From: Paracoccaceae bacterium
GTDB taxonomy: Bacteria; Pseudomonadota; Alphaproteobacteria; Rhodobacterales; Rhodobacteraceae
Assembly: GCA_019911965.1 (NCBI GenBank)
Contig: JAIOJF010000049.1
Span: forward strand, 1 to 64,000
Length of the DNA stretch: 64,000 bases
Direction of reading: 5' to 3'
Notes under the pieces: model-generated
Told to the model about the DNA's origin: nothing
Seen by the model: the letters and a program-made list of their open reading frames with translations, nothing else
The model's database searches: none
Position numbers and translations under genes: made by a program
Shown here: positions 1 through 64,000 of the stretch, piece after piece
How the letters are laid out: the number at the start of each line of letters is the position of its first letter
Numbering within the stretch: the first letter of the stretch is position 1

Positions 1-73
1 AATGCGAAAGGTTGATGGCTGGGAAACCTTGGCTCAGACCATCTCGCCGATCAGTCTTGACCTTGCGGCCTGA

Positions 74-232
74 TCAGGCCCAAATCCCCATGCTCGGAGA
101 ACGCCGCCAGAGAATTTCCACCAGATTCGAGACACAACCGACTGTATTTTGTTCTGCCTTTGCGTCATTGTCGGGAAGATATTCAAGCTTTGATATATCG
201 AAGCCCTTCGGTTTGTCGTCGTCTTCTGCCAT
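74..232 (-). CDS. small acidic hypothetical protein
   Basis: A 52-residue frame that starts with an acidic run (MAEDDDKPKGFDISKLEYLP) and has a GAGGTG ribosome-binding sequence about six bases before its ATG. I recognise no family. The C-terminal third (LWRRSPSMGIWA) looks less protein-like, so this could be the remaining start of a longer gene cut off by a deletion. It lies in the low-GC island. Existence of the gene is an inference from the start signals and N-terminal composition. Confidence 0.35.
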   Translation of the reverse strand: MAEDDDKPKGFDISKLEYLPDNDAKAEQNTVGCVSNLVEILWRRSPSMGIWA

Positions 233-628
233 GCTCAACACCTCGCCACACGACCTCGCCACGCTACACTATATATGGGGTTAGATTGTTTTTTTCCAGA
301 ACAGGACTGACCCTTGTTTTGCCCCTAACTATTATTGCCGCACATTGCGCCGTGCCGACTATGGTGTGAAGCCCACCTACTACTGCTGACGGCCCAAGGA
401 GGCTTTTGATCGGATAGTCCGACTTCGTACGGCAGCAACGCAAAGGCGGACATTGATCGATAACGCGGCATCAGGAGATTACTAAGTACTTCAATGCGTA
501 CAAGCGTTTTGTTGGTGTCGTCCGGGAAGATTACTTCATTTAGGCAAAAGAGTATGATAATTGGCCTCAGACCGTCAGATTAGGTACGGTGTTCCAAGCT
601 CAAAATCTGTAGGCAAGGAGAATAAAGA
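233..628. other. intergenic stretch without a recognisable gene
   Basis: About 400 bp with only short frames of unconvincing composition. The end of the stretch carries the AAGGAG ribosome-binding site of the next gene. The AT-richer composition matches the rest of the island and differs from the GC-rich chromosome after 5,900. I see no repeat, tRNA fragment or clear promoter. Confidence 0.5.
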
Positions 629-1219
629 ATGACGCCAAAGGACCATACCCTCGTGCGTTATACCTTAGACACCGAACTCACAGAGCAAGAAACTTACTTG
701 ATTGGCTTGATTGTCTCTCAATGGGCGTTTATCGAGGCCGAAATTTTCGAAAAGACCATTGAAACTTTTGCTGACGATGAAGCTATTCCAGCTTCAATGA
801 AAACGAATGCATACTTCGGTGAAGTACTAGAACTGTGGAAGAAGCGAGTAGTTGAAGCACAAAGCGCCGCGAGAAAAGCCAAGCTAACAGCACAGTACGA
901 AAGGATATTATCCCTCAACGAATTTCGGCAAGCTGTAGTTCACTCTAGATGGGAGTGGAAGTCGGATGCCCCCGACGAGATAACTGCAGTTCGGTTCCAT
1001 AAGAAGAGCATCAAACGCGTAAAATTTACCTTCGATGATCTCGCTAACTTTGCCGTCACTTTGGGAGAAATACGCTACTCGATACGTTATCCTGGCGGGC
1101 TACAAGATCGCGCGGAAGAATTATCGGAGCTGGGCGGGCATGTAAGCCGCCTAGGGTGGGAGTTGCTTTCTGGTCGTGTGACACTTGATGACTTAGCAAA
1201 GCGCGATGAGAATGAATAA
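629..1219 (+). CDS. hypothetical protein, possibly HEPN-like
   Basis: A 196-residue cytoplasmic protein with no signal peptide or membrane segment and a good AAGGAG ribosome-binding site. It is predicted to be mainly alpha-helical. Residues 96-108 read LNEFRQAVVHSRW, which contains R100-x4-H105, the arrangement of the R-x4-6-H active site of HEPN-type RNases and toxins. A well-formed helical region precedes it and a basic beta-like segment (KKSIKRVKF) follows. It sits alone between a small frame and a restriction-modification pair, a common place for defence genes. The HEPN assignment is motif-based only; the family is otherwise not recognised. Confidence 0.6.
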   Translation: MTPKDHTLVRYTLDTELTEQETYLIGLIVSQWAFIEAEIFEKTIETFADDEAIPASMKTNAYFGEVLELWKKRVVEAQSAARKAKLTAQYERILSLNEFRQAVVHSRWEWKSDAPDEITAVRFHKKSIKRVKFTFDDLANFAVTLGEIRYSIRYPGGLQDRAEELSELGGHVSRLGWELLSGRVTLDDLAKRDENE

Positions 1220-1452
1220 GTCTGACGTCAATAAATAGGAATTCTTCCACCTCTAACGGATGGGTGTTCATTGGAGTGACTCTCAGCAGGTAGGGCCGTT
1301 TACGTCGGGTTATTGCCGCTCTGAAAACACGAATGCACGGTATTCCAAACGCCTATGCGCAGGACCCCATTAGTTCAGGGAGATGAGGTGAAATCGATCT
1401 GCCCCTTCTGCTTGTCAATGGTATTGAGAATTCGCTTAGAAAAAATTACCGC

Positions 1453-2187
1453 CTAGTCGGCAAAATGGTCTTCCGGGCTGGAGGACAGCCGCCGTAGAAT
1501 TTCCTCCTTCAACCGTTTGCTTGCCTTCAGTACCGGTCTGAGCGATGCAACCGCGATGGTCCGGCCTTTGTCGTCAAAAACAAAATCATCGCTGTAGACG
1601 GCGTTGCACATTTCACATTGCGGGATGATGTTTTCGAGCGTCATTCTACTTTCAGGATTCATATGGCCGCGATGCAGAACCGTTTTCTTGTCGCGCTCAA
1701 AACGATGGGGCTTGCCCTCTTCTGAACCGCAAGTGGCACAACGAAAATCATAAACCGCTTTAAGGTCTTCGAAATCCTGTGCGCCCACGCGACCAATGCG
1801 TTTCAACGCTTTGTAAATATATGTTGGCTTTGGGCTTTCCGTCGTCACCAGCAAATGCCAGCCCGGTTTCACCTTGGCCTCTACATTCGGGACTTTATCG
1901 CCCCGATTGAGGACATACCAACCGTCGGCTGAAAGGTGGCGAACTTGCTGATCTTTCCCGGCAGCGGGTAGATGCTCCGACACAAACGACGAGACGGAAT
2001 CTTTGTGGATTTGTTCGCCCTGAAATTTCTTCAGGTAGACGAGCCAGAGATGTTTTTGCGATCCCTCTGTTGGAAACTTCACGCCATAAGGTTTGAGATA
2101 GGTTTGAAAATCACGTCGAAGTGTTTCTGATATTGAATTCAGTTCATCAGGGAGAATGGAAATATGATCATGTTTGCTTTTCTCCAT
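1453..2187 (-). CDS. HNH restriction endonuclease (type II R-M partner)
   Basis: A 244-residue protein with a C-terminal HNH nuclease domain: zinc cysteines C150/C153 and C191/C194 bracket the catalytic segment H172-R-G-H175, followed by N186 (ENIIPQC). The first 140 residues are probably the target-recognition or dimerisation part. The start chosen (MEKSKHDHIS) overlaps the end of the upstream methyltransferase gene by 20 bases, whereas the longest open frame would overlap by more than 110, so translation is probably coupled. Pairing with a DNA methyltransferase on the same strand makes it the nuclease of a type II restriction system. The recognition sequence cannot be read from the sequence. 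A lone homing-type HNH enzyme is less likely because of the partner. Confidence 0.75.
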   Translation of the reverse strand: MEKSKHDHISILPDELNSISETLRRDFQTYLKPYGVKFPTEGSQKHLWLVYLKKFQGEQIHKDSVSSFVSEHLPAAGKDQQVRHLSADGWYVLNRGDKVPNVEAKVKPGWHLLVTTESPKPTYIYKALKRIGRVGAQDFEDLKAVYDFRCATCGSEEGKPHRFERDKKTVLHRGHMNPESRMTLENIIPQCEMCNAVYSDDFVFDDKGRTIAVASLRPVLKASKRLKEEILRRLSSSPEDHFAD

Positions 2188-3052
2188 AGGCTTTTTCGAT
2201 GCGCTTGTGTGCCATCTTAAAATATCGGGGCTCGATTTCGCAGCCAGCAATTCTTCGCCCGACTTTTGCGGCGGCAACACCAGTGGTGCCTGATCCCAGA
2301 AACGGATCGAAAACCAACTGACCAGGAGCGGAAAACACTTCGATCAATCTTGCCATCAGATCGATCGGCTTAACTGTCATATGATCAATCTCCTGTTCTC
2401 TTTTTGGCTTGCTGAACTCAAACACAGTGGACGGGTGTGGATCGAAATTGAGGTCGATCAGTCCGGTTTTCCATTTGCAATAGTTTTCAACGAAAGTTCC
2501 CTCTCGCGGTTTTTGTGCCAGTACGATGGTTTCAAATTTTGGCCGAAGCTGTGGCGTTTTTCGACCGCCAAGCTGGGCCAGGATTTCTGCTTTCTGCTGT
2601 TCGGTTATGTTCATCTTCTGGACAAAGTGATCTTGCGAAAAAGCTTTCCCCTGCCCTCCCTGATGTTCCCAAATCAACAGGTCGCGGATTTCAAATCCGG
2701 CATTTTCCAACGCGATTGCCATCCGGTGAGTTAGGCGAGGTTGCGAGAAGGCCAGAAAATATGCGCCGGGTTTCATTGCTGCAAAGGCGAGATGACCAAG
2801 TTCAGTCATGAAGGTTTCAAGCCGTCTTCCCTGCTCGGGATCGAACTTCATTCCAACCGGAAGGCCACCGATGGCATGGCCTTTCTGTTTTCCTTTTTGT
2901 AATTGTTCATCCGACCATTCATTTCCCATCCCGTGAATGAAGTAAGGCGGATCCGTCGCGACCAGATCAATCGAGTTCTTCGCGACAGATTTCAGCACTG
3001 TCCGACAGTCGCCATTGAAGATTGAGAAAGCCTTTCCTGTTTTAGAATTCAT
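2168..3052 (-). CDS. beta-class DNA methyltransferase (N6-adenine or N4-cytosine)
   Basis: A 294-residue S-adenosylmethionine-dependent DNA methyltransferase of the N6_N4_Mtase family. The catalytic motif IV is D34-P-P-Y37. The cofactor-binding motif I, FDPFLGSGT (248-256), comes after it near the C-terminus, and the following acidic E272 fits motif II. This order (catalytic before cofactor motif) defines the beta class. DPPY favours adenine N6 methylation but does not exclude cytosine N4. Its ATG has AAGGA almost touching it, an unusually tight ribosome-binding site, and it diverges from the 3134 gene across 81 bp. It would protect host DNA from the downstream HNH nuclease. Confidence 0.88.
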   Translation of the reverse strand: MNSKTGKAFSIFNGDCRTVLKSVAKNSIDLVATDPPYFIHGMGNEWSDEQLQKGKQKGHAIGGLPVGMKFDPEQGRRLETFMTELGHLAFAAMKPGAYFLAFSQPRLTHRMAIALENAGFEIRDLLIWEHQGGQGKAFSQDHFVQKMNITEQQKAEILAQLGGRKTPQLRPKFETIVLAQKPREGTFVENYCKWKTGLIDLNFDPHPSTVFEFSKPKREQEIDHMTVKPIDLMARLIEVFSAPGQLVFDPFLGSGTTGVAAAKVGRRIAGCEIEPRYFKMAHKRIEKAYGEKQT

Positions 3053-3133
3053 TCCTTGAATTCTACCAGATTGCCAAGAGTGGCTGGGGATAACTCAGCC
3101 CGTTTTGCACGATCACTTTGCTACGATTGAGCC

Positions 3134-3799
3134 ATGAACACGGATGAACACGAACAGAGCCGGACTTGGTTGTCGGTCGATGAAGCCTACGCCCTTTGTC
3201 TGGAACATGGTCTGCCGCGCACAAAAAAGACCGTCAGGTCTTGGTGTCGGCATGATCATGTCACAGGACAAAAGCAGACCACGCCCACAGGTGAACGCTG
3301 GGTCATGGATCACACTTCCCTTTTGGTCAAGATCAATGCCGAGAAGGAACTTCAAGCCCAGTTCGCGCCGGTTCGCCAAGGTTCGAACCCGTCCGAACCG
3401 TTGCAGAGCAACAAGTTTTCCCATGACCAAAACGATCAGCCATTCGAACCGGTTCAGGCGCGTTCGAACCGGTCTGAACCTGTTCACACCAGTGCAGACC
3501 GGTTTGAACCTGTTCAAACAGAACAGGTGAAAGAACTGGAAAGGCAGGTGCGGAGCCTGGAAATTGACAAGGCAGTGCGGGACAGACAGATCGAATTTCT
3601 AAGCAGGCAAAATGAAAAAGGGCAAGACAGCCTGCTTGGTCAGAGTCGCTATATCGGCCATCTTGAGACTGAGCTGATGCGATTAGGGGGAAGACCGGAT
3701 CAGCGTTTTCTGTCGCCGCCGATGCCAGATACTTCGCAGGATGCGAGTATTTCAAACCCGTCCTCGCATACCTTTAAGGTCGAGGAGAGCCCAACATAA
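3134..3799 (+). CDS. helix-turn-helix protein with decapeptide repeats and coiled coil
   Basis: A 221-residue protein. Residues 11-60 look like a helix-turn-helix/MerR-type DNA-binding fold (LSVDEAYALCLEHG, then a basic TKKTVRSWCRH segment). Residues 78-130 contain imperfect ten-residue repeats (EPVQARSNRS, EPVHTSADRF), produced by a 10-bp DNA repeat. Residues 130-165 are a charged heptad-like coiled coil (VKELERQVRSLEIDKAVRDR). The C-terminus is low-complexity and proline/serine rich. It is the sort of regulator or replication-accessory protein found on plasmids and integrative elements. It diverges from the methyltransferase and is followed 30 bp later by another HTH gene. The exact function is unknown. 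Confidence 0.7.
   Translation: MNTDEHEQSRTWLSVDEAYALCLEHGLPRTKKTVRSWCRHDHVTGQKQTTPTGERWVMDHTSLLVKINAEKELQAQFAPVRQGSNPSEPLQSNKFSHDQNDQPFEPVQARSNRSEPVHTSADRFEPVQTEQVKELERQVRSLEIDKAVRDRQIEFLSRQNEKGQDSLLGQSRYIGHLETELMRLGGRPDQRFLSPPMPDTSQDASISNPSSHTFKVEESPT
3361..3520 (+). repeat. array of 10-bp GTTCGAACCG-type repeats inside a gene
   Basis: Decamers follow each other without gaps in two blocks: four units at 3361-3400 (GTTCGCGCCG, GTTCGCCAAG, GTTCGAACCC, GTCCGAACCG) and about eight at 3441-3520 (for example CATTCGAACC, GGTTCAGGCG, CGTTCGAACC, GGTCTGAACC, GGTTTGAACC). Joined units create GGTTCGAACC-like palindromes. One unit equals about one helical turn. Because 10 is not a multiple of 3 the encoded protein repeats every ten residues (30 bp). 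Confidence 0.8.
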
Positions 3800-3829
3800 T
3801 CCGAACATTTTTGATATAATTGGCTGACC

Positions 3830-4186
3830 ATGGAAGCACAACAAATCGGCGAACTTCTCAAAGATCGAAACATTGTCCTCAAGGGCGGTGATGTGATTTC
3901 CAATGGCGGTGGGTTCACACAGGTGCCAAATTTCATTCTAGTCAGCGGCAAGATAAGCGTAGGTGCAAAGCTTACCTATGCTATGCTGCTCAAATATGCT
4001 TGGCAGAATGATTACTGTTTTCCCGGACAGGAAAAGCTTGCCGATGATATTGGGGTAGGGAAGCGCAGCATCGTGCGATGGGTCAAAGAACTGGAAGAAG
4101 CCGACTTTTTGACCGTCAAGCGCCGGGGTCTGGGCAAGTCAAATCTCTACGAACTCACGCTGACATCTCAGAAGCGGCACCGATAG
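3830..4186 (+). CDS. winged helix-turn-helix protein, replication-type
   Basis: A 118-residue protein whose core (FTQVPNFILVSGKISVGAKL, then a YAMLLKYAWQ helix and FPGQEKLADDIGVGKRSIVRW) matches the helix-turn-helix_36 type domain common in replication initiators and regulators of plasmids, phages and integrative elements. The recognition helix is about residues 75-90. Longer relatives carry a C-terminal tail; here translation stops right where a perfect palindrome begins, and reading continues open in two frames after the stop, so a shortened tail is possible. It follows the other HTH gene by 30 bp and probably shares its transcript. Confidence 0.7.
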   Translation: MEAQQIGELLKDRNIVLKGGDVISNGGGFTQVPNFILVSGKISVGAKLTYAMLLKYAWQNDYCFPGQEKLADDIGVGKRSIVRWVKELEEADFLTVKRRGLGKSNLYELTLTSQKRHR

Positions 4187-4253
4187 AAGTGCCAAATTGG
4201 CACTTCCGGAGACGCCAGAAAGTGCCGTCAGGAAATGCCAATTTGGCATCTCC
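4186..4253. promoter_or_regulatory. two related palindromes after the HTH gene
   Basis: Site 1 is a perfect 21-bp palindrome, arms GAAGTGCCAA and TTGGCACTTC around a central A (4186-4206). Site 2 is a perfect 15-bp palindrome, ATGCCAA-T-TTGGCAT (4235-4249), extended by GGA/TCC flanks. A further half-site AAGTGCC lies between them. The shared TGCCAA/TTGGCA core and the roughly 46-bp centre spacing suggest paired operators or replication iterons rather than a terminator; no T-run follows. Confidence 0.55.
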
Positions 4254-4552
4254 CTCTATATAAGAATACTCACTTAATAATACGTCCAAGCGACAGCACT
4301 CAGTTTTTCAAAGTTAAAAAAGTTGAGGGGACGCAATTCAATAAATCAACAGCCTATGGATTACATTTTCGCCCCAGGACGGGAAATCATCGTGCGATCA
4401 GGTAGGGAAGTACTGACAGCAAAAAAGTGCTCCAACTATTCTGACGGCAACAGAAAAAGTTTCGATAAAGCCGACCGACCTTGCGCGCCTGGAAGCGGCT
4501 TTGACCCTTTGGCGGGCGTGCGTCTTCACAGAGGTCTGGCGTTGATTGAGTT
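4254..4552. other. intergenic stretch without a recognisable gene
   Basis: About 300 bp between the palindromes and the end of the integrase gene. Frames here have no protein-like composition and I see no excisionase-like gene. The left part is AT-rich and could hold a promoter or the end of the HTH transcript. Confidence 0.4.
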
Positions 4553-5707
4553 CTAAACGCCACTAGACTTGCGCTTCTTGCGCACGTTAATGGCGGCAGC
4601 ATCGATGTTGTTCTTGAGATGCACCGCATAGTGTTTTTCAATCATCTCGACCGATGTCCGACAGTTCTTGGCGACCTGATAAATATCGGCCCCTTCCAGC
4701 AACCTGAAAGAGATGTAGCTGTGGCGCAGGGAATAGAGTGTCCGCCTGTTGCCCTCGCGATCAAATTTCAGGCCGATCTCATCGAGGATGCGATTAAACT
4801 GTTTTTTGTGATCTTGCGGGAAAATCAAATCTGTTGGTGCTGGGTTATTGCGCTCAACCAATCTCTGGAAAGGCAGCACCGCGCCGGTCATGCTTTTGCA
4901 ATACCCGACGCCGCGTTTGCCGCGCACCACAATTTCAAGAATCGTTTGATCCGATTCCTCGTCTCTCACAATTTCAACGTCGCGGTACTCCAGGCGATTT
5001 GCCTCGTCCGGGCGAATTCCTGTGTTGGTCATAAACAGAACCATGTCGTGCAATTGAGCGGCTGTGTGCCGCCAAGGCCTTACCTCTGCCCTTCGCGCGT
5101 TTTCGCGGGTCGCAGTGTAGAGCACTTTGTAATCCTCCGGCGAGAACCATGCTCTGTGAGCGACTTTGTTGGAAGATTTGTATGGCGCTGACAAATCAGG
5201 AAGCGCTGCCAACCACCCTTGCCGTATTGCTGTTTTCAATACCAGCCTCAAAGTCACGATTTCTTTGTGCATGGTGCTTGGAGACGGTGGTTGATAATTT
5301 GGGTCTTCGCTCAGTCGAAATAAGCGGTAATCCTGAACGGTTGCAGTTGTTACCTGGGACAAAGCTAAACCTCCTAAGTAGGGCAAGAGGTGATTTCTAA
5401 TACGACCAATGTTCCCGCGCACGTGATCCTTGTTTCTCGTCCCGCCAGTCATGGCATCATATTCTTTCACGAACCTATCCGCCGCCTGACCAAATGTTTT
5501 TTCAGCAAGAAGTTCACCGCGATTTTTCTTGTTTCGCAGTTCCAGATACCAATCTTCAGCAAAGTCCTTTGCCTTCGCCAAACTCACTTCGCGGGTCGAA
5601 GTCCGTCGATTTCGCCCTTCCAGGAAGCTCGAACATTGCCAAACCGAACTGTTTTCCCGCTTGTAGACGTGAACTTTGCCGCCTAAAAACGTGTGCTTCT
5701 CGTTCAT
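4553..5707 (-). CDS. tyrosine recombinase / integrase
   Basis: A 384-residue phage-type integrase that would excise and insert the island at the adjacent tRNA-Phe gene. The N-terminal third carries a SAM-like core-binding domain. The catalytic domain shows the first arginine in NTGIRPDEANRL, the box II arginine-histidine in YSLRHSY and the tyrosine nucleophile in EKHYAVHL. I chose the ATG of MNEKHTF because GGAG lies seven bases before it; in-frame TTG and ATG codons upstream are alternatives. The gene ends pointing into the island and starts 112 bp from the tRNA, the usual layout of int/att modules. Base composition is lower in GC than the chromosome to the right. Confidence 0.92.
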   Translation of the reverse strand: MNEKHTFLGGKVHVYKRENSSVWQCSSFLEGRNRRTSTREVSLAKAKDFAEDWYLELRNKKNRGELLAEKTFGQAADRFVKEYDAMTGGTRNKDHVRGNIGRIRNHLLPYLGGLALSQVTTATVQDYRLFRLSEDPNYQPPSPSTMHKEIVTLRLVLKTAIRQGWLAALPDLSAPYKSSNKVAHRAWFSPEDYKVLYTATRENARRAEVRPWRHTAAQLHDMVLFMTNTGIRPDEANRLEYRDVEIVRDEESDQTILEIVVRGKRGVGYCKSMTGAVLPFQRLVERNNPAPTDLIFPQDHKKQFNRILDEIGLKFDREGNRRTLYSLRHSYISFRLLEGADIYQVAKNCRTSVEMIEKHYAVHLKNNIDAAAINVRKKRKSSGV

Positions 5708-5727
5708 ATACATTCTCCAGCGCAAAC

Positions 5728-5756
5728 TGTGTCACACTGTGTAAGATATGTGTAAG
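5728..5756. repeat. phased TGTGT repeats before the integrase
   Basis: TGTGTCAC (5728-5735), TGTGTAAG (5738-5745) and TGTGTAAG (5749-5756) lie one helical turn apart between the integrase start and the tRNA attachment site. Such phased direct repeats are typical of arm-type integrase sites, excisionase sites or a repressor operator. Confidence 0.45.
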
Positions 5757-5819
5757 CCTAAATCCAAGCAACCAACAGATGTTGCCCAAATATTAAGCCG
5801 TTGTTATTTTTGATTTAAA

Positions 5820-5894
5820 TGGTGCCCGGGGGCGGATTTGAACCACCGACACGAGGATTTTCAGTCCACTGCTCTACCCCTGAGCTACCCGGGC
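5820..5894 (-). tRNA. tRNA-Phe (GAA), island attachment site
   Basis: A complete cloverleaf: acceptor GCCCGGG/CCCGGGC, anticodon loop CTGAAAA giving GAA, T arm GGTGGTTCAAATCC and an encoded CCA end at 5820. The anticodon stem has one mismatch (T-T), slightly unusual. The tRNA 3' end faces the integrase, so the island probably uses it as attB. No second copy of the 3' end is visible in positions 1-5800, so the island continues to the left of the window. Confidence 0.95.
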
Positions 5895-6150
5895 ACGGGG
5901 AAGGCGCTGGGCCTTCGGGTCGCGCGGTTTTAGGCTAGCGCCGTCTGGCTGTCCAGAGGGTTTCGCCAAAAAAGCGCGGGCGTTTCCGGGTGGGCAGTCC
6001 GGTGCAGCGATGCCCTATGGCTCAAACGTCCCGGAACCGGGCCGCCCGGCGGCATCTGTGCATGATATCAACGCCATAGCCATCGCGCCCGCCTCTATCC
6101 GGTTGCTGCGGAAATTTCGGCAGCGCAGGTGATTTGGAAACCGTTGCGTT
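5895..6150. other. intergenic region at the island/chromosome border
   Basis: About 250 bp, GC-rich near the tRNA and AT-richer towards the next operon. It must hold the tRNA-Phe promoter on the minus strand and part of the promoter for the thioesterase-pad operon. I see no gene. Confidence 0.4.
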
Positions 6151-6184
6151 TAATTATGTAATGGCGTACCGTAATACATATTTA
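6151..6184. promoter_or_regulatory. inverted repeat before the phenylacetyl-CoA operon
   Basis: Arms TAATTATGTA (6151-6160) and TACATATTTA (6175-6184) match at nine of ten positions around a 14-bp spacer, in an otherwise GC-rich region 29 bp before the first ATG. This is a good candidate operator for a repressor of the operon, of TetR or GntR size. The regulator is not in the window. Confidence 0.5.
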
Positions 6185-6212
6185 GAGCTAGAATCGAACG
6201 AAGGACAGGCTA

Positions 6213-6620
6213 ATGGACGCAGAAATCGGGGTTGGAACCAGCGAGACACGCACGGTTACGGTCGACAAGGATCGTACGATCGACTTCATGGGCGAAGAAT
6301 GCCGGGTCTACGCAACGCCGTCGCTGATCAGGGATATCGAACATACCTGCCGCGATCTGATCTTTGACCGTACGCCGGACGGCACGGATTCGGTGGGCAC
6401 GCTGGTGTCGATCACCCATACCGCGCCGACGCTGCTGAACATGGATGTGTCGATCACGGTGACCGTGGTGGAACGCGAAGGGCCGCGGGTGGTGTTTGAA
6501 ATCGTCGGCACCGATCCTCTGGACACGATCTGCAAGGGCCGCCACGAGCGGTTCATCGTCGATGTTGAAAAGACCAAATCGCGCTTGCTGGCCAAGGCCG
6601 CCAAAGTACGCGGCGCCTGA
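6213..6620 (+). CDS. FlK-like hotdog thioesterase
   Basis: A 135-residue hotdog-fold acyl-CoA thioesterase related to fluoroacetyl-CoA thioesterase FlK. Residues corresponding to the FlK Thr-Glu-His triad are seen as T35 (VYATPSL), E43 and H69 (VSITHTAP). It is the first gene of an operon with a molybdenum oxidoreductase and phenylacetate-CoA ligase, 14 bp before the next start. A plausible job is hydrolysis of an aryl-acyl-CoA made or lost in the pathway, for example the 2-oxo acyl-CoA product or stalled phenylacetyl-CoA. The substrate is inferred from context only. Confidence 0.8.
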   Translation: MDAEIGVGTSETRTVTVDKDRTIDFMGEECRVYATPSLIRDIEHTCRDLIFDRTPDGTDSVGTLVSITHTAPTLLNMDVSITVTVVEREGPRVVFEIVGTDPLDTICKGRHERFIVDVEKTKSRLLAKAAKVRGA

Positions 6621-6634
6621 GGGAGAGCGGGATC

Positions 6635-9373
6635 ATGGCGGACGGCGGCGAGTCGAACAAAACCGAAGTAACATCCTATTGTTACCAATGCGTGGCCGGG
6701 CCGGACTTGCTGAAGGTCGATATCCAGGATGGCGTGCCGGTCCGGGTGCGCCCGAATGACGAGGCGGCGGTGATCCATCCCGCCGGCGGCAAGGTCTGCG
6801 TCAAGGCATTCGGGCTGATCCAGAAAACCAACAACCCGCACCGCATCCGTACGCCGATGATCCGCACCAACCCCAAAAAGGGCAGGGACGAGGATCCGGG
6901 CTTCCGCGAGGCCACCTGGGACGAGGCGCTCGACATGATCGCGGGCAAGCTGCGCTCGATCCGCGAGCGCGGGCTGCTGGATGAATCAGGTTTCCCGCGC
7001 GTTGCCGCCAGCTTTGGCGGCGGTGGCACGCCGACTTCCTATATGGGCACCTTCCCGGCATTTCTGGGGGCCTGGGGGCCGGTCGACATGAGCTTTGGTT
7101 CCGGCCAAGGCGTCAAATGCACCCATTCCGAGCATCTTTATGGCGAGTTGTGGCACCGCGCCTTCACCGTCAGCCCGGATACGCCGATGGTGGAACTGGT
7201 GGTGGCGTTCGGGGCCAATACCGAAGCCTCGGGCGGGGTCTGCGGCGTGCGCCGCCATGCCGATGCGCGCGCCCGCGGCGCCAAGCGCATCATGGTCGAG
7301 CCGCATCTGTCGATCACCGGGGCCTGCTCGGCCGAATGGGTGCCGATCCGGCCGAAAACCGACCCGGCCTTCATGTTCGCGATGATCCACGTCATGCTGC
7401 ATGAAGAACCGCGCGAACGCTTGGATATCCCGTTCCTGCGGGATCGCACCTCGTCGCCCTATCTGATCGCGCCGAACGGTTTTTACCTGCGCGACCCGGC
7501 CACCAACAAGCCGCTGATCTGGGATCAGACCAGTGCCAGCGCGGTGCCGTTCGATACACCCGGCACCGATCCGGCGCTGGAAGGCACGTTCACCGTTTCC
7601 GGCCTTGAGGTCGGCGCGGATGACGAATCCTGGGACCACAAGGATATCGAATGCCGCCCGGCTTTCGGCCATCTGGTCGAGCATGTCGCGCCCTATTCGC
7701 CCGACTGGGCCGCCGAGATCTGCGACGTGAAGGCCGACACCATCCGTTCGGTCGCCACGCAATTCCTGGACCACGCCCATATCGGCGAAACCGTCGAGGT
7801 GAACGGCCATATCCTGCCCTATCGCCCGGTCTCGGTTTCCCTCGGCAAGACGGTAAACAATGGCTGGGGCGGCTACGAATGCGTCTGGGCGCGTACGCTG
7901 CTGGCCTGTCTGGTCGGCGGGCTGGAAGTGCCCGGCGGCACGCTTGGCACCACGGTGCGGCTGAACCGCCCGGCCGATAACCGCTGGACCAGCGTCGTGC
8001 CGGGGCCGGACGGTTTCATGAACTACCCGATGAACCCCACCCGCAAGGGTGAGTGGATGGATACCTCGTCATCGCGCCACGCCCACCGCACGCTGGTGCC
8101 GCTGGCGGCGAACTCGCCCTGGAGCCAGGCCCTGGGGCCGACGCATCTGGCCTGGATGATGCAAAAGGAAGGGCTGGAGCATCTGCCCACCCCGACCCCG
8201 CCCGAGGTCTGGTTTGTCTATCGCACCAATCCGGTGATCTCGTTCTGGGATGTTAAATCGGTGGCCGAGGCGGTGGCGCGGTTCCCGTTCACCGTCTGCT
8301 TCGCGCTGACGCATGATGAAACCAACCACATGGCCGATGTGCTGCTGCCGGAATGCACCGATCTGGAAGGCACGCAACTGATCCGCATCGGCGGGTCGAA
8401 ATATATCGAACAATTCTGGGATTATCAGGGCTTTGCCCTGCGCGATCCGGCTTCCGCCCCGCAGGGCGAGGCGCGTGATTTCAGCTGGATATCCACCGAA
8501 CTGGCGCAGCGCTCCGGTATCCTTGAGGCTTACAATTCCTCGATCAACAAGGGCGCTGCCGGGGTCCGGCTGTTCGGCGACGGCTACGATTTCTCGCTGA
8601 AGCCGGACGAGCCGCATTCGGTCGAGGATATCTGGGAAAATGTCTGCCGCGCCGCCAGCGCCGAGATTACCGATGGCGCGGAAAGCCAGGGGCTGGATTA
8701 CTTCCGCGAACACGGCTTCCGGGTCAAGGAATTCCCCCGTGAGCGCTGGTACCTCTATCCCGCAATGGTGGACATGAACCTGCGGTTCGAGCTGCCCTAT
8801 CAGGAACGCCTGCTCAGGATCGGCAAGGAACTGGGCGCGCGCCTGCACGAAAAGGGCATCAGATGGTGGGATCGCCAGCTTGAGGAATACGAGGCCCTGC
8901 CGCCCTGGCGCGACTTCCCCGGTATGTGGGAAAGCGCACTGGAAAACGCCTTTGACGTCAAGATCGGCGATTACCCGTTCTGGGTCGTGACGTCGCGGTC
9001 GATGCAGTATTCCTGGGGTGGCAATGCCGGATTGCAGATGATCCACGAGGTTGCCTCGAACATCACCACGCATGGCGGGGTGGTGATGAATGCCGGCCGC
9101 GCCGCCGAGATGGGCCTGAGCGAAGGTGACCGGGTCAGGATTTCGTCGCCGAACGGCTCGACCGAGGGGGCGCTGATCCTGAAACATGGCATCCGGCCCG
9201 ATACTTTGCTGATGGTCGGGCAATTCGCGCATTGGACAACGCCGTTTGCCCGCGATCTGGACACGCCGTCGATGAACGCGCTGACGCCGATGCTGCTGGA
9301 ACTGACCGATGCCACCGGCTCGGGCGCGGACCTGACGCGGGTGAAGATCGAGCGGATTGGCGGTGGCAAATGA
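6635..9373 (+). CDS. padB: phenylacetyl-CoA:acceptor oxidoreductase, molybdenum subunit (PadB-like)
   Basis: A 912-residue DMSO-reductase-family molybdopterin oxidoreductase. The assigned role is oxidation of phenylacetyl-CoA to phenylglyoxylate with transfer of electrons to quinone, as PadBCD does in Thauera/Aromatoleum. Molybdopterin domains cover residues about 60-650 and a dinucleotide-binding domain the last 150. The N-terminus has C16-x2-C19 and C55 but lacks the third cysteine of the usual C-x2-C-x3-C motif. A cysteine in GQGVKCTHSEH is a plausible Mo ligand. No Tat signal is visible, so it should face the cytoplasm. It overlaps the next gene (ATGA). A different CoA-thioester substrate is possible; the linked paaK supports an aryl acetate. 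Confidence 0.78.
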   Translation: MADGGESNKTEVTSYCYQCVAGPDLLKVDIQDGVPVRVRPNDEAAVIHPAGGKVCVKAFGLIQKTNNPHRIRTPMIRTNPKKGRDEDPGFREATWDEALDMIAGKLRSIRERGLLDESGFPRVAASFGGGGTPTSYMGTFPAFLGAWGPVDMSFGSGQGVKCTHSEHLYGELWHRAFTVSPDTPMVELVVAFGANTEASGGVCGVRRHADARARGAKRIMVEPHLSITGACSAEWVPIRPKTDPAFMFAMIHVMLHEEPRERLDIPFLRDRTSSPYLIAPNGFYLRDPATNKPLIWDQTSASAVPFDTPGTDPALEGTFTVSGLEVGADDESWDHKDIECRPAFGHLVEHVAPYSPDWAAEICDVKADTIRSVATQFLDHAHIGETVEVNGHILPYRPVSVSLGKTVNNGWGGYECVWARTLLACLVGGLEVPGGTLGTTVRLNRPADNRWTSVVPGPDGFMNYPMNPTRKGEWMDTSSSRHAHRTLVPLAANSPWSQALGPTHLAWMMQKEGLEHLPTPTPPEVWFVYRTNPVISFWDVKSVAEAVARFPFTVCFALTHDETNHMADVLLPECTDLEGTQLIRIGGSKYIEQFWDYQGFALRDPASAPQGEARDFSWISTELAQRSGILEAYNSSINKGAAGVRLFGDGYDFSLKPDEPHSVEDIWENVCRAASAEITDGAESQGLDYFREHGFRVKEFPRERWYLYPAMVDMNLRFELPYQERLLRIGKELGARLHEKGIRWWDRQLEEYEALPPWRDFPGMWESALENAFDVKIGDYPFWVVTSRSMQYSWGGNAGLQMIHEVASNITTHGGVVMNAGRAAEMGLSEGDRVRISSPNGSTEGALILKHGIRPDTLLMVGQFAHWTTPFARDLDTPSMNALTPMLLELTDATGSGADLTRVKIERIGGGK

Positions 9374-10956
9374 CCAAGTGGACCATCGTTGCCGACCTCA
9401 ACCGCTGTGTCGGCTGCCAGACCTGCACCGCCGCCTGCAAGCAGACCAATGCCACCGCCCCCGGCGTGCAGTGGCGCAAGGTGCTGGATTTCGAGGCGGG
9501 TGAATATCCCGATGTGCGCCGCGCCTTCGTGCCGGTTGGCTGCATGCATTGCGACGAGCCGCCCTGCCTTGATGTCTGCCCCTCCACGGCGACGCTGAAA
9601 CGCGCCGACGGGATCGTCACGATTGATTATGACATCTGCATCGGCTGCGCCTATTGCGCCGTTGCCTGCCCCTATCAGGCGCGGTTCCGGGTTGACACAC
9701 CGAACCAGGCCTTCGGCAAGGACAGCCAGAAGATGCGCCACGAAATCGTGCGCGAACGCCCCGAGCGGCGCTCGGTGGCGCAGAAATGCACGCTTTGCGT
9801 TGACAAGATCGACGAAGGGCTGGCGAACGGGTTGATCCCGGGGATTGATGCCAATGCCACGCCCGCCTGCGTGGAAAGCTGCATCGCGGCGGCGCTGGTG
9901 TTTGGCGATGCCGATGATCCCGACAGCAATGTCTCGACCCTGATCGCCGAGAACCGGACCTTCGGCATGCACGAGGAACTCGGCACCGGGCCGAATATCC
10001 GCTATCTCTATTCCGGCAAGGATTTCCCGGAAGGGTCCACCGCCACGCTGGTGCCGAACCCGATCGGGCAGGCCAGCGTCGCGCCCCGGCACCAGCATCA
10101 ATGGGACTGGCGCGCCGCGTCGAACTTCGTCTTTGGCGGGGCCGGCACCGGGCTGTTCACCTTTGCCGCTGTCGCCGGGCTGTTCTCGCCGTTTCTGTGG
10201 TGGGCCGGATTGCTGGCGCTGGCGATGGTCGGGCTTGGCCTGTTCTGCGTCTGGCTGGAAATCGGCCGTCCCTGGCGGTTCCTGAACGTGTTCCGCCATC
10301 CCGCCCGTAGCTGGATGACCCGCGAGGCGCTGGCGGCGATGCCGTATTTCGGCCTTGGCGCGCTGGCTGTTCTGCTGACCATGCCCTGGCCCGGATTCGG
10401 CGCTGGCGGCTGGGTCGGCCTGCCCGCGGCGGCCTTCGCGCTGATGTTCCTTTACAGTCAGGCGCGTATCCTGAAGGCGGCAAAGGGCATCCCTGTCTGG
10501 CGGCAGGAACAGATCGTGCCGCTGATCGTCACCACCGGCCTGACCGAAGGCATGGGCCTGTTCGCGGTGGCGGCGCTGATTGCCGGCACGTCCGCTTCGT
10601 GGATTTCACTGACAATGGCCGCACTGGCAGGCCTGCGCTGGCTGGCCTGGCGCAGCTATCGCGGGGCGTTGGCGGCGGAAGGCGCGCCGACGCAATCGCT
10701 GATCAAGCTGGATGCCGGGCCGCTGAACCTGTCGGCCCCCGGACAGGCGGCCATCGTGGCGCTGGCGCTGGCGGGCCTTGTTCTGCCGGGCGTCACCGCG
10801 CTGGCCGGATTGCTGGCCGTGGCCACCGGCTGGGCCTTCAAGTTCACGCTGATCACCCGCGCGGCCTATAATCAGGGCTACGCGATCGAGGCAATGCCGG
10901 CACGCGGCGCGGGCAAACCTGCGCCCGGCGTGAAACCGGGCTGGACGCGGGCCTGA
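9370..10956 (+). CDS. fused Fe-S electron-transfer and membrane-anchor subunit
   Basis: A 528-residue fusion. Residues 1-225 are a DmsB-like ferredoxin subunit with four cysteine groups (CVGCQTCTAAC, CMHCDEPPCLDVC, CIGCAYCAVAC, CTLCVDK with a later CVESC). From about residue 245 there are eight or more hydrophobic segments of the DmsC/NrfD anchor type (for example FVFGGAGTGLFTFAAVAGLF). In the known phenylacetyl-CoA oxidoreductase these are separate PadC and PadD subunits; here one chain carries both, so a two-protein complex is predicted. The ATG overlaps the stop of the Mo subunit. It would carry electrons from the Mo subunit to the quinone pool. Confidence 0.82.
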   Translation: MTKWTIVADLNRCVGCQTCTAACKQTNATAPGVQWRKVLDFEAGEYPDVRRAFVPVGCMHCDEPPCLDVCPSTATLKRADGIVTIDYDICIGCAYCAVACPYQARFRVDTPNQAFGKDSQKMRHEIVRERPERRSVAQKCTLCVDKIDEGLANGLIPGIDANATPACVESCIAAALVFGDADDPDSNVSTLIAENRTFGMHEELGTGPNIRYLYSGKDFPEGSTATLVPNPIGQASVAPRHQHQWDWRAASNFVFGGAGTGLFTFAAVAGLFSPFLWWAGLLALAMVGLGLFCVWLEIGRPWRFLNVFRHPARSWMTREALAAMPYFGLGALAVLLTMPWPGFGAGGWVGLPAAAFALMFLYSQARILKAAKGIPVWRQEQIVPLIVTTGLTEGMGLFAVAALIAGTSASWISLTMAALAGLRWLAWRSYRGALAAEGAPTQSLIKLDAGPLNLSAPGQAAIVALALAGLVLPGVTALAGLLAVATGWAFKFTLITRAAYNQGYAIEAMPARGAGKPAPGVKPGWTRA

Positions 10957-10982
10957 GCCGCGCCGGAGGGAGCAAAGAAACG

Positions 10983-12326
10983 ATGCAATTGGCCGAGCGC
11001 GAGACCACCAGCACAGACCCGGACATCATGTATGCGCGCGAGGTCGAAACCATGTCGCGCAGCGGTCTGGCCGAAATCCAGATCGAACGCCTGCGCTGGT
11101 CGTTGAACCGTGCCTATGAAAACGTGCCGTTCTACCGCCAAAGCTTCGACAGGGCGGGGGTTACGCCGGACAAGCTGAAATCGCTGGATGATCTCAAGCA
11201 TTTTCCGTTCACCCTGAAAAACGATCTGCGGGACAATTACCCGTTCGGCATCTTCGCCACGCCGCCGTCGAAGCTGTCGCGGGTTCATGCCTCCAGCGGC
11301 ACCACCGGCAAGCCGACCGTGGTGGGCTACACCACCGGCGATCTGGACCGCTGGGCCGACCTGATGGCGCGGTCAATGGTGGCGGGCGGGGTGCGTCCGG
11401 GCGATCTGGTGCATAACGCGCTTGGCTATGGATTGTTCACCGGCGGGCTTGGCGCACATTACGGGGCGGAACGGCTGGGCTGCGCGGTGATCCCGATTTC
11501 CGGTGGCGGCACGGAACGCCAGGTGATGCTCCTGAAGGATTTCGGCGCACGGATACTGGTTGCGACGCCGTCTTATGCCCTCAACATCGCGGAAGTGGCG
11601 GAGAATCTGGGCGTTGATCTGGCCGCCCTGCCGGTGGCGCGCGGCATTTTCGGGGCCGAACCCTGGAGCGAGGAGATGCGCCGCACGCTTGATGCCAAAT
11701 ACGGTATGCTGGCTGTCGATCAATACGGATTGTCGGAAATCATGGGCCCCGGCGTGGCGGCGGAATGCGACGTCGCGCGATCCGGCCAGCATGTCTGGGA
11801 GGATCATTTCCTGTTCGAGGTGATTGATCCCGAAACGCTGGAACCCTTGCCAATGGGCGAATCCGGCGAACTGGTCATCACCACGCTGACCAAGGAAGCG
11901 ATGCCGATGATCCGCTATCGCACGCGCGATATCACCCGCCTGAATGATGAACCCTGCATCTGTGGCCGCACCCATATGCGCATCCAGCGGATCACCGGGC
12001 GCGACGACGACATGCTGATCGTGCGCGGCGTCAACCTCTACCCCTCGCAGCTAGAGGCGGTGCTGGTCGGGGTTGAGGGCATTGCGCCGCATTACCGCAT
12101 CCGTCTGTGGCGCGAAGGCTCGATGGACGCGGTCTCGCTGGAGGTGGAAATCGCCGCCGGTCAGCCCGACCGCCGCGCCGATCTGCTGGCGGCGGCGGAA
12201 CGGGTGCGCCATCACATCAAGTCGATCATCGGTGTGACCTGCGCGGTTGAGGCCAAGCGCCCGGGCGAAATCCCGCGCTCGGAAGGCAAGGCCGTGCGCG
12301 TCATCGACCAGCGCAACAAGACTTAG
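10983..12326 (+). CDS. paaK: phenylacetate-CoA ligase
   Basis: A 447-residue adenylate-forming ligase that activates phenylacetate to phenylacetyl-CoA with ATP. The AMP-binding loop is seen as RVHASSGTTGKPTVVGY. The PaaK-type cysteine signature CICGRTH and the C-terminal GRDDDMLIVRGVNLYPSQ segment are present. A strong GGAGGGAG ribosome-binding site precedes the ATG. As the last gene of the operon it supplies the substrate of the oxidoreductase encoded just before it. Close relatives can act on other aryl acids, and the exact substrate is not visible. Confidence 0.92.
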   Translation: MQLAERETTSTDPDIMYAREVETMSRSGLAEIQIERLRWSLNRAYENVPFYRQSFDRAGVTPDKLKSLDDLKHFPFTLKNDLRDNYPFGIFATPPSKLSRVHASSGTTGKPTVVGYTTGDLDRWADLMARSMVAGGVRPGDLVHNALGYGLFTGGLGAHYGAERLGCAVIPISGGGTERQVMLLKDFGARILVATPSYALNIAEVAENLGVDLAALPVARGIFGAEPWSEEMRRTLDAKYGMLAVDQYGLSEIMGPGVAAECDVARSGQHVWEDHFLFEVIDPETLEPLPMGESGELVITTLTKEAMPMIRYRTRDITRLNDEPCICGRTHMRIQRITGRDDDMLIVRGVNLYPSQLEAVLVGVEGIAPHYRIRLWREGSMDAVSLEVEIAAGQPDRRADLLAAAERVRHHIKSIIGVTCAVEAKRPGEIPRSEGKAVRVIDQRNKT

Positions 12327-12436
12327 GTCGGGGAATCATCCGGGGGGACTATCGGGGCTTTGGCCGGGTATGCGGCCTGCCTGGTTGCCGCTCCACGCGT
12401 GTTGATTCCCGATACGGTGCATAAATCACGGCATTC

Positions 12437-12473
12437 TGTGGATAAGCCGGCGGCACCCCGCCACTTGTCCACA
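12437..12473. promoter_or_regulatory. pair of DnaA-box-like sites in a 313-bp intergenic region
   Basis: The region 12327-12639 holds no gene. It contains a perfect DnaA box (TTATCCACA, minus strand, 12437-12445) facing a one-mismatch box (TTGTCCACA, plus strand, 12465-12473), followed by an AT-rich run near 12480-12515. Neighbouring genes are not those usually next to oriC in alphaproteobacteria, so a DnaA-controlled promoter or titration site is likelier than an origin. Confidence 0.45.
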
Positions 12474-12639
12474 GCAAAGGTTAACACCATCATTTTCTTC
12501 AAAGTTTCACTTTACAGGCCGACGAATTGCGACCACCATATGTGGTAAGGACGCGGGCGAACAACGCGACCGATAGTGAGGCACCCGGCCCGAATTGGGG
12601 AAACACCCAAGGGGCGAGCAGTCAGGAAGGGCGCAGGCA

Positions 12640-13143
12640 ATGGCATATACCGAGCATTTTCTGGAATCCGCCGAGATTCATCCGATCGACATCGTTGAAA
12701 ACCTGGCCGAACATCACGCCTGGGATTTCGACCGCGTGGCCGACGACCAGATCGCCATGGCGATCGAAGGCCAGTGGCGCACCTATTCGATCACGCTGGC
12801 ATGGTCGGCCTGGGATGAAACCCTGCGGCTGGTCTGTTCGTTTGAAATGGACCCGCCCGAGGGACATCTGCCGCAGCTTTACGAAATCCTTAATCTCGCC
12901 AACGATAAATGCTGGACCGGCAGTTTTGCCTTCTGGCGCGAGCACAAGCTGATGGCCTATCGCTATGGTCTGGTGCTGACCGGGGGCGAAACCGCCGGAC
13001 CGGCACAGATCGACCATCTGGTGCAGAATGCGGTCTCGGCAGCCGAGCGGTTCTATCCGGCATTTCAGCTTGTCTGCTGGGGCGATGACACGCCCGAACA
13101 GGCGATGCAGGTGGCGATGGATCAGGCCTACGGCACCGCCTGA
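12640..13143 (+). CDS. YbjN domain-containing protein
   Basis: A 167-residue soluble protein of the YbjN family (type III secretion chaperone-like fold), widely conserved in alphaproteobacteria and of unclear function. Typical features are the N-terminal helix (HPIDIVENLAEHHAWDFDRV), a beta-rich core (QWRTYSITLAW) and the helix beginning LPQLYEILNLAND. The start MAYTEHFLES is chosen because it begins the conserved part, with GGAAGG upstream. proC follows 66 bp later and the two are probably transcribed together. Confidence 0.85.
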   Translation: MAYTEHFLESAEIHPIDIVENLAEHHAWDFDRVADDQIAMAIEGQWRTYSITLAWSAWDETLRLVCSFEMDPPEGHLPQLYEILNLANDKCWTGSFAFWREHKLMAYRYGLVLTGGETAGPAQIDHLVQNAVSAAERFYPAFQLVCWGDDTPEQAMQVAMDQAYGTA

Positions 13144-13209
13144 AACCTTTACCGACTGCCCCGATTTGCGCCAGCATTGCCGGCACCGGTATCAACGACA
13201 GGAACTTCC

Positions 13210-14034
13210 ATGACTTTGGGCCATATCAATTCGCGCGGGCTGGTATTGCTCGGATGCGGCAAGATGGGGTCGGCGATGCTTGTCGGCTGGCTGAAACGCG
13301 GGCTGATGCCGCAGGCGGTGACGGTGCTGGACCCGATGCCGTCGGACTGGCTGCTGGGGCTGGAACAGGAGGGGCTGAACCTGAACACCGATCTGCCGCC
13401 AGCGCCCGAGATATGCATCATCGCGGTCAAGCCACAGATGATGGGCGACGCCCTGCCGCGCCTGCGCGCACTGGGCAATTCCGATGTGATCTTCCTGTCC
13501 ATCGCTGCGGGCACCGGTATAGCGGCATTTGAATCCATCCTGGGCGCGAAATCGCGGATCATCCGTGCCATGCCGAACACACCGGCAGCGGTTGGCCACG
13601 GCATCACGGCGCTGATCGGCAATGCGAATGCCAGCGACGCGGATATGGACCTGGCGGAAACCCTGCTGGCGGCCATCGGTCAGACGGTGCGGTTGAGCGA
13701 CGAAGAACAGATGGATGCGGTGACGGCGGTGTCAGGCTCCGGCCCGGCCTATGTGTTCCACCTGATCGAAACACTGGCCGCCGCCGGTGTGGCCGAGGGC
13801 CTGCCGCCCGATCTGGCGATGCAACTGGCTAGGGTGACGGTGGCCGGGGCGGGCGACCTGGCGGAAAACGCGCCCGAGGACCCGGCGCAACTGCGCGTCA
13901 ACGTCACCAGCCCCGGCGGCACCACGGCCGCGGCGCTGGAAGTGCTGATGGACCCCGAGACCGGCTTTCCGGCGTTGCTGCGCCGCGCCGTGCATCAGGC
14001 GGCGGAACGCGGGCGCGAATTGGGGCGGGCATGA
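13210..14034 (+). CDS. proC: pyrroline-5-carboxylate reductase
   Basis: A 274-residue enzyme for the last step of proline synthesis, reducing pyrroline-5-carboxylate with NAD(P)H. The dinucleotide-binding motif is GCGKMGSAM near residue 16. The family signature lies in the C-terminal domain (NVTSPGGTTAAALEVL). The start MTLGHINSRG has AGGAA five bases before it. The stop overlaps the start of the next gene (ATGA), so translation is coupled to csaA. Confidence 0.95.
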   Translation: MTLGHINSRGLVLLGCGKMGSAMLVGWLKRGLMPQAVTVLDPMPSDWLLGLEQEGLNLNTDLPPAPEICIIAVKPQMMGDALPRLRALGNSDVIFLSIAAGTGIAAFESILGAKSRIIRAMPNTPAAVGHGITALIGNANASDADMDLAETLLAAIGQTVRLSDEEQMDAVTAVSGSGPAYVFHLIETLAAAGVAEGLPPDLAMQLARVTVAGAGDLAENAPEDPAQLRVNVTSPGGTTAAALEVLMDPETGFPALLRRAVHQAAERGRELGRA

Positions 14035-14369
14035 GCGAGATCAGTTTCGACGATTTCCTGAAGGTCGATATCCGCGCCGGGCGCATCCTGCGTGCCGAAC
14101 CCTACCCCGAGGCGCGCAAACCCGCCTTCAAGCTGTGGCTGGATTTCGGTGCGGAGATCGGCGAACGCAAATCCTCGGCCCAGATCACCGCGCATTATAC
14201 GCTTGAGGAATTGCCGGGGCGGATGGTGCTGGCGGTGGTAAATTTCCCGCCGCGCCAGATCGGCAAGTTCATGTCCGAAGTGCTGGTGCTGGGCGTGCCG
14301 GACGCAGACGGCGAGGTGGTGCTGCTGAAACCCGATTTCGAGGTTCCACCCGGCGCACGGATGTATTGA
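14031..14369 (+). CDS. csaA: CsaA-type tRNA-binding protein
   Basis: A 112-residue protein made of a single OB-fold tRNA-binding domain (FDDFLKVDIRAGRIL at the start, KFMSEVLVLGVPD near the end). It matches the usual 110-residue length of CsaA, a chaperone and tRNA-binding protein of the cytoplasm. It lies between proC and a dehydrogenase with overlapping start and stop codons on both sides, so the three form a coupled operon. Confidence 0.9.
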   Translation: MSEISFDDFLKVDIRAGRILRAEPYPEARKPAFKLWLDFGAEIGERKSSAQITAHYTLEELPGRMVLAVVNFPPRQIGKFMSEVLVLGVPDADGEVVLLKPDFEVPPGARMY

Positions 14370-15334
14370 TGACCAGACCCAGATTGCTGATAACCCGCCC
14401 CCTGCCCGAACCGGTGATCGAGGCCGCCCGCGCCATCTGCGACGTGGTGGTCAGCCCCGACAATGAAGGGCTGGACCTTGACGACAGCGGCCTGGCGCTG
14501 CTCGCCTATGATGCCATTCTGGCGACGCTGGGCGATACCTTCACCGCCGCCGCCTTCGCCTCGGTGCCGGAACCGCGCTGCAAATTGCTGGCAAATTTCG
14601 GGGTGGGCTACAACCATATCGACGTGGACGCCGCCCGCAGGAAGGGCATCATCGTCACCAACACGCCCGGTGCCGTGACCGATGCCACCGCCGATATCGC
14701 GGTGATGCTGATGCTGATGACGGCGCGCCGCGCTGGCGAGGGCGAACGCATGGTCCGTGCCGAGCAATGGACCGGCTGGAACCCGACGCAATTGCTGGGC
14801 ACGCATGTCACCGGCAAGCGCCTGGGCATCATCGGCATGGGCCGGATCGGCCGCGCCGTGGCGCATCGTGCGCATTTCGGTTTTGGCATGGATGTGGTGT
14901 TCTACAACCGCTCGCCCGTGGCCGATTGCGGTATTCCCGGCGCGCGGCAATTGCCGTCGCTGGAGGCGGTGATGCAGGCGGCGGATTTCGTATCCATCAA
15001 TGTTCCCGGCGGCCCGGACAACCGGCACATGATCTCCGCTTCGGTGCTGGCGGCGGCAAAGCCCGGCCTGATCCTGATCAACACCGCCCGCGGCGAGGTG
15101 ATCGACGAGGCCGCGCTGATCGCCGCCCTTGAAACCGGCAAGCTGGCCGGTGCCGGGCTGGACGTGTTCGAGGCCGAGCCCTACGTGCCCGGGGCGCTTC
15201 GCGCCATGGAAAACGTTACCTTGCTGCCGCATATCGGAACCTCGTCGCTTGAGGTCAGAACCGCGATGGGGATGGTGGCGGTGGACAATATCCGCGCGTT
15301 TTTCGCAGGCAACACGCCGCCGAATGCCGTGTGA
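14369..15334 (+). CDS. D-2-hydroxyacid dehydrogenase (glyoxylate/hydroxypyruvate reductase type)
   Basis: A 321-residue NAD(P)-dependent D-isomer 2-hydroxyacid dehydrogenase. It shows the Rossmann motif GMGRIG, the substrate arginine in NTARGEV and the catalytic histidine in LPHIGTSS. Relatives reduce glyoxylate and hydroxypyruvate, which would fit serine/glycine metabolism elsewhere in the window. The ATG overlaps the csaA stop by one base. A TTG directly before it could be used but adds nothing. The substrate is inferred from family membership. Confidence 0.88.
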   Translation: MTRPRLLITRPLPEPVIEAARAICDVVVSPDNEGLDLDDSGLALLAYDAILATLGDTFTAAAFASVPEPRCKLLANFGVGYNHIDVDAARRKGIIVTNTPGAVTDATADIAVMLMLMTARRAGEGERMVRAEQWTGWNPTQLLGTHVTGKRLGIIGMGRIGRAVAHRAHFGFGMDVVFYNRSPVADCGIPGARQLPSLEAVMQAADFVSINVPGGPDNRHMISASVLAAAKPGLILINTARGEVIDEAALIAALETGKLAGAGLDVFEAEPYVPGALRAMENVTLLPHIGTSSLEVRTAMGMVAVDNIRAFFAGNTPPNAV

Positions 15335-15336
15335 TC

Positions 15337-16317
15337 TCAGCGCCGGTGCAGCCGCCGCAGATCGCTGGCCGACATGCCGAATTCCCGCCGGAAAGCACGG
15401 GCGAATACCGATTGCGAGGTGAAGCCGGTGCGCAGCGCGATTTCCTGCGCCGGCAGGGCGGTGTCCAGCACCATTCGCCGGGCCTCCTGCAGGCGCAAGC
15501 CCAGGAAGAACGCGCCGGGCGAGCGGCCAAGTTCCTTCTGGAACAGCAATTCCAGCCCACGCCGCGATAGCCCCACCGCCCGCGCAATTTCGGCTGCCGA
15601 GCCGGGATCGCCCAGCGATTTGCCCATCAGTTCCACCGCCCGCGCGGCCTTCGGCGCGGTCCGTTGCAGCCGCGCCGTCGAAACCGGCATTTGCGGGGCC
15701 GAGGCCCCCTGCACGGTTTCATAGATGAACGCGCTGGCAACGCTTTCCGCCAGCTTGGGGCCATGACGGCTTCGGATCAGATGCAGCATCATGTCGATTG
15801 CCGGGGCGGCACCGCCGGTGGTGAAATACTTGCCCGAAATGGTGAAACGGTCATGCACCACGTTGATCCGGGGGAACACATCGGCGAATTCCTCCAGATC
15901 TTCCCAATGCGTGGTCGCTGTCTGCCCGTCCAGAAGGCCGGTGCGCGCCAGTATCCAGCCGCCGCCATCCACCCCGCCGATGGCGCGCAAACGCGGTGCC
16001 ACCTCGCGCAATCGCCGCAACAGGGCCGGTGTGGTGTGGCGCGTGAGGTTGAACCCGGCAACCACGATCAGCACGTCGAAGTCCGGCCGCGCCGCCAGCG
16101 GATCGGTGGCGATGTCGATGCCCGAGGTCAGCCGCACCTCGCCGCCTTCGGGCGAGACCAGTTGCCAGGAAAACACCTGCCGGTCGGCCCGCCGGTTGGC
16201 CGCGCGCATCGGATCAATGCAGCTTGCCAGCGATAGCATGTTGCTGTCAGCCAGCAGCAAGATGCCAACGGCGAGCGAGTCAGCCTCGACCCGGAAGATG
16301 TTTTCTTCGCTTTTCAT
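15337..16317 (-). CDS. cdhR: GlxA/CdhR-type AraC regulator of carnitine genes
   Basis: A 326-residue regulator. The N-terminal DJ-1/PfpI-like domain (about residues 10-190) senses the ligand and a C-terminal AraC helix-turn-helix (about 230-320, with LSRRGLELLFQKELG and QSVFARAFRREFG) binds DNA. It is divergent from the carnitine operon, the place of CdhR in Pseudomonas, and should activate the operon with carnitine. The frame is open up to an ATG at 16365, but the extra 16 residues are unlike the family and would leave only 38 bp for a divergent promoter. Neither start has a clear ribosome-binding site. Confidence 0.85.
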   Translation of the reverse strand: MKSEENIFRVEADSLAVGILLLADSNMLSLASCIDPMRAANRRADRQVFSWQLVSPEGGEVRLTSGIDIATDPLAARPDFDVLIVVAGFNLTRHTTPALLRRLREVAPRLRAIGGVDGGGWILARTGLLDGQTATTHWEDLEEFADVFPRINVVHDRFTISGKYFTTGGAAPAIDMMLHLIRSRHGPKLAESVASAFIYETVQGASAPQMPVSTARLQRTAPKAARAVELMGKSLGDPGSAAEIARAVGLSRRGLELLFQKELGRSPGAFFLGLRLQEARRMVLDTALPAQEIALRTGFTSQSVFARAFRREFGMSASDLRRLHRR

Positions 16318-16403
16318 CAAGGATTGATCGTATGGCGCATATTCACTGCCATGTACAACCGGCATTATAGCCAGGAATCTTGAGTCGCATATCGGAGGAT
16401 CGA
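16318..16403. promoter_or_regulatory. divergent promoter region cdhR / carnitine operon
   Basis: 86 bp between the regulator and the operon. It contains a dyad TGCC-N10-GGCA (centre near 16357), a possible CdhR operator, and the strong GGAGG ribosome-binding site of the operon at 16394-16398. Promoter boxes are not clear. Confidence 0.4.
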
Positions 16404-17315
16404 ATGCCCCTGGAAATGAACCGCGAAGTCTTCATCACCTGCGCCGTCACCGGCTCGGGCGCGACGCAGGACCGATCGCCGCATGTGCCGCGCTCACCGG
16501 CCCAGATCGCCGAAAGCGCGATTGCCGCCGCCAGGGCCGGGGCGGCGGTGGTGCATTGCCATGTCCGCGATCCCGAAACCGGCAAGCCGTCGCGCCGGCT
16601 GGACCTCTACCGCGAAGTGACGGAGCGTATCCGCGAAAGCGAAACCGATGTCGTTCTGAACCTGACCGCAGGCATGGGTGGAGACATGGTGTTTGGCCCC
16701 CCCGAGCGCCCGCTGCCCTTGTCGCAGGACGGCACCGACATGGCCGGCGCGGCGGAACGGGTCGAGCATGTCAAGCAATGCCTGCCCGAAATCTGCACGC
16801 TGGATTGCGGCACGATGAACTTCGCCGAAGCCGATTACGTGATGACCAACACGCCGGGAATGCTGACCGCGATGGGCCGGATGATGACGCATCTGGGCGT
16901 CATGCCCGAGATCGAGGCCTTCGATACCGGCCATCTGTGGTATGCCAAACACCTGGTGGACGAGGGCATCCTGAAAGGCCCGGCGCTGGTGCAATTGTGC
17001 ATGGGTGTGCCCTGGGGCGCGCCGGACGATCTGAACACGCTGATGGCGATGGTCAACAATGTGCCGAAGGACTGGACCTTTTCCGCCTTTGCGCTGGGGC
17101 GTCACCAGATGGCCTATGTCGCCGCCGCGGTGCTGGCGGGCGGCAATGTGCGGGTCGGGCTTGAGGATAACCTGTGGCTGGACAAGGGTGTGCTGGCGCG
17201 CAACGACCAACTGGTAGAACGCGCGGTGAGCATCATCGAGAACATGGGCGCAAGGGTGATCGGCCCGCAGGAGGTCCGCGAAAAACTGGGCCTGACCAAG
17301 CGGGCACCGGATTGA
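16404..17315 (+). CDS. cdhC: BKACE, dehydrocarnitine cleavage enzyme
   Basis: A 303-residue beta-keto acid cleavage enzyme (DUF849). It condenses 3-dehydrocarnitine with acetyl-CoA and splits it into betainyl-CoA and acetoacetate. The zinc ligands H51-C-H53 (VVHCHVRD) and the later glutamate in VGLEDN are visible, in a TIM-barrel fold. The start MPLEMN has GGAGG five bases upstream. It is first in the operon before carnitine dehydrogenase, which fixes the likely substrate; other BKACE enzymes act on different beta-keto acids. Confidence 0.88.
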   Translation: MPLEMNREVFITCAVTGSGATQDRSPHVPRSPAQIAESAIAAARAGAAVVHCHVRDPETGKPSRRLDLYREVTERIRESETDVVLNLTAGMGGDMVFGPPERPLPLSQDGTDMAGAAERVEHVKQCLPEICTLDCGTMNFAEADYVMTNTPGMLTAMGRMMTHLGVMPEIEAFDTGHLWYAKHLVDEGILKGPALVQLCMGVPWGAPDDLNTLMAMVNNVPKDWTFSAFALGRHQMAYVAAAVLAGGNVRVGLEDNLWLDKGVLARNDQLVERAVSIIENMGARVIGPQEVREKLGLTKRAPD

Positions 17316-17349
17316 TCTGGGCGTCGACGAAAAGCTGCCTCGACAAGGG

Positions 17350-17371
17350 CGACGCCTGTGGCGAGGCGTCG
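17350..17371. other. hairpin between BKACE and carnitine dehydrogenase genes
   Basis: Perfect arms CGACGCC and GGCGTCG around an eight-base loop in a 155-bp spacer. No T-run follows. It may stabilise the upstream message or weaken read-through. Confidence 0.3.
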
Positions 17372-17470
17372 ATCGTCCTGTTGACCCCGAACCATCGGAT
17401 GCTGGTGGTTTCACCGGAGGGTGAGTTTTCTGATCTCGTGCGCTGCGCGAAAATACCGGAGTAGACCAAT

Positions 17471-18928
17471 ATGACCAGGACAGCAGCCATCATCGGCGGC
17501 GGGGTGATCGGCGGCGGCTGGGCCGCGCGGTTCCTGCTGAACGGCTGGAACGTGACGATCAGCGATCCTGATCCGGAAGCCGAACGCAAGATCGGCGAGG
17601 TGCTGGCCAATGCCCGCCGCTCGCTGCCCGCCCTGTCGGATGTGGCGCTGCCCGCCGAGGGCAAGCTGCGCTTCTGCGCGTCCATCGCCGAAGCAGTGAC
17701 AGGCGCGGCCTGGGTGCAGGAAAGCGTGCCGGAACGGCTGGATATCAAGCACAAGGTGCTGGCGGAAATTCAGGCCCATGCGCCCAAAGGCGTGGTGATC
17801 GGCTCGTCCACCTCGGGGTTCAAGCCCTCGGAATTGCAGCAAGGTGCTGTGCGCCCGGGCGAGATCGTCGTGTGCCATCCGTTCAACCCGGTCTACCTTC
17901 TACCGCTGATCGAGGTGGTCGGCAGCGATGGTCCCGCCGCCGCCACCGCCGACAAGGCGCATGAAATCCTGACCGGGATCGGCATGAAGCCCCTGAAGGT
18001 CAGGAAGGAAATCGACGCCCATATCGCGGACCGTTTCCTCGAGGCCGTCTGGCGCGAGGGCCTGTGGCTGATCAAGGACGGCATCGCCACCACGGAAGAA
18101 ATCGACGATGCGATCCGCTTCGGCTTTGGCATCCGCTGGGCCCAGATGGGCCTGTTCGAGACTTACCGCGTGGCTGGTGGCGAGGCCGGCATGGCGCATT
18201 TCATTGCCCAGTTCGGCCCCTGCCTGTCCTGGCCCTGGACCAAGCTGATGGATGTGCCGGAATTGACCGACGATCTGGTCAAGACCATTGCCGACCAGTC
18301 CGATGCGCAATCGGGGATGCACACGATCCGCCAACTGGAACGCATCCGCGATGACAATCTGGTGTCGATGATGCGCAGCCTGAAAGGCCGCAACTGGGGC
18401 GCGGGCGCATTGCTGAACCAGCACGATGCCCGCCTGAAGGCGCTTGAACCCACCCCGGACTTCGCCCGCCCCCTGCCGACGCTGGATCGCGTGGTGCCGA
18501 TTTCCTGGACCGATTACAACGGCCATATGAACGAGGCGCGGTATCTCGAAGCCTTCTCGAAAGCCTCGGACCGGTTCATGGAAATCATCGGGTGCGATGC
18601 CGCCTATATCGCCGCCGGCAACAGCTATTTCACCGCCGAAACCCATTTGCGCCATATCGACGAGGCACTGGCGGGGGATCGCATCCGGGTGGAAACGCAA
18701 TTGCTGTCGGCGGGCGGCAAGAAATACCAGATTTTCTGCACGATGTACCATCAGGACGGCCGCTTGCTGGCCACGGCGGAGCAGGTGCTGATCCATGTCA
18801 GCCTGCAAACCCGCGCGGCCACAATGCCACCCTCGGACATTGCCGATAAGCTGGCCCGCATCGCCAAACTGCACGCAGCCCTGCCGATCCCCGAGGGGGT
18901 TGGCCGCCATGTCGGCCAGCCGCGGTGA
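17471..18928 (+). CDS. cdhA: carnitine 3-dehydrogenase fused to betainyl-CoA thioesterase
   Basis: A 485-residue two-enzyme fusion. Residues 1-320 are an L-carnitine 3-dehydrogenase of the 3-hydroxyacyl-CoA dehydrogenase family: NAD motif GGGVIGGG at 9-16 and catalytic histidine H136 in CHPFNP. Residues 335-485 are a 4HBT thioesterase with the TDYNGHMNEA motif (D348 and neighbours), the equivalent of CdhB. It oxidises carnitine to dehydrocarnitine and, after BKACE cleavage, hydrolyses betainyl-CoA to glycine betaine. The fused form is known from rhizobia and relatives; Pseudomonas has two genes. The last bases overlap the GTG of the next gene. Confidence 0.92.
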   Translation: MTRTAAIIGGGVIGGGWAARFLLNGWNVTISDPDPEAERKIGEVLANARRSLPALSDVALPAEGKLRFCASIAEAVTGAAWVQESVPERLDIKHKVLAEIQAHAPKGVVIGSSTSGFKPSELQQGAVRPGEIVVCHPFNPVYLLPLIEVVGSDGPAAATADKAHEILTGIGMKPLKVRKEIDAHIADRFLEAVWREGLWLIKDGIATTEEIDDAIRFGFGIRWAQMGLFETYRVAGGEAGMAHFIAQFGPCLSWPWTKLMDVPELTDDLVKTIADQSDAQSGMHTIRQLERIRDDNLVSMMRSLKGRNWGAGALLNQHDARLKALEPTPDFARPLPTLDRVVPISWTDYNGHMNEARYLEAFSKASDRFMEIIGCDAAYIAAGNSYFTAETHLRHIDEALAGDRIRVETQLLSAGGKKYQIFCTMYHQDGRLLATAEQVLIHVSLQTRAATMPPSDIADKLARIAKLHAALPIPEGVGRHVGQPR

Positions 18929-19683
18929 ACCGCGTCCTGATCACCGCCGGTGCCGCCGGTATCGGGCGGGCGATGGGCGAGGCTTTCGCGGCCAAATGCT
19001 GGCAGGTCTGGGTTACGGATGTCGATCAGGCGGCGCTGGATAGCCTGCCCCCCGACTGGCAGCGCGATTGCGTGGACGTGACGGACGAGGCCGCCGTCAG
19101 CGCCATGTTTGCGCGGTTGCGCACCGAATGGGGCGGGCTGGACGCGCTCTGCGCCAATGCCGGGATTGCCGGGCCGACGGCGCGGATCAGCGAGATTGAT
19201 CTGGCGGATTGGCGGCGCTGTGTCTCGGTCAACCTGGAAGGCGCGTTTCTGGCGGCGAAACATGCCGCGCCGATGATGCAGGCGGCACGGTCGGGGGCGA
19301 TGATCCTCACATCCTCGACTGCCGGGCAATTCGGCTATCCAAACCGCGCGCCCTATGCGGCGGCGAAATGGGCGGTGATCGGGCTGATGAAGACGCTGGC
19401 TATGGAGCTTGGCGAGTACAACATCCGCGCCAACGCGATCTGCCCGGGTTCCGTCGAAGGGGCAAGGATGGAGGGTGTGTTGCAGCGCGAGGCGGCGATC
19501 AAGGGCATGACCCGCGATCAGGTCTATCGCGGCTATGCCGATGGCACGTCGATGAAATCCTTCGTGAGTGCCGCCGATATCGCCAATATGGCGGTGTTTC
19601 TGGCCAGCCCCGAGGCGCGGTTCGTGTCCGGCCAGGTGATCGCTGTGGATGGTCATACGGTGAACCCGGACCCGAAAATCTGA
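18925..19683 (+). CDS. SDR oxidoreductase of the carnitine operon
   Basis: A 252-residue classical short-chain dehydrogenase starting with GTG that overlaps the preceding stop (GTGA). Cofactor motif TAGAAGIGRAMG near residue 7, active-site serine in TSSTAGQ and YAAAK tyrosine/lysine. The coupling suggests a role in carnitine use. It might reduce the acetoacetate released by BKACE to 3-hydroxybutyrate or handle a carnitine isomer. Neither role can be decided from sequence. Confidence 0.85.
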   Translation: MNRVLITAGAAGIGRAMGEAFAAKCWQVWVTDVDQAALDSLPPDWQRDCVDVTDEAAVSAMFARLRTEWGGLDALCANAGIAGPTARISEIDLADWRRCVSVNLEGAFLAAKHAAPMMQAARSGAMILTSSTAGQFGYPNRAPYAAAKWAVIGLMKTLAMELGEYNIRANAICPGSVEGARMEGVLQREAAIKGMTRDQVYRGYADGTSMKSFVSAADIANMAVFLASPEARFVSGQVIAVDGHTVNPDPKI

Positions 19684-19801
19684 CACCGCCCCAAGATCAC
19701 GATTGCGCGTTCGCGGCAAGTTCGGCTTCGGGTTGTGCGGGTAATGTGGTATTGCGTGGGTCAATGGACTTCGGATGAACCGAAGCCATGATAGGGAAGT
19801 C

Positions 19802-20455
19802 ATGTTTACCAGTTCGCAATCCTCGGCATTGCCAGGTCTTGGCAGCGCCGCGCCTGAATTCACCTGTGAATCCACGCATGGCGATGTGACGCTGCGTTCC
19901 GGTCCGCCGGGAAGCTGGACATTGCTGCTCAGCCATCCGGCAGATCACACGCCGGTCTGCACCACCGAACTTGGTTCGGCGGCAAGGCTGCATGATGAAT
20001 TTGCCGCGCGCAATGTGGGTATTCTGGCGCTGTCGGTCGACAGCCTGATGGACCATGTGAAATGGCAGACGGATATCGAGGAAATCTATGACACCAGGGT
20101 GACGTTCCCGATCCTGTCGGACGTCGACCGCCGGATCGCCACCCGCTTCGGGCTGATCCACCGGTTTGAAAGCCAGGACATGATGGTGCGCGCGGCGATC
20201 ATCATTGATCCTGAGTTCCGCATCCGGCTGGTGCAGGTCTATCCGATCTCGGTCGGGCGCAGTTTCGAGGAATTGCTGCGGGTGATCGACGCGCTGCAAA
20301 TGGCTGACAAGCATGGCATTGTCACCCCGGCGGACTGGTATCCCGGCGACAAGGTGGTGATCCGCCCGGAAATGCCGGATGCCGAGGCGGAAAAACGTTA
20401 TCCGAACGGGTTCACGCGCGTGCGCGATTACTTCCGCACCACCAAGATCGACTGA
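19802..20455 (+). CDS. 1-Cys peroxiredoxin (Prx6 family)
   Basis: A 217-residue thiol peroxidase. The peroxidatic cysteine lies in HPADHTPVCTTELG and the conserved arginine in the VRAAIIIDP region; the long C-terminal dimerisation domain (VTPADWYPGDKVVI) is typical of the Prx6 group. The ATG of MFTSSQSS is chosen because AGGGAAG lies just before it; an ATG nine codons upstream has no such site. It reduces peroxides in the cytoplasm. Confidence 0.92.
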   Translation: MFTSSQSSALPGLGSAAPEFTCESTHGDVTLRSGPPGSWTLLLSHPADHTPVCTTELGSAARLHDEFAARNVGILALSVDSLMDHVKWQTDIEEIYDTRVTFPILSDVDRRIATRFGLIHRFESQDMMVRAAIIIDPEFRIRLVQVYPISVGRSFEELLRVIDALQMADKHGIVTPADWYPGDKVVIRPEMPDAEAEKRYPNGFTRVRDYFRTTKID

Positions 20456-20487
20456 AGCAGGTTATCCCGGCCCAATATGCCTCAGTT

Positions 20488-21345
20488 TCAGGCGATTTCT
20501 GCCCGCAGCCCGGCCAGCAGCTGCGGCATTTCGCGGGCATCCACAACCGCGTCTCGCACCAGGTTGTCGAAATGCTGGGTGAAGATGCGCACCCGGCTGG
20601 ATTCCCGGAACGCCAGGTAATTCTGCCCCAGATAGACCACCGCCAGCAGTGGGCCGAACACCGTCAATGGCGCGCTGAACACCCGGCGGGCATCGAACAG
20701 GAAAATCCGCATCGACGGAAAATGCGCATCGTAAAGGTGTTGCAGATGGTCGATCTGGGCCAGCCTGATCTCCGGCGACAGGCCGGTATAATACCCCTCG
20801 GCGCGGGCGAAGCTGTCGATCTCGTGGCGGGGGAAGGCGATCTCGTAATCGCTTTCACGTTGCTCGAACCAGTCAAGCTGATCGTCTGCCGCGCCGATCG
20901 CCTGATCCGGCGTGCGCCCTATCTGCGGGCCATATTCCCAGCGCAGCATGTCGCGGGTTTTCAGGATATCGGGCAGGGTGGCGGGAACGTGGCGGATCTT
21001 GTAGCCCGCCGCCTCGCGGTGCCATTCGGTGATCTGCTGGTCGGCGGAGGATCGTGCCGCCTCGGTCACCACAAGGCTGGCCGCCAGCACATCGCCGGGG
21101 CGTTCCGGGCGATCCGTCAGGCCCAGCAGCCAGTCGGCGCTGACGCCAAGGACACGGGCGCATTCCGCCACCACCTGCGCATTCGGCAGCCGCGCATTGC
21201 GCCCCGCCAGCAATTGCGAGATGGTCGAACGGTCAACCCCTACCGCCCGCGCCAGTGCGCTCTGGTTGCTGCCGGCCTGATCCGTTGCCAGGCTCAGGCG
21301 CTCGCGGAACAGGTTGGAGCGGTCTCTCTTGTCGGTTTTGGTCAT
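20488..21345 (-). CDS. XRE-family transcriptional regulator
   Basis: A 285-residue regulator. Residues 13-70 are a Cro/CI helix-turn-helix (NQSALARAVGVDRSTISQLL, then VVAECARVLGVSADWLLGL). The remaining 200 residues form an unrecognised domain, probably a ligand-sensing or dimerisation part. It converges with the peroxiredoxin gene. Its targets are unknown. Confidence 0.85.
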   Translation of the reverse strand: MTKTDKRDRSNLFRERLSLATDQAGSNQSALARAVGVDRSTISQLLAGRNARLPNAQVVAECARVLGVSADWLLGLTDRPERPGDVLAASLVVTEAARSSADQQITEWHREAAGYKIRHVPATLPDILKTRDMLRWEYGPQIGRTPDQAIGAADDQLDWFEQRESDYEIAFPRHEIDSFARAEGYYTGLSPEIRLAQIDHLQHLYDAHFPSMRIFLFDARRVFSAPLTVFGPLLAVVYLGQNYLAFRESSRVRIFTQHFDNLVRDAVVDAREMPQLLAGLRAEIA

Positions 21346-21454
21346 GATCTGTGATTACATCAAACAAATGCAGGTTTTCAATGACTCGATGCAATATTCA
21401 CACCGGCCTTGGACCTGACTATGCCTGTGGCCGAAGCAGACAACAGGCCGCCGG

Positions 21455-21679
21455 GTGGACAGCAAGCAACGCAGCATCGCAAAGGCCGTGATCTGGCAGG
21501 CGATTGGCCTGATCAGCATGACGCTGATCGGGTTCCTGATCACCGGCTCGGCCTGGTCGGGCGGCGCGTTGGCACTGGTCAATGCCGCAATCGGGCTGGC
21601 GCTGTATCTGGCCTATGAGCTGGTCTGGGCACGGATTCGCTGGGGCATTCGGTTGCCCACAGGCCGGGAGCGTGAATAA
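21455..21679 (+). CDS. DUF2061 small membrane protein
   Basis: A 74-residue inner-membrane protein with two transmembrane segments (IGLISMTLIGFLITGS and GALALVNAAIGLALYLAYE) separated by a glycine-rich turn, matching the DUF2061 family. Translation begins at GTG. The function is unknown. The C-terminus RIRWGIRLPTGRERE is cytoplasmic and basic. Confidence 0.75.
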   Translation: MDSKQRSIAKAVIWQAIGLISMTLIGFLITGSAWSGGALALVNAAIGLALYLAYELVWARIRWGIRLPTGRERE

Positions 21680-21777
21680 ATTCACCAATGGTGAAGAATT
21701 GTTTGCCATTTGCAGAATTCCGGCGCGATGGGCCGCCTGCTAGATTTGCCACGACCCCCTGGCGAATGTGGTATCGG

Positions 21778-22680
21778 ATGCAATCGCGTAAAATACCGGC
21801 TGTTGAACTCCCGACATTGGCGATGCTGCTGGCCTGCTACGGGTTGCTTGCGATTGCCACAACCATCGTGCCGCCGGTATCGAACCTGCTGGCCTTTGCC
21901 CTGGCAACAATTGCCATCGCGCTGCATTCGTCGCTGCAACACGAGGCGCTGCATGGCCACCCGACCCGGCATTCCGGCCTGAACGAGGCGCTGGTGTTTC
22001 CGGCCATTGGCCTGCTGATCCCCTACCGTCGGTTCCGCGATCTGCATCTGGCGCATCATGTCGATACACGCCTGACCGATCCCTACGACGACCCGGAATC
22101 CAATTTCTTCTGCCCCGATGACTGGGCCAGAATGCCGCGATGGGTGCAATTGATTTACCGGCTGAACAACACTCTGGCCGGGCGGATATTGCTGGGGCCA
22201 GCCTTGTCGATGATCTGCATGGTAAAATCGGATTTGCAGGCGGTCCGGCGCGGCGAGCCGGGTGTCGCCCAGGCCTGGGCTTTGCACGCGATTGGGCTGG
22301 TGCCGGTGATCTGGTGGCTCGCAACGATTGCCACGATGCCGGTCTGGATCTACGCCGCCGCCGCCTATTTCGGCTTTGGCCTGTTGAAAATCCGCACCTA
22401 TCTGGAACACCGCGCCCATGAAAGCCCGGCCGGGCGCACGGTGATCATCGAGGATCGCGGCTTTTTCGCCTGGCTGTTCCTGAACAACAACTACCACATC
22501 GTGCATCACAGCCATCCCGGTGCGCCGTGGTACCGGATGCAGGCCTATTACTACGCCGATCCGCTGAAATATCAGGCGCTGAACGACGCTTATGTCTACC
22601 GCAATTATCGCGAGATTTTCGCGCGCCATCTGTTTCGCGCCAAGGACCCCCTGGTGCATCCCATGCTGGATCAGGGATGA
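21778..22680 (+). CDS. fatty acid desaturase family protein
   Basis: A membrane di-iron desaturase of about 300 residues. It shows the three histidine boxes HEALHGH, HLAHHVD and NNNYHIVHHSHP between hydrophobic segments. The frame is open back to an ATG at 21688, but the first 30 residues there look non-coding, so I start at MQSRKIPAVELP just before the first membrane segment; a GTG at 21766 is another option. The substrate is unknown; related roseobacter enzymes act on lipids or on small hydrophobic compounds. Confidence 0.85.
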   Translation: MQSRKIPAVELPTLAMLLACYGLLAIATTIVPPVSNLLAFALATIAIALHSSLQHEALHGHPTRHSGLNEALVFPAIGLLIPYRRFRDLHLAHHVDTRLTDPYDDPESNFFCPDDWARMPRWVQLIYRLNNTLAGRILLGPALSMICMVKSDLQAVRRGEPGVAQAWALHAIGLVPVIWWLATIATMPVWIYAAAAYFGFGLLKIRTYLEHRAHESPAGRTVIIEDRGFFAWLFLNNNYHIVHHSHPGAPWYRMQAYYYADPLKYQALNDAYVYRNYREIFARHLFRAKDPLVHPMLDQG

Positions 22681-22744
22681 GCCGGGCTTGAGACTCGGGC
22701 CGCGATGTGGTTGCCTGTGAAACAGGTTTGATCAGGCAGACATC

Positions 22745-24280
22745 ATGGCAGGCTTTACCCCGTCCGAAACCATCCTTGCCGCTGGCAGGATCACGGTTGG
22801 CTCATTGTTCTCTACCCGCGCGGCGCTGAACCCGGACCACAAGGCGCTGATCGACGGCGAACGTTCCCTGACCTATCGCGAACTGGACCGGCGCACCGAC
22901 CGGCTTGCCGCCGCCTTTGCCGCGCAGGGATTGCGCCGGGGCGACCGGGTCGCGATCCTGTCGCGCAATTGTCTGGAATATCTGGAGGTCACATTGGCCG
23001 CCGCCAAATCCGGGCTGATCGTGGCGGCGCTGAACTGGCGGCTGGGGGATCGCGAACTGGCGCATTGCATCAATCTGGTGGAGCCGGAACTGATCATCAG
23101 CCAGGAGGAATTTGCACCTGCATTGCAGCGGCTGGATATCTCGGTGCCGCGGCACTGGACGCTTGGTGCGGAGTATCAGGCGCGGATCGACGCCAGCCCG
23201 GACACCCCGCCGCCCCCCTGCACCGATCCCGAGGCCGGGCTGATCATCCTTTATACCAGCGGCACCACCGGCCTGCCCAAGGGGGCGCTGATCTCCCATC
23301 GCGCGATGATCGCCCGTGGCCTGATCCTTGCCGGTGATCTGAAGGTGCCGTTTGGCGACAATTTCATCGCCTGGGCGCCGCTTTACCACATGGCCTCGAC
23401 CGATCAGAGCCTTGGCTGCCTGATGCGCAGCGGCACGGTTCATATCGTGGATGGCTTCCTGCCGGATCAGTTGATCGACATCATCGAGGCCGTGCCGATG
23501 CGCCTGTTCGTGCTGATGCCGGGCACGGTCGGCCCGTTCGCGGATGCGTTCGTGGCGCGCAGGGCCAGGGCCAAGGGCGTGGGCATGTGCGGCGCGATGG
23601 CCGATCTGGTGCCGCGCGAACATATCGCGGCGGCCAGCCGGTGCCTGGACGCGCCCTATTACAATTCCTTCGGGTCAACCGAAACCGGGCTGCCGCCAGC
23701 CTCGAACAATGTGATCCCTATCGGGGTTGCACCGACCAGCCTGCCGAAGCGGCAGAATTCGATCTGCGAAATCCGGCTGGTCGATCCCGACGACAACGAG
23801 GTTCCTGACGGCTCGCCGGGCGAGGTGGCGTTCCGCGGCCCGACTTTGTTCAGCGGCTACTGGAATGCCGATGCGACCAACGCCAAGGATTTCCGCAACG
23901 GCTGGTTTCACATGGGCGACGTGATGCGGCGCAATCCGGACGGCACGCTGGATTACGTGGACCGGGTGAAGTTCATGATCAAGTCGGGCGGCGAGAATAT
24001 CTATCCCGCCGAGATCGAGCAGGTTTTGCTGGGCGATCCGCGTGTGACCGAAGCGGTAGTCGTGCGTCAGGCGGACGCGAAATGGGGCGAGGTGCCGGTG
24101 GCCTTCGTGGTGCGCAACGATCCCGCACTGACGGCCGAGGCATTGCAGGGGCGTTGCGAGCGTGATCTGTCCGGCTTCAAGCGCCCCAAGGCGATCATCT
24201 TCATCGACAACGCCGACCTGCCACGCTCGACCACCGGCAAGGTCCAGCGGCACGCGCTGGAAAGCCGGTTGAAAACTTAG
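22745..24280 (+). CDS. acyl-CoA synthetase (AMP-binding)
   Basis: A 511-residue adenylate-forming ligase that makes an acyl-CoA from a carboxylic acid. The P-loop is LYTSGTTGLPKGALISH, the A5 motif is YNSFGSTETG, and the C-terminal motifs VDRVKFMIKSGGENIYP and PRSTTGKVQR (with the catalytic lysine) are intact. The substrate is not evident; the carnitine cluster 3 kb away and the neighbouring desaturase are only weak hints. It ends tail-to-tail with msrB, the two stop codons overlapping by four bases. Confidence 0.88.
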   Translation: MAGFTPSETILAAGRITVGSLFSTRAALNPDHKALIDGERSLTYRELDRRTDRLAAAFAAQGLRRGDRVAILSRNCLEYLEVTLAAAKSGLIVAALNWRLGDRELAHCINLVEPELIISQEEFAPALQRLDISVPRHWTLGAEYQARIDASPDTPPPPCTDPEAGLIILYTSGTTGLPKGALISHRAMIARGLILAGDLKVPFGDNFIAWAPLYHMASTDQSLGCLMRSGTVHIVDGFLPDQLIDIIEAVPMRLFVLMPGTVGPFADAFVARRARAKGVGMCGAMADLVPREHIAAASRCLDAPYYNSFGSTETGLPPASNNVIPIGVAPTSLPKRQNSICEIRLVDPDDNEVPDGSPGEVAFRGPTLFSGYWNADATNAKDFRNGWFHMGDVMRRNPDGTLDYVDRVKFMIKSGGENIYPAEIEQVLLGDPRVTEAVVVRQADAKWGEVPVAFVVRNDPALTAEALQGRCERDLSGFKRPKAIIFIDNADLPRSTTGKVQRHALESRLKT

Positions 24281-24771
24281 GCCGGCCGGAAGGTCAGGGC
24301 CAGACCGTTCAGGCAATGGCGCTTGCCGGTCGGGGCCGGGCCGTCATCGAAAATATGCCCGAAATGGCCGCCGCATCGGCGGCAATGCACTTCGGTACGC
24401 ACCGAAAACAGGCTGGAATCCCGGCGCGTACCGACCGCACCCGGCAACGAATCCCAGAAGCTGGGCCAGCCGGTGCCGCTGTCGAACTTGGTGCGCGACG
24501 GATAGACCCCGAGATCGCAGCCGGCGCAGTAATAGGTGCCGTTCCGGGCCTCGGCCAGAAGCGGCGAGGTTTCACCCATCAGCGAATTGCTGAACGGGCG
24601 TTCGGTTTCCTCGTCCCTGAGCACGGCAAATTGCGCCGGTGACAGGCGGACGCGCCATTCGGCATCGCTGAGCGTGATTTCAAAATCCCCGGCGGCAAAG
24701 CCGATGCCGGGAAGGCTGGTGCCAAGGGCAATTCCGGCAGTGCCGGTCAGAAAGGCGCGGCGGGTGATCAT
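24277..24771 (-). CDS. msrB: exported methionine-(R)-sulfoxide reductase
   Basis: A 164-residue MsrB with a twin-arginine signal peptide (TRRAFLTG followed by a hydrophobic stretch to about residue 27), so it acts in the periplasm. Zinc cysteines C82/C85 and C130/C133 and the catalytic cysteine C153 (RHCLNG) are present. It repairs oxidised methionine in exported proteins. The Tat signal implies that it folds in the cytoplasm, with zinc, before export. Confidence 0.93.
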   Translation of the reverse strand: MITRRAFLTGTAGIALGTSLPGIGFAAGDFEITLSDAEWRVRLSPAQFAVLRDEETERPFSNSLMGETSPLLAEARNGTYYCAGCDLGVYPSRTKFDSGTGWPSFWDSLPGAVGTRRDSSLFSVRTEVHCRRCGGHFGHIFDDGPAPTGKRHCLNGLALTFRPA

Positions 24772-24870
24772 GATAAACTCCTTTTGGTTGGGCTGATCCT
24801 AACGCAGGACGGCCTGAAACAGGATTCACAACTGCTCGACAAAGTGTGAACGCCGTGTCAGAGCGCGGAA

Positions 24871-25779
24871 ATGGAACTATGGATCGTCATTTCGGTTGCC
24901 GCGGCGTTTGCGCAGAACCTGCGCTTCATGCTGCAAAAGCATCTGAAGGCGACGCGGCTGTCGACCGGTGGTGCCACCTTCGCGCGGTTCGTCTTTGCCG
25001 CGCCGCTGGCGGTTCTGCTGGTGGGATTGCTGATCGGCCTTGGCCCTTATCAACTGCCCGGCATGACCGCGCGCTTCATGTTCTTCGCGATGGTCGGCGG
25101 GGTAGCGCAGATCCTGGCAACGCTGTTTGTCGTGGCGCTGTTCGCCGAGCGGAACTTTACCGTCGGCATTGCGCTGAAAAAGACCGAGACGATCCAGACC
25201 GCGATTATCGCGCTGGTCGTGCTGGGCGAGGCGGTGTCGGCCTGGGGCCTGATCGCCATCGCGGTCGGGCTGATCGGGGTGATCCTGCTGTCCGATCCGC
25301 CGAAACGCGCCGAGCCACGGCGCTGGCGCGAGCGGTTGTTCAACAAGGCGTCGGGCTATGGCCTGGCCTCGGGTGCGCTGTTCGGGGTGTCGGCCACCGG
25401 CTATCGCGGCGCTTCGCTGGCGCTGGACGGTGGCGATTTCCTGATCCGTGCTGCGCTGACGCTGGCGTTTGTGACGCTGTTCCAGTCGGTCCTGATGGCG
25501 GCATGGTTGCGCTGGCGCGAGGCGGGTGAAATCCGCAAGGTTATGCAAAGCTGGAAGGTGACGGCGCTGGTCGGGCTGACCGGGGTTGCCGGCTCGTTCT
25601 GCTGGTTCATGGCCTTCACATTGCAGAATGCGGCCTATGTGAAGGCGGTCGGACAGGTGGAACTGGTATTCACCTTCCTGGCGTCATGGCTGGTATTCCG
25701 CGAGAAAAGCTCGGGCCGGGAAATCGCCGGGGTGGGTCTGATCGTTGCCAGTATCCTGTTGCTGGTGCTGCTGCATTAA
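24871..25779 (+). CDS. DMT-superfamily (EamA) transporter
   Basis: A 302-residue inner-membrane protein with about ten hydrophobic segments arranged as two five-helix halves, the layout of EamA drug/metabolite transporters. The second half contains the conserved VKAVGQVELVFTFLASWLVF segment. The substrate is unknown. It converges with the soeC gene across 191 bp. Confidence 0.85.
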   Translation: MELWIVISVAAAFAQNLRFMLQKHLKATRLSTGGATFARFVFAAPLAVLLVGLLIGLGPYQLPGMTARFMFFAMVGGVAQILATLFVVALFAERNFTVGIALKKTETIQTAIIALVVLGEAVSAWGLIAIAVGLIGVILLSDPPKRAEPRRWRERLFNKASGYGLASGALFGVSATGYRGASLALDGGDFLIRAALTLAFVTLFQSVLMAAWLRWREAGEIRKVMQSWKVTALVGLTGVAGSFCWFMAFTLQNAAYVKAVGQVELVFTFLASWLVFREKSSGREIAGVGLIVASILLLVLLH

Positions 25780-25792
25780 CCACTGTCCTCGT

Positions 25793-25813
25793 GGCCTGGT
25801 TTGTCGGCAGGCC
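25793..25813. terminator. hairpin after the EamA gene
   Basis: Arms GGCCTG and CAGGCC around a nine-base loop, 14 bp after the stop codon and between convergent genes. No T-run follows, so termination may be imperfect or factor-dependent. Confidence 0.4.
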
Positions 25814-25970
25814 GGGCGGTGTGGCGACAGGCGATGGCGCTGTTTGAGGTGGCCCCCGGCCAGAACGGTCAAATGTAGCCTGGTTTATGGGCTGCGAAGT
25901 GAACCCCGTTAGTGCCCAATGCTGGTCCAGAAATCCGGAAAGCTGGAAATTTGAAATCCTTCCGCAAGCC

Positions 25971-26846
25971 TCAGCGCTTGTCGTAATACAGCCCCACAAC
26001 ATGCTCCGCTTCGGCAAAGAACAGCCAGCGGGCGGCGAACAGGCCGATGAAATGCGACAGAACGGCAAATGCTGCCAATGCCGGGTTGAACGGCAGAACC
26101 AGCAGGATCGCCGCCGGAACCAGGCCCAGCGTGACCGAGGCGATGGCGCGCAGCTTCATGGCATGCTTGCGCCCCACCACGTATACCATTTCCGTCAGCA
26201 GGTAATTCGGCGAGGAATGCGGCCCTTCCAGCAACCGCACCTTGCCAAGGTTGCCCAGCCCGGTTGCCGTGGCGATATTGTGGCCAGCGGCACCAAATGC
26301 CTTGTCGCCCATCTGCCAGACCGCCACTTGCAGACCTGTCAGCACCAGCAACAGAACCGCAGCGGTGGTGATCTGCCCGGTCAACAGCGCCCCGCCAGCC
26401 AGCGCATAGGTCAGAAACAGGATCGGCGTCAGCGGCATGTTCCAGCGCGGCACGGTTTTCAACTGGTTGTAGATTTTCGACGTGGTGAACACGGTTGCCA
26501 GCGCCAGTGCCCCGCTGATCCAGCCAACAATCTGAAAACGCTCGGCCAGGAAGATCAGCCCGATAGCATGGATTGCCGTGACCAGTAGCGTGATCACCGC
26601 CGCCACGCCTTCGCGGCTCAGCCAGCTTGTCCGCCACTGGCTGAAGGCGTGGATCGCGTTTTTCGGATTGCCGAGATGCAGGGTGGAGGCCAGCAGGCCG
26701 CCCACGGCCAGCGCATAGGCGGTCAGGTAATACCAGAACGCGCCCCAGCCGGTGACCATTGGCAGGCCGAAGCCCAAAAAGAACATCATGCCGAAGCCGA
26801 GGCCACTGAGCGCGGTGAAGATGATGACGGAAGGAGCGGGATGCAT
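25971..26846 (-). CDS. soeC: sulfite dehydrogenase membrane anchor (SoeC/DmsC type)
   Basis: A 291-residue inner-membrane protein with eight predicted helices of the DmsC anchor family (SVIIFTALSGLGFGMMFFLG at the start). It would hold the SoeAB pair on the cytoplasmic face and pass electrons to quinone. Its ATG overlaps the soeB stop (TGATG). It is the last gene of a four-gene coupled operon. The sulfite assignment depends on the neighbouring xsc and pta; a DMSO-reductase-like role is the alternative. Confidence 0.8.
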   Translation of the reverse strand: MHPAPSVIIFTALSGLGFGMMFFLGFGLPMVTGWGAFWYYLTAYALAVGGLLASTLHLGNPKNAIHAFSQWRTSWLSREGVAAVITLLVTAIHAIGLIFLAERFQIVGWISGALALATVFTTSKIYNQLKTVPRWNMPLTPILFLTYALAGGALLTGQITTAAVLLLVLTGLQVAVWQMGDKAFGAAGHNIATATGLGNLGKVRLLEGPHSSPNYLLTEMVYVVGRKHAMKLRAIASVTLGLVPAAILLVLPFNPALAAFAVLSHFIGLFAARWLFFAEAEHVVGLYYDKR

Positions 26847-27601
26847 CAGAGTTTCTCCAGTGCCTTGTCGAGCCAGCCAAGAAAGCCGCCGGGTTCGGGA
26901 ATGCCCGGCGCAAGCGCAGGTGCCGATACGGCAATCTTGCCCTCGCCGGTAATGTCGGTTTTCGGGCGTGGCGGCAGGTAGCGATTGACCGGTCTGGTGC
27001 CCTGCGCTTCCATCAGCGCGATGCCGCCGCGTTCGGCACTGAGCTTCGAGACATTGCTGTCGGGATCGGCGAAATCGCCGAAATGCCGCGCCCCGGCGGG
27101 ACAGGTACGCACGCAGGCCGGCACACGGTCGATCTCGGGGATATTCTCGTTATAGATGCGATCAATGCACAAGGTGCATTTCTTCATCACCCCGGCCAAC
27201 TGGTCCAGTTCGCGCGCGCCATAGGGGCAGGCCCAGGCGCACAGGCCGCAACCCATGCATTTGTCCTCGTTCACCAGCACGATGCCGTCCTCGCTGCGCT
27301 TGTAGCTGGCCCCGGTCGGGCAGACGGTGACGCAGGGTGCGTCCTCGCAATGCAGGCAGGATTTCGGGAAATGCACGGTTTGGGCGTTGCAGCCTTCGGA
27401 CTTGGCCTCAAAGGTGTGGACCCGGTTCAGGAAGGTTCCGACCGGCGCCGCGCCATAGGCATTGACATCGCTGAGCGGCACGCCGTAATTCGAGGTGTTC
27501 CATTCCTTGCAATTGATCACGCAGGCATGGCAGCCGACACAGGTATCAAGGTCGATGGCGAGGCCGAGTTTCTTTGCGGTCTTTGCAGGCAGGGCTGTCA
27601 T
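26846..27601 (-). CDS. soeB: sulfite dehydrogenase Fe-S subunit (SoeB type)
   Basis: A 251-residue ferredoxin-like subunit with four cysteine clusters: CVGCHACVINC, CLHCEDAPCVTVC, CMGCGLCAWAC and CTLCIDR with a later CVRTC, enough for four [4Fe-4S] clusters. It links the molybdenum subunit to the membrane anchor. The start overlaps the hydrolase stop (ATGA) and the end overlaps the soeC start. Confidence 0.85.
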   Translation of the reverse strand: MTALPAKTAKKLGLAIDLDTCVGCHACVINCKEWNTSNYGVPLSDVNAYGAAPVGTFLNRVHTFEAKSEGCNAQTVHFPKSCLHCEDAPCVTVCPTGASYKRSEDGIVLVNEDKCMGCGLCAWACPYGARELDQLAGVMKKCTLCIDRIYNENIPEIDRVPACVRTCPAGARHFGDFADPDSNVSKLSAERGGIALMEAQGTRPVNRYLPPRPKTDITGEGKIAVSAPALAPGIPEPGGFLGWLDKALEKL

Positions 27602-28431
27602 TCGGCGGCTCCGGCATTGGTTTCGGTGAATTCGGCAAGATCGGCGTTGAACCGTTCGGGTGCCTCAAGGAACGGCGCGTGGCCGCAATGTTCGTAAAGC
27701 CGCAGATCACCCAGGGGGGCCAGTTCCGAGGCGGTGATACCGGTCAGGGGGGCGACGATGCGGTCTTCGACACCGTGGATCGCCAGCAGCGGTACGTTCA
27801 GCGCCGCATAGACCGGCTGGAAATCCCAGTTTGCGGCAAACAGGGCGCGGCGTACCAGTGCCGTGACACCCATGTTGCGCGCGATGATATCGGCAGTCAG
27901 GGCGTCGTCCAGCGGTTCCTCGGTGCAGGTGCGCACGAAGGCTTCGGTGGCGGCCAGGCGGCTTGCATCGTCGTCGGTGTACAGGTCGGGATTCAGGCCC
28001 GGGCTGCCTGGGCCAACCATCCAGTCCCGGCGTTCCTTGCCGATGGCAAGGATACCGCCAACCAGCACCACACCGGCGATACCGGCATCGCCGAACACAT
28101 CCAGATAGGCGGCGATCACCCGCGCACCATAGGACCAGCCGACAAGGATCGGGCGGTGCAGATCCAGCGCCGCGATCACCGCCGCGACATCCCCGGCCCA
28201 AAGCGCGCCGTCGGAATAAGCCCCGGCAATCTGCGGCGCGTCCGATGCCCCGTGGCCGCGTAGATCGAACGCCACCAGCCGGTAACGATCCGCCAGCGGG
28301 GCCTGCGCCTGCCAGCAATTGGAATCCTGCGACCAGCCGTGGATCAACAGCAGCGCCGGCGCATCCGGCGGCCCCTGATCGGTGACATGCAGCATCACGC
28401 CGCCGGCACCTGCAACGCGGTGGCTGCGCAT
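27598..28431 (-). CDS. alpha/beta hydrolase inserted in the soe operon
   Basis: A 277-residue alpha/beta hydrolase. The oxyanion segment LLIHGWSQDS, nucleophile elbow GWSYGA (Ser), acid residue in VEDRIV and catalytic histidine in EHCGHAPFLEAPERF are all present, so it should be active. No signal peptide. The start MRSHRVAG overlaps the soeA stop (TGATG) and the stop overlaps the soeB start, so the gene is translationally locked into the operon. The substrate is unknown. A hydrolase is not part of the described SoeABC complex, which makes its position odd. Confidence 0.85.
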   Translation of the reverse strand: MRSHRVAGAGGVMLHVTDQGPPDAPALLLIHGWSQDSNCWQAQAPLADRYRLVAFDLRGHGASDAPQIAGAYSDGALWAGDVAAVIAALDLHRPILVGWSYGARVIAAYLDVFGDAGIAGVVLVGGILAIGKERRDWMVGPGSPGLNPDLYTDDDASRLAATEAFVRTCTEEPLDDALTADIIARNMGVTALVRRALFAANWDFQPVYAALNVPLLAIHGVEDRIVAPLTGITASELAPLGDLRLYEHCGHAPFLEAPERFNADLAEFTETNAGAAE

Positions 28432-31265
28432 CAGAAATCTTCCCCGTAGGCCACGTTCTTCGGCCCCTTGCCCACCGGCGATTGCTGGGCCAGGTGTTGC
28501 GGCAGGCTGATGCCATCGGGCTTGGGGCCGATATTGGCGATCTTCACGCGCAGATCGAACCATGCCGCCTGACCGGTGATCGGGTCCGAGTTCGACCAGC
28601 GCATGCCGTCGCCGCGTTCGGGCAGCAATTCGTTGATCAGGTAGTTCATCAGAAAGCCGCGTTTCGCCTCGATCGCGTCTTCCTGCAAGGCCCAGGCCCC
28701 GGCGCGTTTGCCGATGGCGTTCCAGGTCCACATGGTCTTGCCGTTCAGCGCGTCCATCCTGACTACCGGCACGGTGATCTCGCCGTGATGCGAGGTGACG
28801 CGCGCCCAATCGCCGGGCTTGAAGCCATGCGATTCGCTAATCTCGCCGGACACGAACAGCGGATTGGCCCCGTGCAACTGGCGAAGCCAGGCATTCTGGG
28901 TGCCCCAGGAATGATACATCGCCATCGGGCGCTGGGTCAGCGCGTGATAGGGATATTCGGCGGTATCGACCAGCGTGCCCTCAAACGGCGGCCACCAGAC
29001 CGGCAGCGGGTCCATCGCCGTCTTCAACTGCTCGCGCAGATGTTCGGGCGGCTGGTGGTCGCCGTGGCCTTCGGCGGCCAGCCGGAATTTCTGCATCGTC
29101 TCGACATAGAGCGAGAAGACATAAGGCTGCGGCGCATCATAGATGCCGCGCGACACCGCCCAATCCTGATAATCGGCATTCCACGGCTTGAAGAACGCGC
29201 TGCCTTCGGGAATGTGGTCGACCCAGAAGCCGCCATTGTCGATATAGGCCTGGATCTGGTTGGGGTTCGGCGCACCGCGCCCCTTGCCTGTGCCATCCGG
29301 CCCCCGGAAACCGGCCAGCGGGCCGACGCCGGGGCGGCGTTCGTGGTTCTGGATATAATCGGCGTAATCGGCAAATTTCGCGCTGCCATCCTTGTTGACC
29401 ATGCCCGGCAGGCCCAGCCGGCTGCCCAACTGGATCAGCGCCGACTGGAAGCCGCGCACATCGCGGTCGGGCTCCACCACCGGCCAGCGGATACTGTCGG
29501 CGGCGGCATCGGCCTCGCAGATCGGGCGATCCAGCAGCGAGATGCAGTCGTGACGTTCCAGATAGGTGGTATCGGGCAGGATCAAATCGGCGAACGCCAC
29601 CATTTCCGAGGAATAGGCATCGGAATAGATGATGCGCGGGATCACGTAGTCGCCGCTCGCGTCCTTGTCCGTCAGCATCTTCATGACTTCGCCGGTATTC
29701 ATCGACGAGTTCCACGACATGTTGGCCATATACATGAACAGCGTGTCGATCTTGTAGGGATCACCGGCATGGGCGTTCGAGATCACCATATGCATCAGCC
29801 CGTGGCTGGACATCGGGTTTTCCCAGGTGAAGGCCTTGTCGATCCGCGAGGGCGAGCCGTCTTCCTTCAGCAGCAGATCCTCGGGGCCGCGCACGAAGCC
29901 CAGATGCGGGCCGTTCAGCGCCGCGCCGGGATTGACCCCGGCATGGGGTTTGGGATGCGCCTCGACCGGTTTGGGATAGGGCGGTTTGAAGCGGAAACCG
30001 CCGGGAACCTCGACGCTGCCCAATAGGATTTGCAGTACATGCAGGGCGCGGCAGGTCTGGAAGCCGTTGGAATGCGCGGAAATCCCGCGCATGGCGTGAA
30101 AGGTGACCGGGCGGCCGATCATCTGCGCGTGCTTTTCGCCCTTCCAGTCGGTCCAGGGCTGATCAATCACGATCTCTTCTTCAAACGCCACATGTGCCAG
30201 TTCAGCCGCGATGCGCTTGATCTGGTCCACCGCAATGCCACAGGTTTCCGCCACCTTTTCGGGGGCGTGGTCCGGGCTCAGATATTTTTCGGCCATCAGT
30301 TGCAGCACCGGGCGATGGGTGGCTCCGGCATGCCGCCAGGTGCCGGCCATGTCGGCCTTGATGCCCTTTTTGTCGAAGGCAACCGGCTTGCCCGTGGCGC
30401 GGTCCAGCACCTGCGGCTTGCCGTCGCCGTCACGCAGGAACAGGCCGTGCTCGGGCGATTTCTCGTCGCCGTTCACCAGAAACGGCGCATTGGTGTAGCG
30501 GCTGAGGTAGTCGAGGTCGATCTTGCCGGCCTTGAACAATTCATGGATCAGCGCCAGGATGAACAGCCCATCGGTGCCCGGTGTGATGCCGACCCATTCA
30601 TCCGCCACCGCGTTATAGCCGGTTCGGATCGGGTTGACCCCGATGATCTTGGCCCCGTTCGCCTTCAGCTTGCCGATGCCGATCTTGATCGGGTTGGAAT
30701 CGTGATCCTCGGCCACGCCGAAGATCATGAACAGTTTTGACCGCTCCCAGTCCGGCGCGCCAAATTCCCAGAACGCGCCGCCCATCGTATAGATGCCCGC
30801 CGCCGCCATGTTGACCGAACAGAACCCGCCATGCGCCGCATAATTCGGCGTACCGAAGGCCTGCGCCCACCACGAGGTCAGCGATTGCGACTGGTCGCGA
30901 CCGGTGAAGAAGGCCAGCTTTTCGGGGTTGGTTTCGCGTATCGGGCGCAGCCAGCTTTCGGCGATCCCGAAGGCTTCATCCCAGGTGATTTCCTCGAACT
31001 TGCCTTCGCCGCGCTCGCCCACCCGCTTCATCGGGGCCTTCAGGCGCGAGGGCGCGTAATGCTGCATGATCCCGGCGGACCCCTTGGCGCAGAGCACGCC
31101 CTTGTTGACCGGGTGATCGCGGTTGCCCTCGATATATTTTACCTTGCCGTTCTGCATGTGGACATTGATGCCGCAACGGCAGGCGCACATGTAGCAGGTC
31201 GTCTTCCTGATCTCGTCGGAGACTTTCGGCGAGGTGTCGAGGGCGGGCTGATCGAAGGCTGGCAT
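28431..31265 (-). CDS. soeA: sulfite dehydrogenase molybdenum subunit (SoeA type)
   Basis: A 944-residue DMSO-reductase-family subunit. The N-terminal [4Fe-4S] site C24-x2-C27-x3-C31-x27-C59 is complete. A cysteine in HGGFCSVNM is the likely Mo ligand. The C-terminal dinucleotide-binding domain begins near residue 800. No Tat signal, so the complex faces the cytoplasm, as known for SoeABC of purple sulfur bacteria and roseobacters. It would oxidise sulfite released by Xsc to sulfate. The substrate is inferred from xsc/pta 3 kb away and from family similarity. Confidence 0.82.
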   Translation of the reverse strand: MPAFDQPALDTSPKVSDEIRKTTCYMCACRCGINVHMQNGKVKYIEGNRDHPVNKGVLCAKGSAGIMQHYAPSRLKAPMKRVGERGEGKFEEITWDEAFGIAESWLRPIRETNPEKLAFFTGRDQSQSLTSWWAQAFGTPNYAAHGGFCSVNMAAAGIYTMGGAFWEFGAPDWERSKLFMIFGVAEDHDSNPIKIGIGKLKANGAKIIGVNPIRTGYNAVADEWVGITPGTDGLFILALIHELFKAGKIDLDYLSRYTNAPFLVNGDEKSPEHGLFLRDGDGKPQVLDRATGKPVAFDKKGIKADMAGTWRHAGATHRPVLQLMAEKYLSPDHAPEKVAETCGIAVDQIKRIAAELAHVAFEEEIVIDQPWTDWKGEKHAQMIGRPVTFHAMRGISAHSNGFQTCRALHVLQILLGSVEVPGGFRFKPPYPKPVEAHPKPHAGVNPGAALNGPHLGFVRGPEDLLLKEDGSPSRIDKAFTWENPMSSHGLMHMVISNAHAGDPYKIDTLFMYMANMSWNSSMNTGEVMKMLTDKDASGDYVIPRIIYSDAYSSEMVAFADLILPDTTYLERHDCISLLDRPICEADAAADSIRWPVVEPDRDVRGFQSALIQLGSRLGLPGMVNKDGSAKFADYADYIQNHERRPGVGPLAGFRGPDGTGKGRGAPNPNQIQAYIDNGGFWVDHIPEGSAFFKPWNADYQDWAVSRGIYDAPQPYVFSLYVETMQKFRLAAEGHGDHQPPEHLREQLKTAMDPLPVWWPPFEGTLVDTAEYPYHALTQRPMAMYHSWGTQNAWLRQLHGANPLFVSGEISESHGFKPGDWARVTSHHGEITVPVVRMDALNGKTMWTWNAIGKRAGAWALQEDAIEAKRGFLMNYLINELLPERGDGMRWSNSDPITGQAAWFDLRVKIANIGPKPDGISLPQHLAQQSPVGKGPKNVAYGEDF

Positions 31266-31570
31266 GGCGGTCCTCTGGGTCCTGGCGTGGCGACGGGCGG
31301 TTTGGGTGTCGGGCCGGGCGGCCGGAACATATTAGATCATTTGAATATTAGTAACTGAAGCCAGGACGCGTTGTCCAGTTAACTTGCACCCAGGGCGGGC
31401 TTTGCGGCCTCTTGTCACTCCCTGCCGGCAACAAGAACAATGGCTTGATCCCGAGATGAAGGTGGATATCCGTCCAGTGGCGCGGCAGGAACATTCGGAA
31501 GTTTGCATTTAAGAATGTCCTAATATAGCGTTTTGCTACGAATTGCTGATTCATCTACGGGAGGAACAGG
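31266..31570. promoter_or_regulatory. divergent promoter region, soe operon / small exported protein
   Basis: 305 bp without a gene, AT-richer than its surroundings. TAATAT -10-like boxes are seen on both strands (near 31335 towards soeA and near 31521 towards the small gene) but -35 boxes are unclear. A small dyad GGAC-N5-GTCC lies at about 31367-31379. Confidence 0.4.
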
Positions 31571-31921
31571 ATGAAAAAGGTTCTGATTTACGGCGCGATT
31601 GCGCTGATTGCGGGGACATCGGGCGCGGCGGCGGCGGATGTGAACAAGACCTATATGCGCAAGGGCGACCAGGAAATCCGCGTCTTCACGCATGAGGGCC
31701 TCTTGTATTGCCGGCGCACGTCGGACGATTTCGAGATGTGTCATGGCATGGCCGAGGCCGGGTCCGGCACATTTAAGGGCGACAAGATGAAACACCCCGA
31801 CATGCCGCAATTCATGACCTTCGACGGCACCGTGGTGATCGGCGGCAACAAGAAGCTGTCGATCGAGGGCTGCATGATCGGCGGCGCGATGTGCGACAAG
31901 GAATTCTGGGACGAGCAATAA
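31571..31921 (+). CDS. small exported four-cysteine protein
   Basis: A 116-residue protein with a clear Sec signal (MKKVLIYGAIALIAGTSGAA, cleavage after AAA near 22). The mature part is about 94 residues with four cysteines, C47, C57, C101 and C108, probably two disulfides. The ribosome-binding site GGGAGGAA is strong. I do not recognise the family. It sits between the soe operon and the citrate synthase/pta pair, so it may belong to sulfur metabolism, for instance as a periplasmic binding or protective protein. Confidence 0.75.
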   Translation: MKKVLIYGAIALIAGTSGAAAADVNKTYMRKGDQEIRVFTHEGLLYCRRTSDDFEMCHGMAEAGSGTFKGDKMKHPDMPQFMTFDGTVVIGGNKKLSIEGCMIGGAMCDKEFWDEQ

Positions 31922-31943
31922 GCCTGGCGGACCGGCGGGCGGA

Positions 31944-33080
31944 TCATGCCCGCTGGTCCAACGGCAGGTAGGCACGCGGCTCAGGTCCGTTGTAAAGCGT
32001 GAGCGGGCGGATCAGGATATTGCCGCGCAATTGCTCGACACACTGGATCACCCAGCCCGGTACGCGGCCAATGGCGAAGATCGGCACGTAAAGGTCCATC
32101 GGGATACCGTGCAACTGGTAGATCACGCCGGAATAGAAATCGACATTCACGTTCAGCCCGTGCCGCGCATAAGGCTGCATCGCCTCGACCACGGCCTGCA
32201 GGATGGCGTACCAGTGCGGCTGTCCCATCTCGGCGGACAATTTCGCCACGCCGTCGCGCATATGCCGCGCGCGCGGGTCTTCGGCGCGGTAGACGCGGTG
32301 GCCAAAGCCGGTCACCGCCTCGCGGTTGGCGCGTTTCGCCCTGACGTAGGCGGCGGCGTTTTCCGGGGTGCCGATCTCGGTAACCATCTTCATCACGTCT
32401 TCTGCCGCACCGCCATGCGCCGGACCGGCCAGCGTGGCCAGCGCGGTGACCATCGCGCCGTGCAGGTTGGCCTCGGTCGCCACTGTCACCCGTGCCGCGA
32501 AGGACGACGCGTTCGAGCCATGCTCGGCATGCAGGATGAAATCCACATCGGCCAGTCGCGCGGCATCGGCGGAGGGTTTCTCGCCCTTCAGCATCCACAG
32601 CCAGTTGGCGGCATGGCCAAGATCGGGGTCCGGCGCGACCGGTTGGCGGCCATTGCGGATCGCCTCATGCGCGGCGACGATCATCGGGATCTGGCTGGTC
32701 AGGCGCAGGCCATTGGCGATGAAGGCTTCCTCGCTGACGATCTGGCTGTCCGGTTCCAGCGCCGCCAGCGCCGATACCGCGGTCCTGAGAACATCCATCG
32801 GATGCCCGGCCTTGGTCGCGGCGATGATATCGTAGATCGCCGCTGGCAGCGTTCGGTTGGCTTTCAGCGTGGCATCGAAATCCGCCAGTTCCCGGGTATT
32901 CGGCAATTCGCCGTGGATCAGCAGATAGGCGACCTCTTCGAAGGTGGCTCTGGTGGCGAGGTCGTGAATGGAATAGCCGCGATAGCTCAACTCGCCCTTG
33001 GCGCCGTCGATCAGCGACACGGCGGATCGCTCAAAATAGATGCCTTTCAGGCCACGGTTGATCTTGACGTCATCAGGCAT
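31944..33080 (-). CDS. citrate synthase (short type)
   Basis: A 378-residue citrate/2-methylcitrate synthase. Catalytic residues lie in GPAHGGA, TGFGHRVY and NVDFYSG. The start MPDDVKINRG has AGGAG eight bases before it. Its position beside pta and xsc suggests that it draws acetyl-CoA made from sulfonates into the citric acid cycle. Length is nearer to methylcitrate-type and archaeal-type enzymes than to the 430-residue proteobacterial GltA, so a 2-methylcitrate role cannot be excluded. It diverges from pta with only 35 bp between start codons. Confidence 0.85.
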   Translation of the reverse strand: MPDDVKINRGLKGIYFERSAVSLIDGAKGELSYRGYSIHDLATRATFEEVAYLLIHGELPNTRELADFDATLKANRTLPAAIYDIIAATKAGHPMDVLRTAVSALAALEPDSQIVSEEAFIANGLRLTSQIPMIVAAHEAIRNGRQPVAPDPDLGHAANWLWMLKGEKPSADAARLADVDFILHAEHGSNASSFAARVTVATEANLHGAMVTALATLAGPAHGGAAEDVMKMVTEIGTPENAAAYVRAKRANREAVTGFGHRVYRAEDPRARHMRDGVAKLSAEMGQPHWYAILQAVVEAMQPYARHGLNVNVDFYSGVIYQLHGIPMDLYVPIFAIGRVPGWVIQCVEQLRGNILIRPLTLYNGPEPRAYLPLDQRA

Positions 33081-33115
33081 ATCGTCAGTCTCCTGTCTTG
33101 CAAGGGAGTGGGCGT

Positions 33116-33991
33116 ATGAGTGTGTTGGAACAGGCCTTGGCCATTGCAAAGGCCGCCAGGGGGCGGGTCATCCTGCCGGAATACGACGATCCGCGCACCG
33201 AGGCGGCGGCGAAGCGGATCTTGGCCGAGGGGCTGGCGGATTGTGTCTGTCTGGACGATGCCCGCCCGCCCGAGGCATATCTGCCGTATCTGCAGGCGGC
33301 GCGGCCCGGCATCAAGGATGCCATCGCGCTGAAACTGCTGAAAAAGCCCCTGTATCTGGCCGGTGCGATGGTTGCCGCGGGCGAGGCGGATGCGCTGATC
33401 GCCGGGGCCGCAACCCCGACCCGCCGGGTGATCGAGGCCGCCGCCATGACCATCGGCATGGCCGAGGGCGTATCGGTGCCGTCATCGTTCTTCCTGATAG
33501 CGTTTCGCGATGGCCGCGAGCTGATCTTTGCCGATTGCGCGGTCAATGTCGCGCCCGATGCGGCGGAACTGGCGGCGATTGCGGTTGCTTCGGCGCGGTC
33601 GGCAGAGGCGTTGCTGGGTTCGGCGCGGCTGGCGATGCTGTCGTTTTCCACCGGTGCCAGCGGTTCCGGCGCATCGGTCGATCTGGTGGCCGAGGCGACG
33701 GCAAGGGTTGCTGCCGAAGGCCTGAACGTGGTCGGGCCGGTGCAGGCGGATGCCGCGCTGAACCGGGGGATCGCGGCGAAGAAGGGGATTTCGGGCGGCG
33801 ATGCCAATGTGCTGATCTTTCCGTCGCTGGATGCCGGGAACATCGCGTATAAACTGGCGCAGGAACTGGCGGGCGCACAGGCGGTAGGGCCGTTCCTGCA
33901 GGGGTTTGCACGCCCGGTCTGCGATCTGTCGCGCGGCGCGACGGTGGACGATATCGTCGCGGCGGCGGCGGTCACGCTGGCGATGCGGTGA
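33116..33991 (+). CDS. pta: phosphate acetyltransferase
   Basis: A 291-residue short-form phosphotransacetylase, converting acetyl phosphate to acetyl-CoA. The catalytic-domain segments (VILPEYDDPRTEAAAKRI, ADALIAGAATPTRRVIEAA, DANVLIFPSLDAGNIAYKL) are typical. The start MSVLEQ has AAGGGAG eight bases upstream. In sulfonate degraders this gene accompanies xsc, whose product is acetyl phosphate; here the two genes converge. No acetate kinase gene is nearby. Confidence 0.92.
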   Translation: MSVLEQALAIAKAARGRVILPEYDDPRTEAAAKRILAEGLADCVCLDDARPPEAYLPYLQAARPGIKDAIALKLLKKPLYLAGAMVAAGEADALIAGAATPTRRVIEAAAMTIGMAEGVSVPSSFFLIAFRDGRELIFADCAVNVAPDAAELAAIAVASARSAEALLGSARLAMLSFSTGASGSGASVDLVAEATARVAAEGLNVVGPVQADAALNRGIAAKKGISGGDANVLIFPSLDAGNIAYKLAQELAGAQAVGPFLQGFARPVCDLSRGATVDDIVAAAAVTLAMR

Positions 33992-33998
33992 ACGCGAC

Positions 33999-34014
33999 GC
34001 AGGCCGAGGCCTGC
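33999..34014. terminator. hairpin between convergent pta and xsc
   Basis: Perfect arms GCAGGCC and GGCCTGC around GA, eight bases after the pta stop. It could act for both converging transcripts. It is followed by GAGTATTTCCG, a motif that recurs at another gene end in this window (60820). Confidence 0.55.
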
Positions 34015-34058
34015 AGCGCGAGTATTTCCGGTACGAAGTTGATGATGCGCAGGGTGGA

Positions 34059-35837
34059 TCATGCCCCCTTTTGCGGGCGCATGTCGGCGGCATCAATGCC
34101 CGCAACCACCACCGGTTTCTTCATCGCATCGCGGCGGAAGGGTTCGCCCAGTTCCTGGTTGATCATCGCCTCGATGAAGGTGGTCTTGCCATGCTTCATC
34201 TGGTTCTCGATGGCTTTGGCCAGCGCGTCGCGCAATTCGTCCATCGTGCGGGCTTGCACACCTTCGACACCGCAGGCCCGCGCGATGGCGGCGTAGGAGA
34301 CGTTCTCGTCCAGTTCCGTGCCGACGAAATTGTCGTCATACCACAGCGTCGAGTTGCGCTTTTCCGCGCCCCATTGGTAGTTGCGGAACACGATCTGCGT
34401 CATTGCAGGCCACTCGCCGCGCCCGACCGAGACCATTTCGTTCATCGAGATGCCAAAGGCACCATCGCCGGAAAAGCCGACCACCGGCACATCCGGGTTG
34501 CCGATCTTGGCCCCGACAATCGACGGAAAGCCGTAGCCGCAGGGGCCGAACAGGCCGGGGGCCAGGTATTTGCGCCCCGCCTCGAAGCTGGGATAGGCAT
34601 TGCCGATGGCGCAGTTATTGCCGATATCGGACGAAATGATCGCCTCTTTCGGCAGCGCCGACTGGATCGCCCGCCAGGCCATGCGCGGCGACATCCAGTC
34701 CGGTTTTCCGGCGCGGGCGCGCTGGTTCCAGGTGGTGCCGGGATCGTCTTCCTCGTGATCCATCGAGGTCAGTTCCTGGGCCCATTTCGATTTCATCTCG
34801 GCAATCAGGGTCGTCCGCGCCTTTCGGCCCTTGTCGCCCGCACTGGCCGATAGCCGCGCCAGCAGGCCGCTGGCCACCTTGCCGGCATCGCCGATGATGC
34901 CGACGCTGACTGGCTTGGTCAGGCCGACCCGGTCGGGATTGATATCCACCTGGATCAGCCTGGCGTCATGCGGCCAGTAATCAATGCCATATCCCGGCAG
35001 GGTGGAGAACGGGTTCAGGCGGGTGCCCAGCGCCAGCACCACATCGGCCTTGGCGATCAGTTGCATCGCCGCCTTCGAGCCGTTGTAGCCAAGCGGCCCG
35101 GCGAAAAGCGGGTGCGAGCCGGGGAAGGCATCGTTGTGCTGGTAATTGCAGCAGACCGGTGCGTCCAGCCGTTCGGCCAGCGCCTTGGATTGGTCAATCG
35201 CCCCGGCCAGCACGACACCGGCACCGTTCAGGATCACCGGAAAGGCGGCGTTGCTCAGCAGTTTCGCGGCCTCGTCCAGCGCCGCCTCGCCACCGGCGGG
35301 GCGCTCAAATTCCACGATCGCGGGCAGGTTGATATCGACAATTTGTGTCCACATGTCGCGCGGGATGTTGATCTGCGCCGGGGCCGAGCGGCGATGCGCG
35401 TTCAGGATCACCCGGTTCAGCACCTCGGCGATGCGGGTCGGGTCGCGGACCTCTTCCTGATAGCAGACCATGTCCTTGAACAGGGCCATCTGCTCGACCT
35501 CCTGGAAACCGCCCTGACCGATGGTCTTGTTGGCGGCCTGCGGCGTGATCAGCAGCATCGGCGTGTGGTTCCAGTAGGCGGTTTTCACGCAAGTCACGAA
35601 ATTGGTGATGCCAGGGCCGTTCTGGGCGATGATCATCGCCATCTTGCCGGTGGTGCGGGTGTAGCCATCCGCCATGTAGCCGCCATTGCATTCATGCGCC
35701 ACGTCCCAGAACGCGATACCCGCCTTCGGAAAATAATCCGAGATCGGCATGAAGGCCGAGCCGATGATGCCGAAAGCATGTTCGATCCCGTGCATTTGCA
35801 GGGTTTTGACGAAGGCTTCCTCGGTGGTCATTTTCAT
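34059..35837 (-). CDS. xsc: sulfoacetaldehyde acetyltransferase
   Basis: A 592-residue thiamine-diphosphate enzyme that desulfonates sulfoacetaldehyde with phosphate to sulfite and acetyl phosphate. The three acetolactate-synthase-like domains are complete; the ThDP/Mg site is GDGAFGISMNEMVSV with downstream NYQWG. I start at MKMTTEEAF, eight bases after AAGGA; an ATG two codons earlier is too close to it. A TauR-type double site lies about 105 bp upstream on this strand, pointing to taurine control. It is the central enzyme of C2-sulfonate breakdown. Confidence 0.95.
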   Translation of the reverse strand: MKMTTEEAFVKTLQMHGIEHAFGIIGSAFMPISDYFPKAGIAFWDVAHECNGGYMADGYTRTTGKMAMIIAQNGPGITNFVTCVKTAYWNHTPMLLITPQAANKTIGQGGFQEVEQMALFKDMVCYQEEVRDPTRIAEVLNRVILNAHRRSAPAQINIPRDMWTQIVDINLPAIVEFERPAGGEAALDEAAKLLSNAAFPVILNGAGVVLAGAIDQSKALAERLDAPVCCNYQHNDAFPGSHPLFAGPLGYNGSKAAMQLIAKADVVLALGTRLNPFSTLPGYGIDYWPHDARLIQVDINPDRVGLTKPVSVGIIGDAGKVASGLLARLSASAGDKGRKARTTLIAEMKSKWAQELTSMDHEEDDPGTTWNQRARAGKPDWMSPRMAWRAIQSALPKEAIISSDIGNNCAIGNAYPSFEAGRKYLAPGLFGPCGYGFPSIVGAKIGNPDVPVVGFSGDGAFGISMNEMVSVGRGEWPAMTQIVFRNYQWGAEKRNSTLWYDDNFVGTELDENVSYAAIARACGVEGVQARTMDELRDALAKAIENQMKHGKTTFIEAMINQELGEPFRRDAMKKPVVVAGIDAADMRPQKGA

Positions 35838-35941
35838 GGGCATTATCCTTGTATGCAATGCGCCGGTATCGCTGGCCGGGCAGGAAACGGGCGCGAAAAC
35901 GGTGGGTCTGGGCCGGTTATGCGGCATGATTTCGGATTGGG

Positions 35942-35973
35942 TTAGGGCCAGTTTTACCAGCGATTAGGTCCAG
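35942..35973 (-). promoter_or_regulatory. TauR-type direct repeats before xsc
   Basis: Read on the xsc strand there are two direct repeats, CTGGACCTAA (35964-35973) and CTGGCCCTAA (35942-35951), 22 bp apart. The first matches exactly and the second at nine of ten positions the CTGGACYTAA repeats bound by the MocR-type activator TauR in Rhodobacter capsulatus, as I recall that consensus. Position relative to xsc fits an activator site. No tauR gene is in the window. Confidence 0.65.
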
Positions 35974-36056
35974 AAAGGCGAAGGCGTGGCGCAGCCTTGT
36001 CGGCATCTGCCGCGCCTTAGCTTGATCTTGGCAGGGCGGCGTGGTTTCTGGGCGTC

Positions 36057-37481
36057 ATGATGGCTGATCTCGCCCCTGTTTCACCGGCCTTTGCCGATGC
36101 GCTGAAATCGCAACTGCCCGGCGCCTGTTTCCGGCCGCTGACCCCGGCCTATCTGGAAGAGCCGCGCAATGTGCTGAAAGGCCGGGCGGATTTGCTGGTG
36201 GCACCCGGTTCGGTGGACGAGGTGGCGACCATCCTGCGCCTCTGCCACCGCGCCCGCATCGGCGTTGTGCCATATGGCGGCGGCACCGGGCTGGTGGGCG
36301 GGCAGGTTTCGGATTGCACGCCCGCGCCGCTGATCCTGTCGCTGGAGCGGATGCGCAGGATTCGCGATGTCGATCCCGGCGATAACGTGATCGTGGCCGA
36401 GGCCGGTGCGGTGCTGGCCGATGTGCAGGCGGCGGCGGCAGCGGCGGAAAGGTTGTTTCCCTTGTCGCTGGCCTCGGAAGGGTCGTGCCAGATCGGCGGC
36501 AATCTGTCGACCAATGCCGGTGGCATCGGCGTGCTGCGCTATGGTTCGATGCGCGATCTCTGCCTCGGGATCGAGGCGGTGCTGCCGGATGGCACCATCT
36601 GGAACGGGCTGAGCAGGCTGCGCAAGGACAATACCGGCTATGATCTGAAGGACCTGCTGATCGGGGCCGAAGGATCGCTCGGCATCATTACCGCCGCCAG
36701 CCTGAAACTATTCGCCCGCCCCAGGCGTAATATCGCGGCGCTCTGCCAGATTTCCGGGCCCGAGGCGGCGCTGGCCTTGCTGGCCACCTGCCGCGAGCGG
36801 CTGGGCGGCACGGTGTCGGCGTTCGAGCTGATCCACCGGCAGGGATTCGATTTCCTGGCCGAGAAGATGCCGCAACTGCGCCTGCCGTTCACCGACCCGT
36901 CGGACTGGATGGTGCTGATTGACCTTGGCATCGGCGGCGAACAGGGAATTGACGAGGGGTTCGAGGCGCTGCTGGTCGAGGCGTTCGAGGCCGGGCTGGT
37001 CGGCAACGCGCTGGTGGCGCAGACCGATCAGCAGCGGCGCGATTTCTGGGCCGTCCGCGAAACCATCCCCGAAGCGAACCGGCTGGTCGGGGCGATCTAC
37101 AGCCATGACATTTCCGTGCCGGTCAGCCGTATCCCCGACTTCATCCGCCACGCGGGGGCCCTGATTGCCGGGATCGGCGATCTCAGGATCAATTGTTTCG
37201 GGCATGTCGGCGACGGCAATCTGCATTACAACATTTATCCGCCCAAGGGGCAGGACCGCGCTGCCTTTGGCCATCTGAAGGACGATATCAGGGCGGCAGT
37301 CTACGGGCTGGTGTACGAGATGGGCGGCTCGATGTCGGCGGAACACGGCATCGGGCGGCTGAAGCGCGATGATCTGCGCCGCTATGGCCACCCCGCCAAG
37401 CTGGCGGCGATGCGGGCGATCAAGGCGGCACTGGATCCGCATGGCATCATGAATCCGGGCGCCGTGGTGCCTGATCCCTGA
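36057..37481 (+). CDS. GlcD-like FAD-linked 2-hydroxyacid dehydrogenase
   Basis: A 474-residue flavoprotein with a PCMH FAD-binding domain (PYGGGTGLVGGQ, then SCQIGGNLSTNAGG) and a C-terminal FAD-oxidase domain with the FGHVGDGNLHYN motif and SAEHGIGRLK. Relatives oxidise D-lactate, D-2-hydroxyglutarate or glycolate; SlcD, a sulfolactate dehydrogenase of roseobacters, belongs to the same group. It is divergent from xsc over 219 bp, so a sulfolactate role is a reasonable but unproven guess. An ATG directly follows the first ATG. Confidence 0.85.
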   Translation: MMADLAPVSPAFADALKSQLPGACFRPLTPAYLEEPRNVLKGRADLLVAPGSVDEVATILRLCHRARIGVVPYGGGTGLVGGQVSDCTPAPLILSLERMRRIRDVDPGDNVIVAEAGAVLADVQAAAAAAERLFPLSLASEGSCQIGGNLSTNAGGIGVLRYGSMRDLCLGIEAVLPDGTIWNGLSRLRKDNTGYDLKDLLIGAEGSLGIITAASLKLFARPRRNIAALCQISGPEAALALLATCRERLGGTVSAFELIHRQGFDFLAEKMPQLRLPFTDPSDWMVLIDLGIGGEQGIDEGFEALLVEAFEAGLVGNALVAQTDQQRRDFWAVRETIPEANRLVGAIYSHDISVPVSRIPDFIRHAGALIAGIGDLRINCFGHVGDGNLHYNIYPPKGQDRAAFGHLKDDIRAAVYGLVYEMGGSMSAEHGIGRLKRDDLRRYGHPAKLAAMRAIKAALDPHGIMNPGAVVPDP

Positions 37482-37501
37482 TGCCATCTGCCTGAGGTAG
37501 A

Positions 37502-37534
37502 TGCGCCCCGCCTGTTCTCAGGAGACGGGGCGCA
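37502..37534. terminator. hairpin after the GlcD-like gene
   Basis: Perfect nine-base arms TGCGCCCCG (37502-37510) and CGGGGCGCA (37526-37534), with a nested CCTG/CAGG stem inside. It lies 20 bp after the stop. It has no T-run but is strong enough to be a terminator. Confidence 0.6.
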
Positions 37535-37639
37535 AATTCCAGACTCGAGGTCTGATGCAAGCAGACAGACCCTGCCGAAGCAGAACGACTGAAACTCTAC
37601 GCCGCGATTGTTACCAAATCGTTGATCCGACCGGCGCGA

Positions 37640-37990
37640 TCAGGCGGCGCTCCAGACCGCCAACTCGTAGCCGTCCGGATCGCTGAAATGAAACCGCCTG
37701 CCGCCGGGAAAATCGAATACCGGCTGCGTGATCCGGCCACCGGCATCCTTTACCGCCTTGGCCAGTTCCGCCAGATCGTCGCCATACAGCACCACCAGCG
37801 GCCCGCCAGCGGGGCGCACCGGAACGGAAGCGTCAAAGCCGCCTTTCATGTGGCCGTCATCAAACTCGCAATAGGTCGGGCCGTAATCGGTGAACCGCCA
37901 GCCGAAAGCCGCGCCATAGAACGCCTTGGCGCGCGCGATATCGGATACCGCGAATTCGATGTAGTTTATCCGCCGGTCCGTCTGTTCCAT
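37640..37990 (-). CDS. VOC-family (glyoxalase-like) protein
   Basis: A 116-residue protein with the paired beta-alpha-beta-beta-beta units of the vicinal oxygen chelate superfamily (INYIEFAVSDIARAKAFYG at the start, FHFSDPDGYELAVWS at the end). Metal-ligand candidates are the first glutamate and the glutamate near the C-terminus. The substrate is unknown. It lies alone, convergent with the GlcD-like gene and divergent from gltX. Confidence 0.85.
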   Translation of the reverse strand: MEQTDRRINYIEFAVSDIARAKAFYGAAFGWRFTDYGPTYCEFDDGHMKGGFDASVPVRPAGGPLVVLYGDDLAELAKAVKDAGGRITQPVFDFPGGRRFHFSDPDGYELAVWSAA

Positions 37991-38112
37991 GCCTTGGCCT
38001 TTCCTGTTTCCACCGGCATCAGCTTAGCGGCAGGAACTTCAATTGGCATCCGGCAAAAAACCGACTAGGAAGCGGCAGAACCCTGACTTTCCTCAAATCT
38101 GGCCCTGATCGT

Positions 38113-39441
38113 ATGACCGTCACCCGCTTCGCCCCGTCGCCCACCGGTTACCTGCATGTCGGCAATCTGCGCACCGCGCTGTTCAACTACCTGATTGCCC
38201 GAAAGGCGGGCGGGCAGTTCATCCTGCGGCTGGACGATACCGACCCGGAGCGCTCCAAGCCGGAATATGCGGACGGTATCCGCGAGGATCTGGAATGGCT
38301 GGGCCTGACCTGGGACCGGCTGGAGACCCAGTCTTCGCGTCTGGATCGCTACGCTGCGGCAGCAGATCAACTGCGCGGCGCCGGGCGGTTCTATGAATGC
38401 TTTGAAAGCCCGGTCGAACTGGACCTGAAGCGCAAGAAGCAACTGAACATGGGCAAACCGCCGGTCTATGACCGGGCGGCGCTGGCTTTGTCCGAAGCGG
38501 ATCGTGATCGCCTGCGCGCCGAGCGCGGCGGCTATTGGCGTTTCAAGCTGGATCTGGACCGGATCGAATGGTCCGACGGCATCCTTGGCGATATCTCGAT
38601 CGATGCCGCCAGCGTGTCCGACCCGGTGCTGATCCGCGCCGATGGGCAGGTGCTGTATACGCTGGCCTCGGTGGTGGACGATATCGAGATGGGCGTGACC
38701 CATATCGTGCGCGGCTCGGATCATGTCACCAACACCGCGACGCAGATCCAGATCATCGAGGCGCTGGGCGGCACCCGCCCATCCTTCGCGCATCACTCAT
38801 TGCTGACCGGTCCGCAGGGCGAGGCCCTGTCGAAGCGTCTGGGCACGCTGGCGCTGCGCGATCTGCGCGCTGCCGGGATCGAGCCGATGGCGCTGTTGTC
38901 TCTGCTGGCACGGCTCGGATCGTCCGATCCGGTCGAGGTTCGCGGTTCGCTCGACGAGCTGATCGCGGGGTTCGATCTGGCGCATTTCGGCTCGGCCCCG
39001 ACCAAGTTCGATGTCGAGGATCTGAAACCGCTGACCGCGCGGGTGGTATCGGGGCTGTCGGCGTCGGACATGGCGAGTGCAATGGACGCAGCGGGCGTGC
39101 CGGGTGACCTGGCCGCCGATTTCTGGGATGCGGTGCGCGAAAACTGCGCCACCCGCGCCGATGTTGCAGGCTGGTGGGCGATGTGCCGCGATGGGGCCGA
39201 GCCGCTGGTGGCGGATGAGGACAAGGCGTTCATTGCCGAGGCGATGGCGCTGCTGCCCGAAGGCCCGCTGGACGGCGAAAGCTGGGGGGCCTGGACAAAT
39301 GCGATCAAGGCCGCCACCGGGCGCAAGGGGCGGGGTTTGTTCATGCCGCTGCGCAAGGCGCTGACGGGGTTGGAGAACGGCCCGGATATGGGCCGGCTTC
39401 TGCCGCTGTTGCAGGTGATCCGGGCGCGCGATCTGGCCTGA
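38113..39441 (+). CDS. gltX: glutamyl-tRNA synthetase
   Basis: A 442-residue class I aminoacyl-tRNA synthetase that charges tRNA-Glu. The HIGH-like motif is PTGYLHVGNLR and the KMSKS-like motif is EALSKRLG. The length fits the shorter of the two GltX types of alphaproteobacteria, which often have two gltX genes. Whether this copy also charges tRNA-Gln for the amidotransferase route cannot be read here. Confidence 0.95.
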   Translation: MTVTRFAPSPTGYLHVGNLRTALFNYLIARKAGGQFILRLDDTDPERSKPEYADGIREDLEWLGLTWDRLETQSSRLDRYAAAADQLRGAGRFYECFESPVELDLKRKKQLNMGKPPVYDRAALALSEADRDRLRAERGGYWRFKLDLDRIEWSDGILGDISIDAASVSDPVLIRADGQVLYTLASVVDDIEMGVTHIVRGSDHVTNTATQIQIIEALGGTRPSFAHHSLLTGPQGEALSKRLGTLALRDLRAAGIEPMALLSLLARLGSSDPVEVRGSLDELIAGFDLAHFGSAPTKFDVEDLKPLTARVVSGLSASDMASAMDAAGVPGDLAADFWDAVRENCATRADVAGWWAMCRDGAEPLVADEDKAFIAEAMALLPEGPLDGESWGAWTNAIKAATGRKGRGLFMPLRKALTGLENGPDMGRLLPLLQVIRARDLA

Positions 39442-39639
39442 GGCACGTCAGTGGCGGAACCGCCTTGTTCGGCATCTGATGATACTGTTCCAAGCTGAGG
39501 GCCGCGCGCGAGCCTGGGAGGGCGTTCGCAGCGGTTGCGCTTGGCAATACCTTCACGAAAACGACTATATTTCCGCTACTTGCTGCTTCACAAAGCGGCC
39601 TCCCGTGGGGAGGCTCACCTCTCGGCGATTGCAAGCAAC
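39442..39639. other. intergenic region after gltX with a hairpin
   Basis: No gene is seen. A palindrome GGCGGAACCGCC occurs at about 39453 and again at about 39722. A hairpin with arms GCCTCCC and GGGAGGC (39598-39614) lies shortly before the dispersed repeat and may end the gltX transcript. Confidence 0.45.
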
Positions 39640-39685
39640 CGCCTGTCGGCCAGCGGGGCGCGGCCCGGGGGTTCCCCCCGTGCCA
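39640..39685 (+). repeat. dispersed intergenic repeat, copy 1
   Basis: A 46-base sequence starting CGCCTGTCGGCCAGCGGGGC and ending CCCCCCGTGCCA. It matches copy 2 (57802-57846, opposite strand) at all but two positions, one of them an indel. Both copies lie between genes and are very GC-rich with internal hairpin potential, as in REP-like elements. Confidence 0.75.
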
Positions 39686-39717
39686 AAGAGGGAGCAGGAT
39701 TGGATTGCAAAAGCCCG

Positions 39718-40287
39718 CTAGCGGCGGAACCGCCTGACGCCCAGAGTATCAAGCGCATTGTCCACAAGTACACGCTCGTGCTTGGTCGGCTTAACCGCCC
39801 GGGGATAAACCGGGGCATTGCGATCATCCAGCACCGGTGACTCCCAGCCATCCGTGGTGGTGAAGAACCGTTCGGCACCCTCGGCCCCGAACACGTTCAG
39901 ATACCCGGCAATCACCGTGTCGATATAGCTCAGCAGGATCGGATGCCGCACCGTGGGCGGCGCGTCGTTACCGCTGCGGGTGCGGTACATCTGGACCACG
40001 ATTTCAACCGGATGGTCGTGATCCACATGTTCGCGCGGCAGGTGCAACCGGTCATAGGCGGCCTCGCGTTCATCCAGCGCCGCCCAGTCACCACCCGGCA
40101 CCGCCGCGATCAGCCCGTCGATGGCATGGCCCGGGGCCTCGGCTACCGTCAGATAGGCAACCTCGCGCAGCGAAGTATGCCGCCATTGCCGCCGCCAGCC
40201 CTTCACGCGGGCCGGGCGGGTTTCATCGAAGCTGTGGGTGCGGCGGTTCACCAGCGAACCGTAGCCGAAGAAATGCGGATGCGTCAT
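39718..40287 (-). CDS. gamma-glutamylcyclotransferase family protein
   Basis: A 189-residue protein with the GGCT-fold signature FFGYGSLVNRRTH at its start and an acidic catalytic-type segment (DEREAAYDR) in the middle. Family members release 5-oxoproline from gamma-glutamyl compounds or glutathione. The start MTHPHFFGYG is chosen because the YGSL motif is always near the N-terminus. It diverges from the glycine riboswitch. Confidence 0.85.
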   Translation of the reverse strand: MTHPHFFGYGSLVNRRTHSFDETRPARVKGWRRQWRHTSLREVAYLTVAEAPGHAIDGLIAAVPGGDWAALDEREAAYDRLHLPREHVDHDHPVEIVVQMYRTRSGNDAPPTVRHPILLSYIDTVIAGYLNVFGAEGAERFFTTTDGWESPVLDDRNAPVYPRAVKPTKHERVLVDNALDTLGVRRFRR

Positions 40288-40390
40288 GGTTGGCTCCGTG
40301 CCCTGCCGGGACAGGTCTAATCGCCCGCCGATGTGCAAACAAGCCGGTTGATTTGCCATTTTCGGTATACTAACGTCCACCGCACCAGCA

Positions 40391-40545
40391 TCGGGAGAAT
40401 CTGGATATTCCAGTGCCGAAGGAGCAACCGCCCCGGAAACTCTCAGGCCCCAAGGACCGGTGCAGGCGACAACACTCTGGAGAGACCCCGGATCAGGTCC
40501 GGGGCGCCGAAGGGATAACGATCTCAGGCGAAAGAACAGAGGGGG
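40391..40545 (+). ncRNA. tandem glycine riboswitch
   Basis: Two consecutive aptamers upstream of gcvT. Aptamer 1 (about 40391-40468) contains TGCCGAAGGAGCAA, AAACTCTCAGGC and AAGGACCG. Aptamer 2 (about 40475-40543) contains GGAGAGACCCC, GCGCCGAAGGGATAACG, ATCTCAGGCGAAAGAACAG and a closing P1 of CTCTGG with CAGAGG. These are the conserved glycine-aptamer cores. A TATACT box at 40366-40371 lies just upstream. It should switch on the glycine cleavage operon when glycine is abundant. Confidence 0.93.
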
Positions 40546-40632
40546 CATCGCTGCGTGGATGATTTCCGCCGCGCCAAAGACGATGCCGGACGATTTGCCT
40601 GACGCAGACCGGCCAGAGACAAAGGAACGGTC

Positions 40633-41763
40633 ATGTCCGGGTTGAAGCGTACCGCACTTCACGATTCGCATATCGCGCTGGGGGCGAAGATGGTGCCCTT
40701 CGCCGGCTACGAGATGCCGGTGCAATATCCCGCGGGCGTGCTGAAGGAACATCTGCATTGCCGCGCCGCCGCCGGGCTGTTCGATGTCGGCCATATGGGC
40801 CAGGTGATTGTACGGCCGCGCTCGGGCAAGCTGGCAGATGCCGCGTTGGCGCTGGAAACGCTGGTGCCGGTCGATCTGCTGGGGCTTGGCGGGAACCGCC
40901 AGCGCTACGGGTTTTTCACCGATGACAATGGCGGCATTCTGGACGACCTGATGATCGCAAATCGCGGCGATCATCTGTTCGTGGTGGTGAACGCCGCCTG
41001 CAAGGATGCCGATCTTGCCCATATGCAGGCGCATCTGGGCGCGAGTTGCGAGGTTGAATTGATCGAAGGCCGCGCTTTGGTCGCGCTGCAGGGGCCGATG
41101 GCGGAAACCGCGCTGGCGCGGCTGGTGCCGGGCGTGGCGGCGATGCGCTTCATGGATGTCGCAACCTTCGGCTGGCAGGGCAACGGGCTATGGGTATCGC
41201 GCTCGGGCTATACCGGCGAGGATGGCTATGAGATTTCGCTGCCCGACAGCGCAGCCGCCGCCTTCGCAAGCGCGCTTGTGGACATGGACGAGGTAGAGCC
41301 GATCGGCCTCGGCGCACGCGATTCGCTCAGGCTGGAGGCGGGTCTATGCCTGTATGGCAGCGATATCGACACCTCGACCTCGCCAATCGAGGCCGGTCTG
41401 AACTGGGCCATCCAGAAAGTCCGCCGCACCGGCGGCGACCGCGCGGGCGGCTTTCCGGGCGCGGAGCGGATCCTGCGCGAACTGGCCGAGGGTACGGCGC
41501 GACGGCGCGTTGGCCTCAGGCCCGAAGGCCGCGCCCCGATGCGCGCCCATACGCTGCTGTTCGGTGAACCCGATGGCGGTGCGCCGATTGGCGAAGTCAC
41601 CTCGGGCGGCTTCGGCCCCAATATCGAAGGCCCGATGTCGATGGCCTATGTCGCCACGGCGCAGGCGGCCATCGGAACCAGTATCTATGCCGAACTTCGC
41701 GGCAAGCGCCTGCCGGTAACGGTAACGGCCATGCCCTTCATCCCCGCAAACTACAAACGCTGA
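40633..41763 (+). CDS. gcvT: glycine cleavage system T protein (aminomethyltransferase)
   Basis: A 376-residue tetrahydrofolate-dependent aminomethyltransferase. Typical segments are GYEMPVQYPAGVLKEH, LFDVGHMGQV, SRSGYTGEDGYEI and the C-terminal EVTSGGFGPNIE. It releases ammonia and makes methylene-tetrahydrofolate from the aminomethyl group carried by GcvH. It is the first gene after the glycine riboswitch, with gcvH 18 bp downstream. Confidence 0.96.
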   Translation: MSGLKRTALHDSHIALGAKMVPFAGYEMPVQYPAGVLKEHLHCRAAAGLFDVGHMGQVIVRPRSGKLADAALALETLVPVDLLGLGGNRQRYGFFTDDNGGILDDLMIANRGDHLFVVVNAACKDADLAHMQAHLGASCEVELIEGRALVALQGPMAETALARLVPGVAAMRFMDVATFGWQGNGLWVSRSGYTGEDGYEISLPDSAAAAFASALVDMDEVEPIGLGARDSLRLEAGLCLYGSDIDTSTSPIEAGLNWAIQKVRRTGGDRAGGFPGAERILRELAEGTARRRVGLRPEGRAPMRAHTLLFGEPDGGAPIGEVTSGGFGPNIEGPMSMAYVATAQAAIGTSIYAELRGKRLPVTVTAMPFIPANYKR

Positions 41764-41781
41764 ACAACAGGAGACCTGCAC

Positions 41782-42141
41782 ATGAAATTCACCGAAGAAC
41801 ACGAATGGCTGGAAGAAGACGGCGATCTGATCATCGTCGGCATCACCGATCACGCCGCCACGCAGCTTGGCGATCTGGTCTTCGTCGAACTGCCGGAACC
41901 CGGCACGGTCGTCAGCAAGGATGATGAAGCCGTGGTGATCGAAAGCGTCAAGGCCGCCTCGGACATTCTGGCCCCGATTGACGGCGAGATCGTCGAGGTG
42001 AACGAGGCGCTGGTGGATAACCCGACCCTGGTCAACGAGGATGCCCTGGGTGCCGGCTGGTTCTTCAAGATCAGGCCGAGCGATCCTTCGCAGCTTGACG
42101 ATCTGCTGGACGAAGACGCCTACAAGGCGCTGATCGCCTGA
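41782..42141 (+). CDS. gcvH: glycine cleavage system H protein
   Basis: A 119-residue lipoyl carrier protein. The lipoylation lysine is K57 in [17 protein letters not shown] lies before the ATG. It shuttles the aminomethyl group from GcvP to GcvT. A strong hairpin directly follows the gene. Confidence 0.96.
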
Positions 42142-42153
42142 TCCGACACCCGG

Positions 42154-42173
42154 AGAATCCCGCACGGGATTCT
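42154..42173. terminator. hairpin between gcvH and gcvP
   Basis: Perfect arms AGAATCCCG and CGGGATTCT around CA, 12 bases after the gcvH stop, followed by TCG rather than a T-run. Likely a partial terminator or 3'-end stabiliser that gives more gcvTH than gcvP message. Confidence 0.55.
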
Positions 42174-42215
42174 TCGCCCCGAACCTGATGTCCAGTGATG
42201 CCACGGAGCGCAATC

Positions 42216-45062
42216 ATGTCCTTCACCCCGACCGATTACCTGCCTTATGATTTCGCCAACCGACGCCATATCGGCCCCTCTCCGGCTGAAATGGAGGCCA
42301 TGCTGGACCTGCTTGGCCAGCCCTCGCTGGACGCGCTGATTGATGCCACCGTACCGGCCGCGATACGCCAGAAGGTGCCGCTGCAATGGGAACGCGCCAA
42401 ATCCGAACGCGAGGTCCTGTTCCACATGCGCGAGGTGGCCAAGAAGAACCGCCACATGGTCAGCCTGATCGGCCAGGGCTATTACGGCACGGTGACGCCG
42501 CCTGCGATCCAGCGCAACATCCTGGAAAACCCGGCCTGGTACACCGCCTACACGCCTTACCAGCCGGAAATCAGCCAGGGCCGGCTGGAGGCGTTGCTGA
42601 ACTTCCAGACCATGATCAGCGATCTGACGGGGCTGGAGATCGCCAATGCCTCGCTCCTGGACGAGGCCACCGCCTGCGCCGAGGCGATGACGATGGCTGA
42701 GCGGGTGGCGAAATCGAAGGCCAGGGCGATTTTCGTTGACCGTGACTGCCATCCGCAGAATATCGCGGTGATCCGCACCCGCGCGGCCCCCCTGGGCATC
42801 AAGGTGATTGTCGGCAATCCGGCGCGAATGGATGCGACCAAGGTGTTTGCCGGGCTGTTCCAATATCCCGGCACCTACGGCCATGTCAGCGATTTCACCG
42901 CGCAGATTTCCGCGCTGCACGAACAGGGCGGCATCGGCATCGTTGCCGCCGATCTTCTGTCGCTGACCCTGCTGAAGGAACCGGGAGCGATGGGGGCGGA
43001 TATCGCCGTCGGCACCACCCAGCGCTTCGGCGTGCCGATGGGCTATGGCGGTCCGCATGCCGCCTATATGGCGACGCGCGATGCCTATAAACGCTCGATG
43101 CCGGGGCGGATCGTCGGGGTGTCGATCGACAGCCACGGCAACCGCGCCTACCGGTTGAGCCTGCAAACCCGGGAACAGCATATCCGCCGCGAAAAGGCCA
43201 CGTCGAATGTCTGCACGGCGCAGGCCTTGCTGGCGGTGATGGCCTCGTTTTACGGCGTGTTTCATGGCCCCGAGGGGCTGAAGGCCATTGCCCAGCGCAT
43301 CCACCGCAAGACGGTGCGGCTGGCGCGCGGGCTGGAAGAAGCGGGCTTCAAGGTTGATCCCAAGGCGTTCTTCGACACGATCACAGTCGATGTCGGCCCG
43401 TTGCAGGCGGCGGTGTTGAAATCGGCGGTGGATGAGGGGCTGAACCTCCGGAAAGTCGGCGAGCGCCGGGTTGGCATCTCGATTGACGAAGCCACCCGCC
43501 CGGCGGCGATCGAGGCGGTCTGGCGGGCCTTCGGCATCACGCGGCGAGATCAGGATTTCCAGCACGAATACCGGGTGCCGGATGCGATGCACCGCACCAG
43601 CAGTTACCTGACGCATCCGGTGTTCCACATGAACCGCGCCGAAAGCGAGATGATGCGCTACATGCGTCGGCTGGCGGATCGCGATCTGGCGCTGGACCGG
43701 GCGATGATCCCGCTGGGGTCCTGTACGATGAAGCTGAACGCGGCGGCGGAAATGATCCCGCTGTCCTGGCCGGAATTTGCCCATATGCACCCGTTCGTGC
43801 CGGAAGATCAGGCGCAGGGCTATGGCGAGATGATCGACGATCTGTCGGCCAAGCTGTGCCAGATCACCGGTTATGACGCGATCTCGATGCAGCCCAATTC
43901 CGGGGCGCAAGGCGAATATGCCGGGCTTTTGACCATCGCCGCCTATCACCGCTCGCGCGGCGACAAGTCCCGCGATGTCTGCCTGATCCCGATGTCGGCG
44001 CATGGCACCAACCCGGCCTCGGCCCAGATGGCGGGAATGCAAGTGGTGCCGGTCAAGACGGCGGCCAACGGCGATATCGACGTGGCCGATTTCCGCGCCA
44101 AGGCGCAGGCCAATGCCGCGCGGCTGGCGGCCTGCATGATCACCTATCCCTCGACCCACGGCGTGTTCGAGGAAACCGTGATCGAGGTTTGCGCCATCAC
44201 CCATGAATTCGGCGGCCAGGTCTATATGGACGGGGCCAACATGAACGCGATGGTCGGGCTGTCCCGGCCCGGCGATATCGGCTCGGATGTCAGCCATTTG
44301 AACCTGCACAAGACCTTCGCCATTCCGCATGGCGGTGGCGGGCCGGGCATGGGGCCGATCGGCGTCAAGGCGCATCTGATCCCGTTTTTGCCAGCCGATC
44401 CGCGCCTGCCCGATGGCGGCGCGGTGTCGGCGGCGCCATACGGCTCGGCCTCGATCCTGGCGATCTCGTGGTCCTATTGCATGCTGATGGGCGGGCCGGG
44501 CCTGACTCAGGCGACCCGGGTGGCGATCCTGAATGCCAACTACATCGCCAAGCGGCTGGAGGGCGCGTACGACGTGCTCTACAAGGGCCCGAAGGGCTTC
44601 GTGGCGCATGAGTGTATTTTGGACACGCGGCCCTTGAAGGACAATGCCGGGGTCACGGTGGATGACATCGCCAAGCGCCTGATGGATTGCGGCTTTCACG
44701 CCCCCACGATGAGCTTCCCGGTGGTCGGCACGCTCATGATCGAGCCGACCGAAAGCGAGACCAAGGCCGAACTGGACCGGTTTTGCGATGCCATGCTGGC
44801 GATCCGCGAGGAAGCCCGCGATATCGAGGAAGGCCGGATGGATGCGCAGAACAATCCGTTGAAGAACGCACCGCATACGGTCGAGGATCTGGTCAGCGAC
44901 TGGGACCGCCCCTATAGCCGCGAACAGGCCTGCTTTCCGCCGGGCGCGTTCCGGGTGGATAAATACTGGCCGCCGGTCAACCGGGTGGACAACGCCTTCG
45001 GCGACCGCAACCTGGTCTGCATCTGCCCGCCGATGGAGGATTACAGCGACGCCGCCGAGTAG
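42216..45062 (+). CDS. gcvP: glycine dehydrogenase (decarboxylating), P protein
   Basis: A 948-residue PLP enzyme, the single-chain form of the P protein. The PLP lysine is in [16 protein letters not shown] and two homologous halves are visible. It decarboxylates glycine and loads the aminomethyl group on GcvH. The start [10 protein letters not shown] has GGAG eight bases upstream. A long open frame on the opposite strand of this gene is a composition effect. Confidence 0.96.
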
Positions 45063-45067
45063 CGGCG

Positions 45068-45652
45068 ATGCGCTGTTTCATCGCCCTGCCGCTGCCGGAC
45101 CCGGTTTGCGACCGGCTGGAGGAGGTCCAGCAGGTGCTGCGCGCCGGGCGGCCGGTTCCGCGCGAGAACCTGCACCTGACGCTGGCGTTTCTGGACGATC
45201 AACCAGCCGCGGTGCTGGAGGAATTGCATGACGGCCTGTCGGCGATCCGGGTGCCGCCGTTCGATCTGAGGCTGGCGGGGCTGGGGGTGTTTGGCGGCAG
45301 TCGCCCGCGCGTGCTCCACGCCGAGGCCGAGGCCAGCCCGGCGCTCGGCGGCCTTCATCGCCGGGTGCGGGCAGCGGCGCGTATGGCCGGGATCGAGTTG
45401 CCCCGCGAGCGCTTCCGCCCGCATGTCACGCTGGCCCGGTTTGGTCCGTCCGAGGCCGGGGTGGCAAGTGCCGTGGCCTGGGCGATGCGGGTTCATGGCG
45501 CATTTACGGTTGCGCCGTTCACGATACGGGAATTCGCGCTTTTCGGCTCAACCCTGATGCCGGATGGTCCGGTCTACGAGATTCTTGCAGACTATCCGCT
45601 GGCGTTTCAGCCGAGCGCCGAGTGGGACAACCGTGCGCCCGAGGACGTCTGA
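45068..45652 (+). CDS. thpR: RNA 2',3'-cyclic phosphodiesterase (2'-5' RNA ligase family)
   Basis: A 194-residue 2H phosphoesterase. The two catalytic HxTx motifs are H36-L-T38 (ENLHLTLAF) and HVTLARF near residue 124. It hydrolyses 2',3'-cyclic phosphates on RNA ends. It begins five bases after gcvP, an unrelated gene probably carried on the same transcript. Confidence 0.92.
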   Translation: MRCFIALPLPDPVCDRLEEVQQVLRAGRPVPRENLHLTLAFLDDQPAAVLEELHDGLSAIRVPPFDLRLAGLGVFGGSRPRVLHAEAEASPALGGLHRRVRAAARMAGIELPRERFRPHVTLARFGPSEAGVASAVAWAMRVHGAFTVAPFTIREFALFGSTLMPDGPVYEILADYPLAFQPSAEWDNRAPEDV

Positions 45653-45663
45653 CGCGCGGTGCC

Positions 45664-45693
45664 GTTCGGGCGCACAGGAATCACCGCCCGAAC
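45664..45693. terminator. bidirectional hairpin between thpR and the FAD reductase
   Basis: Perfect arms GTTCGGGCG (45664-45672) and CGCCCGAAC (45685-45693). The right arm lies inside the last codons of the convergent gene. It fits a shared terminator for the two genes. Confidence 0.55.
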
Positions 45694-46853
45694 AGCGGGC
45701 GCAGCCATCGCCTCGGATCGAGCAGACGCCAGGCGAAGCGGCGCTCCAACTCGCGGTAGGTGCTCAGACCGTCCAGCAGATCGAAAAACGCCAGCCGCAA
45801 TTCGGGTGAATGCTGCAACCGCGCCCTGAAGCGCGCCTCCAGCCTTGGTGAAAACGCATAGCGCCGCAGCCGCACTGACCGGGACAACTCGTCATGGATC
45901 GCGGCCAGACTGCGCCGGTAAAATTCCAGCGCCTGCCCGGTTTGTTGCGCGGCGATAGCCCGGGCCGCCGCCCCGGCAGCCAGCCGGCCAGAATCCAGCG
46001 CATGCGCGATGCCTTCGCCGGTCAGCGGATCGACCAGCCCCGCCGCATCTCCCGCCAGCAGGATGTTGCCGCGCCCGGGATGCGCCCGAAAATCGCCGAA
46101 CGGGATGAAATGCCCCTTGATCCGGGCCGCCGCCGGATCGACGCCGCCGGCACTGAGCAAGGCCTTCATCCGCGCCTGCATGTCGGGATTTTCGCAATGC
46201 AGACCGCCCAGCCCGATGGTGCGCCCGTGACGTTTGGGAAAGGCCCAGCCATAGCCCCAGTCCACCGCGCGAAAATCAATCTGCATCACCGGCGGCAATG
46301 CCGGTGAATCCGTCACTTCGGTTTCCAGGGCAAACCCGATCCGCGCGGGATCGAAGGCACGCCCGAACAGGCTGCGGGCCACCTGGCTGTTGACGCCGTC
46401 CGCACCGATCAGCACGCCATAGCTGAACCGCCCGGGATCGCCGGTGACAAGGTTCTGCTCAGGCTCGATCGTGGCCAGCCGCGCGCCCTCGAATACCTCC
46501 ACCCCGGCGGCGACGGCGTGGCGCAGCAAGTGGTGGTCGAAATCGCGGCGCATGGTGAAATGCAGATCGCGCGGGGCGTCGAACTCGGCCAGCACCTCGC
46601 CTGCGAAGGCAAAGCATGTGCGCCGCGCGGCCAGGAAATCCGCCCCGGCATCGGGCGAGCCGAACAGCTCCGCCAAGATACGCCTGCCCCGCCCCGAGAC
46701 CAGCCCGCCGCACAGCTTGTCGCGCGGGAAAGCCGCCTTGTCGATCAGCGCAACGCTCAGGTTGGCCCGCCGTGCGGTGATCGCCGCCGCACTCCCCGCC
46801 GGGCCGCCGCCAATGACGACGACATCGAAATGTCTGTCCCTTGTCTGCCGCAT
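45681..46853 (-). CDS. geranylgeranyl-reductase-family FAD oxidoreductase
   Basis: A 390-residue flavoprotein. The N-terminal Rossmann motif is VVIGGGPAGSAAAITARR, followed by DKLCGGLVSGRG, and the second FAD contact GDAAGLVDPLTGEGI lies near residue 285. Related enzymes reduce isoprenoid chains of bacteriochlorophyll or lipids, or act as hydroxylases. No photosynthesis gene is in the window, so the substrate is open. It diverges from trxC. Confidence 0.85.
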   Translation of the reverse strand: MRQTRDRHFDVVVIGGGPAGSAAAITARRANLSVALIDKAAFPRDKLCGGLVSGRGRRILAELFGSPDAGADFLAARRTCFAFAGEVLAEFDAPRDLHFTMRRDFDHHLLRHAVAAGVEVFEGARLATIEPEQNLVTGDPGRFSYGVLIGADGVNSQVARSLFGRAFDPARIGFALETEVTDSPALPPVMQIDFRAVDWGYGWAFPKRHGRTIGLGGLHCENPDMQARMKALLSAGGVDPAAARIKGHFIPFGDFRAHPGRGNILLAGDAAGLVDPLTGEGIAHALDSGRLAAGAAARAIAAQQTGQALEFYRRSLAAIHDELSRSVRLRRYAFSPRLEARFRARLQHSPELRLAFFDLLDGLSTYRELERRFAWRLLDPRRWLRPLFGR

Positions 46854-47015
46854 TGCCTGCTGCCTTCATCTGAACCGGTGCGACTGCATCAGGTTCGGCC
46901 CCGATGGGCAAGCCGGAACCGGCTGAACCGGGGCAAAACCGGCCGCATTCTTGAAATCCGCACCGGTCGCGACGATATGGCGGGGCAGACGGAAACCTGA
47001 TCGGAGGGCGCGGAC

Positions 47016-47462
47016 ATGCCCGAAGCCAAGAAGCTGACATGCCTGGAATGCGGCGGCGTGAACCGGGTGCCGGTGGCGAAACTGACCGCCGGACCGAAAT
47101 GCGGCGTGTGCGGCGCGAAACTGGCCGATGGCAAGGTGCGCGAGCTTGATCCGCAAACGCTGGCCAAGGCGACGGCGAATGACGAGGTGCCGCTGGTGGT
47201 GGATTTCTGGGCGCCGTGGTGCGGGCCGTGCCGGATGATGGCCCCGGAATTTGCCCGCGCATCGCAGGCAATGTCGCCAAATGTGCGCTTCGCCAAGATC
47301 AACACCGAGGATTTCCCGCAAGTCTCGCAGAAATTCGGCATTCGCGGCATTCCCCTGCTGATCGTGTTCCACAAGGGGCGCGAGATTGCCCGGCAGGCCG
47401 GGGCCAATCCGGCCTCGGTGATCGAAAGCTACGTGCGGGCCAAGACCGGCGTCAATGTCTGA
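47016..47462 (+). CDS. trxC: thioredoxin 2
   Basis: A 148-residue thioredoxin with an N-terminal zinc ribbon (C9/C12 and C29/C32) and the active site WC69GPC72. This domain order defines TrxC, the oxidative-stress thioredoxin of the cytoplasm. It is followed by two tRNA genes. Confidence 0.95.
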
Positions 47463-47471
47463 CACCCGCCC

Positions 47472-47500
47472 TTGACAAGTCGGCGATCCGGGGCCAGATA
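47472..47500 (+). promoter_or_regulatory. promoter of the tRNA-Ala gene
   Basis: A perfect -35 TTGACA at 47472-47477 and, 17 bases on, a weak -10-like CAGATA at 47495-47500, ten bases before the tRNA-Ala gene. Confidence 0.5.
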
Positions 47501-47510
47501 AGCGCCCCAA

Positions 47511-47586
<76 letters not shown>

Positions 47587-47636
47587 AATCCCGCTTGAAG
47601 CCATGTCGCGCAGTTGCTATGCAGCCCGAGGATCGG

Positions 47637-47710
47637 GCGGGCGTTGTGTAATGGTAAGACCTCAGCCTTCCAAGCTGATGACGCGGGTTCGATTCCCGCC
47701 GCCCGCTCCA
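47637..47710 (+). tRNA. tRNA-Gly (TCC)
   Basis: A complete cloverleaf with acceptor GCGGGCG/CGCCCGC, anticodon loop TTCCAAG reading TCC, T arm CGGGTTCGATTCCCG and an encoded CCA end. It lies 50 bp after tRNA-Ala and is probably cotranscribed. Confidence 0.95.
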
Positions 47711-47831
47711 AAACCTTCCTTATCAGCGATACGCGCCGAAAATCCGGCGTTTCGCGTCGGTTTTGGGGCTGTTTCCGGGACAGGGCGGCGATTAGGATTT
47801 CGCCAGGTCAACCCGTACAGGACACCCGCCC

Positions 47832-49334
47832 ATGCGCCCGAACATCCTTTTGATCATGGCCGATCAGCTTGCCCCGCAATTTACCGGCGCTTATGGCCAT
47901 CCGCTGGTAAAAACCCCGAATATCTCGGCCCTGGCGGCTCGCGGCACGCGGTTTGATGCCGCCTATTGCAACGCGCCACTATGTGCGCCGTCGCGGTTCA
48001 GTTTCATGTCGGGGCAATTGGTGACGCGGATTGCGGCCTATGACAATGCCTCGGAATTTCCCGCCACGGTGCCAACCTTTGCGCATTACCTGCGTGCAGC
48101 GGGCTATCGCACCTGTCTGGCGGGCAAGATGCATTTCGTCGGCCCCGATCAGTTGCACGGGTTTGAAGAACGTGTGACCACCGATGTCTACCCGTCCGAC
48201 CATGCCTGGACGCCGGATTGGGAAGCCCCGGACGAGCGGATCGACAAGTGGTATCACAACATGGATTCGGTGCGCGAGGCCGGCCCCGCCGCCACCACTT
48301 TCCAGATCGAATATGACGACGAGGTGGCGTTCTTCGCCCGCCGCCGGATTTTCGATTATGCCAAGGCAAACGTGCAGCCGTTCTGCATGGTCGCCAGTTT
48401 CATCCATCCGCATGATCCTTATGTCGCGCGGCCGGAATGGTGGAACCTCTACGACGATGCCGAGATCGACATGCCCGATACCGACTATTCGGTCGATCCG
48501 CATACCGCCCGCCTCAGGCACGGGATCGAGGCGGATGTGGTCGCGGTATCCGATCAGGATATCCGCAACGCCCGCCACGGCTATTTCGCCAATACCTCGT
48601 ATTTCGACAGCAAGGTCGGCGAGTTGGTGCAGGCGGTGGACGAGGCCGGGATGCTGGACAATACCATCGTCATCGTCACCTCGGATCATGGCGACATGCT
48701 GGGCGAGCGTGGTCTTTGGTACAAGATGAACTTCTTTGAGCATTCCGCGCGGGTGCCGCTGGTGATTGCCGGGCCGGGGATCGCGCAGGGCATATCGGGC
48801 AATCCGTGTTCGCTGGTGGATATCTTGCCGACGCTTCTGGATATCGCAGGAATCGATGACAGCGCGCTGGGGATGCCGGTGGATGGCCGATCATTGCTGC
48901 CTGCGGCCCGGGGCGAGGGCGATACCGGCGACGAGGCGATCGGGGAATATTGCGCCGAATGTGCCAGTGATCCGATCTTCCTGATCCGCCGCGGGGATTG
49001 GAAATACATCCATTGCGACGCCTACCCGCCGATGCTGTTCAACATCGCGGACGATCCCGCCGAAAAGGTCAACCTGGCGACGGATCCGGCCCATGCCGAC
49101 CGCGCCGCCGCCTTTGCCGCCGAGGTTGCCACCCGCTGGGACAGTGCGGCCATCAAGACGCATGTCATCGCCACCCAGAAACAGCGCCGCGCCGTGCATG
49201 AGGCGATGCAGTCGGGCAAGCTGGTCAGTTGGGATTACAACCCGCCGCGCGATGCCGCCAATGAATATGTGCGCAACCACATGGACTGGACCGAGGCCGC
49301 CGAACGCAACCGTTTTCCGCCCTTCCGGCGGTAG
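47832..49334 (+). CDS. betC: choline-sulfatase
   Basis: A 500-residue type I sulfatase. The formylglycine motif is C51-A-P-S-R55 (LCAPSRFSFMSG), metal ligands are seen in IMADQ at the start and SDHGDMLGERG, and the C-terminal extension typical of BetC (SWDYNPPRDAANEYVRNHMDW) is present. It hydrolyses choline-O-sulfate to choline and sulfate, giving a second betaine precursor beside carnitine. No signal peptide, so it is cytoplasmic. No bet oxidation genes are adjacent. Confidence 0.9.
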   Translation: MRPNILLIMADQLAPQFTGAYGHPLVKTPNISALAARGTRFDAAYCNAPLCAPSRFSFMSGQLVTRIAAYDNASEFPATVPTFAHYLRAAGYRTCLAGKMHFVGPDQLHGFEERVTTDVYPSDHAWTPDWEAPDERIDKWYHNMDSVREAGPAATTFQIEYDDEVAFFARRRIFDYAKANVQPFCMVASFIHPHDPYVARPEWWNLYDDAEIDMPDTDYSVDPHTARLRHGIEADVVAVSDQDIRNARHGYFANTSYFDSKVGELVQAVDEAGMLDNTIVIVTSDHGDMLGERGLWYKMNFFEHSARVPLVIAGPGIAQGISGNPCSLVDILPTLLDIAGIDDSALGMPVDGRSLLPAARGEGDTGDEAIGEYCAECASDPIFLIRRGDWKYIHCDAYPPMLFNIADDPAEKVNLATDPAHADRAAAFAAEVATRWDSAAIKTHVIATQKQRRAVHEAMQSGKLVSWDYNPPRDAANEYVRNHMDWTEAAERNRFPPFRR

Positions 49335-49424
49335 CGGCGCGGGGCAGGTGCCGCGCCCGGCACCGGCTTGACTCGCCCCTGTCTCGCGTTAGCGTTGCCC
49401 TGAACGGGCAGCGGGAGGGGCAGT

Positions 49425-50165
49425 ATGCGCATCAGGGACAAGGTTTGCATCGTAACCGGCGGCGCGGTGGGGATCGGGCGCATCTATGCAAGCGCGCTGG
49501 CCGCGGAAGGCGGGCGGGTGGCGATCCTTGATATCGCCGATGGTGAGGGCCTGGCGGCAGAGCTTGGCGGCATATACCTGAAAACCGATGTCAGCGATGC
49601 CGAACAGGTGCAGGATGCGGTTGCGGCGGTGAAGGCCAGGTTCAGGCGGATCGACGTGCTGGTCAACAATGCGGCGCTGTTCTCGGCCCTGCCGCTGGCG
49701 CGGTATGACCAGATCGCCCCCGATTTGTGGGATCGGGTGATGGCGGTAAACCTGCGCGGCGCATTCCTGATGATCCGCGCCGTCGGCCCGGTAATGGAGG
49801 CGCAGCAATCAGGGCGGATCATCAACATCACCTCCGGCACCACCTACAAGGGGATGCCGCAGATGCTGCATTACGTTTCGTCCAAGGGCGGGCTGGTGGC
49901 CATGACGCGCTGCTTATCGCGTGAATTGGGGGCCAGCAATGTCTGCATCAACAACCTGTCGCCCGGCCTGATCCTGAGCGATTCGATCAAGGCCAATGCC
50001 GAGCATGTGGACATGGCCTCGGACCGGGTGATTGCCAGCCGCGCGCTGAAACGCCACGGCTATCCCGAGGACCTGATCGGTGCGCTGTTGTTCCTGGCCA
50101 GCGACGACAGCGCCTTTGTCACCGGCCAGACAATTGCCGTGGATGGCGGATCGGTCAATACCTGA
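49425..50165 (+). CDS. SDR oxidoreductase
   Basis: A 246-residue classical short-chain dehydrogenase: cofactor motif TGGAVGIGR, NNAA in the middle, active-site serine in NITSGTT and YVSSK. A strong GGGAGGGG ribosome-binding site precedes it. The next genes are an MFS carrier and an FAD-linked hydroxyacid dehydrogenase, so a role in catabolism of a hydroxy- or oxo-acid is plausible. The substrate is unknown. Confidence 0.85.
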   Translation: MRIRDKVCIVTGGAVGIGRIYASALAAEGGRVAILDIADGEGLAAELGGIYLKTDVSDAEQVQDAVAAVKARFRRIDVLVNNAALFSALPLARYDQIAPDLWDRVMAVNLRGAFLMIRAVGPVMEAQQSGRIINITSGTTYKGMPQMLHYVSSKGGLVAMTRCLSRELGASNVCINNLSPGLILSDSIKANAEHVDMASDRVIASRALKRHGYPEDLIGALLFLASDDSAFVTGQTIAVDGGSVNT

Positions 50166-50228
50166 CGCCCTTAAACCCGCAACTCAAGCGGGCTGCGGGC
50201 GCGGCGCAAACAGCATTGGACAATCCCG

Positions 50229-51470
50229 ATGGCCGCCTCTAGCGTCCTGCGGATGATCGCCTCCGCGCAACCTGACAGTGCCTATTCCTGGCTTCGGCTT
50301 CTGGTCACCCTGCTGATCGCGGCGGTGGCCAATGTCGGCATCTGGGCGATCATCGTGGTGATGCCGGCGATCCAGTCCGATTTCGATACCGACCGTTCCG
50401 GCGTGTCGCTGTCCTATACCGCGACGATGATCGGCTTCGGGCTGGGCAATCTGGTGATCGGCCGCGCGGTGGACCGCTTCGGCGTGACGGCATCGCTGAT
50501 CATGGCATCGCTGATGATCGGGGCGGGGTTCGCGCTGGCGACGATCAGCCCGACATTGCCGATCTTCGCCGCCATGCAATTCGTCGTCGGCTTCGGCACG
50601 GCAGTCGGGTTCGGCCCGCTGATCGCGGATATCTCGCACTGGTTCGAGCGCCGCCGCGGTATCGCCGTCGCGATCACCGCCAGCGGTAACTACATTTCCG
50701 GCGCGATCTGGCCGATGGTGCTGTCGGGTATTCTGGCGGATCAGGGCTGGCGCATGGCTTATCTGATCATCGCCGGAACCGTGGTGGTGGTGGTGGTGCC
50801 ACTGGCGCTGCTGCTGCGGCGGCGGATCGGAACCGAGGCCGAGACCGGCCCGTCCGGCCAGCCGCGACGCCCGGCGATGCAGATCGGCTTCACCCCGAGG
50901 CAATTGCAGATGCTGCTGGCGCTGGCCGGGGTGGCCTGCTGCGTGGCGATGTCGATGCCGCAGGTGCATATCGTGGCGCTCTGCGTCGATCTCGGCTTTG
51001 GCCCGGCGGCGGGGGCCGAGATGCTGTCGCTGATGCTGTTGGGCGGTGTGGCCTCAAGGCTGGTATCGGGGATGCTGGCGGACTGGCTGGGCGGGGTGCG
51101 TACGCTGCTGATCGGCTCGGTGCTGCAGGGGGCTGCGTTGTTCCTGTACCTGCCGTTCGACGGGCTGGCCTCGCTTTACATCGTGAGCCTGGTGTTCGGT
51201 CTGTCGCAGGGCGGCATCGTGCCCTCCTACGCGATCATAGTGCGCGAATTCCTGCCGGCCCGCGAGGCCGGGGCGCGGGTGGGGCTGGTGATGATGGCCA
51301 CCGTCATCGGCATGGCGCTGGGCGGCTGGATGTCGGGCTGGATCTTCGATCTGACCGGGTCGTACCAACTGGCCTTCCTGAACGGGATCGCGTGGAATGC
51401 GCTGAATATCGGCATCATTCTCTTGCTGTTGTTCAAGGGTCGGCGGCGGTCTTCGCTGGTGCCGGCCTGA
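50229..51470 (+). CDS. MFS transporter, monocarboxylate-type
   Basis: A 413-residue inner-membrane carrier with twelve predicted helices in two halves. The loop after helix 4 (GFGPLIADISHWFERRRGIA) resembles the monocarboxylate/oxalate-formate group of MFS carriers. Its neighbours fit uptake of an organic acid. The substrate is not visible. Confidence 0.85.
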   Translation: MAASSVLRMIASAQPDSAYSWLRLLVTLLIAAVANVGIWAIIVVMPAIQSDFDTDRSGVSLSYTATMIGFGLGNLVIGRAVDRFGVTASLIMASLMIGAGFALATISPTLPIFAAMQFVVGFGTAVGFGPLIADISHWFERRRGIAVAITASGNYISGAIWPMVLSGILADQGWRMAYLIIAGTVVVVVVPLALLLRRRIGTEAETGPSGQPRRPAMQIGFTPRQLQMLLALAGVACCVAMSMPQVHIVALCVDLGFGPAAGAEMLSLMLLGGVASRLVSGMLADWLGGVRTLLIGSVLQGAALFLYLPFDGLASLYIVSLVFGLSQGGIVPSYAIIVREFLPAREAGARVGLVMMATVIGMALGGWMSGWIFDLTGSYQLAFLNGIAWNALNIGIILLLLFKGRRRSSLVPA

Positions 51471-51577
51471 GCCGCGCCGCGCGTTTTTTCCGAACAATGT
51501 GAAGGTGGGCTGCTTTGTCACTGTTCAAGCGGCGGGCGCGTGGCTAGCCTGCCGGACAGTGATTGCGGAGGATGGAC

Positions 51578-53014
51578 ATGGGCGATCTGATCAGGGAGTT
51601 GAAGGGCATTGTCGGCGCGGGAAATTGCCTTGCGGGGGATGATGACCGGGCGCGCTACGAGGCTGACGTGACACGCCAGCATGTCGGCAAATCGCTGGCG
51701 GTGGTGCGTCCGGGGTCAACTGCCGAGGTGTCGGCGGTGATGCGGCTGGCCAACCGCACGCGTACGCCTGTGGTGCCCTTGTCGGGCAATACCGGGCTGG
51801 CCGGTGGTGGCTATGCCGGGAACGGCGGCGATACCATCATCCTGTCGCTGGAGCGGATGAACCGGGTACTTTCGATCAATACGGCCAGCCGCCTCGCGCG
51901 GGTCGAGGCCGGGGTAATCCTGGCCGATCTGCAAGCCGCCGCCGAGGCCGAGGGGCTGGTATTTCCGCTGATGTTCGGCGCACGCGGGTCCTGCATGATC
52001 GGGGGCAATCTGTCGACCAATGCAGGCGGCTCGAACGTGGTGCGCTACGGCAATACCCGGTCGCTGGTGCTGGGGCTTGAGGCGGTGCTGCCTGATGGCG
52101 AGGTGCTGGACCTGATGTCGGAATTGCGAAAGGACAATACCGGCTACGATCTGAAAGACCTGTTGATCGGGGCGGAGGGCACGTTGGGCGTGATCACCGG
52201 CGCGGTGGTGCAATTGTTCGCGCGGCCCAAGGCCTATGCCACGGCGATGGTCTCGGTGCCCGATATCGCGGGCGGGTTGCAGATACTGCACCGCCTGCAA
52301 TCGGCCAGTGGCGGCGGGGTCGAGGCGTTTGAATACATGCCGCGCGAATATTTCCGCAATCTGCGCGTGGTCGATCCGAAAACACCGGTGTTTATCCCCG
52401 AAGATGCCGAAGTGGGCATCATGATCGAAATCGCCGCCACCTCGGACCGCGACGCGACGCCGGATGCCGATGGATCGGTGCCGGTTGCCGAGGTGCTGAC
52501 CGGCGTTCTGGGCGAATTGATGGAAAGCGGCGCGGTGCTTGATGCCACCGTGGCACAGAATGAAACGCAGCGCGCCCAGATGTGGAAGCAGCGCGAGATG
52601 GCTTTCATGGCGTCGGTGCATCGCGGGCCGGTGATCTCGACCGATGTGGCGGTGCCGCTGGACCGGGTGGACGAATTCCTGCACCGCGCCGATGCCGCCA
52701 TCCTGGCGAAACTGCCGAATGCGGAATTCATCAACGTGGCGCATCTGGGCGACGGCAATCTGCATTATACGATCCTGCCCGATGCCAGTGCGCCGGGGGC
52801 GATTGACGAGGCGGTCGAGGACATGGTTCACACCATCGTCGAGGATGTGGTGGCGGACCTTGGCGGTTCGTTTTCGGCGGAGCATGGCATCGGGCTGCAC
52901 AAGTTGGGGACGATGCGGCGGCGCAAGAACCCGGTGGCGTTGCAGGTGATGCGGGCGATCAAGGCGGCGCTCGATCCCAACAACATCATGAATCCGGGCA
53001 AGACCATTCCCTGA
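51578..53014 (+). CDS. GlcD-like FAD-linked 2-hydroxyacid dehydrogenase
   Basis: A 478-residue flavoprotein of the same type as the one at 36057: FAD segment PLSGNTGLAGGG, SCMIGGNLSTNAGG, the metal-site NVAHLGDGNLHYT and FSAEHGIGLHK. I start at MGDLIRELKG because GGAGG lies six bases before that ATG; a TTG and an ATG just upstream are alternatives. It oxidises a D-2-hydroxyacid such as lactate or hydroxyglutarate. It lies between an MFS carrier and a GntR regulator that may control it. Confidence 0.85.
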   Translation: MGDLIRELKGIVGAGNCLAGDDDRARYEADVTRQHVGKSLAVVRPGSTAEVSAVMRLANRTRTPVVPLSGNTGLAGGGYAGNGGDTIILSLERMNRVLSINTASRLARVEAGVILADLQAAAEAEGLVFPLMFGARGSCMIGGNLSTNAGGSNVVRYGNTRSLVLGLEAVLPDGEVLDLMSELRKDNTGYDLKDLLIGAEGTLGVITGAVVQLFARPKAYATAMVSVPDIAGGLQILHRLQSASGGGVEAFEYMPREYFRNLRVVDPKTPVFIPEDAEVGIMIEIAATSDRDATPDADGSVPVAEVLTGVLGELMESGAVLDATVAQNETQRAQMWKQREMAFMASVHRGPVISTDVAVPLDRVDEFLHRADAAILAKLPNAEFINVAHLGDGNLHYTILPDASAPGAIDEAVEDMVHTIVEDVVADLGGSFSAEHGIGLHKLGTMRRRKNPVALQVMRAIKAALDPNNIMNPGKTIP

Positions 53015-53036
53015 AGCCATTGCCGAACCGGCCGCA

Positions 53037-53071
53037 TTTGGTATATTTGGGGCTGATCTAAATATACCAAA
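53037..53071. promoter_or_regulatory. perfect GntR operator
   Basis: Perfect 12-base arms TTTGGTATATTT (53037-53048) and AAATATACCAAA (53060-53071) around 11 bp, ending ten bases before the GntR start codon. It overlaps the ribosome-binding region, so binding would block its own gene. Confidence 0.8.
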
Positions 53072-53080
53072 AGGGCCGCA

Positions 53081-53722
53081 ATGGCTGCGCAATTGTCGGA
53101 AATCCAGGTCTATGTGCTGCGCGAGATCGTCGAGGGACGTTTGTCGCCCGGCGACCGCATCGACGAGGCGGCGATTGCATCGCGGTTCGGCGTGTCGAAA
53201 ACCCCGATCCGCGAGGCGATCCTGCAACTGGAAGCGCGCGGCGTGGTCGAAAAGCGCCCTCGGGCCGGTGCGGCGGTTGCAGGGCTGACGCCGGAAGAAC
53301 TGATCGAGTTTCTGGAACTGCATTCCGAACTGGAAGGTGCCGCAGCCTATCACGCGGCACGGCGGGCGACGCCATCGCAATTGCAAGCGCTGGAAGATGC
53401 CGCCGGGGCCTATGAAGCGCAGGTCGCGGCCGGGGCGCAGGGGACCTATGATCTGAACCTGGCCTTTCACCTGGCGGTGTTCGCCTGTTGCAACAACAAC
53501 GCACTGCAACTGGAACTGAACATGACGGGTGTTCGCCTGGTCGCCTATTTCCGTGCGCAGGAAGGGTTGCGGACGGGCACCGGCACGGCGGTCGATGAAC
53601 ACCGCGACATCGTCCGGGCCATCCGCGAAGGCCGGGCCGATGACGCCCGCGCCGCGATGCGCCAGCATGCCGAGATTTCATCGGATATCCTGCTGGATGT
53701 GCTGGCCCTGATGAAGGCCTGA
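53081..53722 (+). CDS. GntR-family regulator (FCD type)
   Basis: A 213-residue regulator. The winged helix-turn-helix is at residues 5-70 (IDEAAIASRFGVSKTPIREAILQLEARG) and the FCD ligand domain covers 75-205, with histidines in LAFHLAVF and QHAEIS that usually bind a metal. Such regulators often sense organic acids, which fits the preceding hydroxyacid genes. Its stop codon abuts the stop codon of the convergent marR gene with no base between. Confidence 0.9.
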   Translation: MAAQLSEIQVYVLREIVEGRLSPGDRIDEAAIASRFGVSKTPIREAILQLEARGVVEKRPRAGAAVAGLTPEELIEFLELHSELEGAAAYHAARRATPSQLQALEDAAGAYEAQVAAGAQGTYDLNLAFHLAVFACCNNNALQLELNMTGVRLVAYFRAQEGLRTGTGTAVDEHRDIVRAIREGRADDARAAMRQHAEISSDILLDVLALMKA

Positions 53723-54154
53723 TCAGGTAATCCGGTCAAGCAGTTGCAAGAGCAACGCCGCCTCGGCCTGGCTGAGCGGGGCCAGTGTTTCGGCGGTGAT
53801 GTCATGCGCCCGCGCCGCCAGATCGCGGTAAGCCGCCCTGCCCTCGGGGCTGAGATCGACGATGGTGCGGCGGCGGTCCACCTTGTCGCGCCCGGTGGTC
53901 ACGAGGCCACGCTTCACCAGACGGTCAACCACACCCTTGACGGTGGCCGCATCCATCGCCGTCAGCCGCCCCAGCGCGTTCTGCGATAACGGCCCCGTGT
54001 CACACAGCTTGGCCAGCACGGCGAACTGGGTCGGCGTCAGGTCGCCGATGCGGGCGGAAAAGATCGCCAGATGCCGCTGCGTTGCCCGGCGCAGGACAAA
54101 ACCGATCTGGTCGTCCAGTCGGTAGGGTGCAGGTTTGTTCGGGTTCGGTTTCAT
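53723..54154 (-). CDS. MarR-family regulator
   Basis: A 143-residue winged helix-turn-helix protein (LTPTQFAVLAKLCDTGPLSQ, then LGRLTAMDAATVKGVVDRLV as recognition part and a DRRRTIVDLSPEG wing). It is divergent from the molybdenum hydroxylase operon and probably represses it through the palindrome at 54211. The start MKPNPNKPAPYR is the first reasonable ATG; longer starts would run through the operator. Confidence 0.9.
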   Translation of the reverse strand: MKPNPNKPAPYRLDDQIGFVLRRATQRHLAIFSARIGDLTPTQFAVLAKLCDTGPLSQNALGRLTAMDAATVKGVVDRLVKRGLVTTGRDKVDRRRTIVDLSPEGRAAYRDLAARAHDITAETLAPLSQAEAALLLQLLDRIT

Positions 54155-54180
54155 CGCTCGTGACGGTGTCGCAAAATGGA

Positions 54181-54226
54181 TTGACAGTAAAGGACCTTGA
54201 CCGCAAAATCCATTTGTACACAAATG
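54181..54226 (+). promoter_or_regulatory. promoter and MarR operator of the hydroxylase operon
   Basis: A perfect -35 TTGACA (54181-54186), 17 bases, then a -10-like CAAAAT (54204-54209). Immediately after is a palindrome CATTTGT-AC-ACAAATG (54211-54226), symmetric further out with one mismatch. The palindrome would cover the transcription start, the classical position of a repressor site. Confidence 0.72.
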
Positions 54227-54249
54227 AATTTCCGGATTGGAGCCTTCTC

Positions 54250-55089
54250 ATGGCTTATCATCGCCCGCGCCAATTGTCCGAGGCGCTGTCGCTGTTGCAT
54301 TCGACCAATGCCGTGGTGCTGGCCGGTGGCAGCGATCTGTACCCGGCCATATCGGCGCGGCAATTGCCCGGGGATGTGCTGGACCTGACGGCGATTGACG
54401 CGCTGTGCGGGATATCGCGCGACGATGCTGGCTGGCGGATCGGAGCGACGACCACATGGTCCGCGATTGCCCGCGCCGATCTGCCACCCGCCTTTCGTGC
54501 CCTGCAACAGGCGGCGCGCGAGGTCGGAGCGATCCAGATCCAGAATTCCGGCACGATCGGCGGCAATCTCTGCAACGCCTCGCCTGCTGCGGACGGGGTG
54601 CCGCCGCTTCTGGTGCTGGACGCCGGGGTCGAACTGGCTTCGGCGCTTGGCAGCCGGCGCCTGCCCCTGGCGGAGTTTATCACCGGCGTGCGCCGCACCG
54701 CGCTGCAACCAGGTGAAATCGTGACGGCGGTACATGTGCCGACCAGTGCGGCAAATGGCGTGGCCGCCTTCGGCAAGCTGGGGGCGCGGGCCTATCTGGT
54801 GATCTCGATCGCGATGGTGGCGGTAAGGCTGGAACTGGAACAGGGGCGGATCAGTGCCGCAAGGGTCGCGGTCGGCTCATGCAGCCCGGTTGCCACGCGG
54901 CTGACCGGGTTCGAGGTGGCACTGATCGGCGGCAAAGCGGATCAGCCCGCGCTCTGGCGTGATGCTTTGGCCGAGGACATTTCGCAAAGGCTGACGCCGA
55001 TTGACGATATCCGCGCCGATGCCGCCTATCGCCGCGAGGCGGTGGAAGAACTTGTCATCCGCGCCCTGGCGCAGGCGGTGGCGGCATGA
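54250..55089 (+). CDS. xanthine-dehydrogenase-type FAD subunit (CoxM-like)
   Basis: A 279-residue FAD subunit of a molybdenum hydroxylase. FAD-binding segments are VLAGGSDLYP near residue 25 and TIGGNLCNASPAAD near residue 100. The start MAYHRPRQLS follows the operator region. The end overlaps the next gene (ATGA), so the two subunits are made together. It passes electrons from the iron-sulfur domain of its partner to an acceptor. Confidence 0.9.
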   Translation: MAYHRPRQLSEALSLLHSTNAVVLAGGSDLYPAISARQLPGDVLDLTAIDALCGISRDDAGWRIGATTTWSAIARADLPPAFRALQQAAREVGAIQIQNSGTIGGNLCNASPAADGVPPLLVLDAGVELASALGSRRLPLAEFITGVRRTALQPGEIVTAVHVPTSAANGVAAFGKLGARAYLVISIAMVAVRLELEQGRISAARVAVGSCSPVATRLTGFEVALIGGKADQPALWRDALAEDISQRLTPIDDIRADAAYRREAVEELVIRALAQAVAA

Positions 55090-57767
55090 GCCGGGACATA
55101 ACACAAGTGCGGTTTCGCCTGAACGGTATGGATCAGGCGCTGGAAACCGCGCCCTCGCGGCGGCTGAGTGCGGTTCTGCGCGACGATCTGGGCCTGACCG
55201 GCACCAAGATCGGCTGTGACGCTGGCGATTGCGGTGCCTGCACGGTGCTGGTGGACGGACGAGCGGTCTGTTCCTGCCTGATGCCGGTGGCACAGGCGGA
55301 CGGGGCCGAGATCACCACGGTCGAAGGCCTGGCCGATGCCGGCTTTGCCGCCTTGCAGCAGAGTTTCCTGCGCCACGGCGCGGCGCAATGTGGCATCTGC
55401 ACGCCCGGTATGCTGACCGCCGGGGCGGCGCTTCTGGCGACCACGCCACAGCCGACACGCGCCGAGGTCGAGGACGCCTTGGGCGGGGTTTTGTGCCGCT
55501 GCACCGGCTATGCCAAGATTGTCGATGCGGTGATGCAGGCCAATGTGCCGCAAGCCGCCCCGGCCCTGGTGCCGGTGGGCAGCGCGGTGGGCGCGCGGGT
55601 GGAACGGCTGGACGGTGCCGCCAAGGTGGCCGGGTCCGAGGTTTTCGGCGCGGACGAATACCGCAGCGATGCGCTTGAGGTGCGCGCGATCCGCTCGCCG
55701 CATTATCACGCCGCCTTCGGCTTTGGCGATCTGGCGGGCTGGCAGGCATCGCATCCCGGTGTGGTGGCGGTGCTGACTGCCGCCGACATTCCCGGCCAAA
55801 ACTGCTTTGGCACCATTCCGGCCTTTGCCGATCAGCCTATGCTTGCCGAGACCACCGTGCGGATGCGCGGCGAGGCGGTGGCGCTGGTGGTGGGCGAGGC
55901 GGAGGCGATCCGCGATCTGAGCCTCGATCTTTTTCCCGTCACCTGGCAGGCCCTGCCGCATGTGCTGGATACCACGCCCGCACTGGCCCAAGACGCGCCG
56001 CAACTTCATGCCAGCCGAACCGGGAACGTGATGACCAGCGGGCTGGTGCGCAGCGGTGATGCCGAAGCGGCGCTGCGCGAGGCCGCCCACAAGGCCAGCG
56101 TCAACTTCCGCACGGCTTACGTCGAACATGCCTATATCGAGCCCGAGGCCGGTATCGCCTGGCTGGACGGCGACATGCTGGTGATCCAGGCCTGCACCCA
56201 GGCGCCGGTGATGGACCAGGAAGAAACCGCGAAACTGCTGGGCCTGCCCAAGGATCGGGTGCGGATCATTCCATCGGCCACCGGCGGCGGCTTCGGCTCG
56301 AAACTGGATGTCTCGCTGCAACCGCTGATCGGGCTGGCGGTGCTGAAGACCGGGCGGGCCTGCCGGATGGTCTATTCGCGTCAGGAATCCATGACCTCGA
56401 CCACCAAGCGGCACCCTTCGCAGGCGGTGGCGCGGGCGGGGTGCGATGCCGAGGGGCGGATCACCGCGCTGCATTATCGCGGCGATTTCAACACCGGGGC
56501 CTATGCCTCGTGGGGGCCGACAGTGGCGGGCCGGGTGCCGGTTCATGCCTCGGGTCCGTACCGGGTGGCGAATTACGATGCCGAGGCGCGGGCGATCCAT
56601 TCCAACGGCCCGATCTCGGGTGCGTTCCGGGGCTTCGGCGTGCCACAGGCGGCGCTGGCACAGGAAATGCTGTTTGAGGATCTCGCACTGGCGGGCGGCT
56701 GGGACCGGCTGGAGTTTCGCCTCAACAATGCGCTGCGCGACGGTGACAGGGCGACCTTCGGGCAGGTTCTGCGCTCGGTCGGGATCGCCGATTGCCTGAC
56801 GGCGTTGCAGCCGCACTGGCAGGCCCTGCTGGTGGAAACCGCTGCCTTCAACGCCGCCAATGCGAACCGCAAGCGCGGCATCGGCGTGGCGTCCTGCTGG
56901 TATGGCTGCGGCAATACCGGCCTGTCCAATCCATCGACCATCCGCGCCGGGGTAACCCATGCGGGCCGGGTGGTGCTGCACCAGGGGGCGACGGATATCG
57001 GCCAGGGTGCCAATACCGTCATCACCCAGATCTTCGCCGATGCGGCGGGCCTGTCGCTGGCGGATATCGATCTGATCGGAGCCGATACCTCCCTGACGCC
57101 CGATTGCGGCAAGACCTCGGCTTCGCGCCAGACCTTCGTGACCGGGCGGGCGGCGGAAAAGGCGGGCCGTGCGTTGCGGGCCAAATTGTCCAATTCCGGC
57201 GAAGGGGCGGCGTGGCGCAGGCTGGTGGCGGACATGCCGGCGGATGCCCTTGGCTACGCGATCTCGGTCGAGGAAACATATGATCCGCCGACCAAACCCC
57301 TGGATGCGAATGGCCAGGGCGAGCCTTACGCGGTTTACGGCTATGGCGCGCATCTGGCCGAGGTCGAGGTGGATATGCGGCTGGGCAATGTGAAGGTCCG
57401 CCAGTTGATCGCGGCGCATGATCTGGGCCGCACCATCAATCCTTTGCTAGCGGAAGGCCAGGTCGAAGGTGGCGTGGCGCAGGGGCTTGGTCTGGCCCTG
57501 ATGGAGGAATACGTGCCGGGGCGCACCGAGAACCTGCACGATTACCTGATCCCGACATTCGGCGACATGCCGCGCATCACCTCGATCTTCATCGAAAAGC
57601 CCGAGCCGGAAGGCCCGTTCGGCGCAAGGGGGCTGGGCGAGCATGTGCTGATCCCGACCGCACCGGCGATCCTGAACGCCATCCGCCACGCCTCGGGCGC
57701 GCGGCTCACGCAAGTGCCGGCGCTGCCCTATCGGGTGCTGGCGGCGATCCGGGAGGCTCGGACATGA
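55086..57767 (+). CDS. fused 2Fe-2S and molybdenum subunit of a hydroxylase
   Basis: An 893-residue fusion. Residues 1-155 form the two [2Fe-2S] domains (C44-x4-C49-x2-C52-x11-C64, then C102, C105, C137, C139). Residues 170-893 form the molybdenum domain with the cofactor segment GATDIGQGANT and the catalytic glutamate in ARGLGEHVLIP. This family hydroxylates N-heterocycles or aldehydes with water as the oxygen source. Its context (6-hydroxynicotinate-reductase-like gene) suggests a nitrogen heterocycle such as nicotinate. No XdhC-type maturation gene is nearby. Confidence 0.88.
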   Translation: MSRDITQVRFRLNGMDQALETAPSRRLSAVLRDDLGLTGTKIGCDAGDCGACTVLVDGRAVCSCLMPVAQADGAEITTVEGLADAGFAALQQSFLRHGAAQCGICTPGMLTAGAALLATTPQPTRAEVEDALGGVLCRCTGYAKIVDAVMQANVPQAAPALVPVGSAVGARVERLDGAAKVAGSEVFGADEYRSDALEVRAIRSPHYHAAFGFGDLAGWQASHPGVVAVLTAADIPGQNCFGTIPAFADQPMLAETTVRMRGEAVALVVGEAEAIRDLSLDLFPVTWQALPHVLDTTPALAQDAPQLHASRTGNVMTSGLVRSGDAEAALREAAHKASVNFRTAYVEHAYIEPEAGIAWLDGDMLVIQACTQAPVMDQEETAKLLGLPKDRVRIIPSATGGGFGSKLDVSLQPLIGLAVLKTGRACRMVYSRQESMTSTTKRHPSQAVARAGCDAEGRITALHYRGDFNTGAYASWGPTVAGRVPVHASGPYRVANYDAEARAIHSNGPISGAFRGFGVPQAALAQEMLFEDLALAGGWDRLEFRLNNALRDGDRATFGQVLRSVGIADCLTALQPHWQALLVETAAFNAANANRKRGIGVASCWYGCGNTGLSNPSTIRAGVTHAGRVVLHQGATDIGQGANTVITQIFADAAGLSLADIDLIGADTSLTPDCGKTSASRQTFVTGRAAEKAGRALRAKLSNSGEGAAWRRLVADMPADALGYAISVEETYDPPTKPLDANGQGEPYAVYGYGAHLAEVEVDMRLGNVKVRQLIAAHDLGRTINPLLAEGQVEGGVAQGLGLALMEEYVPGRTENLHDYLIPTFGDMPRITSIFIEKPEPEGPFGARGLGEHVLIPTAPAILNAIRHASGARLTQVPALPYRVLAAIREART

Positions 57768-57801
57768 GGGCGGGTGATCTGGCCTTCCATCGCGGCCATT
57801 C

Positions 57802-57846
57802 TGGCACGGGGGGCACCCCGGGCCGCGCCCCGCTGGCCGACAGGCG
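57802..57846 (-). repeat. dispersed intergenic repeat, copy 2
   Basis: 45 bases that, on the minus strand, match copy 1 (39640-39685) with one indel and one substitution. It fills much of the 135-bp gap between the hydroxylase and the reductase-like gene, so it may separate or modulate their transcription. Confidence 0.75.
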
Positions 57847-57902
57847 ATCCTCCGAGGGCAGGCAGGTTGCCCTTTTCACAAACCCCAACCCGGATGGCAC
57901 AG

Positions 57903-59372
57903 ATGACTGACAGCCGCGACACCCGCCCAGAGAAAATCCGCTGCGATGCCTGCCCGGTGATGTGCTACGTTGCCGAAGGCAAGGCCGGGGCCTGCGATCG
58001 CTACGCCAATGAAGGCGGGAAGATCATCCGCTGCGATCCCCTGACCATCCTCGACGCCCGCATCAAGGCCGGTGACGAGGTGAAGCCTTTTCTGAAGGCC
58101 GACTGGGACGGCTCGATCGTCGAGACCGGCCAGAGCTTCGTCAGTGCCATCGGGTCCGGCACCACCTATCCCGATTACAAGCCCGCGCCCTTCATCGTCA
58201 GCCAGATGATCGACGGCGCGGATATGGTGACGGTGGTGACCGAAGCGATCTTTTCCTATTGCGGTGCCAAGGTGAAGATCGACACTGACCGGCACCTTGG
58301 CCCGGAAGCGGCAATGGTCCGGGTGGACGGCGAGGCCATCGGCCATGTCATGACATCGGAATACGGCAGCCAGATGCTCTCGCTCGGCGGGGTGGATCAC
58401 CTGACCGGCGGCAGCAAGGCCGAAGGCCGGGTGACCTGCGATGCGCTGATGCGGCTGTGCAACCGCGAGGCGGTGGAGATGTCGGTGGATAACGGCTCGA
58501 CCGTGGTGGTGCAGGCCGGCCAGCCGCCTATCGTTGATGGCAATCTGGAACACCGGATGCGGGTCGGCTGCGGGTCGGCCACCATCGGCATGTTCGCCTC
58601 GCAATGGCGCGGGCTGGTGGACGAGGTGGTGGTGGTCGACGATCACATCACCGGCGTGGTCAGCGAACATCAGGCCGGCAAGGTGCTGGGCTGGGAAGAT
58701 ACCGGCATCAGGATCCTCGGGCGGCGCTCGACCCCGGGGCGGTATTTCCAGGTGGCCGATCCGGGGCTGGGCTGGGGCGGTACGAATATCGAGGACCCGC
58801 TGGCGATCCTTGGTGCGTGGAACCCCAAGAAGGGTGCGCGGCCCGGCCTGACGCTGCTGATGGTCTCGACCACCGGCGAGCAATTTGCCTATTACCGGCT
58901 GGACGATAACCTTGATCCGGTGAAACTGCCGCTGCCCGACAGCCTGCGCCGCTCGGTCGACCTGATCGACGAAAACTGCGAGCCGGCCTTGTGTTCGGTC
59001 CTGTTCATGGGTGGTGCGGGCGGCAGCCTGCGTTCGGGCGTGACACAGAACCCGGTGCAACTGACACGCTCGGTCAAGGCGCTGGGAACCCGGGTGACCT
59101 GCGGCGGAGCGCCGGTCTATGTCTGGCCGGGGGGCGGGATCACGCTGATGGTGGATGTGCTGGCGATGCCGGAAGGCTCGTTCGGCTATGTGCCGACCCC
59201 GGCGATTGTGGCACCCCTGGAATTCACCATGAAGCAGGCGGAATATGCGCGGCTGGGCGGGCATATGGCCTCGATCCGCACAATGGCGGATGTGCTGGAA
59301 AGCGGCGGCGAATATGGCCACGATATAAGGGGCATTGCACCGGAGAGGGGCGATCTACCGTGGCGGCGATAA
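57903..59372 (+). CDS. 6-hydroxynicotinate-reductase-like Fe-S protein
   Basis: A 489-residue protein similar to the 6-hydroxynicotinate reductase (Hnr) of nicotinate fermentation. N-terminal cysteines C14, C17, C21, C31 and C44 can bind a [4Fe-4S] cluster. Residues 378-384 read SGVTQNP, close to the S/T-G-A-T motif that receives covalent FMN in RnfG/NqrC-type proteins, with T381 as candidate. No signal peptide. In the known pathway the enzyme reduces 6-hydroxynicotinate to the tetrahydro compound. The substrate here is inferred. I use the ATG at 57903; an ATG three codons earlier is equally possible. Confidence 0.75.
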   Translation: MTDSRDTRPEKIRCDACPVMCYVAEGKAGACDRYANEGGKIIRCDPLTILDARIKAGDEVKPFLKADWDGSIVETGQSFVSAIGSGTTYPDYKPAPFIVSQMIDGADMVTVVTEAIFSYCGAKVKIDTDRHLGPEAAMVRVDGEAIGHVMTSEYGSQMLSLGGVDHLTGGSKAEGRVTCDALMRLCNREAVEMSVDNGSTVVVQAGQPPIVDGNLEHRMRVGCGSATIGMFASQWRGLVDEVVVVDDHITGVVSEHQAGKVLGWEDTGIRILGRRSTPGRYFQVADPGLGWGGTNIEDPLAILGAWNPKKGARPGLTLLMVSTTGEQFAYYRLDDNLDPVKLPLPDSLRRSVDLIDENCEPALCSVLFMGGAGGSLRSGVTQNPVQLTRSVKALGTRVTCGGAPVYVWPGGGITLMVDVLAMPEGSFGYVPTPAIVAPLEFTMKQAEYARLGGHMASIRTMADVLESGGEYGHDIRGIAPERGDLPWRR

Positions 59373-59373
59373 G

Positions 59374-60222
59374 ATGAGCGCGCCCGCGATGCGGATGCTG
59401 GATGCCAAACGGCTGCACCTGCAACACGGCCCGATCGACCTGATTGTCGAGGTCTGGGGGCGCGACCGCGAGGCCGCGCTGCGACAGGCGGCGGTACGGT
59501 TCGAGACCGTGCTGGCGGAACTGGTGGACGAACTTGCAATCCTGCGCCAGCCACTGCGCAAGGGGCAAGGGCCGAGCGGTGCAATTGCCCGCCGGATGGC
59601 CGATGCAGTCGCGCCGTTCGATAGCTTCATCACGCCGATGGCAGCGGTTGCCGGGGCGGTGGCGGACGAGGTTTGCGCCGCGATGGTGGCGGGCATGCGG
59701 CTGGACCGGGCCTATGTGAACAATGGCGGCGATATCGCGGTCTGGCTGGCCGAGGGGCAGCAACTGACGGCCCTGATCCATGATCGCGGCGATGCCGGGC
59801 GGGTGGTGCTGCGCCACCGCGACCGCGCGCGTGGCATTGCCACCTCCGGGCGGGGCGGACGCAGCCACAGCCTCGGGATCGCCGATGCGGTGACGGTGCT
59901 GGCGGGCAGTAGTGCTGCGGCGGATGCGGCGGCGACGCTGATTGCCAATGCGGTCGATCTGCCCTTGCATCCCGGTATTGACCGGGTGCCGGCCTCGGAT
60001 CTGTCACCCGACAGCGATCTTGGCACGCGGCTGGTAACGCGCCATGTTGCAGGGCTGACCGCTGGCGATGTCGCACAAGCGCTGGATGCCGGGCGGCGCG
60101 TTGCCGACAGGATGCTGAAACAGGGTCTGATCGAAGCGGCGACGCTGTTCTTGAACGGGGAAACGCGGCTCTCGGGCGCATTCCCGCAAACCGAACCCAG
60201 GGAGATGGCCAATCATGCCTGA
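59374..60222 (+). CDS. UPF0280 family protein, ApbE-like
   Basis: A 282-residue protein of the uncharacterised UPF0280 family. Its centre resembles flavin transferase ApbE: NNGGDIAVW (116-124), TSGRGGRSH (157-165) and DAVTVLAGSSAAADAAAT (171-188) follow the order of ApbE segments. It starts one base after the reductase-like stop and overlaps the next gene. I infer a flavin-related task, perhaps attaching flavin to the reductase before it. Direct evidence is lacking. Confidence 0.82.
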   Translation: MSAPAMRMLDAKRLHLQHGPIDLIVEVWGRDREAALRQAAVRFETVLAELVDELAILRQPLRKGQGPSGAIARRMADAVAPFDSFITPMAAVAGAVADEVCAAMVAGMRLDRAYVNNGGDIAVWLAEGQQLTALIHDRGDAGRVVLRHRDRARGIATSGRGGRSHSLGIADAVTVLAGSSAAADAAATLIANAVDLPLHPGIDRVPASDLSPDSDLGTRLVTRHVAGLTAGDVAQALDAGRRVADRMLKQGLIEAATLFLNGETRLSGAFPQTEPREMANHA

Positions 60223-60796
60223 CTTCAGACTGCGCAAGACGATGCTGTTCATCGAGGATATCCACCATGACGGCGGCCCGGTCGCCGAGCATCCGCGGCA
60301 AAGGGCGGCCATGCTGGCGCTGGTCTCGAACCCCTTCGCCGGGCGGCACGAGGGTGATCTGCAATCGGCGATGGACGATCTGAAACCCTTGGGCCTGATG
60401 ATGACCGACCGGCTGATCGCGGCCTTGGGCGGGATTGACGGGATTGACGGCTATGGCAAGGCGGGCCTTGCGGGCGAGGGTGGCGAGCTGGAGCATACCG
60501 CGCTCTGGCATGTCCCCGGCGGCTACGCGATGCGGGCGCGGCTGGGCGAGGCCAGGGCAATCGTGCCATCGGCCATGAAGGTCGGCGGCATGGGCTGCCG
60601 TATCGACATACCGCTGGGCCATATCAACGCCGCCTATGTGCGCAGCCATTTCGACGCGATGGAGGTCGGCGTACCGGATGGCCCGAAAGCCGGCGAATTG
60701 CTGTTCGCACTGGCGATGACCAAAGGCCCGCGCATCCACAGCCGCATGGGCGGGCTGGAAAGCTGGCAGGTGAAGGGCGAAGACGGGTTGCGTTAA
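60215..60796 (+). CDS. amino acid synthesis family protein (DUF1185)
   Basis: A 193-residue protein of the family named amino acid synthesis (DUF1185), function unknown. Conserved-looking parts are MLFIEDIHHDGG at the start, HTALWHVPGGYAMRA, and VGGMGCRIDIPLGHINAAYVR followed by FDAMEVGVPDGP. Its start lies inside the end of UPF0280, with GGGAG upstream, so the two are coupled. It may carry out a hydrolytic or isomerising step on the ring-derived product; this is a guess from context. Confidence 0.8.
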   Translation: MPDFRLRKTMLFIEDIHHDGGPVAEHPRQRAAMLALVSNPFAGRHEGDLQSAMDDLKPLGLMMTDRLIAALGGIDGIDGYGKAGLAGEGGELEHTALWHVPGGYAMRARLGEARAIVPSAMKVGGMGCRIDIPLGHINAAYVRSHFDAMEVGVPDGPKAGELLFALAMTKGPRIHSRMGGLESWQVKGEDGLR

Positions 60797-60808
60797 CGAT
60801 GCCACGAC

Positions 60809-60827
60809 GCCTCCGGCGGGAGTATTT
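60809..60827. terminator. small hairpin with TATTT tail between convergent genes
   Basis: CTCC-GGCG-GGAG followed by TATTT, 13 bases after the DUF1185 stop and before the end of truA. A similar GAGTATTTCCG stretch follows pta. Such CCTCCGGCGGGAGTATTT sequences recur at gene ends in Rhodobacteraceae as far as I recall. Confidence 0.5.
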
Positions 60828-60843
60828 CCGCTAAAAAAGAAGG

Positions 60844-61611
60844 CTACGCGAATGGGTCGTCGGGGTAGGTGACACCGGTAAGGTACAGGCCATGCGGCGG
60901 GCAGACCGGGCCGCAGGCGGCGCGGTCGCGGGCGGCAAGCGCGGTTTTCACCTGGGCGGGTGGCCAGTTTCCGGCACCTACCCGCTCCAGCGTGCCGACG
61001 ATGCTGCGGACCTGGTTATGCAGGAACGAACGTGCCGCAAGGGTAAAGCGGTACTCGGTGCCGTATGGGCCTCTGATTTCCTCGATCTCCAGCCTGTCGA
61101 GGGTCTTGACCGGCGAAGTCGCCTGGCATTGCACCGCGCGGAAGGTGGTGAAATCGTGCTGGCCGGTCAGGTAGCTGGCCGCCGCGCGCATCGCGTCGAC
61201 GTCCAGATCATGGCCGACCTGCCATAGAAGGCCGCGTTCCAGCACCAGCGGAGCGCGGCGGCTGATCAGGCGGAACAGGTAACGTCGCCCGGTGGCCGAG
61301 AACCGCGCGTGGAAATCGCCGGGCACAAGAGCGGCGGCCAGAACCGCCACCGGGGCGGGTTTCAAATGGAAGTTCAGCGCCTGTGACAGACGAAACGGGT
61401 CCCAGTCGCGCTGCATATCGCAATGCACCACCTGGCCTGTGGCATGCACACCGGCATCGGTGCGTCCGGCAGCAGCGATGGACGGCACGTTTGCATCCAG
61501 CTTGCGCAAGGCTTCTTCCAGCGCCTGCTGCACGGATGGATGCGCCTGCTGGCGCTGCCAGCCGCAGAACGGCGATCCGTCATATTCCAGTTTGAGGGCA
61601 TAGCGTGGCAT
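60844..61611 (-). CDS. truA: tRNA pseudouridine(38-40) synthase
   Basis: A 255-residue enzyme that makes pseudouridine in the anticodon arm of tRNAs. The catalytic aspartate is in the [17 protein letters not shown] motif. The N-terminal [18 protein letters not shown] and C-terminal [13 protein letters not shown] segments are typical. The start [10 protein letters not shown] is the conserved N-terminus; a longer open frame upstream lacks similarity. Confidence 0.96.
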
Positions 61612-61710
61612 GGCGCGAGCGATAGCGAAACCCGCGATGCTTTTCCAGCCCCCTGTCAATTCCGCCAAAAACCCTTATCTGGGGGTCAGGAGATCGGAAA
61701 GGTTTGAGAA

Positions 61711-63132
61711 TTGGGACTGGCGGATATTGCCGACGACATCACGCGCAGCATCGGCGATGCCGCCGGGCAATTGTCGGGCGCTCTGTTCGATCCGGTGATC
61801 CGGCTGGGGGTGACCGGCCTGTCGCGGGCGGGCAAGACTGTGTTCATCACCTCGCTGGTGGCGAACCTTCTGGATCGCGGGCGCATGCCGCAATTGCTGG
61901 CGGCATCCTCGGGGGCGATTCAGGCCGCGTGGTTGCAGCCCCAGCCCGACGATACCGTGCCGCGGTTTGAGTACGAAACGCATCTGGCCGCCCTGATGGA
62001 CCCGGAGCCGCACTGGCCGCAATCGACCCGGCAGGTCAGCCAGTTGCGCCTGTCCTTGAAGGTGCAGCCTGCGGGCCTGCTGGCCGGTCTGTCGGGGCCG
62101 CGCAATGTGCATATCGACATTGTCGATTATCCGGGCGAGTGGCTGCTGGACCTGCCCTTGATGGATCAGGATTACGCGGCCTGGTCCGACGAGGCGCTGG
62201 CGCTGGCGCAGGGGCCGGCCCGGCAAGCGGCGGCGGTGAATTGGCTGGCTGCGCTGGCGGAAGCCGATGCGGACGCGCCTTATGATGAGGTGGCGGCACA
62301 GGCGCTGGCGGCGGCGTTTACCGCCTATCTGGCGGCTTCCCGCGATCTGGGGTTTTCCGCCTGTGCGCCGGGGCGGTTCTTGATGCCGGGTGAACTGGCC
62401 GGCTCGCCCGCGCTGACCTTCGCGCCTCTGCCCGGAACGGGGCGCGGGCCGCGCGGCAGCCTGCGGCGCGAATTTGCCCGCCGCTTCGATGCCTACAAAT
62501 CGAAGGTGGTCACGCCGTTCTTCCGCGATCACTTCTCGCGGGTGGATCGCCAGATCGTGCTGGTCGATGCGCTGGGCGCGATCCATGCCGGCCCGCCCGC
62601 GGTCGAGGATCTGCGGCAGGCCATGGCCGGTGTCCTGAAGGCATTCCGCCCGGGGCGCAATTCCTGGCTGTCCTTCCTGACCGGGCGGCGGGTGGACCGC
62701 ATCCTGTTCGCCGCAACCAAGGCGGATCATCTGCACCATTCCCAGCATGCCAAATTGACCGCGATCATGGAGGCGCTGCTGCGCGACGCCCGCGACCGGG
62801 CCGATTTCGCCGGTGCTGAAACCGCTGCGATGTCGATTGCCAGCCTGCGCGCCACGGTCGAGGAAACCCGCGATCACGGTGGCCGCAAGCTGGATTGCGT
62901 GCGTGGCACGCTGGAGAACGGCAAGAGCGCGGCCTTCCATCCCGGCGATCTTCCTTCCGATCCCGGTGCCCTGCTGGCCCCGGCGCGGCGGGGGGCGGAG
63001 AAGTGGCTGGACGAGGATTACCAGGTGATGCAATTCGCGCCCGCACGGCTGGTGCTGAAGCCGGGCGAAGGGCCGCCGCATATCCGGCTGGACAAGGCGG
63101 CGGAGTTCTTGCTGGGGGATCGTTTCCGATGA
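61711..63132 (+). CDS. ycjX: YcjX-family GTPase-like protein (DUF463)
   Basis: A 473-residue P-loop protein of the YcjX family. The Walker A motif is GLSRAGKT near residue 36, a DxxG-type segment is VDYPGEW, and a TKAD base motif lies in FAATKADHLHH. Translation begins at TTG after GGTCAGGAG/GGAAAGG sequences. It overlaps ycjF (ATGA). The pair is conserved in proteobacteria and often stress-linked; the function is unknown. Confidence 0.9.
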   Translation: MGLADIADDITRSIGDAAGQLSGALFDPVIRLGVTGLSRAGKTVFITSLVANLLDRGRMPQLLAASSGAIQAAWLQPQPDDTVPRFEYETHLAALMDPEPHWPQSTRQVSQLRLSLKVQPAGLLAGLSGPRNVHIDIVDYPGEWLLDLPLMDQDYAAWSDEALALAQGPARQAAAVNWLAALAEADADAPYDEVAAQALAAAFTAYLAASRDLGFSACAPGRFLMPGELAGSPALTFAPLPGTGRGPRGSLRREFARRFDAYKSKVVTPFFRDHFSRVDRQIVLVDALGAIHAGPPAVEDLRQAMAGVLKAFRPGRNSWLSFLTGRRVDRILFAATKADHLHHSQHAKLTAIMEALLRDARDRADFAGAETAAMSIASLRATVEETRDHGGRKLDCVRGTLENGKSAAFHPGDLPSDPGALLAPARRGAEKWLDEDYQVMQFAPARLVLKPGEGPPHIRLDKAAEFLLGDRFR

Positions 63133-64000
63133 CCACGAAAAAAGGGCCGGTCCTGATCGAACTGGACGATATGCCCGAGATGAACCCGGCCACCGCACCT
63201 TTGGTGCCGGACGATCAGCCGGACATGCCGGACGGTCAGGCGATCCGCACGCTGGCGGTGCTGGCGGCGCGGCGGCCCTCGGTGCTGTGGCGCCTGTTCT
63301 GGGGGCTGGCGCTGGGCCTTTTGCTTGCAGTCCTGTCGGTGGCGGCCTGGGATTTCGTGACCGGATTGCTGGCGCGCAATATCTGGCTGGGCCGAGCGGT
63401 ATTCGCCGCAATCGCCGCCTTCCTGCTGGCCGGTTTGGGCCTGGCCCTGCGCGAATGGCTGGCACTGACACGCCTGCGCCGGGTGGACCGCTTGAAAGAG
63501 GCGGTGGAACGGGCGCTGGAATTTGGCGATCTGGAGGATGCCCGCGCCGTAACCGCGCGGCTGGAGCGGCTCTATCGCGGGCGCGACGACATGCAATGGG
63601 CGCTGGGCAATCTCGCTCAGCGCCGGGCAGACGTGCTGGACGGTGACGCGCTGGTCGATCTGGCGGAACGCGAATTGATGACACCGCTCGATGCCGCTGC
63701 ACGGCGCGAGGTCGAGGCGGCGGCGCGGCAGGTGGCGACGGTAACCGCCATCGTGCCCCTGGCGCTGGCCGATGTGGTGGTGGCGCTGGCGGCCAATCTC
63801 GGGATGGTGCGCCGGGTGGCCGAGATTTACGGCGGGCGGGCCGGTGCCTTCGGGTCGTGGCGGTTGCTGAAGACGGTGATGCTGCATCTGGTGGCGACGG
63901 GTGCGGTGGCGGTTGGCGACGATCTGATCGGCTCGGTCATGGGGGGTGGATTGCTGTCGAAAGTGTCGCGCCGGTTCGGCGAAGGCGTGGTCAATGGTGC
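63129..64000 (+). CDS. YcjF/TIGR01620 membrane protein, cut by the window end
   Basis: At least 290 residues, open to the end of the window. After an acidic N-terminus come two transmembrane segments (FWGLALGLLLAVLSVAAWDF and AVFAAIAAFLLAGLGLAL), a basic helical region, then the DUF697-type part with VTAIVPLALADVVVALAANL and GSWRLLKTVM. It overlaps the ycjX stop by ATGA. It is the usual partner of YcjX. Confidence 0.88.
   Translation, partial: MTTKKGPVLIELDDMPEMNPATAPLVPDDQPDMPDGQAIRTLAVLAARRPSVLWRLFWGLALGLLLAVLSVAAWDFVTGLLARNIWLGRAVFAAIAAFLLAGLGLALREWLALTRLRRVDRLKEAVERALEFGDLEDARAVTARLERLYRGRDDMQWALGNLAQRRADVLDGDALVDLAERELMTPLDAAARREVEAAARQVATVTAIVPLALADVVVALAANLGMVRRVAEIYGGRAGAFGSWRLLKTVMLHLVATGAVAVGDDLIGSVMGGGLLSKVSRRFGEGVVNG

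Follow-up and report, generated by a model that had tools for sequence, protein, structure and literature searches.

Genes and regulatory elements of the locus

The window, by which we mean the whole 64-kb stretch of DNA analyzed, contains a MarR-family regulator, the two proteins of a molybdenum hydroxylase, a 6-hydroxynicotinate-reductase-like protein (Hnr), a UPF0280 protein and a DUF1185 protein, each of them where the initial annotation had placed it (Table 1). For Hnr, the start codon is probably the ATG at 57903 and not the GTG at 57774 of the mechanical open reading frame list, since its relatives start near the sequence KIRCDACP. We surveyed the best 80 of at least 594 loci matched by Hnr, a set in which close relatives are over-represented. 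Many flanks are truncated by contig ends, and the neighbor counts from this survey are therefore lower bounds. A relative of the MarR regulator was present in 57 of these 80 loci.

The initial annotation had also described a clear promoter and operator. The promoter is weak as lone evidence, because promoter-like matches between 53700 and 60900 numbered 2, compared with a mean of 0.9 in shuffled sequences. The sole perfect TTTGTNNACAAA in the 64-kb window is the one within the operator-like repeat, and the same motif lies upstream of HyuA (discussed below) in the window's own genome, with a perfect core 30 bp upstream of the HyuA start. With one mismatch allowed, related loci also carried the motif ahead of MoFAD, hyuA, fnr or livK, as compared with control motifs. 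Perfect operator cores were scarce in relatives (4 in 1.70 Mb from 89 loci, versus 0 to 2 in five shuffles). Rfam at gathering thresholds gave no match in 53000-61500. The terminator search found 2 candidates, compared with a mean of 3.2 in shuffles, and we claim no terminator.

Table 1. Features of the locus, with positions in the window
Feature	Positions	Strand	Basis
MarR-family regulator, transcribed away from the catabolic genes	53723..54154	-	Pfam MarR_2/MarR
Sigma-70-like promoter, TTGACA-17-CAAAAT	54181..54209	+	Consensus scan, 10/12 positions match; consensus match only
Operator-like inverted repeat CATTTGTACACAAATG (CATTTGT-AC-ACAAATG)	54211..54226		Directly downstream of the -10 box
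Molybdenum hydroxylase FAD subunit (XDH-type), candidate nicotinate 6-hydroxylase	54250..55089	+	FAD_binding_5, CO_deh_flav_C
Molybdenum hydroxylase, fused 2Fe-2S and molybdopterin subunit	55086..57767	+	Fer2, Fer2_2, Ald_Xan_dh_C, MoCoBD_1/2 (Pfam)
6-Hydroxynicotinate-reductase-like Fe-S protein (Hnr)	57903..59372	+	Conserved cysteines; names of relatives
UPF0280 (ApbE flavin-transferase fold), possible maturation factor for Hnr	59374..60222	+	NCBIfam NF003322, 347 bits vs cut-off 290
DUF1185/AA_synth protein, A-type, putatively accessory	60215..60796	+	PF06684, 7e-63; PDB relatives 3byq, 2qtp

Molybdenum hydroxylase and Hnr

The molybdenum hydroxylase adjoins Hnr in the window, and a relative of its fused subunit was found in 72 of the best 80 Hnr loci. 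Among PDB sequences, this subunit matched aldehyde oxidoreductase best (1dgj, E 4e-126); its relatives there include nicotinate dehydrogenase (3hrd_A, E 7e-73). The molybdenum subunit of the window is fused with the 2Fe-2S domains, whereas the subunits are separate in Eubacterium barkeri (3hrd chains).

Relatives of Hnr are common (at least 594 in one scan), and many plasmid records name them 6-hydroxynicotinate reductase in their annotation. The 42% given in an earlier paper concerns the Hnr homologue of strain SG-6C, not the window protein (PMC3511419). In two alignments that included the window protein (22 and 40 sequences), the cysteines of C14-x2-C17-x3-C21-x9-C31 did not vary. Pfam gave no match to Hnr at an E value of ≤0.001, no PDB sequence was found below an E value of 0.1, and a sequence profile detected no PDB relative below 0.27. 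The predicted model was middling (pLDDT 75, from 40 similar sequences); with it, Foldseek returned nothing at an E value of ≤0.001 and VIA-align nothing above Z 3.6. Such a blank, obtained with a predicted model, does not show a new fold. The Hnr of E. barkeri contains a bound flavin. By eye, a SAT stretch of the window protein resembles an ApbE target. Its final residue varies between T and A among relatives, and for this reason we claim no covalent-flavin site in Hnr.

UPF0280 as a candidate flavin transferase for Hnr

The initial annotation had named constant co-occurrence of the Hnr, UPF0280 and DUF1185 families as a check of its reading. In our class sample of 190 genomes (28 with Hnr and 162 without), UPF0280 adjoined Hnr in all 28 Hnr genomes, and DUF1185 was found in 26 of them, G090 and G208 being the exceptions. 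UPF0280 matches under the cut-off in four Hnr-free genomes (G123, G133, G145 and G167) were left uncounted.

UPF0280 had further been called ApbE-like, and the predicted model does have an ApbE fold. Pfam assigned no family to the protein, ApbE included, at an E value of ≤0.001, and its nearest solved relative is the uncharacterised DVU1097 (2o34); the likeness to the ApbE/Ftp FMN transferases (4xgv, 4ig1 and 3pnd) lies in the fold of the model. The AlphaFold2 model (pLDDT 94) matched 7esc (E 4.6e-4) and 3pnd_D (E 4.8e-4) in Foldseek, and VIA-align gave Z scores of 13.3 to 15.6 over 200 to 214 residues against ApbE/Ftp structures. N116-x-GGD120, S158-G159 and A183-D184..A187-T188 were invariant in 44 UPF0280 sequences and may in part correspond to catalytic and Mg-binding residues of ApbE. 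We found no mention of UPF0280 in the open-access literature searched. The likeliest role of UPF0280 is that of an ApbE-type flavin transferase, or else of a flavin-handling factor, acting for Hnr.

Enamidase or HyuA accompanies Hnr in the sampled genomes

The gene set resembles the E. barkeri pathway, in which hydroxylation is followed by Hnr to yield 1,4,5,6-tetrahydro-6-oxonicotinate (THON), according to two papers (PMC9304392, PMC3511419); beside these steps, the window set includes UPF0280 and DUF1185. The E. barkeri pathway has an enamidase (2vun). In the window's genome, by contrast, none was found, in line with the initial annotation: the best match in this 99% complete genome had 25% identity (E 8e-5).

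We compared the occurrence of enamidase and HyuA in the class sample and in a phylum sample of 329 genomes, 22 of them with Hnr. A strong enamidase was defined as ≥60% identity and HyuA as an E value of ≤1e-200, both thresholds being our own. At these thresholds, the 28 Hnr genomes of the class sample divided into 9 with strong enamidase and 19 with HyuA, none having both or neither. The phylum sample gave 9 with enamidase only, 11 with HyuA only, 2 with both and none with neither. Pooled, the Hnr genomes of both samples numbered 46 (17 enamidase, 27 HyuA, 2 both, 0 neither). All 13 HyuA matches of the phylum sample fell in Hnr genomes; in the class sample, HyuA was also present in 6 of the 162 genomes without Hnr, and G106 carried a strong enamidase without a detected Hnr. 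Two HyuA genomes (G088 and G128) carry a weak enamidase relative (37 to 41%), and enamidase relatives at 37 to 44% were left uncounted (G084, G088, G128, the second copy of G209, G433 and G483). Among the best 80 of the at least 594 Hnr loci, none had enamidase in the flanks and 20 had HyuA. Shared lineage could account for part of this division, since related genomes do not count as independent cases. One stop codon lies inside the aligned range of the enamidase in G106, G172 and G187, of HyuA in G192 and of UPF0280 in G208.

HyuAB in the window's own genome

In the window's genome, HyuAB lies on another contig (C33), unlinked to the cluster. This HyuA is 57 to 73% identical to 37 HyuAs of other Hnr genomes and 34 to 43% identical to the three remaining copies listed. 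Many relatives carry HyuA in physical linkage with the cluster, and a HyuB 85% identical to that of C33 (over a partial sequence) is linked to it in the same-genus genome L181. Two HyuA-like genes on contig C9 were set aside, having 34 to 35% identity to the C33 copy. A fourth, weaker HyuA match (29%) is located on C12.

The metal tetrad of CapB (Asp41/His99/Asp102/His124) and Asp11 and Asp295 of CapA are identical in the C33 HyuAB, as read by eye from the alignments. HyuAB shares with the caprolactamase CapAB (6yra) and with OplAB its two subunits, an Asp-His-Asp-His metal site and the ATP-site aspartates. It differs from them in its proposed substrate, THON, and in missing the caprolactamase cut-offs: HyuA and HyuB scored 498 and 298 bits with the NCBIfam alpha and beta models, below the cut-off of 1000 each. 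By sequence, we assign HyuAB to the caprolactamase superfamily and not to caprolactamase itself. OplAB, a relative, is strongly active on delta-valerolactam, as stated in PMC11033972. We found no published account of HyuAB in nicotinate degradation in the open-access literature searched.

Being unlinked and flanked by glutamine-synthetase-like genes and others outside the nicotinate set, the C33 HyuAB could serve another lactam or a hydantoin; nicotinate would still be degraded, and some other, so far unrecognised enzyme would open THON. That 6 genomes of the class sample have HyuA relatives but no Hnr would fit such a role. We consider this improbable, given the operator-like repeat that precedes the gene, the cluster-linked HyuA of many relatives, and the occurrence of enamidase or HyuA in every sampled Hnr genome, with both in only 2.

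Related loci point to nicotinate

Nicotinate as the substrate is well supported by the nicotinamidase, the ferredoxin-NADP reductase and, sometimes, the enamidase encoded in related loci. A nicotinamidase relative was present in 39, and a ferredoxin-NADP reductase in 20, of the best 80 loci; a representative nicotinamidase passes NCBIfam NF008623 (217 versus 174 bits). The enamidase of a sister cluster matches 2vun (E 1e-106 over 383 residues), and genes annotated nicA/nicB lie within 12 kb of Hnr in two plasmid records. The window itself contains no NicB relative such as the aerobic NicAB/maleamate route would have. With these genes in sister loci, among them those annotated as nicotinate dehydrogenase, the nicotinate-type reductive pathway suggested by the initial annotation is supported.

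The gene set had, however, been called undescribed, and a comparable cluster was published in 2012. According to that paper (PMC3511419), the cluster occurs in Azorhizobium caulinodans ORS571, Bradyrhizobium japonicum USDA110, Rhodopseudomonas palustris HaA2 and strain SG-6C and encodes the enzymes of steps one to three together with an ABC transporter; THON and then glutarate are placed downstream, and earlier work on a reductive nicotinate route in Azorhizobium is cited. Unlike these clusters, which we compared by description, the window has no transporter adjoining the genes, and its genome has HyuAB elsewhere and no close enamidase.

It is quite improbable that another N-heterocycle (pyrazinoate or a hydroxypyrimidine, for instance), and not nicotinate, is the real substrate and is degraded here with the same chemistry. 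The molybdenum hydroxylase is close to no single characterised enzyme and the PncA model spans pyrazinamidase too, which would agree with such a substrate. Against it, sister clusters hold the 2vun-like enamidase and genes annotated as nicotinate dehydrogenase, and SG-6C, which is reported to have a comparable cluster, metabolises 6-hydroxynicotinate via the nicotinic acid pathway in the growth and resting-cell assays described in PMC3511419.

DUF1185, a probable accessory protein

The DUF1185 protein of the window is labeled A-type because, of the tandem pair in Sagittula, it is the first copy that it matches with the higher identity. It belongs to the same family as 3byq and 2qtp, which PMC2954203 links by context to amino-acid metabolism, whereas the context here is nicotinate. 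The initial annotation had DUF1185 occupy the place of the enamidase. This did not hold: DUF1185 occurs alongside enamidase in 9/9 class-sample Hnr genomes with strong enamidase and in 6/6 enamidase loci, and we rejected it as a substitute on this co-occurrence and on its absence from 2 of the 28 Hnr genomes. DUF1185 directly follows Hnr and UPF0280 in the window with no enamidase nearby, and solved structures of the family are hexamers with a chorismate-mutase-like fold (PMC2954203), so that subunit interfaces could hold an active site; that it opens the THON ring in the enamidase's stead is nevertheless highly improbable, because, besides its coexistence with enamidase and its absence from two Hnr genomes, all 6 enamidase loci have two DUF1185 copies and HyuAB loci mostly one or none. 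DUF1185 is most probably accessory and does not itself open the ring; the missing ring opener would be better explained by HyuAB elsewhere in the genome. Gene order alone is a poor ground for naming DUF1185 a ring opener. Five of the 12 HyuAB stretches without DUF1185 (L138, L190, L192, L193 and L198) center on a HyuA that does not adjoin Hnr.

Proposed route

We think it likely that the window contains the central genes of a regulon for reductive nicotinate degradation in which THON is opened by HyuAB and not by an enamidase. Our observations are the gene content, the co-occurrence, the pattern of operators, the fold of the predicted UPF0280 model and the conservation of catalytic residues; the reactions and the direct roles of the proteins are those we infer. 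The molybdenum hydroxylase would convert nicotinate to 6-hydroxynicotinate, which Hnr, probably supplied with reduced ferredoxin and served by UPF0280 as flavin transferase or flavin-handling factor, would reduce to the six-membered lactam THON. HyuAB, as an ATP-dependent two-subunit lactamase, would then open the lactam to an enamine, from which ammonia would be lost; the 2-formylglutarate so formed would go on towards glutarate. Most likely, the pathway is a known one in outline, and what appears new is the exchange of its ring opener for an unrelated, ATP-driven enzyme. More tentatively, and as less likely than not, we propose jointly that over half of the proteobacteria sampled with the reductive route (27/46 with HyuA alone) use HyuAB in place of enamidase and that Hnr has a dedicated cytosolic flavin transferase of ApbE fold, UPF0280, for its maturation.

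If true, this would be a non-homologous enzyme replacement inside a known vitamin-degradation pathway, and the UPF0280 family would gain a function. HyuAB would give a concrete identity to a ring-opening step that annotation would leave blank in many genomes. Rhodobacterales are often marine. Among the matches listed, many named Hnr loci belong to Rhodobacterales and Mesorhizobium, and the route may therefore bear on vitamin B3 recycling in the sea and around roots.

The probable nicotinate cluster and its conserved module

The window carries a MarR regulator and five divergent genes, which are listed with other features in the table. Adjacent genes overlap or almost touch, except for a 135-bp gap ahead of the gene for Hnr, the 6-hydroxynicotinate-reductase-like Fe-S protein. 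The N-terminal cysteines of Hnr (C-x2-C-x3-C-x9-C) are invariant in alignments of 22 and 40 sequences, window included, and the pattern is consistent with a predicted [4Fe-4S] cluster.

Features of the window and of related loci
Feature	Sequence	Coordinates	Strand	Remark
MarR regulator and five divergent genes	window	53723-60796	MarR minus, five genes plus	plus-strand genes: molybdenum-hydroxylase FAD subunit (MoFAD), fused 2Fe-2S/molybdopterin subunit, Hnr-like Fe-S protein, UPF0280, DUF1185
Operator-like inverted repeat	window	54211-54226		upstream of MoFAD gene
GlcD-like FAD-linked oxidase and GntR/FCD regulator	window	51563-53722		directly adjoining, upstream of cluster
Sulfatase	window	47832-49334		713 bits against a cut-off of 433 bits, choline-sulfatase model TIGR03417
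HyuAB of the same genome, with flanking genes	L138 (contig C33)	4190-11705		
Multi-pass membrane-like protein	L045	14897-16270		
Multi-pass membrane-like protein	L047	4737-6200		
Hnr broken into two frames	G052, C1	2969823-2971222		genome otherwise complete; neighbour genes present

The initial annotation regarded this gene set as undescribed. That view has to be given up, because two papers already cover the nicotinate cluster and its route. According to PMC3511419 (2012), A. caulinodans, B. japonicum, R. palustris and strain SG-6C all carry such a cluster, and the SG-6C Hnr is 42% identical to the Eubacterium barkeri enzyme; PMC9304392 assigns the route through 1,4,5,6-tetrahydro-6-oxonicotinate (THON) to E. 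barkeri and Azorhizobium. The two unknown proteins of the 2012 cluster would correspond to UPF0280 and DUF1185.

Hnr was present in 28 of 190 alphaproteobacterial genomes (the class sample). By coordinate comparison, UPF0280 (NF003322) directly adjoined it in all 28, contig ends interrupting two (G088 and G111). The 26 genomes with UPF0280 above the NF003322 cut-off all contained Hnr; four weak matches below it came from genomes without Hnr. DUF1185 was found in 26 of the 28 Hnr genomes and in 12 of the 162 others, one of the 12 below cut-off. The concern that these families might occur apart is thus removed for Hnr and UPF0280; DUF1185 is also found without them. The Hnr module also occurs in SAR116-cluster genomes (L064, L099, L116 and L117), and DUF1185 was not found in the L099, L116 and L117 loci.

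Substrates indicated by related loci

We examined 80 Hnr loci, namely named or titled genome records found by Hnr alignment (the best 80 of at least 594 matches). A nicotinamidase relative was encoded in 39 of these, MarR in 57, a liv-type permease in 53, and ferredoxin-NADP reductase and HyuA of the cluster type in 20 each; one representative nicotinamidase scored above the curated NCBIfam cut-off. On a Fuscovulum plasmid, the genes from MarR to DUF1185 are ordered as in the window, with a liv transporter and hyuAB after them. On a Neorhizobium plasmid and one Paracoccaceae plasmid, Hnr lies <12 kb from genes annotated nicA/nicB. Clusters of three Sulfitobacter plasmids and one Comamonadaceae plasmid encode an amidohydrolase (65 to 100% identity to that of S. 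pontiacus), and the S. pontiacus protein matches the E. barkeri enamidase (2vun) over almost its full length (E 1e-106). The nicotinamidase, the nicA/nicB annotations and the enamidase relative in these sister loci point to nicotinamide and nicotinate as the predicted substrates. Beside livK, many loci encode a multi-pass membrane-like protein of ~460 to 490 amino acids, which had no match in Pfam or NCBIfam at the thresholds applied and whose cluster was seen in 21 of 90 sequences.

Distribution of enamidase and HyuA

No close enamidase was found in the window's own genome, where the best match had 25% identity. The same genome encodes, on contig C33, a predicted two-subunit ATP-dependent lactamase, HyuAB, whose HyuA is 71% identical to that of the Fuscovulum cluster. 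We searched the class sample with enamidase and with a cluster-type HyuA from Mesorhizobium. A strong enamidase (65 to 74% identity) occurred in 9 of the 28 Hnr genomes and HyuA in the remaining 19; at the thresholds applied, none had both or neither. When the test was rerun on 329 genomes spanning the phylum, 22 had Hnr: 9 with enamidase only, 11 with HyuA only, 2 with both (G323 and G391) and none with neither. None of the 13 HyuA matches or the 11 enamidase matches at ≥61% in that sample came from a genome without Hnr. The union of the samples comprises 46 Hnr genomes (4 common to both), with 17 enamidase only, 27 HyuA only and 2 both, counts in which related genomes are not independent. 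Some observations run counter to this pattern, however: HyuA matched at E ≤ 1e-200 in 6 of the 162 Hnr-free class-sample genomes, a strong enamidase occurred in one of the 162 (G106), and two HyuA genomes (G088 and G128) also had a weak enamidase relative (37 to 41%).

A predicted operator shared by the cluster and HyuAB

Across the 64-kb window, the only perfect copy of the operator core TTTGTNNACAAA lies at the promoter; the 19.9-kb C33 stretch likewise holds a single one, 30 bp upstream of the HyuA start. Perfect cores are scarce elsewhere, with 4 in 1.70 Mb (89 loci) versus 0 to 2 in five simple shuffles. With one mismatch allowed, 50 of 111 sequences carried matches, and 61 of the 80 matches immediately preceded MoFAD, hyuA, fnr, livK or sibling genes. 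The zones in front of these genes make up 10.8% of bases, a fraction that weighs less as a yardstick than the controls because intergenic DNA accounts for part of the zones and the sequences are related. Seven control arms gave 1 to 12 matches in the zones (the highest, TGTTT, 12 of 44). The predicted operator ties HyuAB in with the regulation of the cluster.

HyuAB as a candidate THON lactamase

The nearest curated family of the own-genome HyuAB is caprolactamase, with scores far under that cut-off. The pair retains the Asp-His-Asp-His metal site and the ATP-site aspartates of caprolactamase (CapAB), residues shown to matter in CapAB. THON is a six-membered lactam, like delta-valerolactam. 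The HyuAB relative OplAB is reported to have strong activity on delta-valerolactam (PMC11033972). In a locus of the same genus (L181), MarR and the operator separate the MoFAD gene from a HyuB gene ~2.1 kb away, whose product is 85% identical over a partial sequence. In 13 of the 19 class-sample HyuA genomes, HyuA lies no more than ~10 kb from Hnr or, where contigs are broken, from the UPF0280/DUF1185 genes that neighbor Hnr; the own genome is among the other 6. From distribution, regulation and family chemistry, we infer that HyuAB would open the THON ring in place of enamidase. The pathway is probably the known reductive degradation of nicotinate, in a new variant whose ring-opening enzyme has probably been replaced. 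The own-genome HyuAB is flanked by two glutamine-synthetase-like genes and, by eye, a glutamine-amidotransferase-like gene, flanks not found in the linked clusters inspected.

UPF0280 and DUF1185

The predicted UPF0280 model is confident (pLDDT 94). Its top structural match is the uncharacterized DVU1097, followed by ApbE/Ftp flavin transferases (Z 13.3 to 15.6); the next unrelated rows are at ~8. Because UPF0280 is so tightly linked to Hnr, our best guess is that it may provide Hnr with a flavin-related service. DUF1185 comprises two types, both present in 6 of 6 enamidase loci. Among 38 HyuAB-bearing stretches, 23 had type A only, 3 both types and 12 none, 5 of these 12 surrounding an HyuA that does not adjoin Hnr. 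A side role of DUF1185 in enamine handling is possible but unsupported. Away from enamidase, the two types were seen together only in three plasmid loci (L046, L047 and L053), all of which carry HyuAB.
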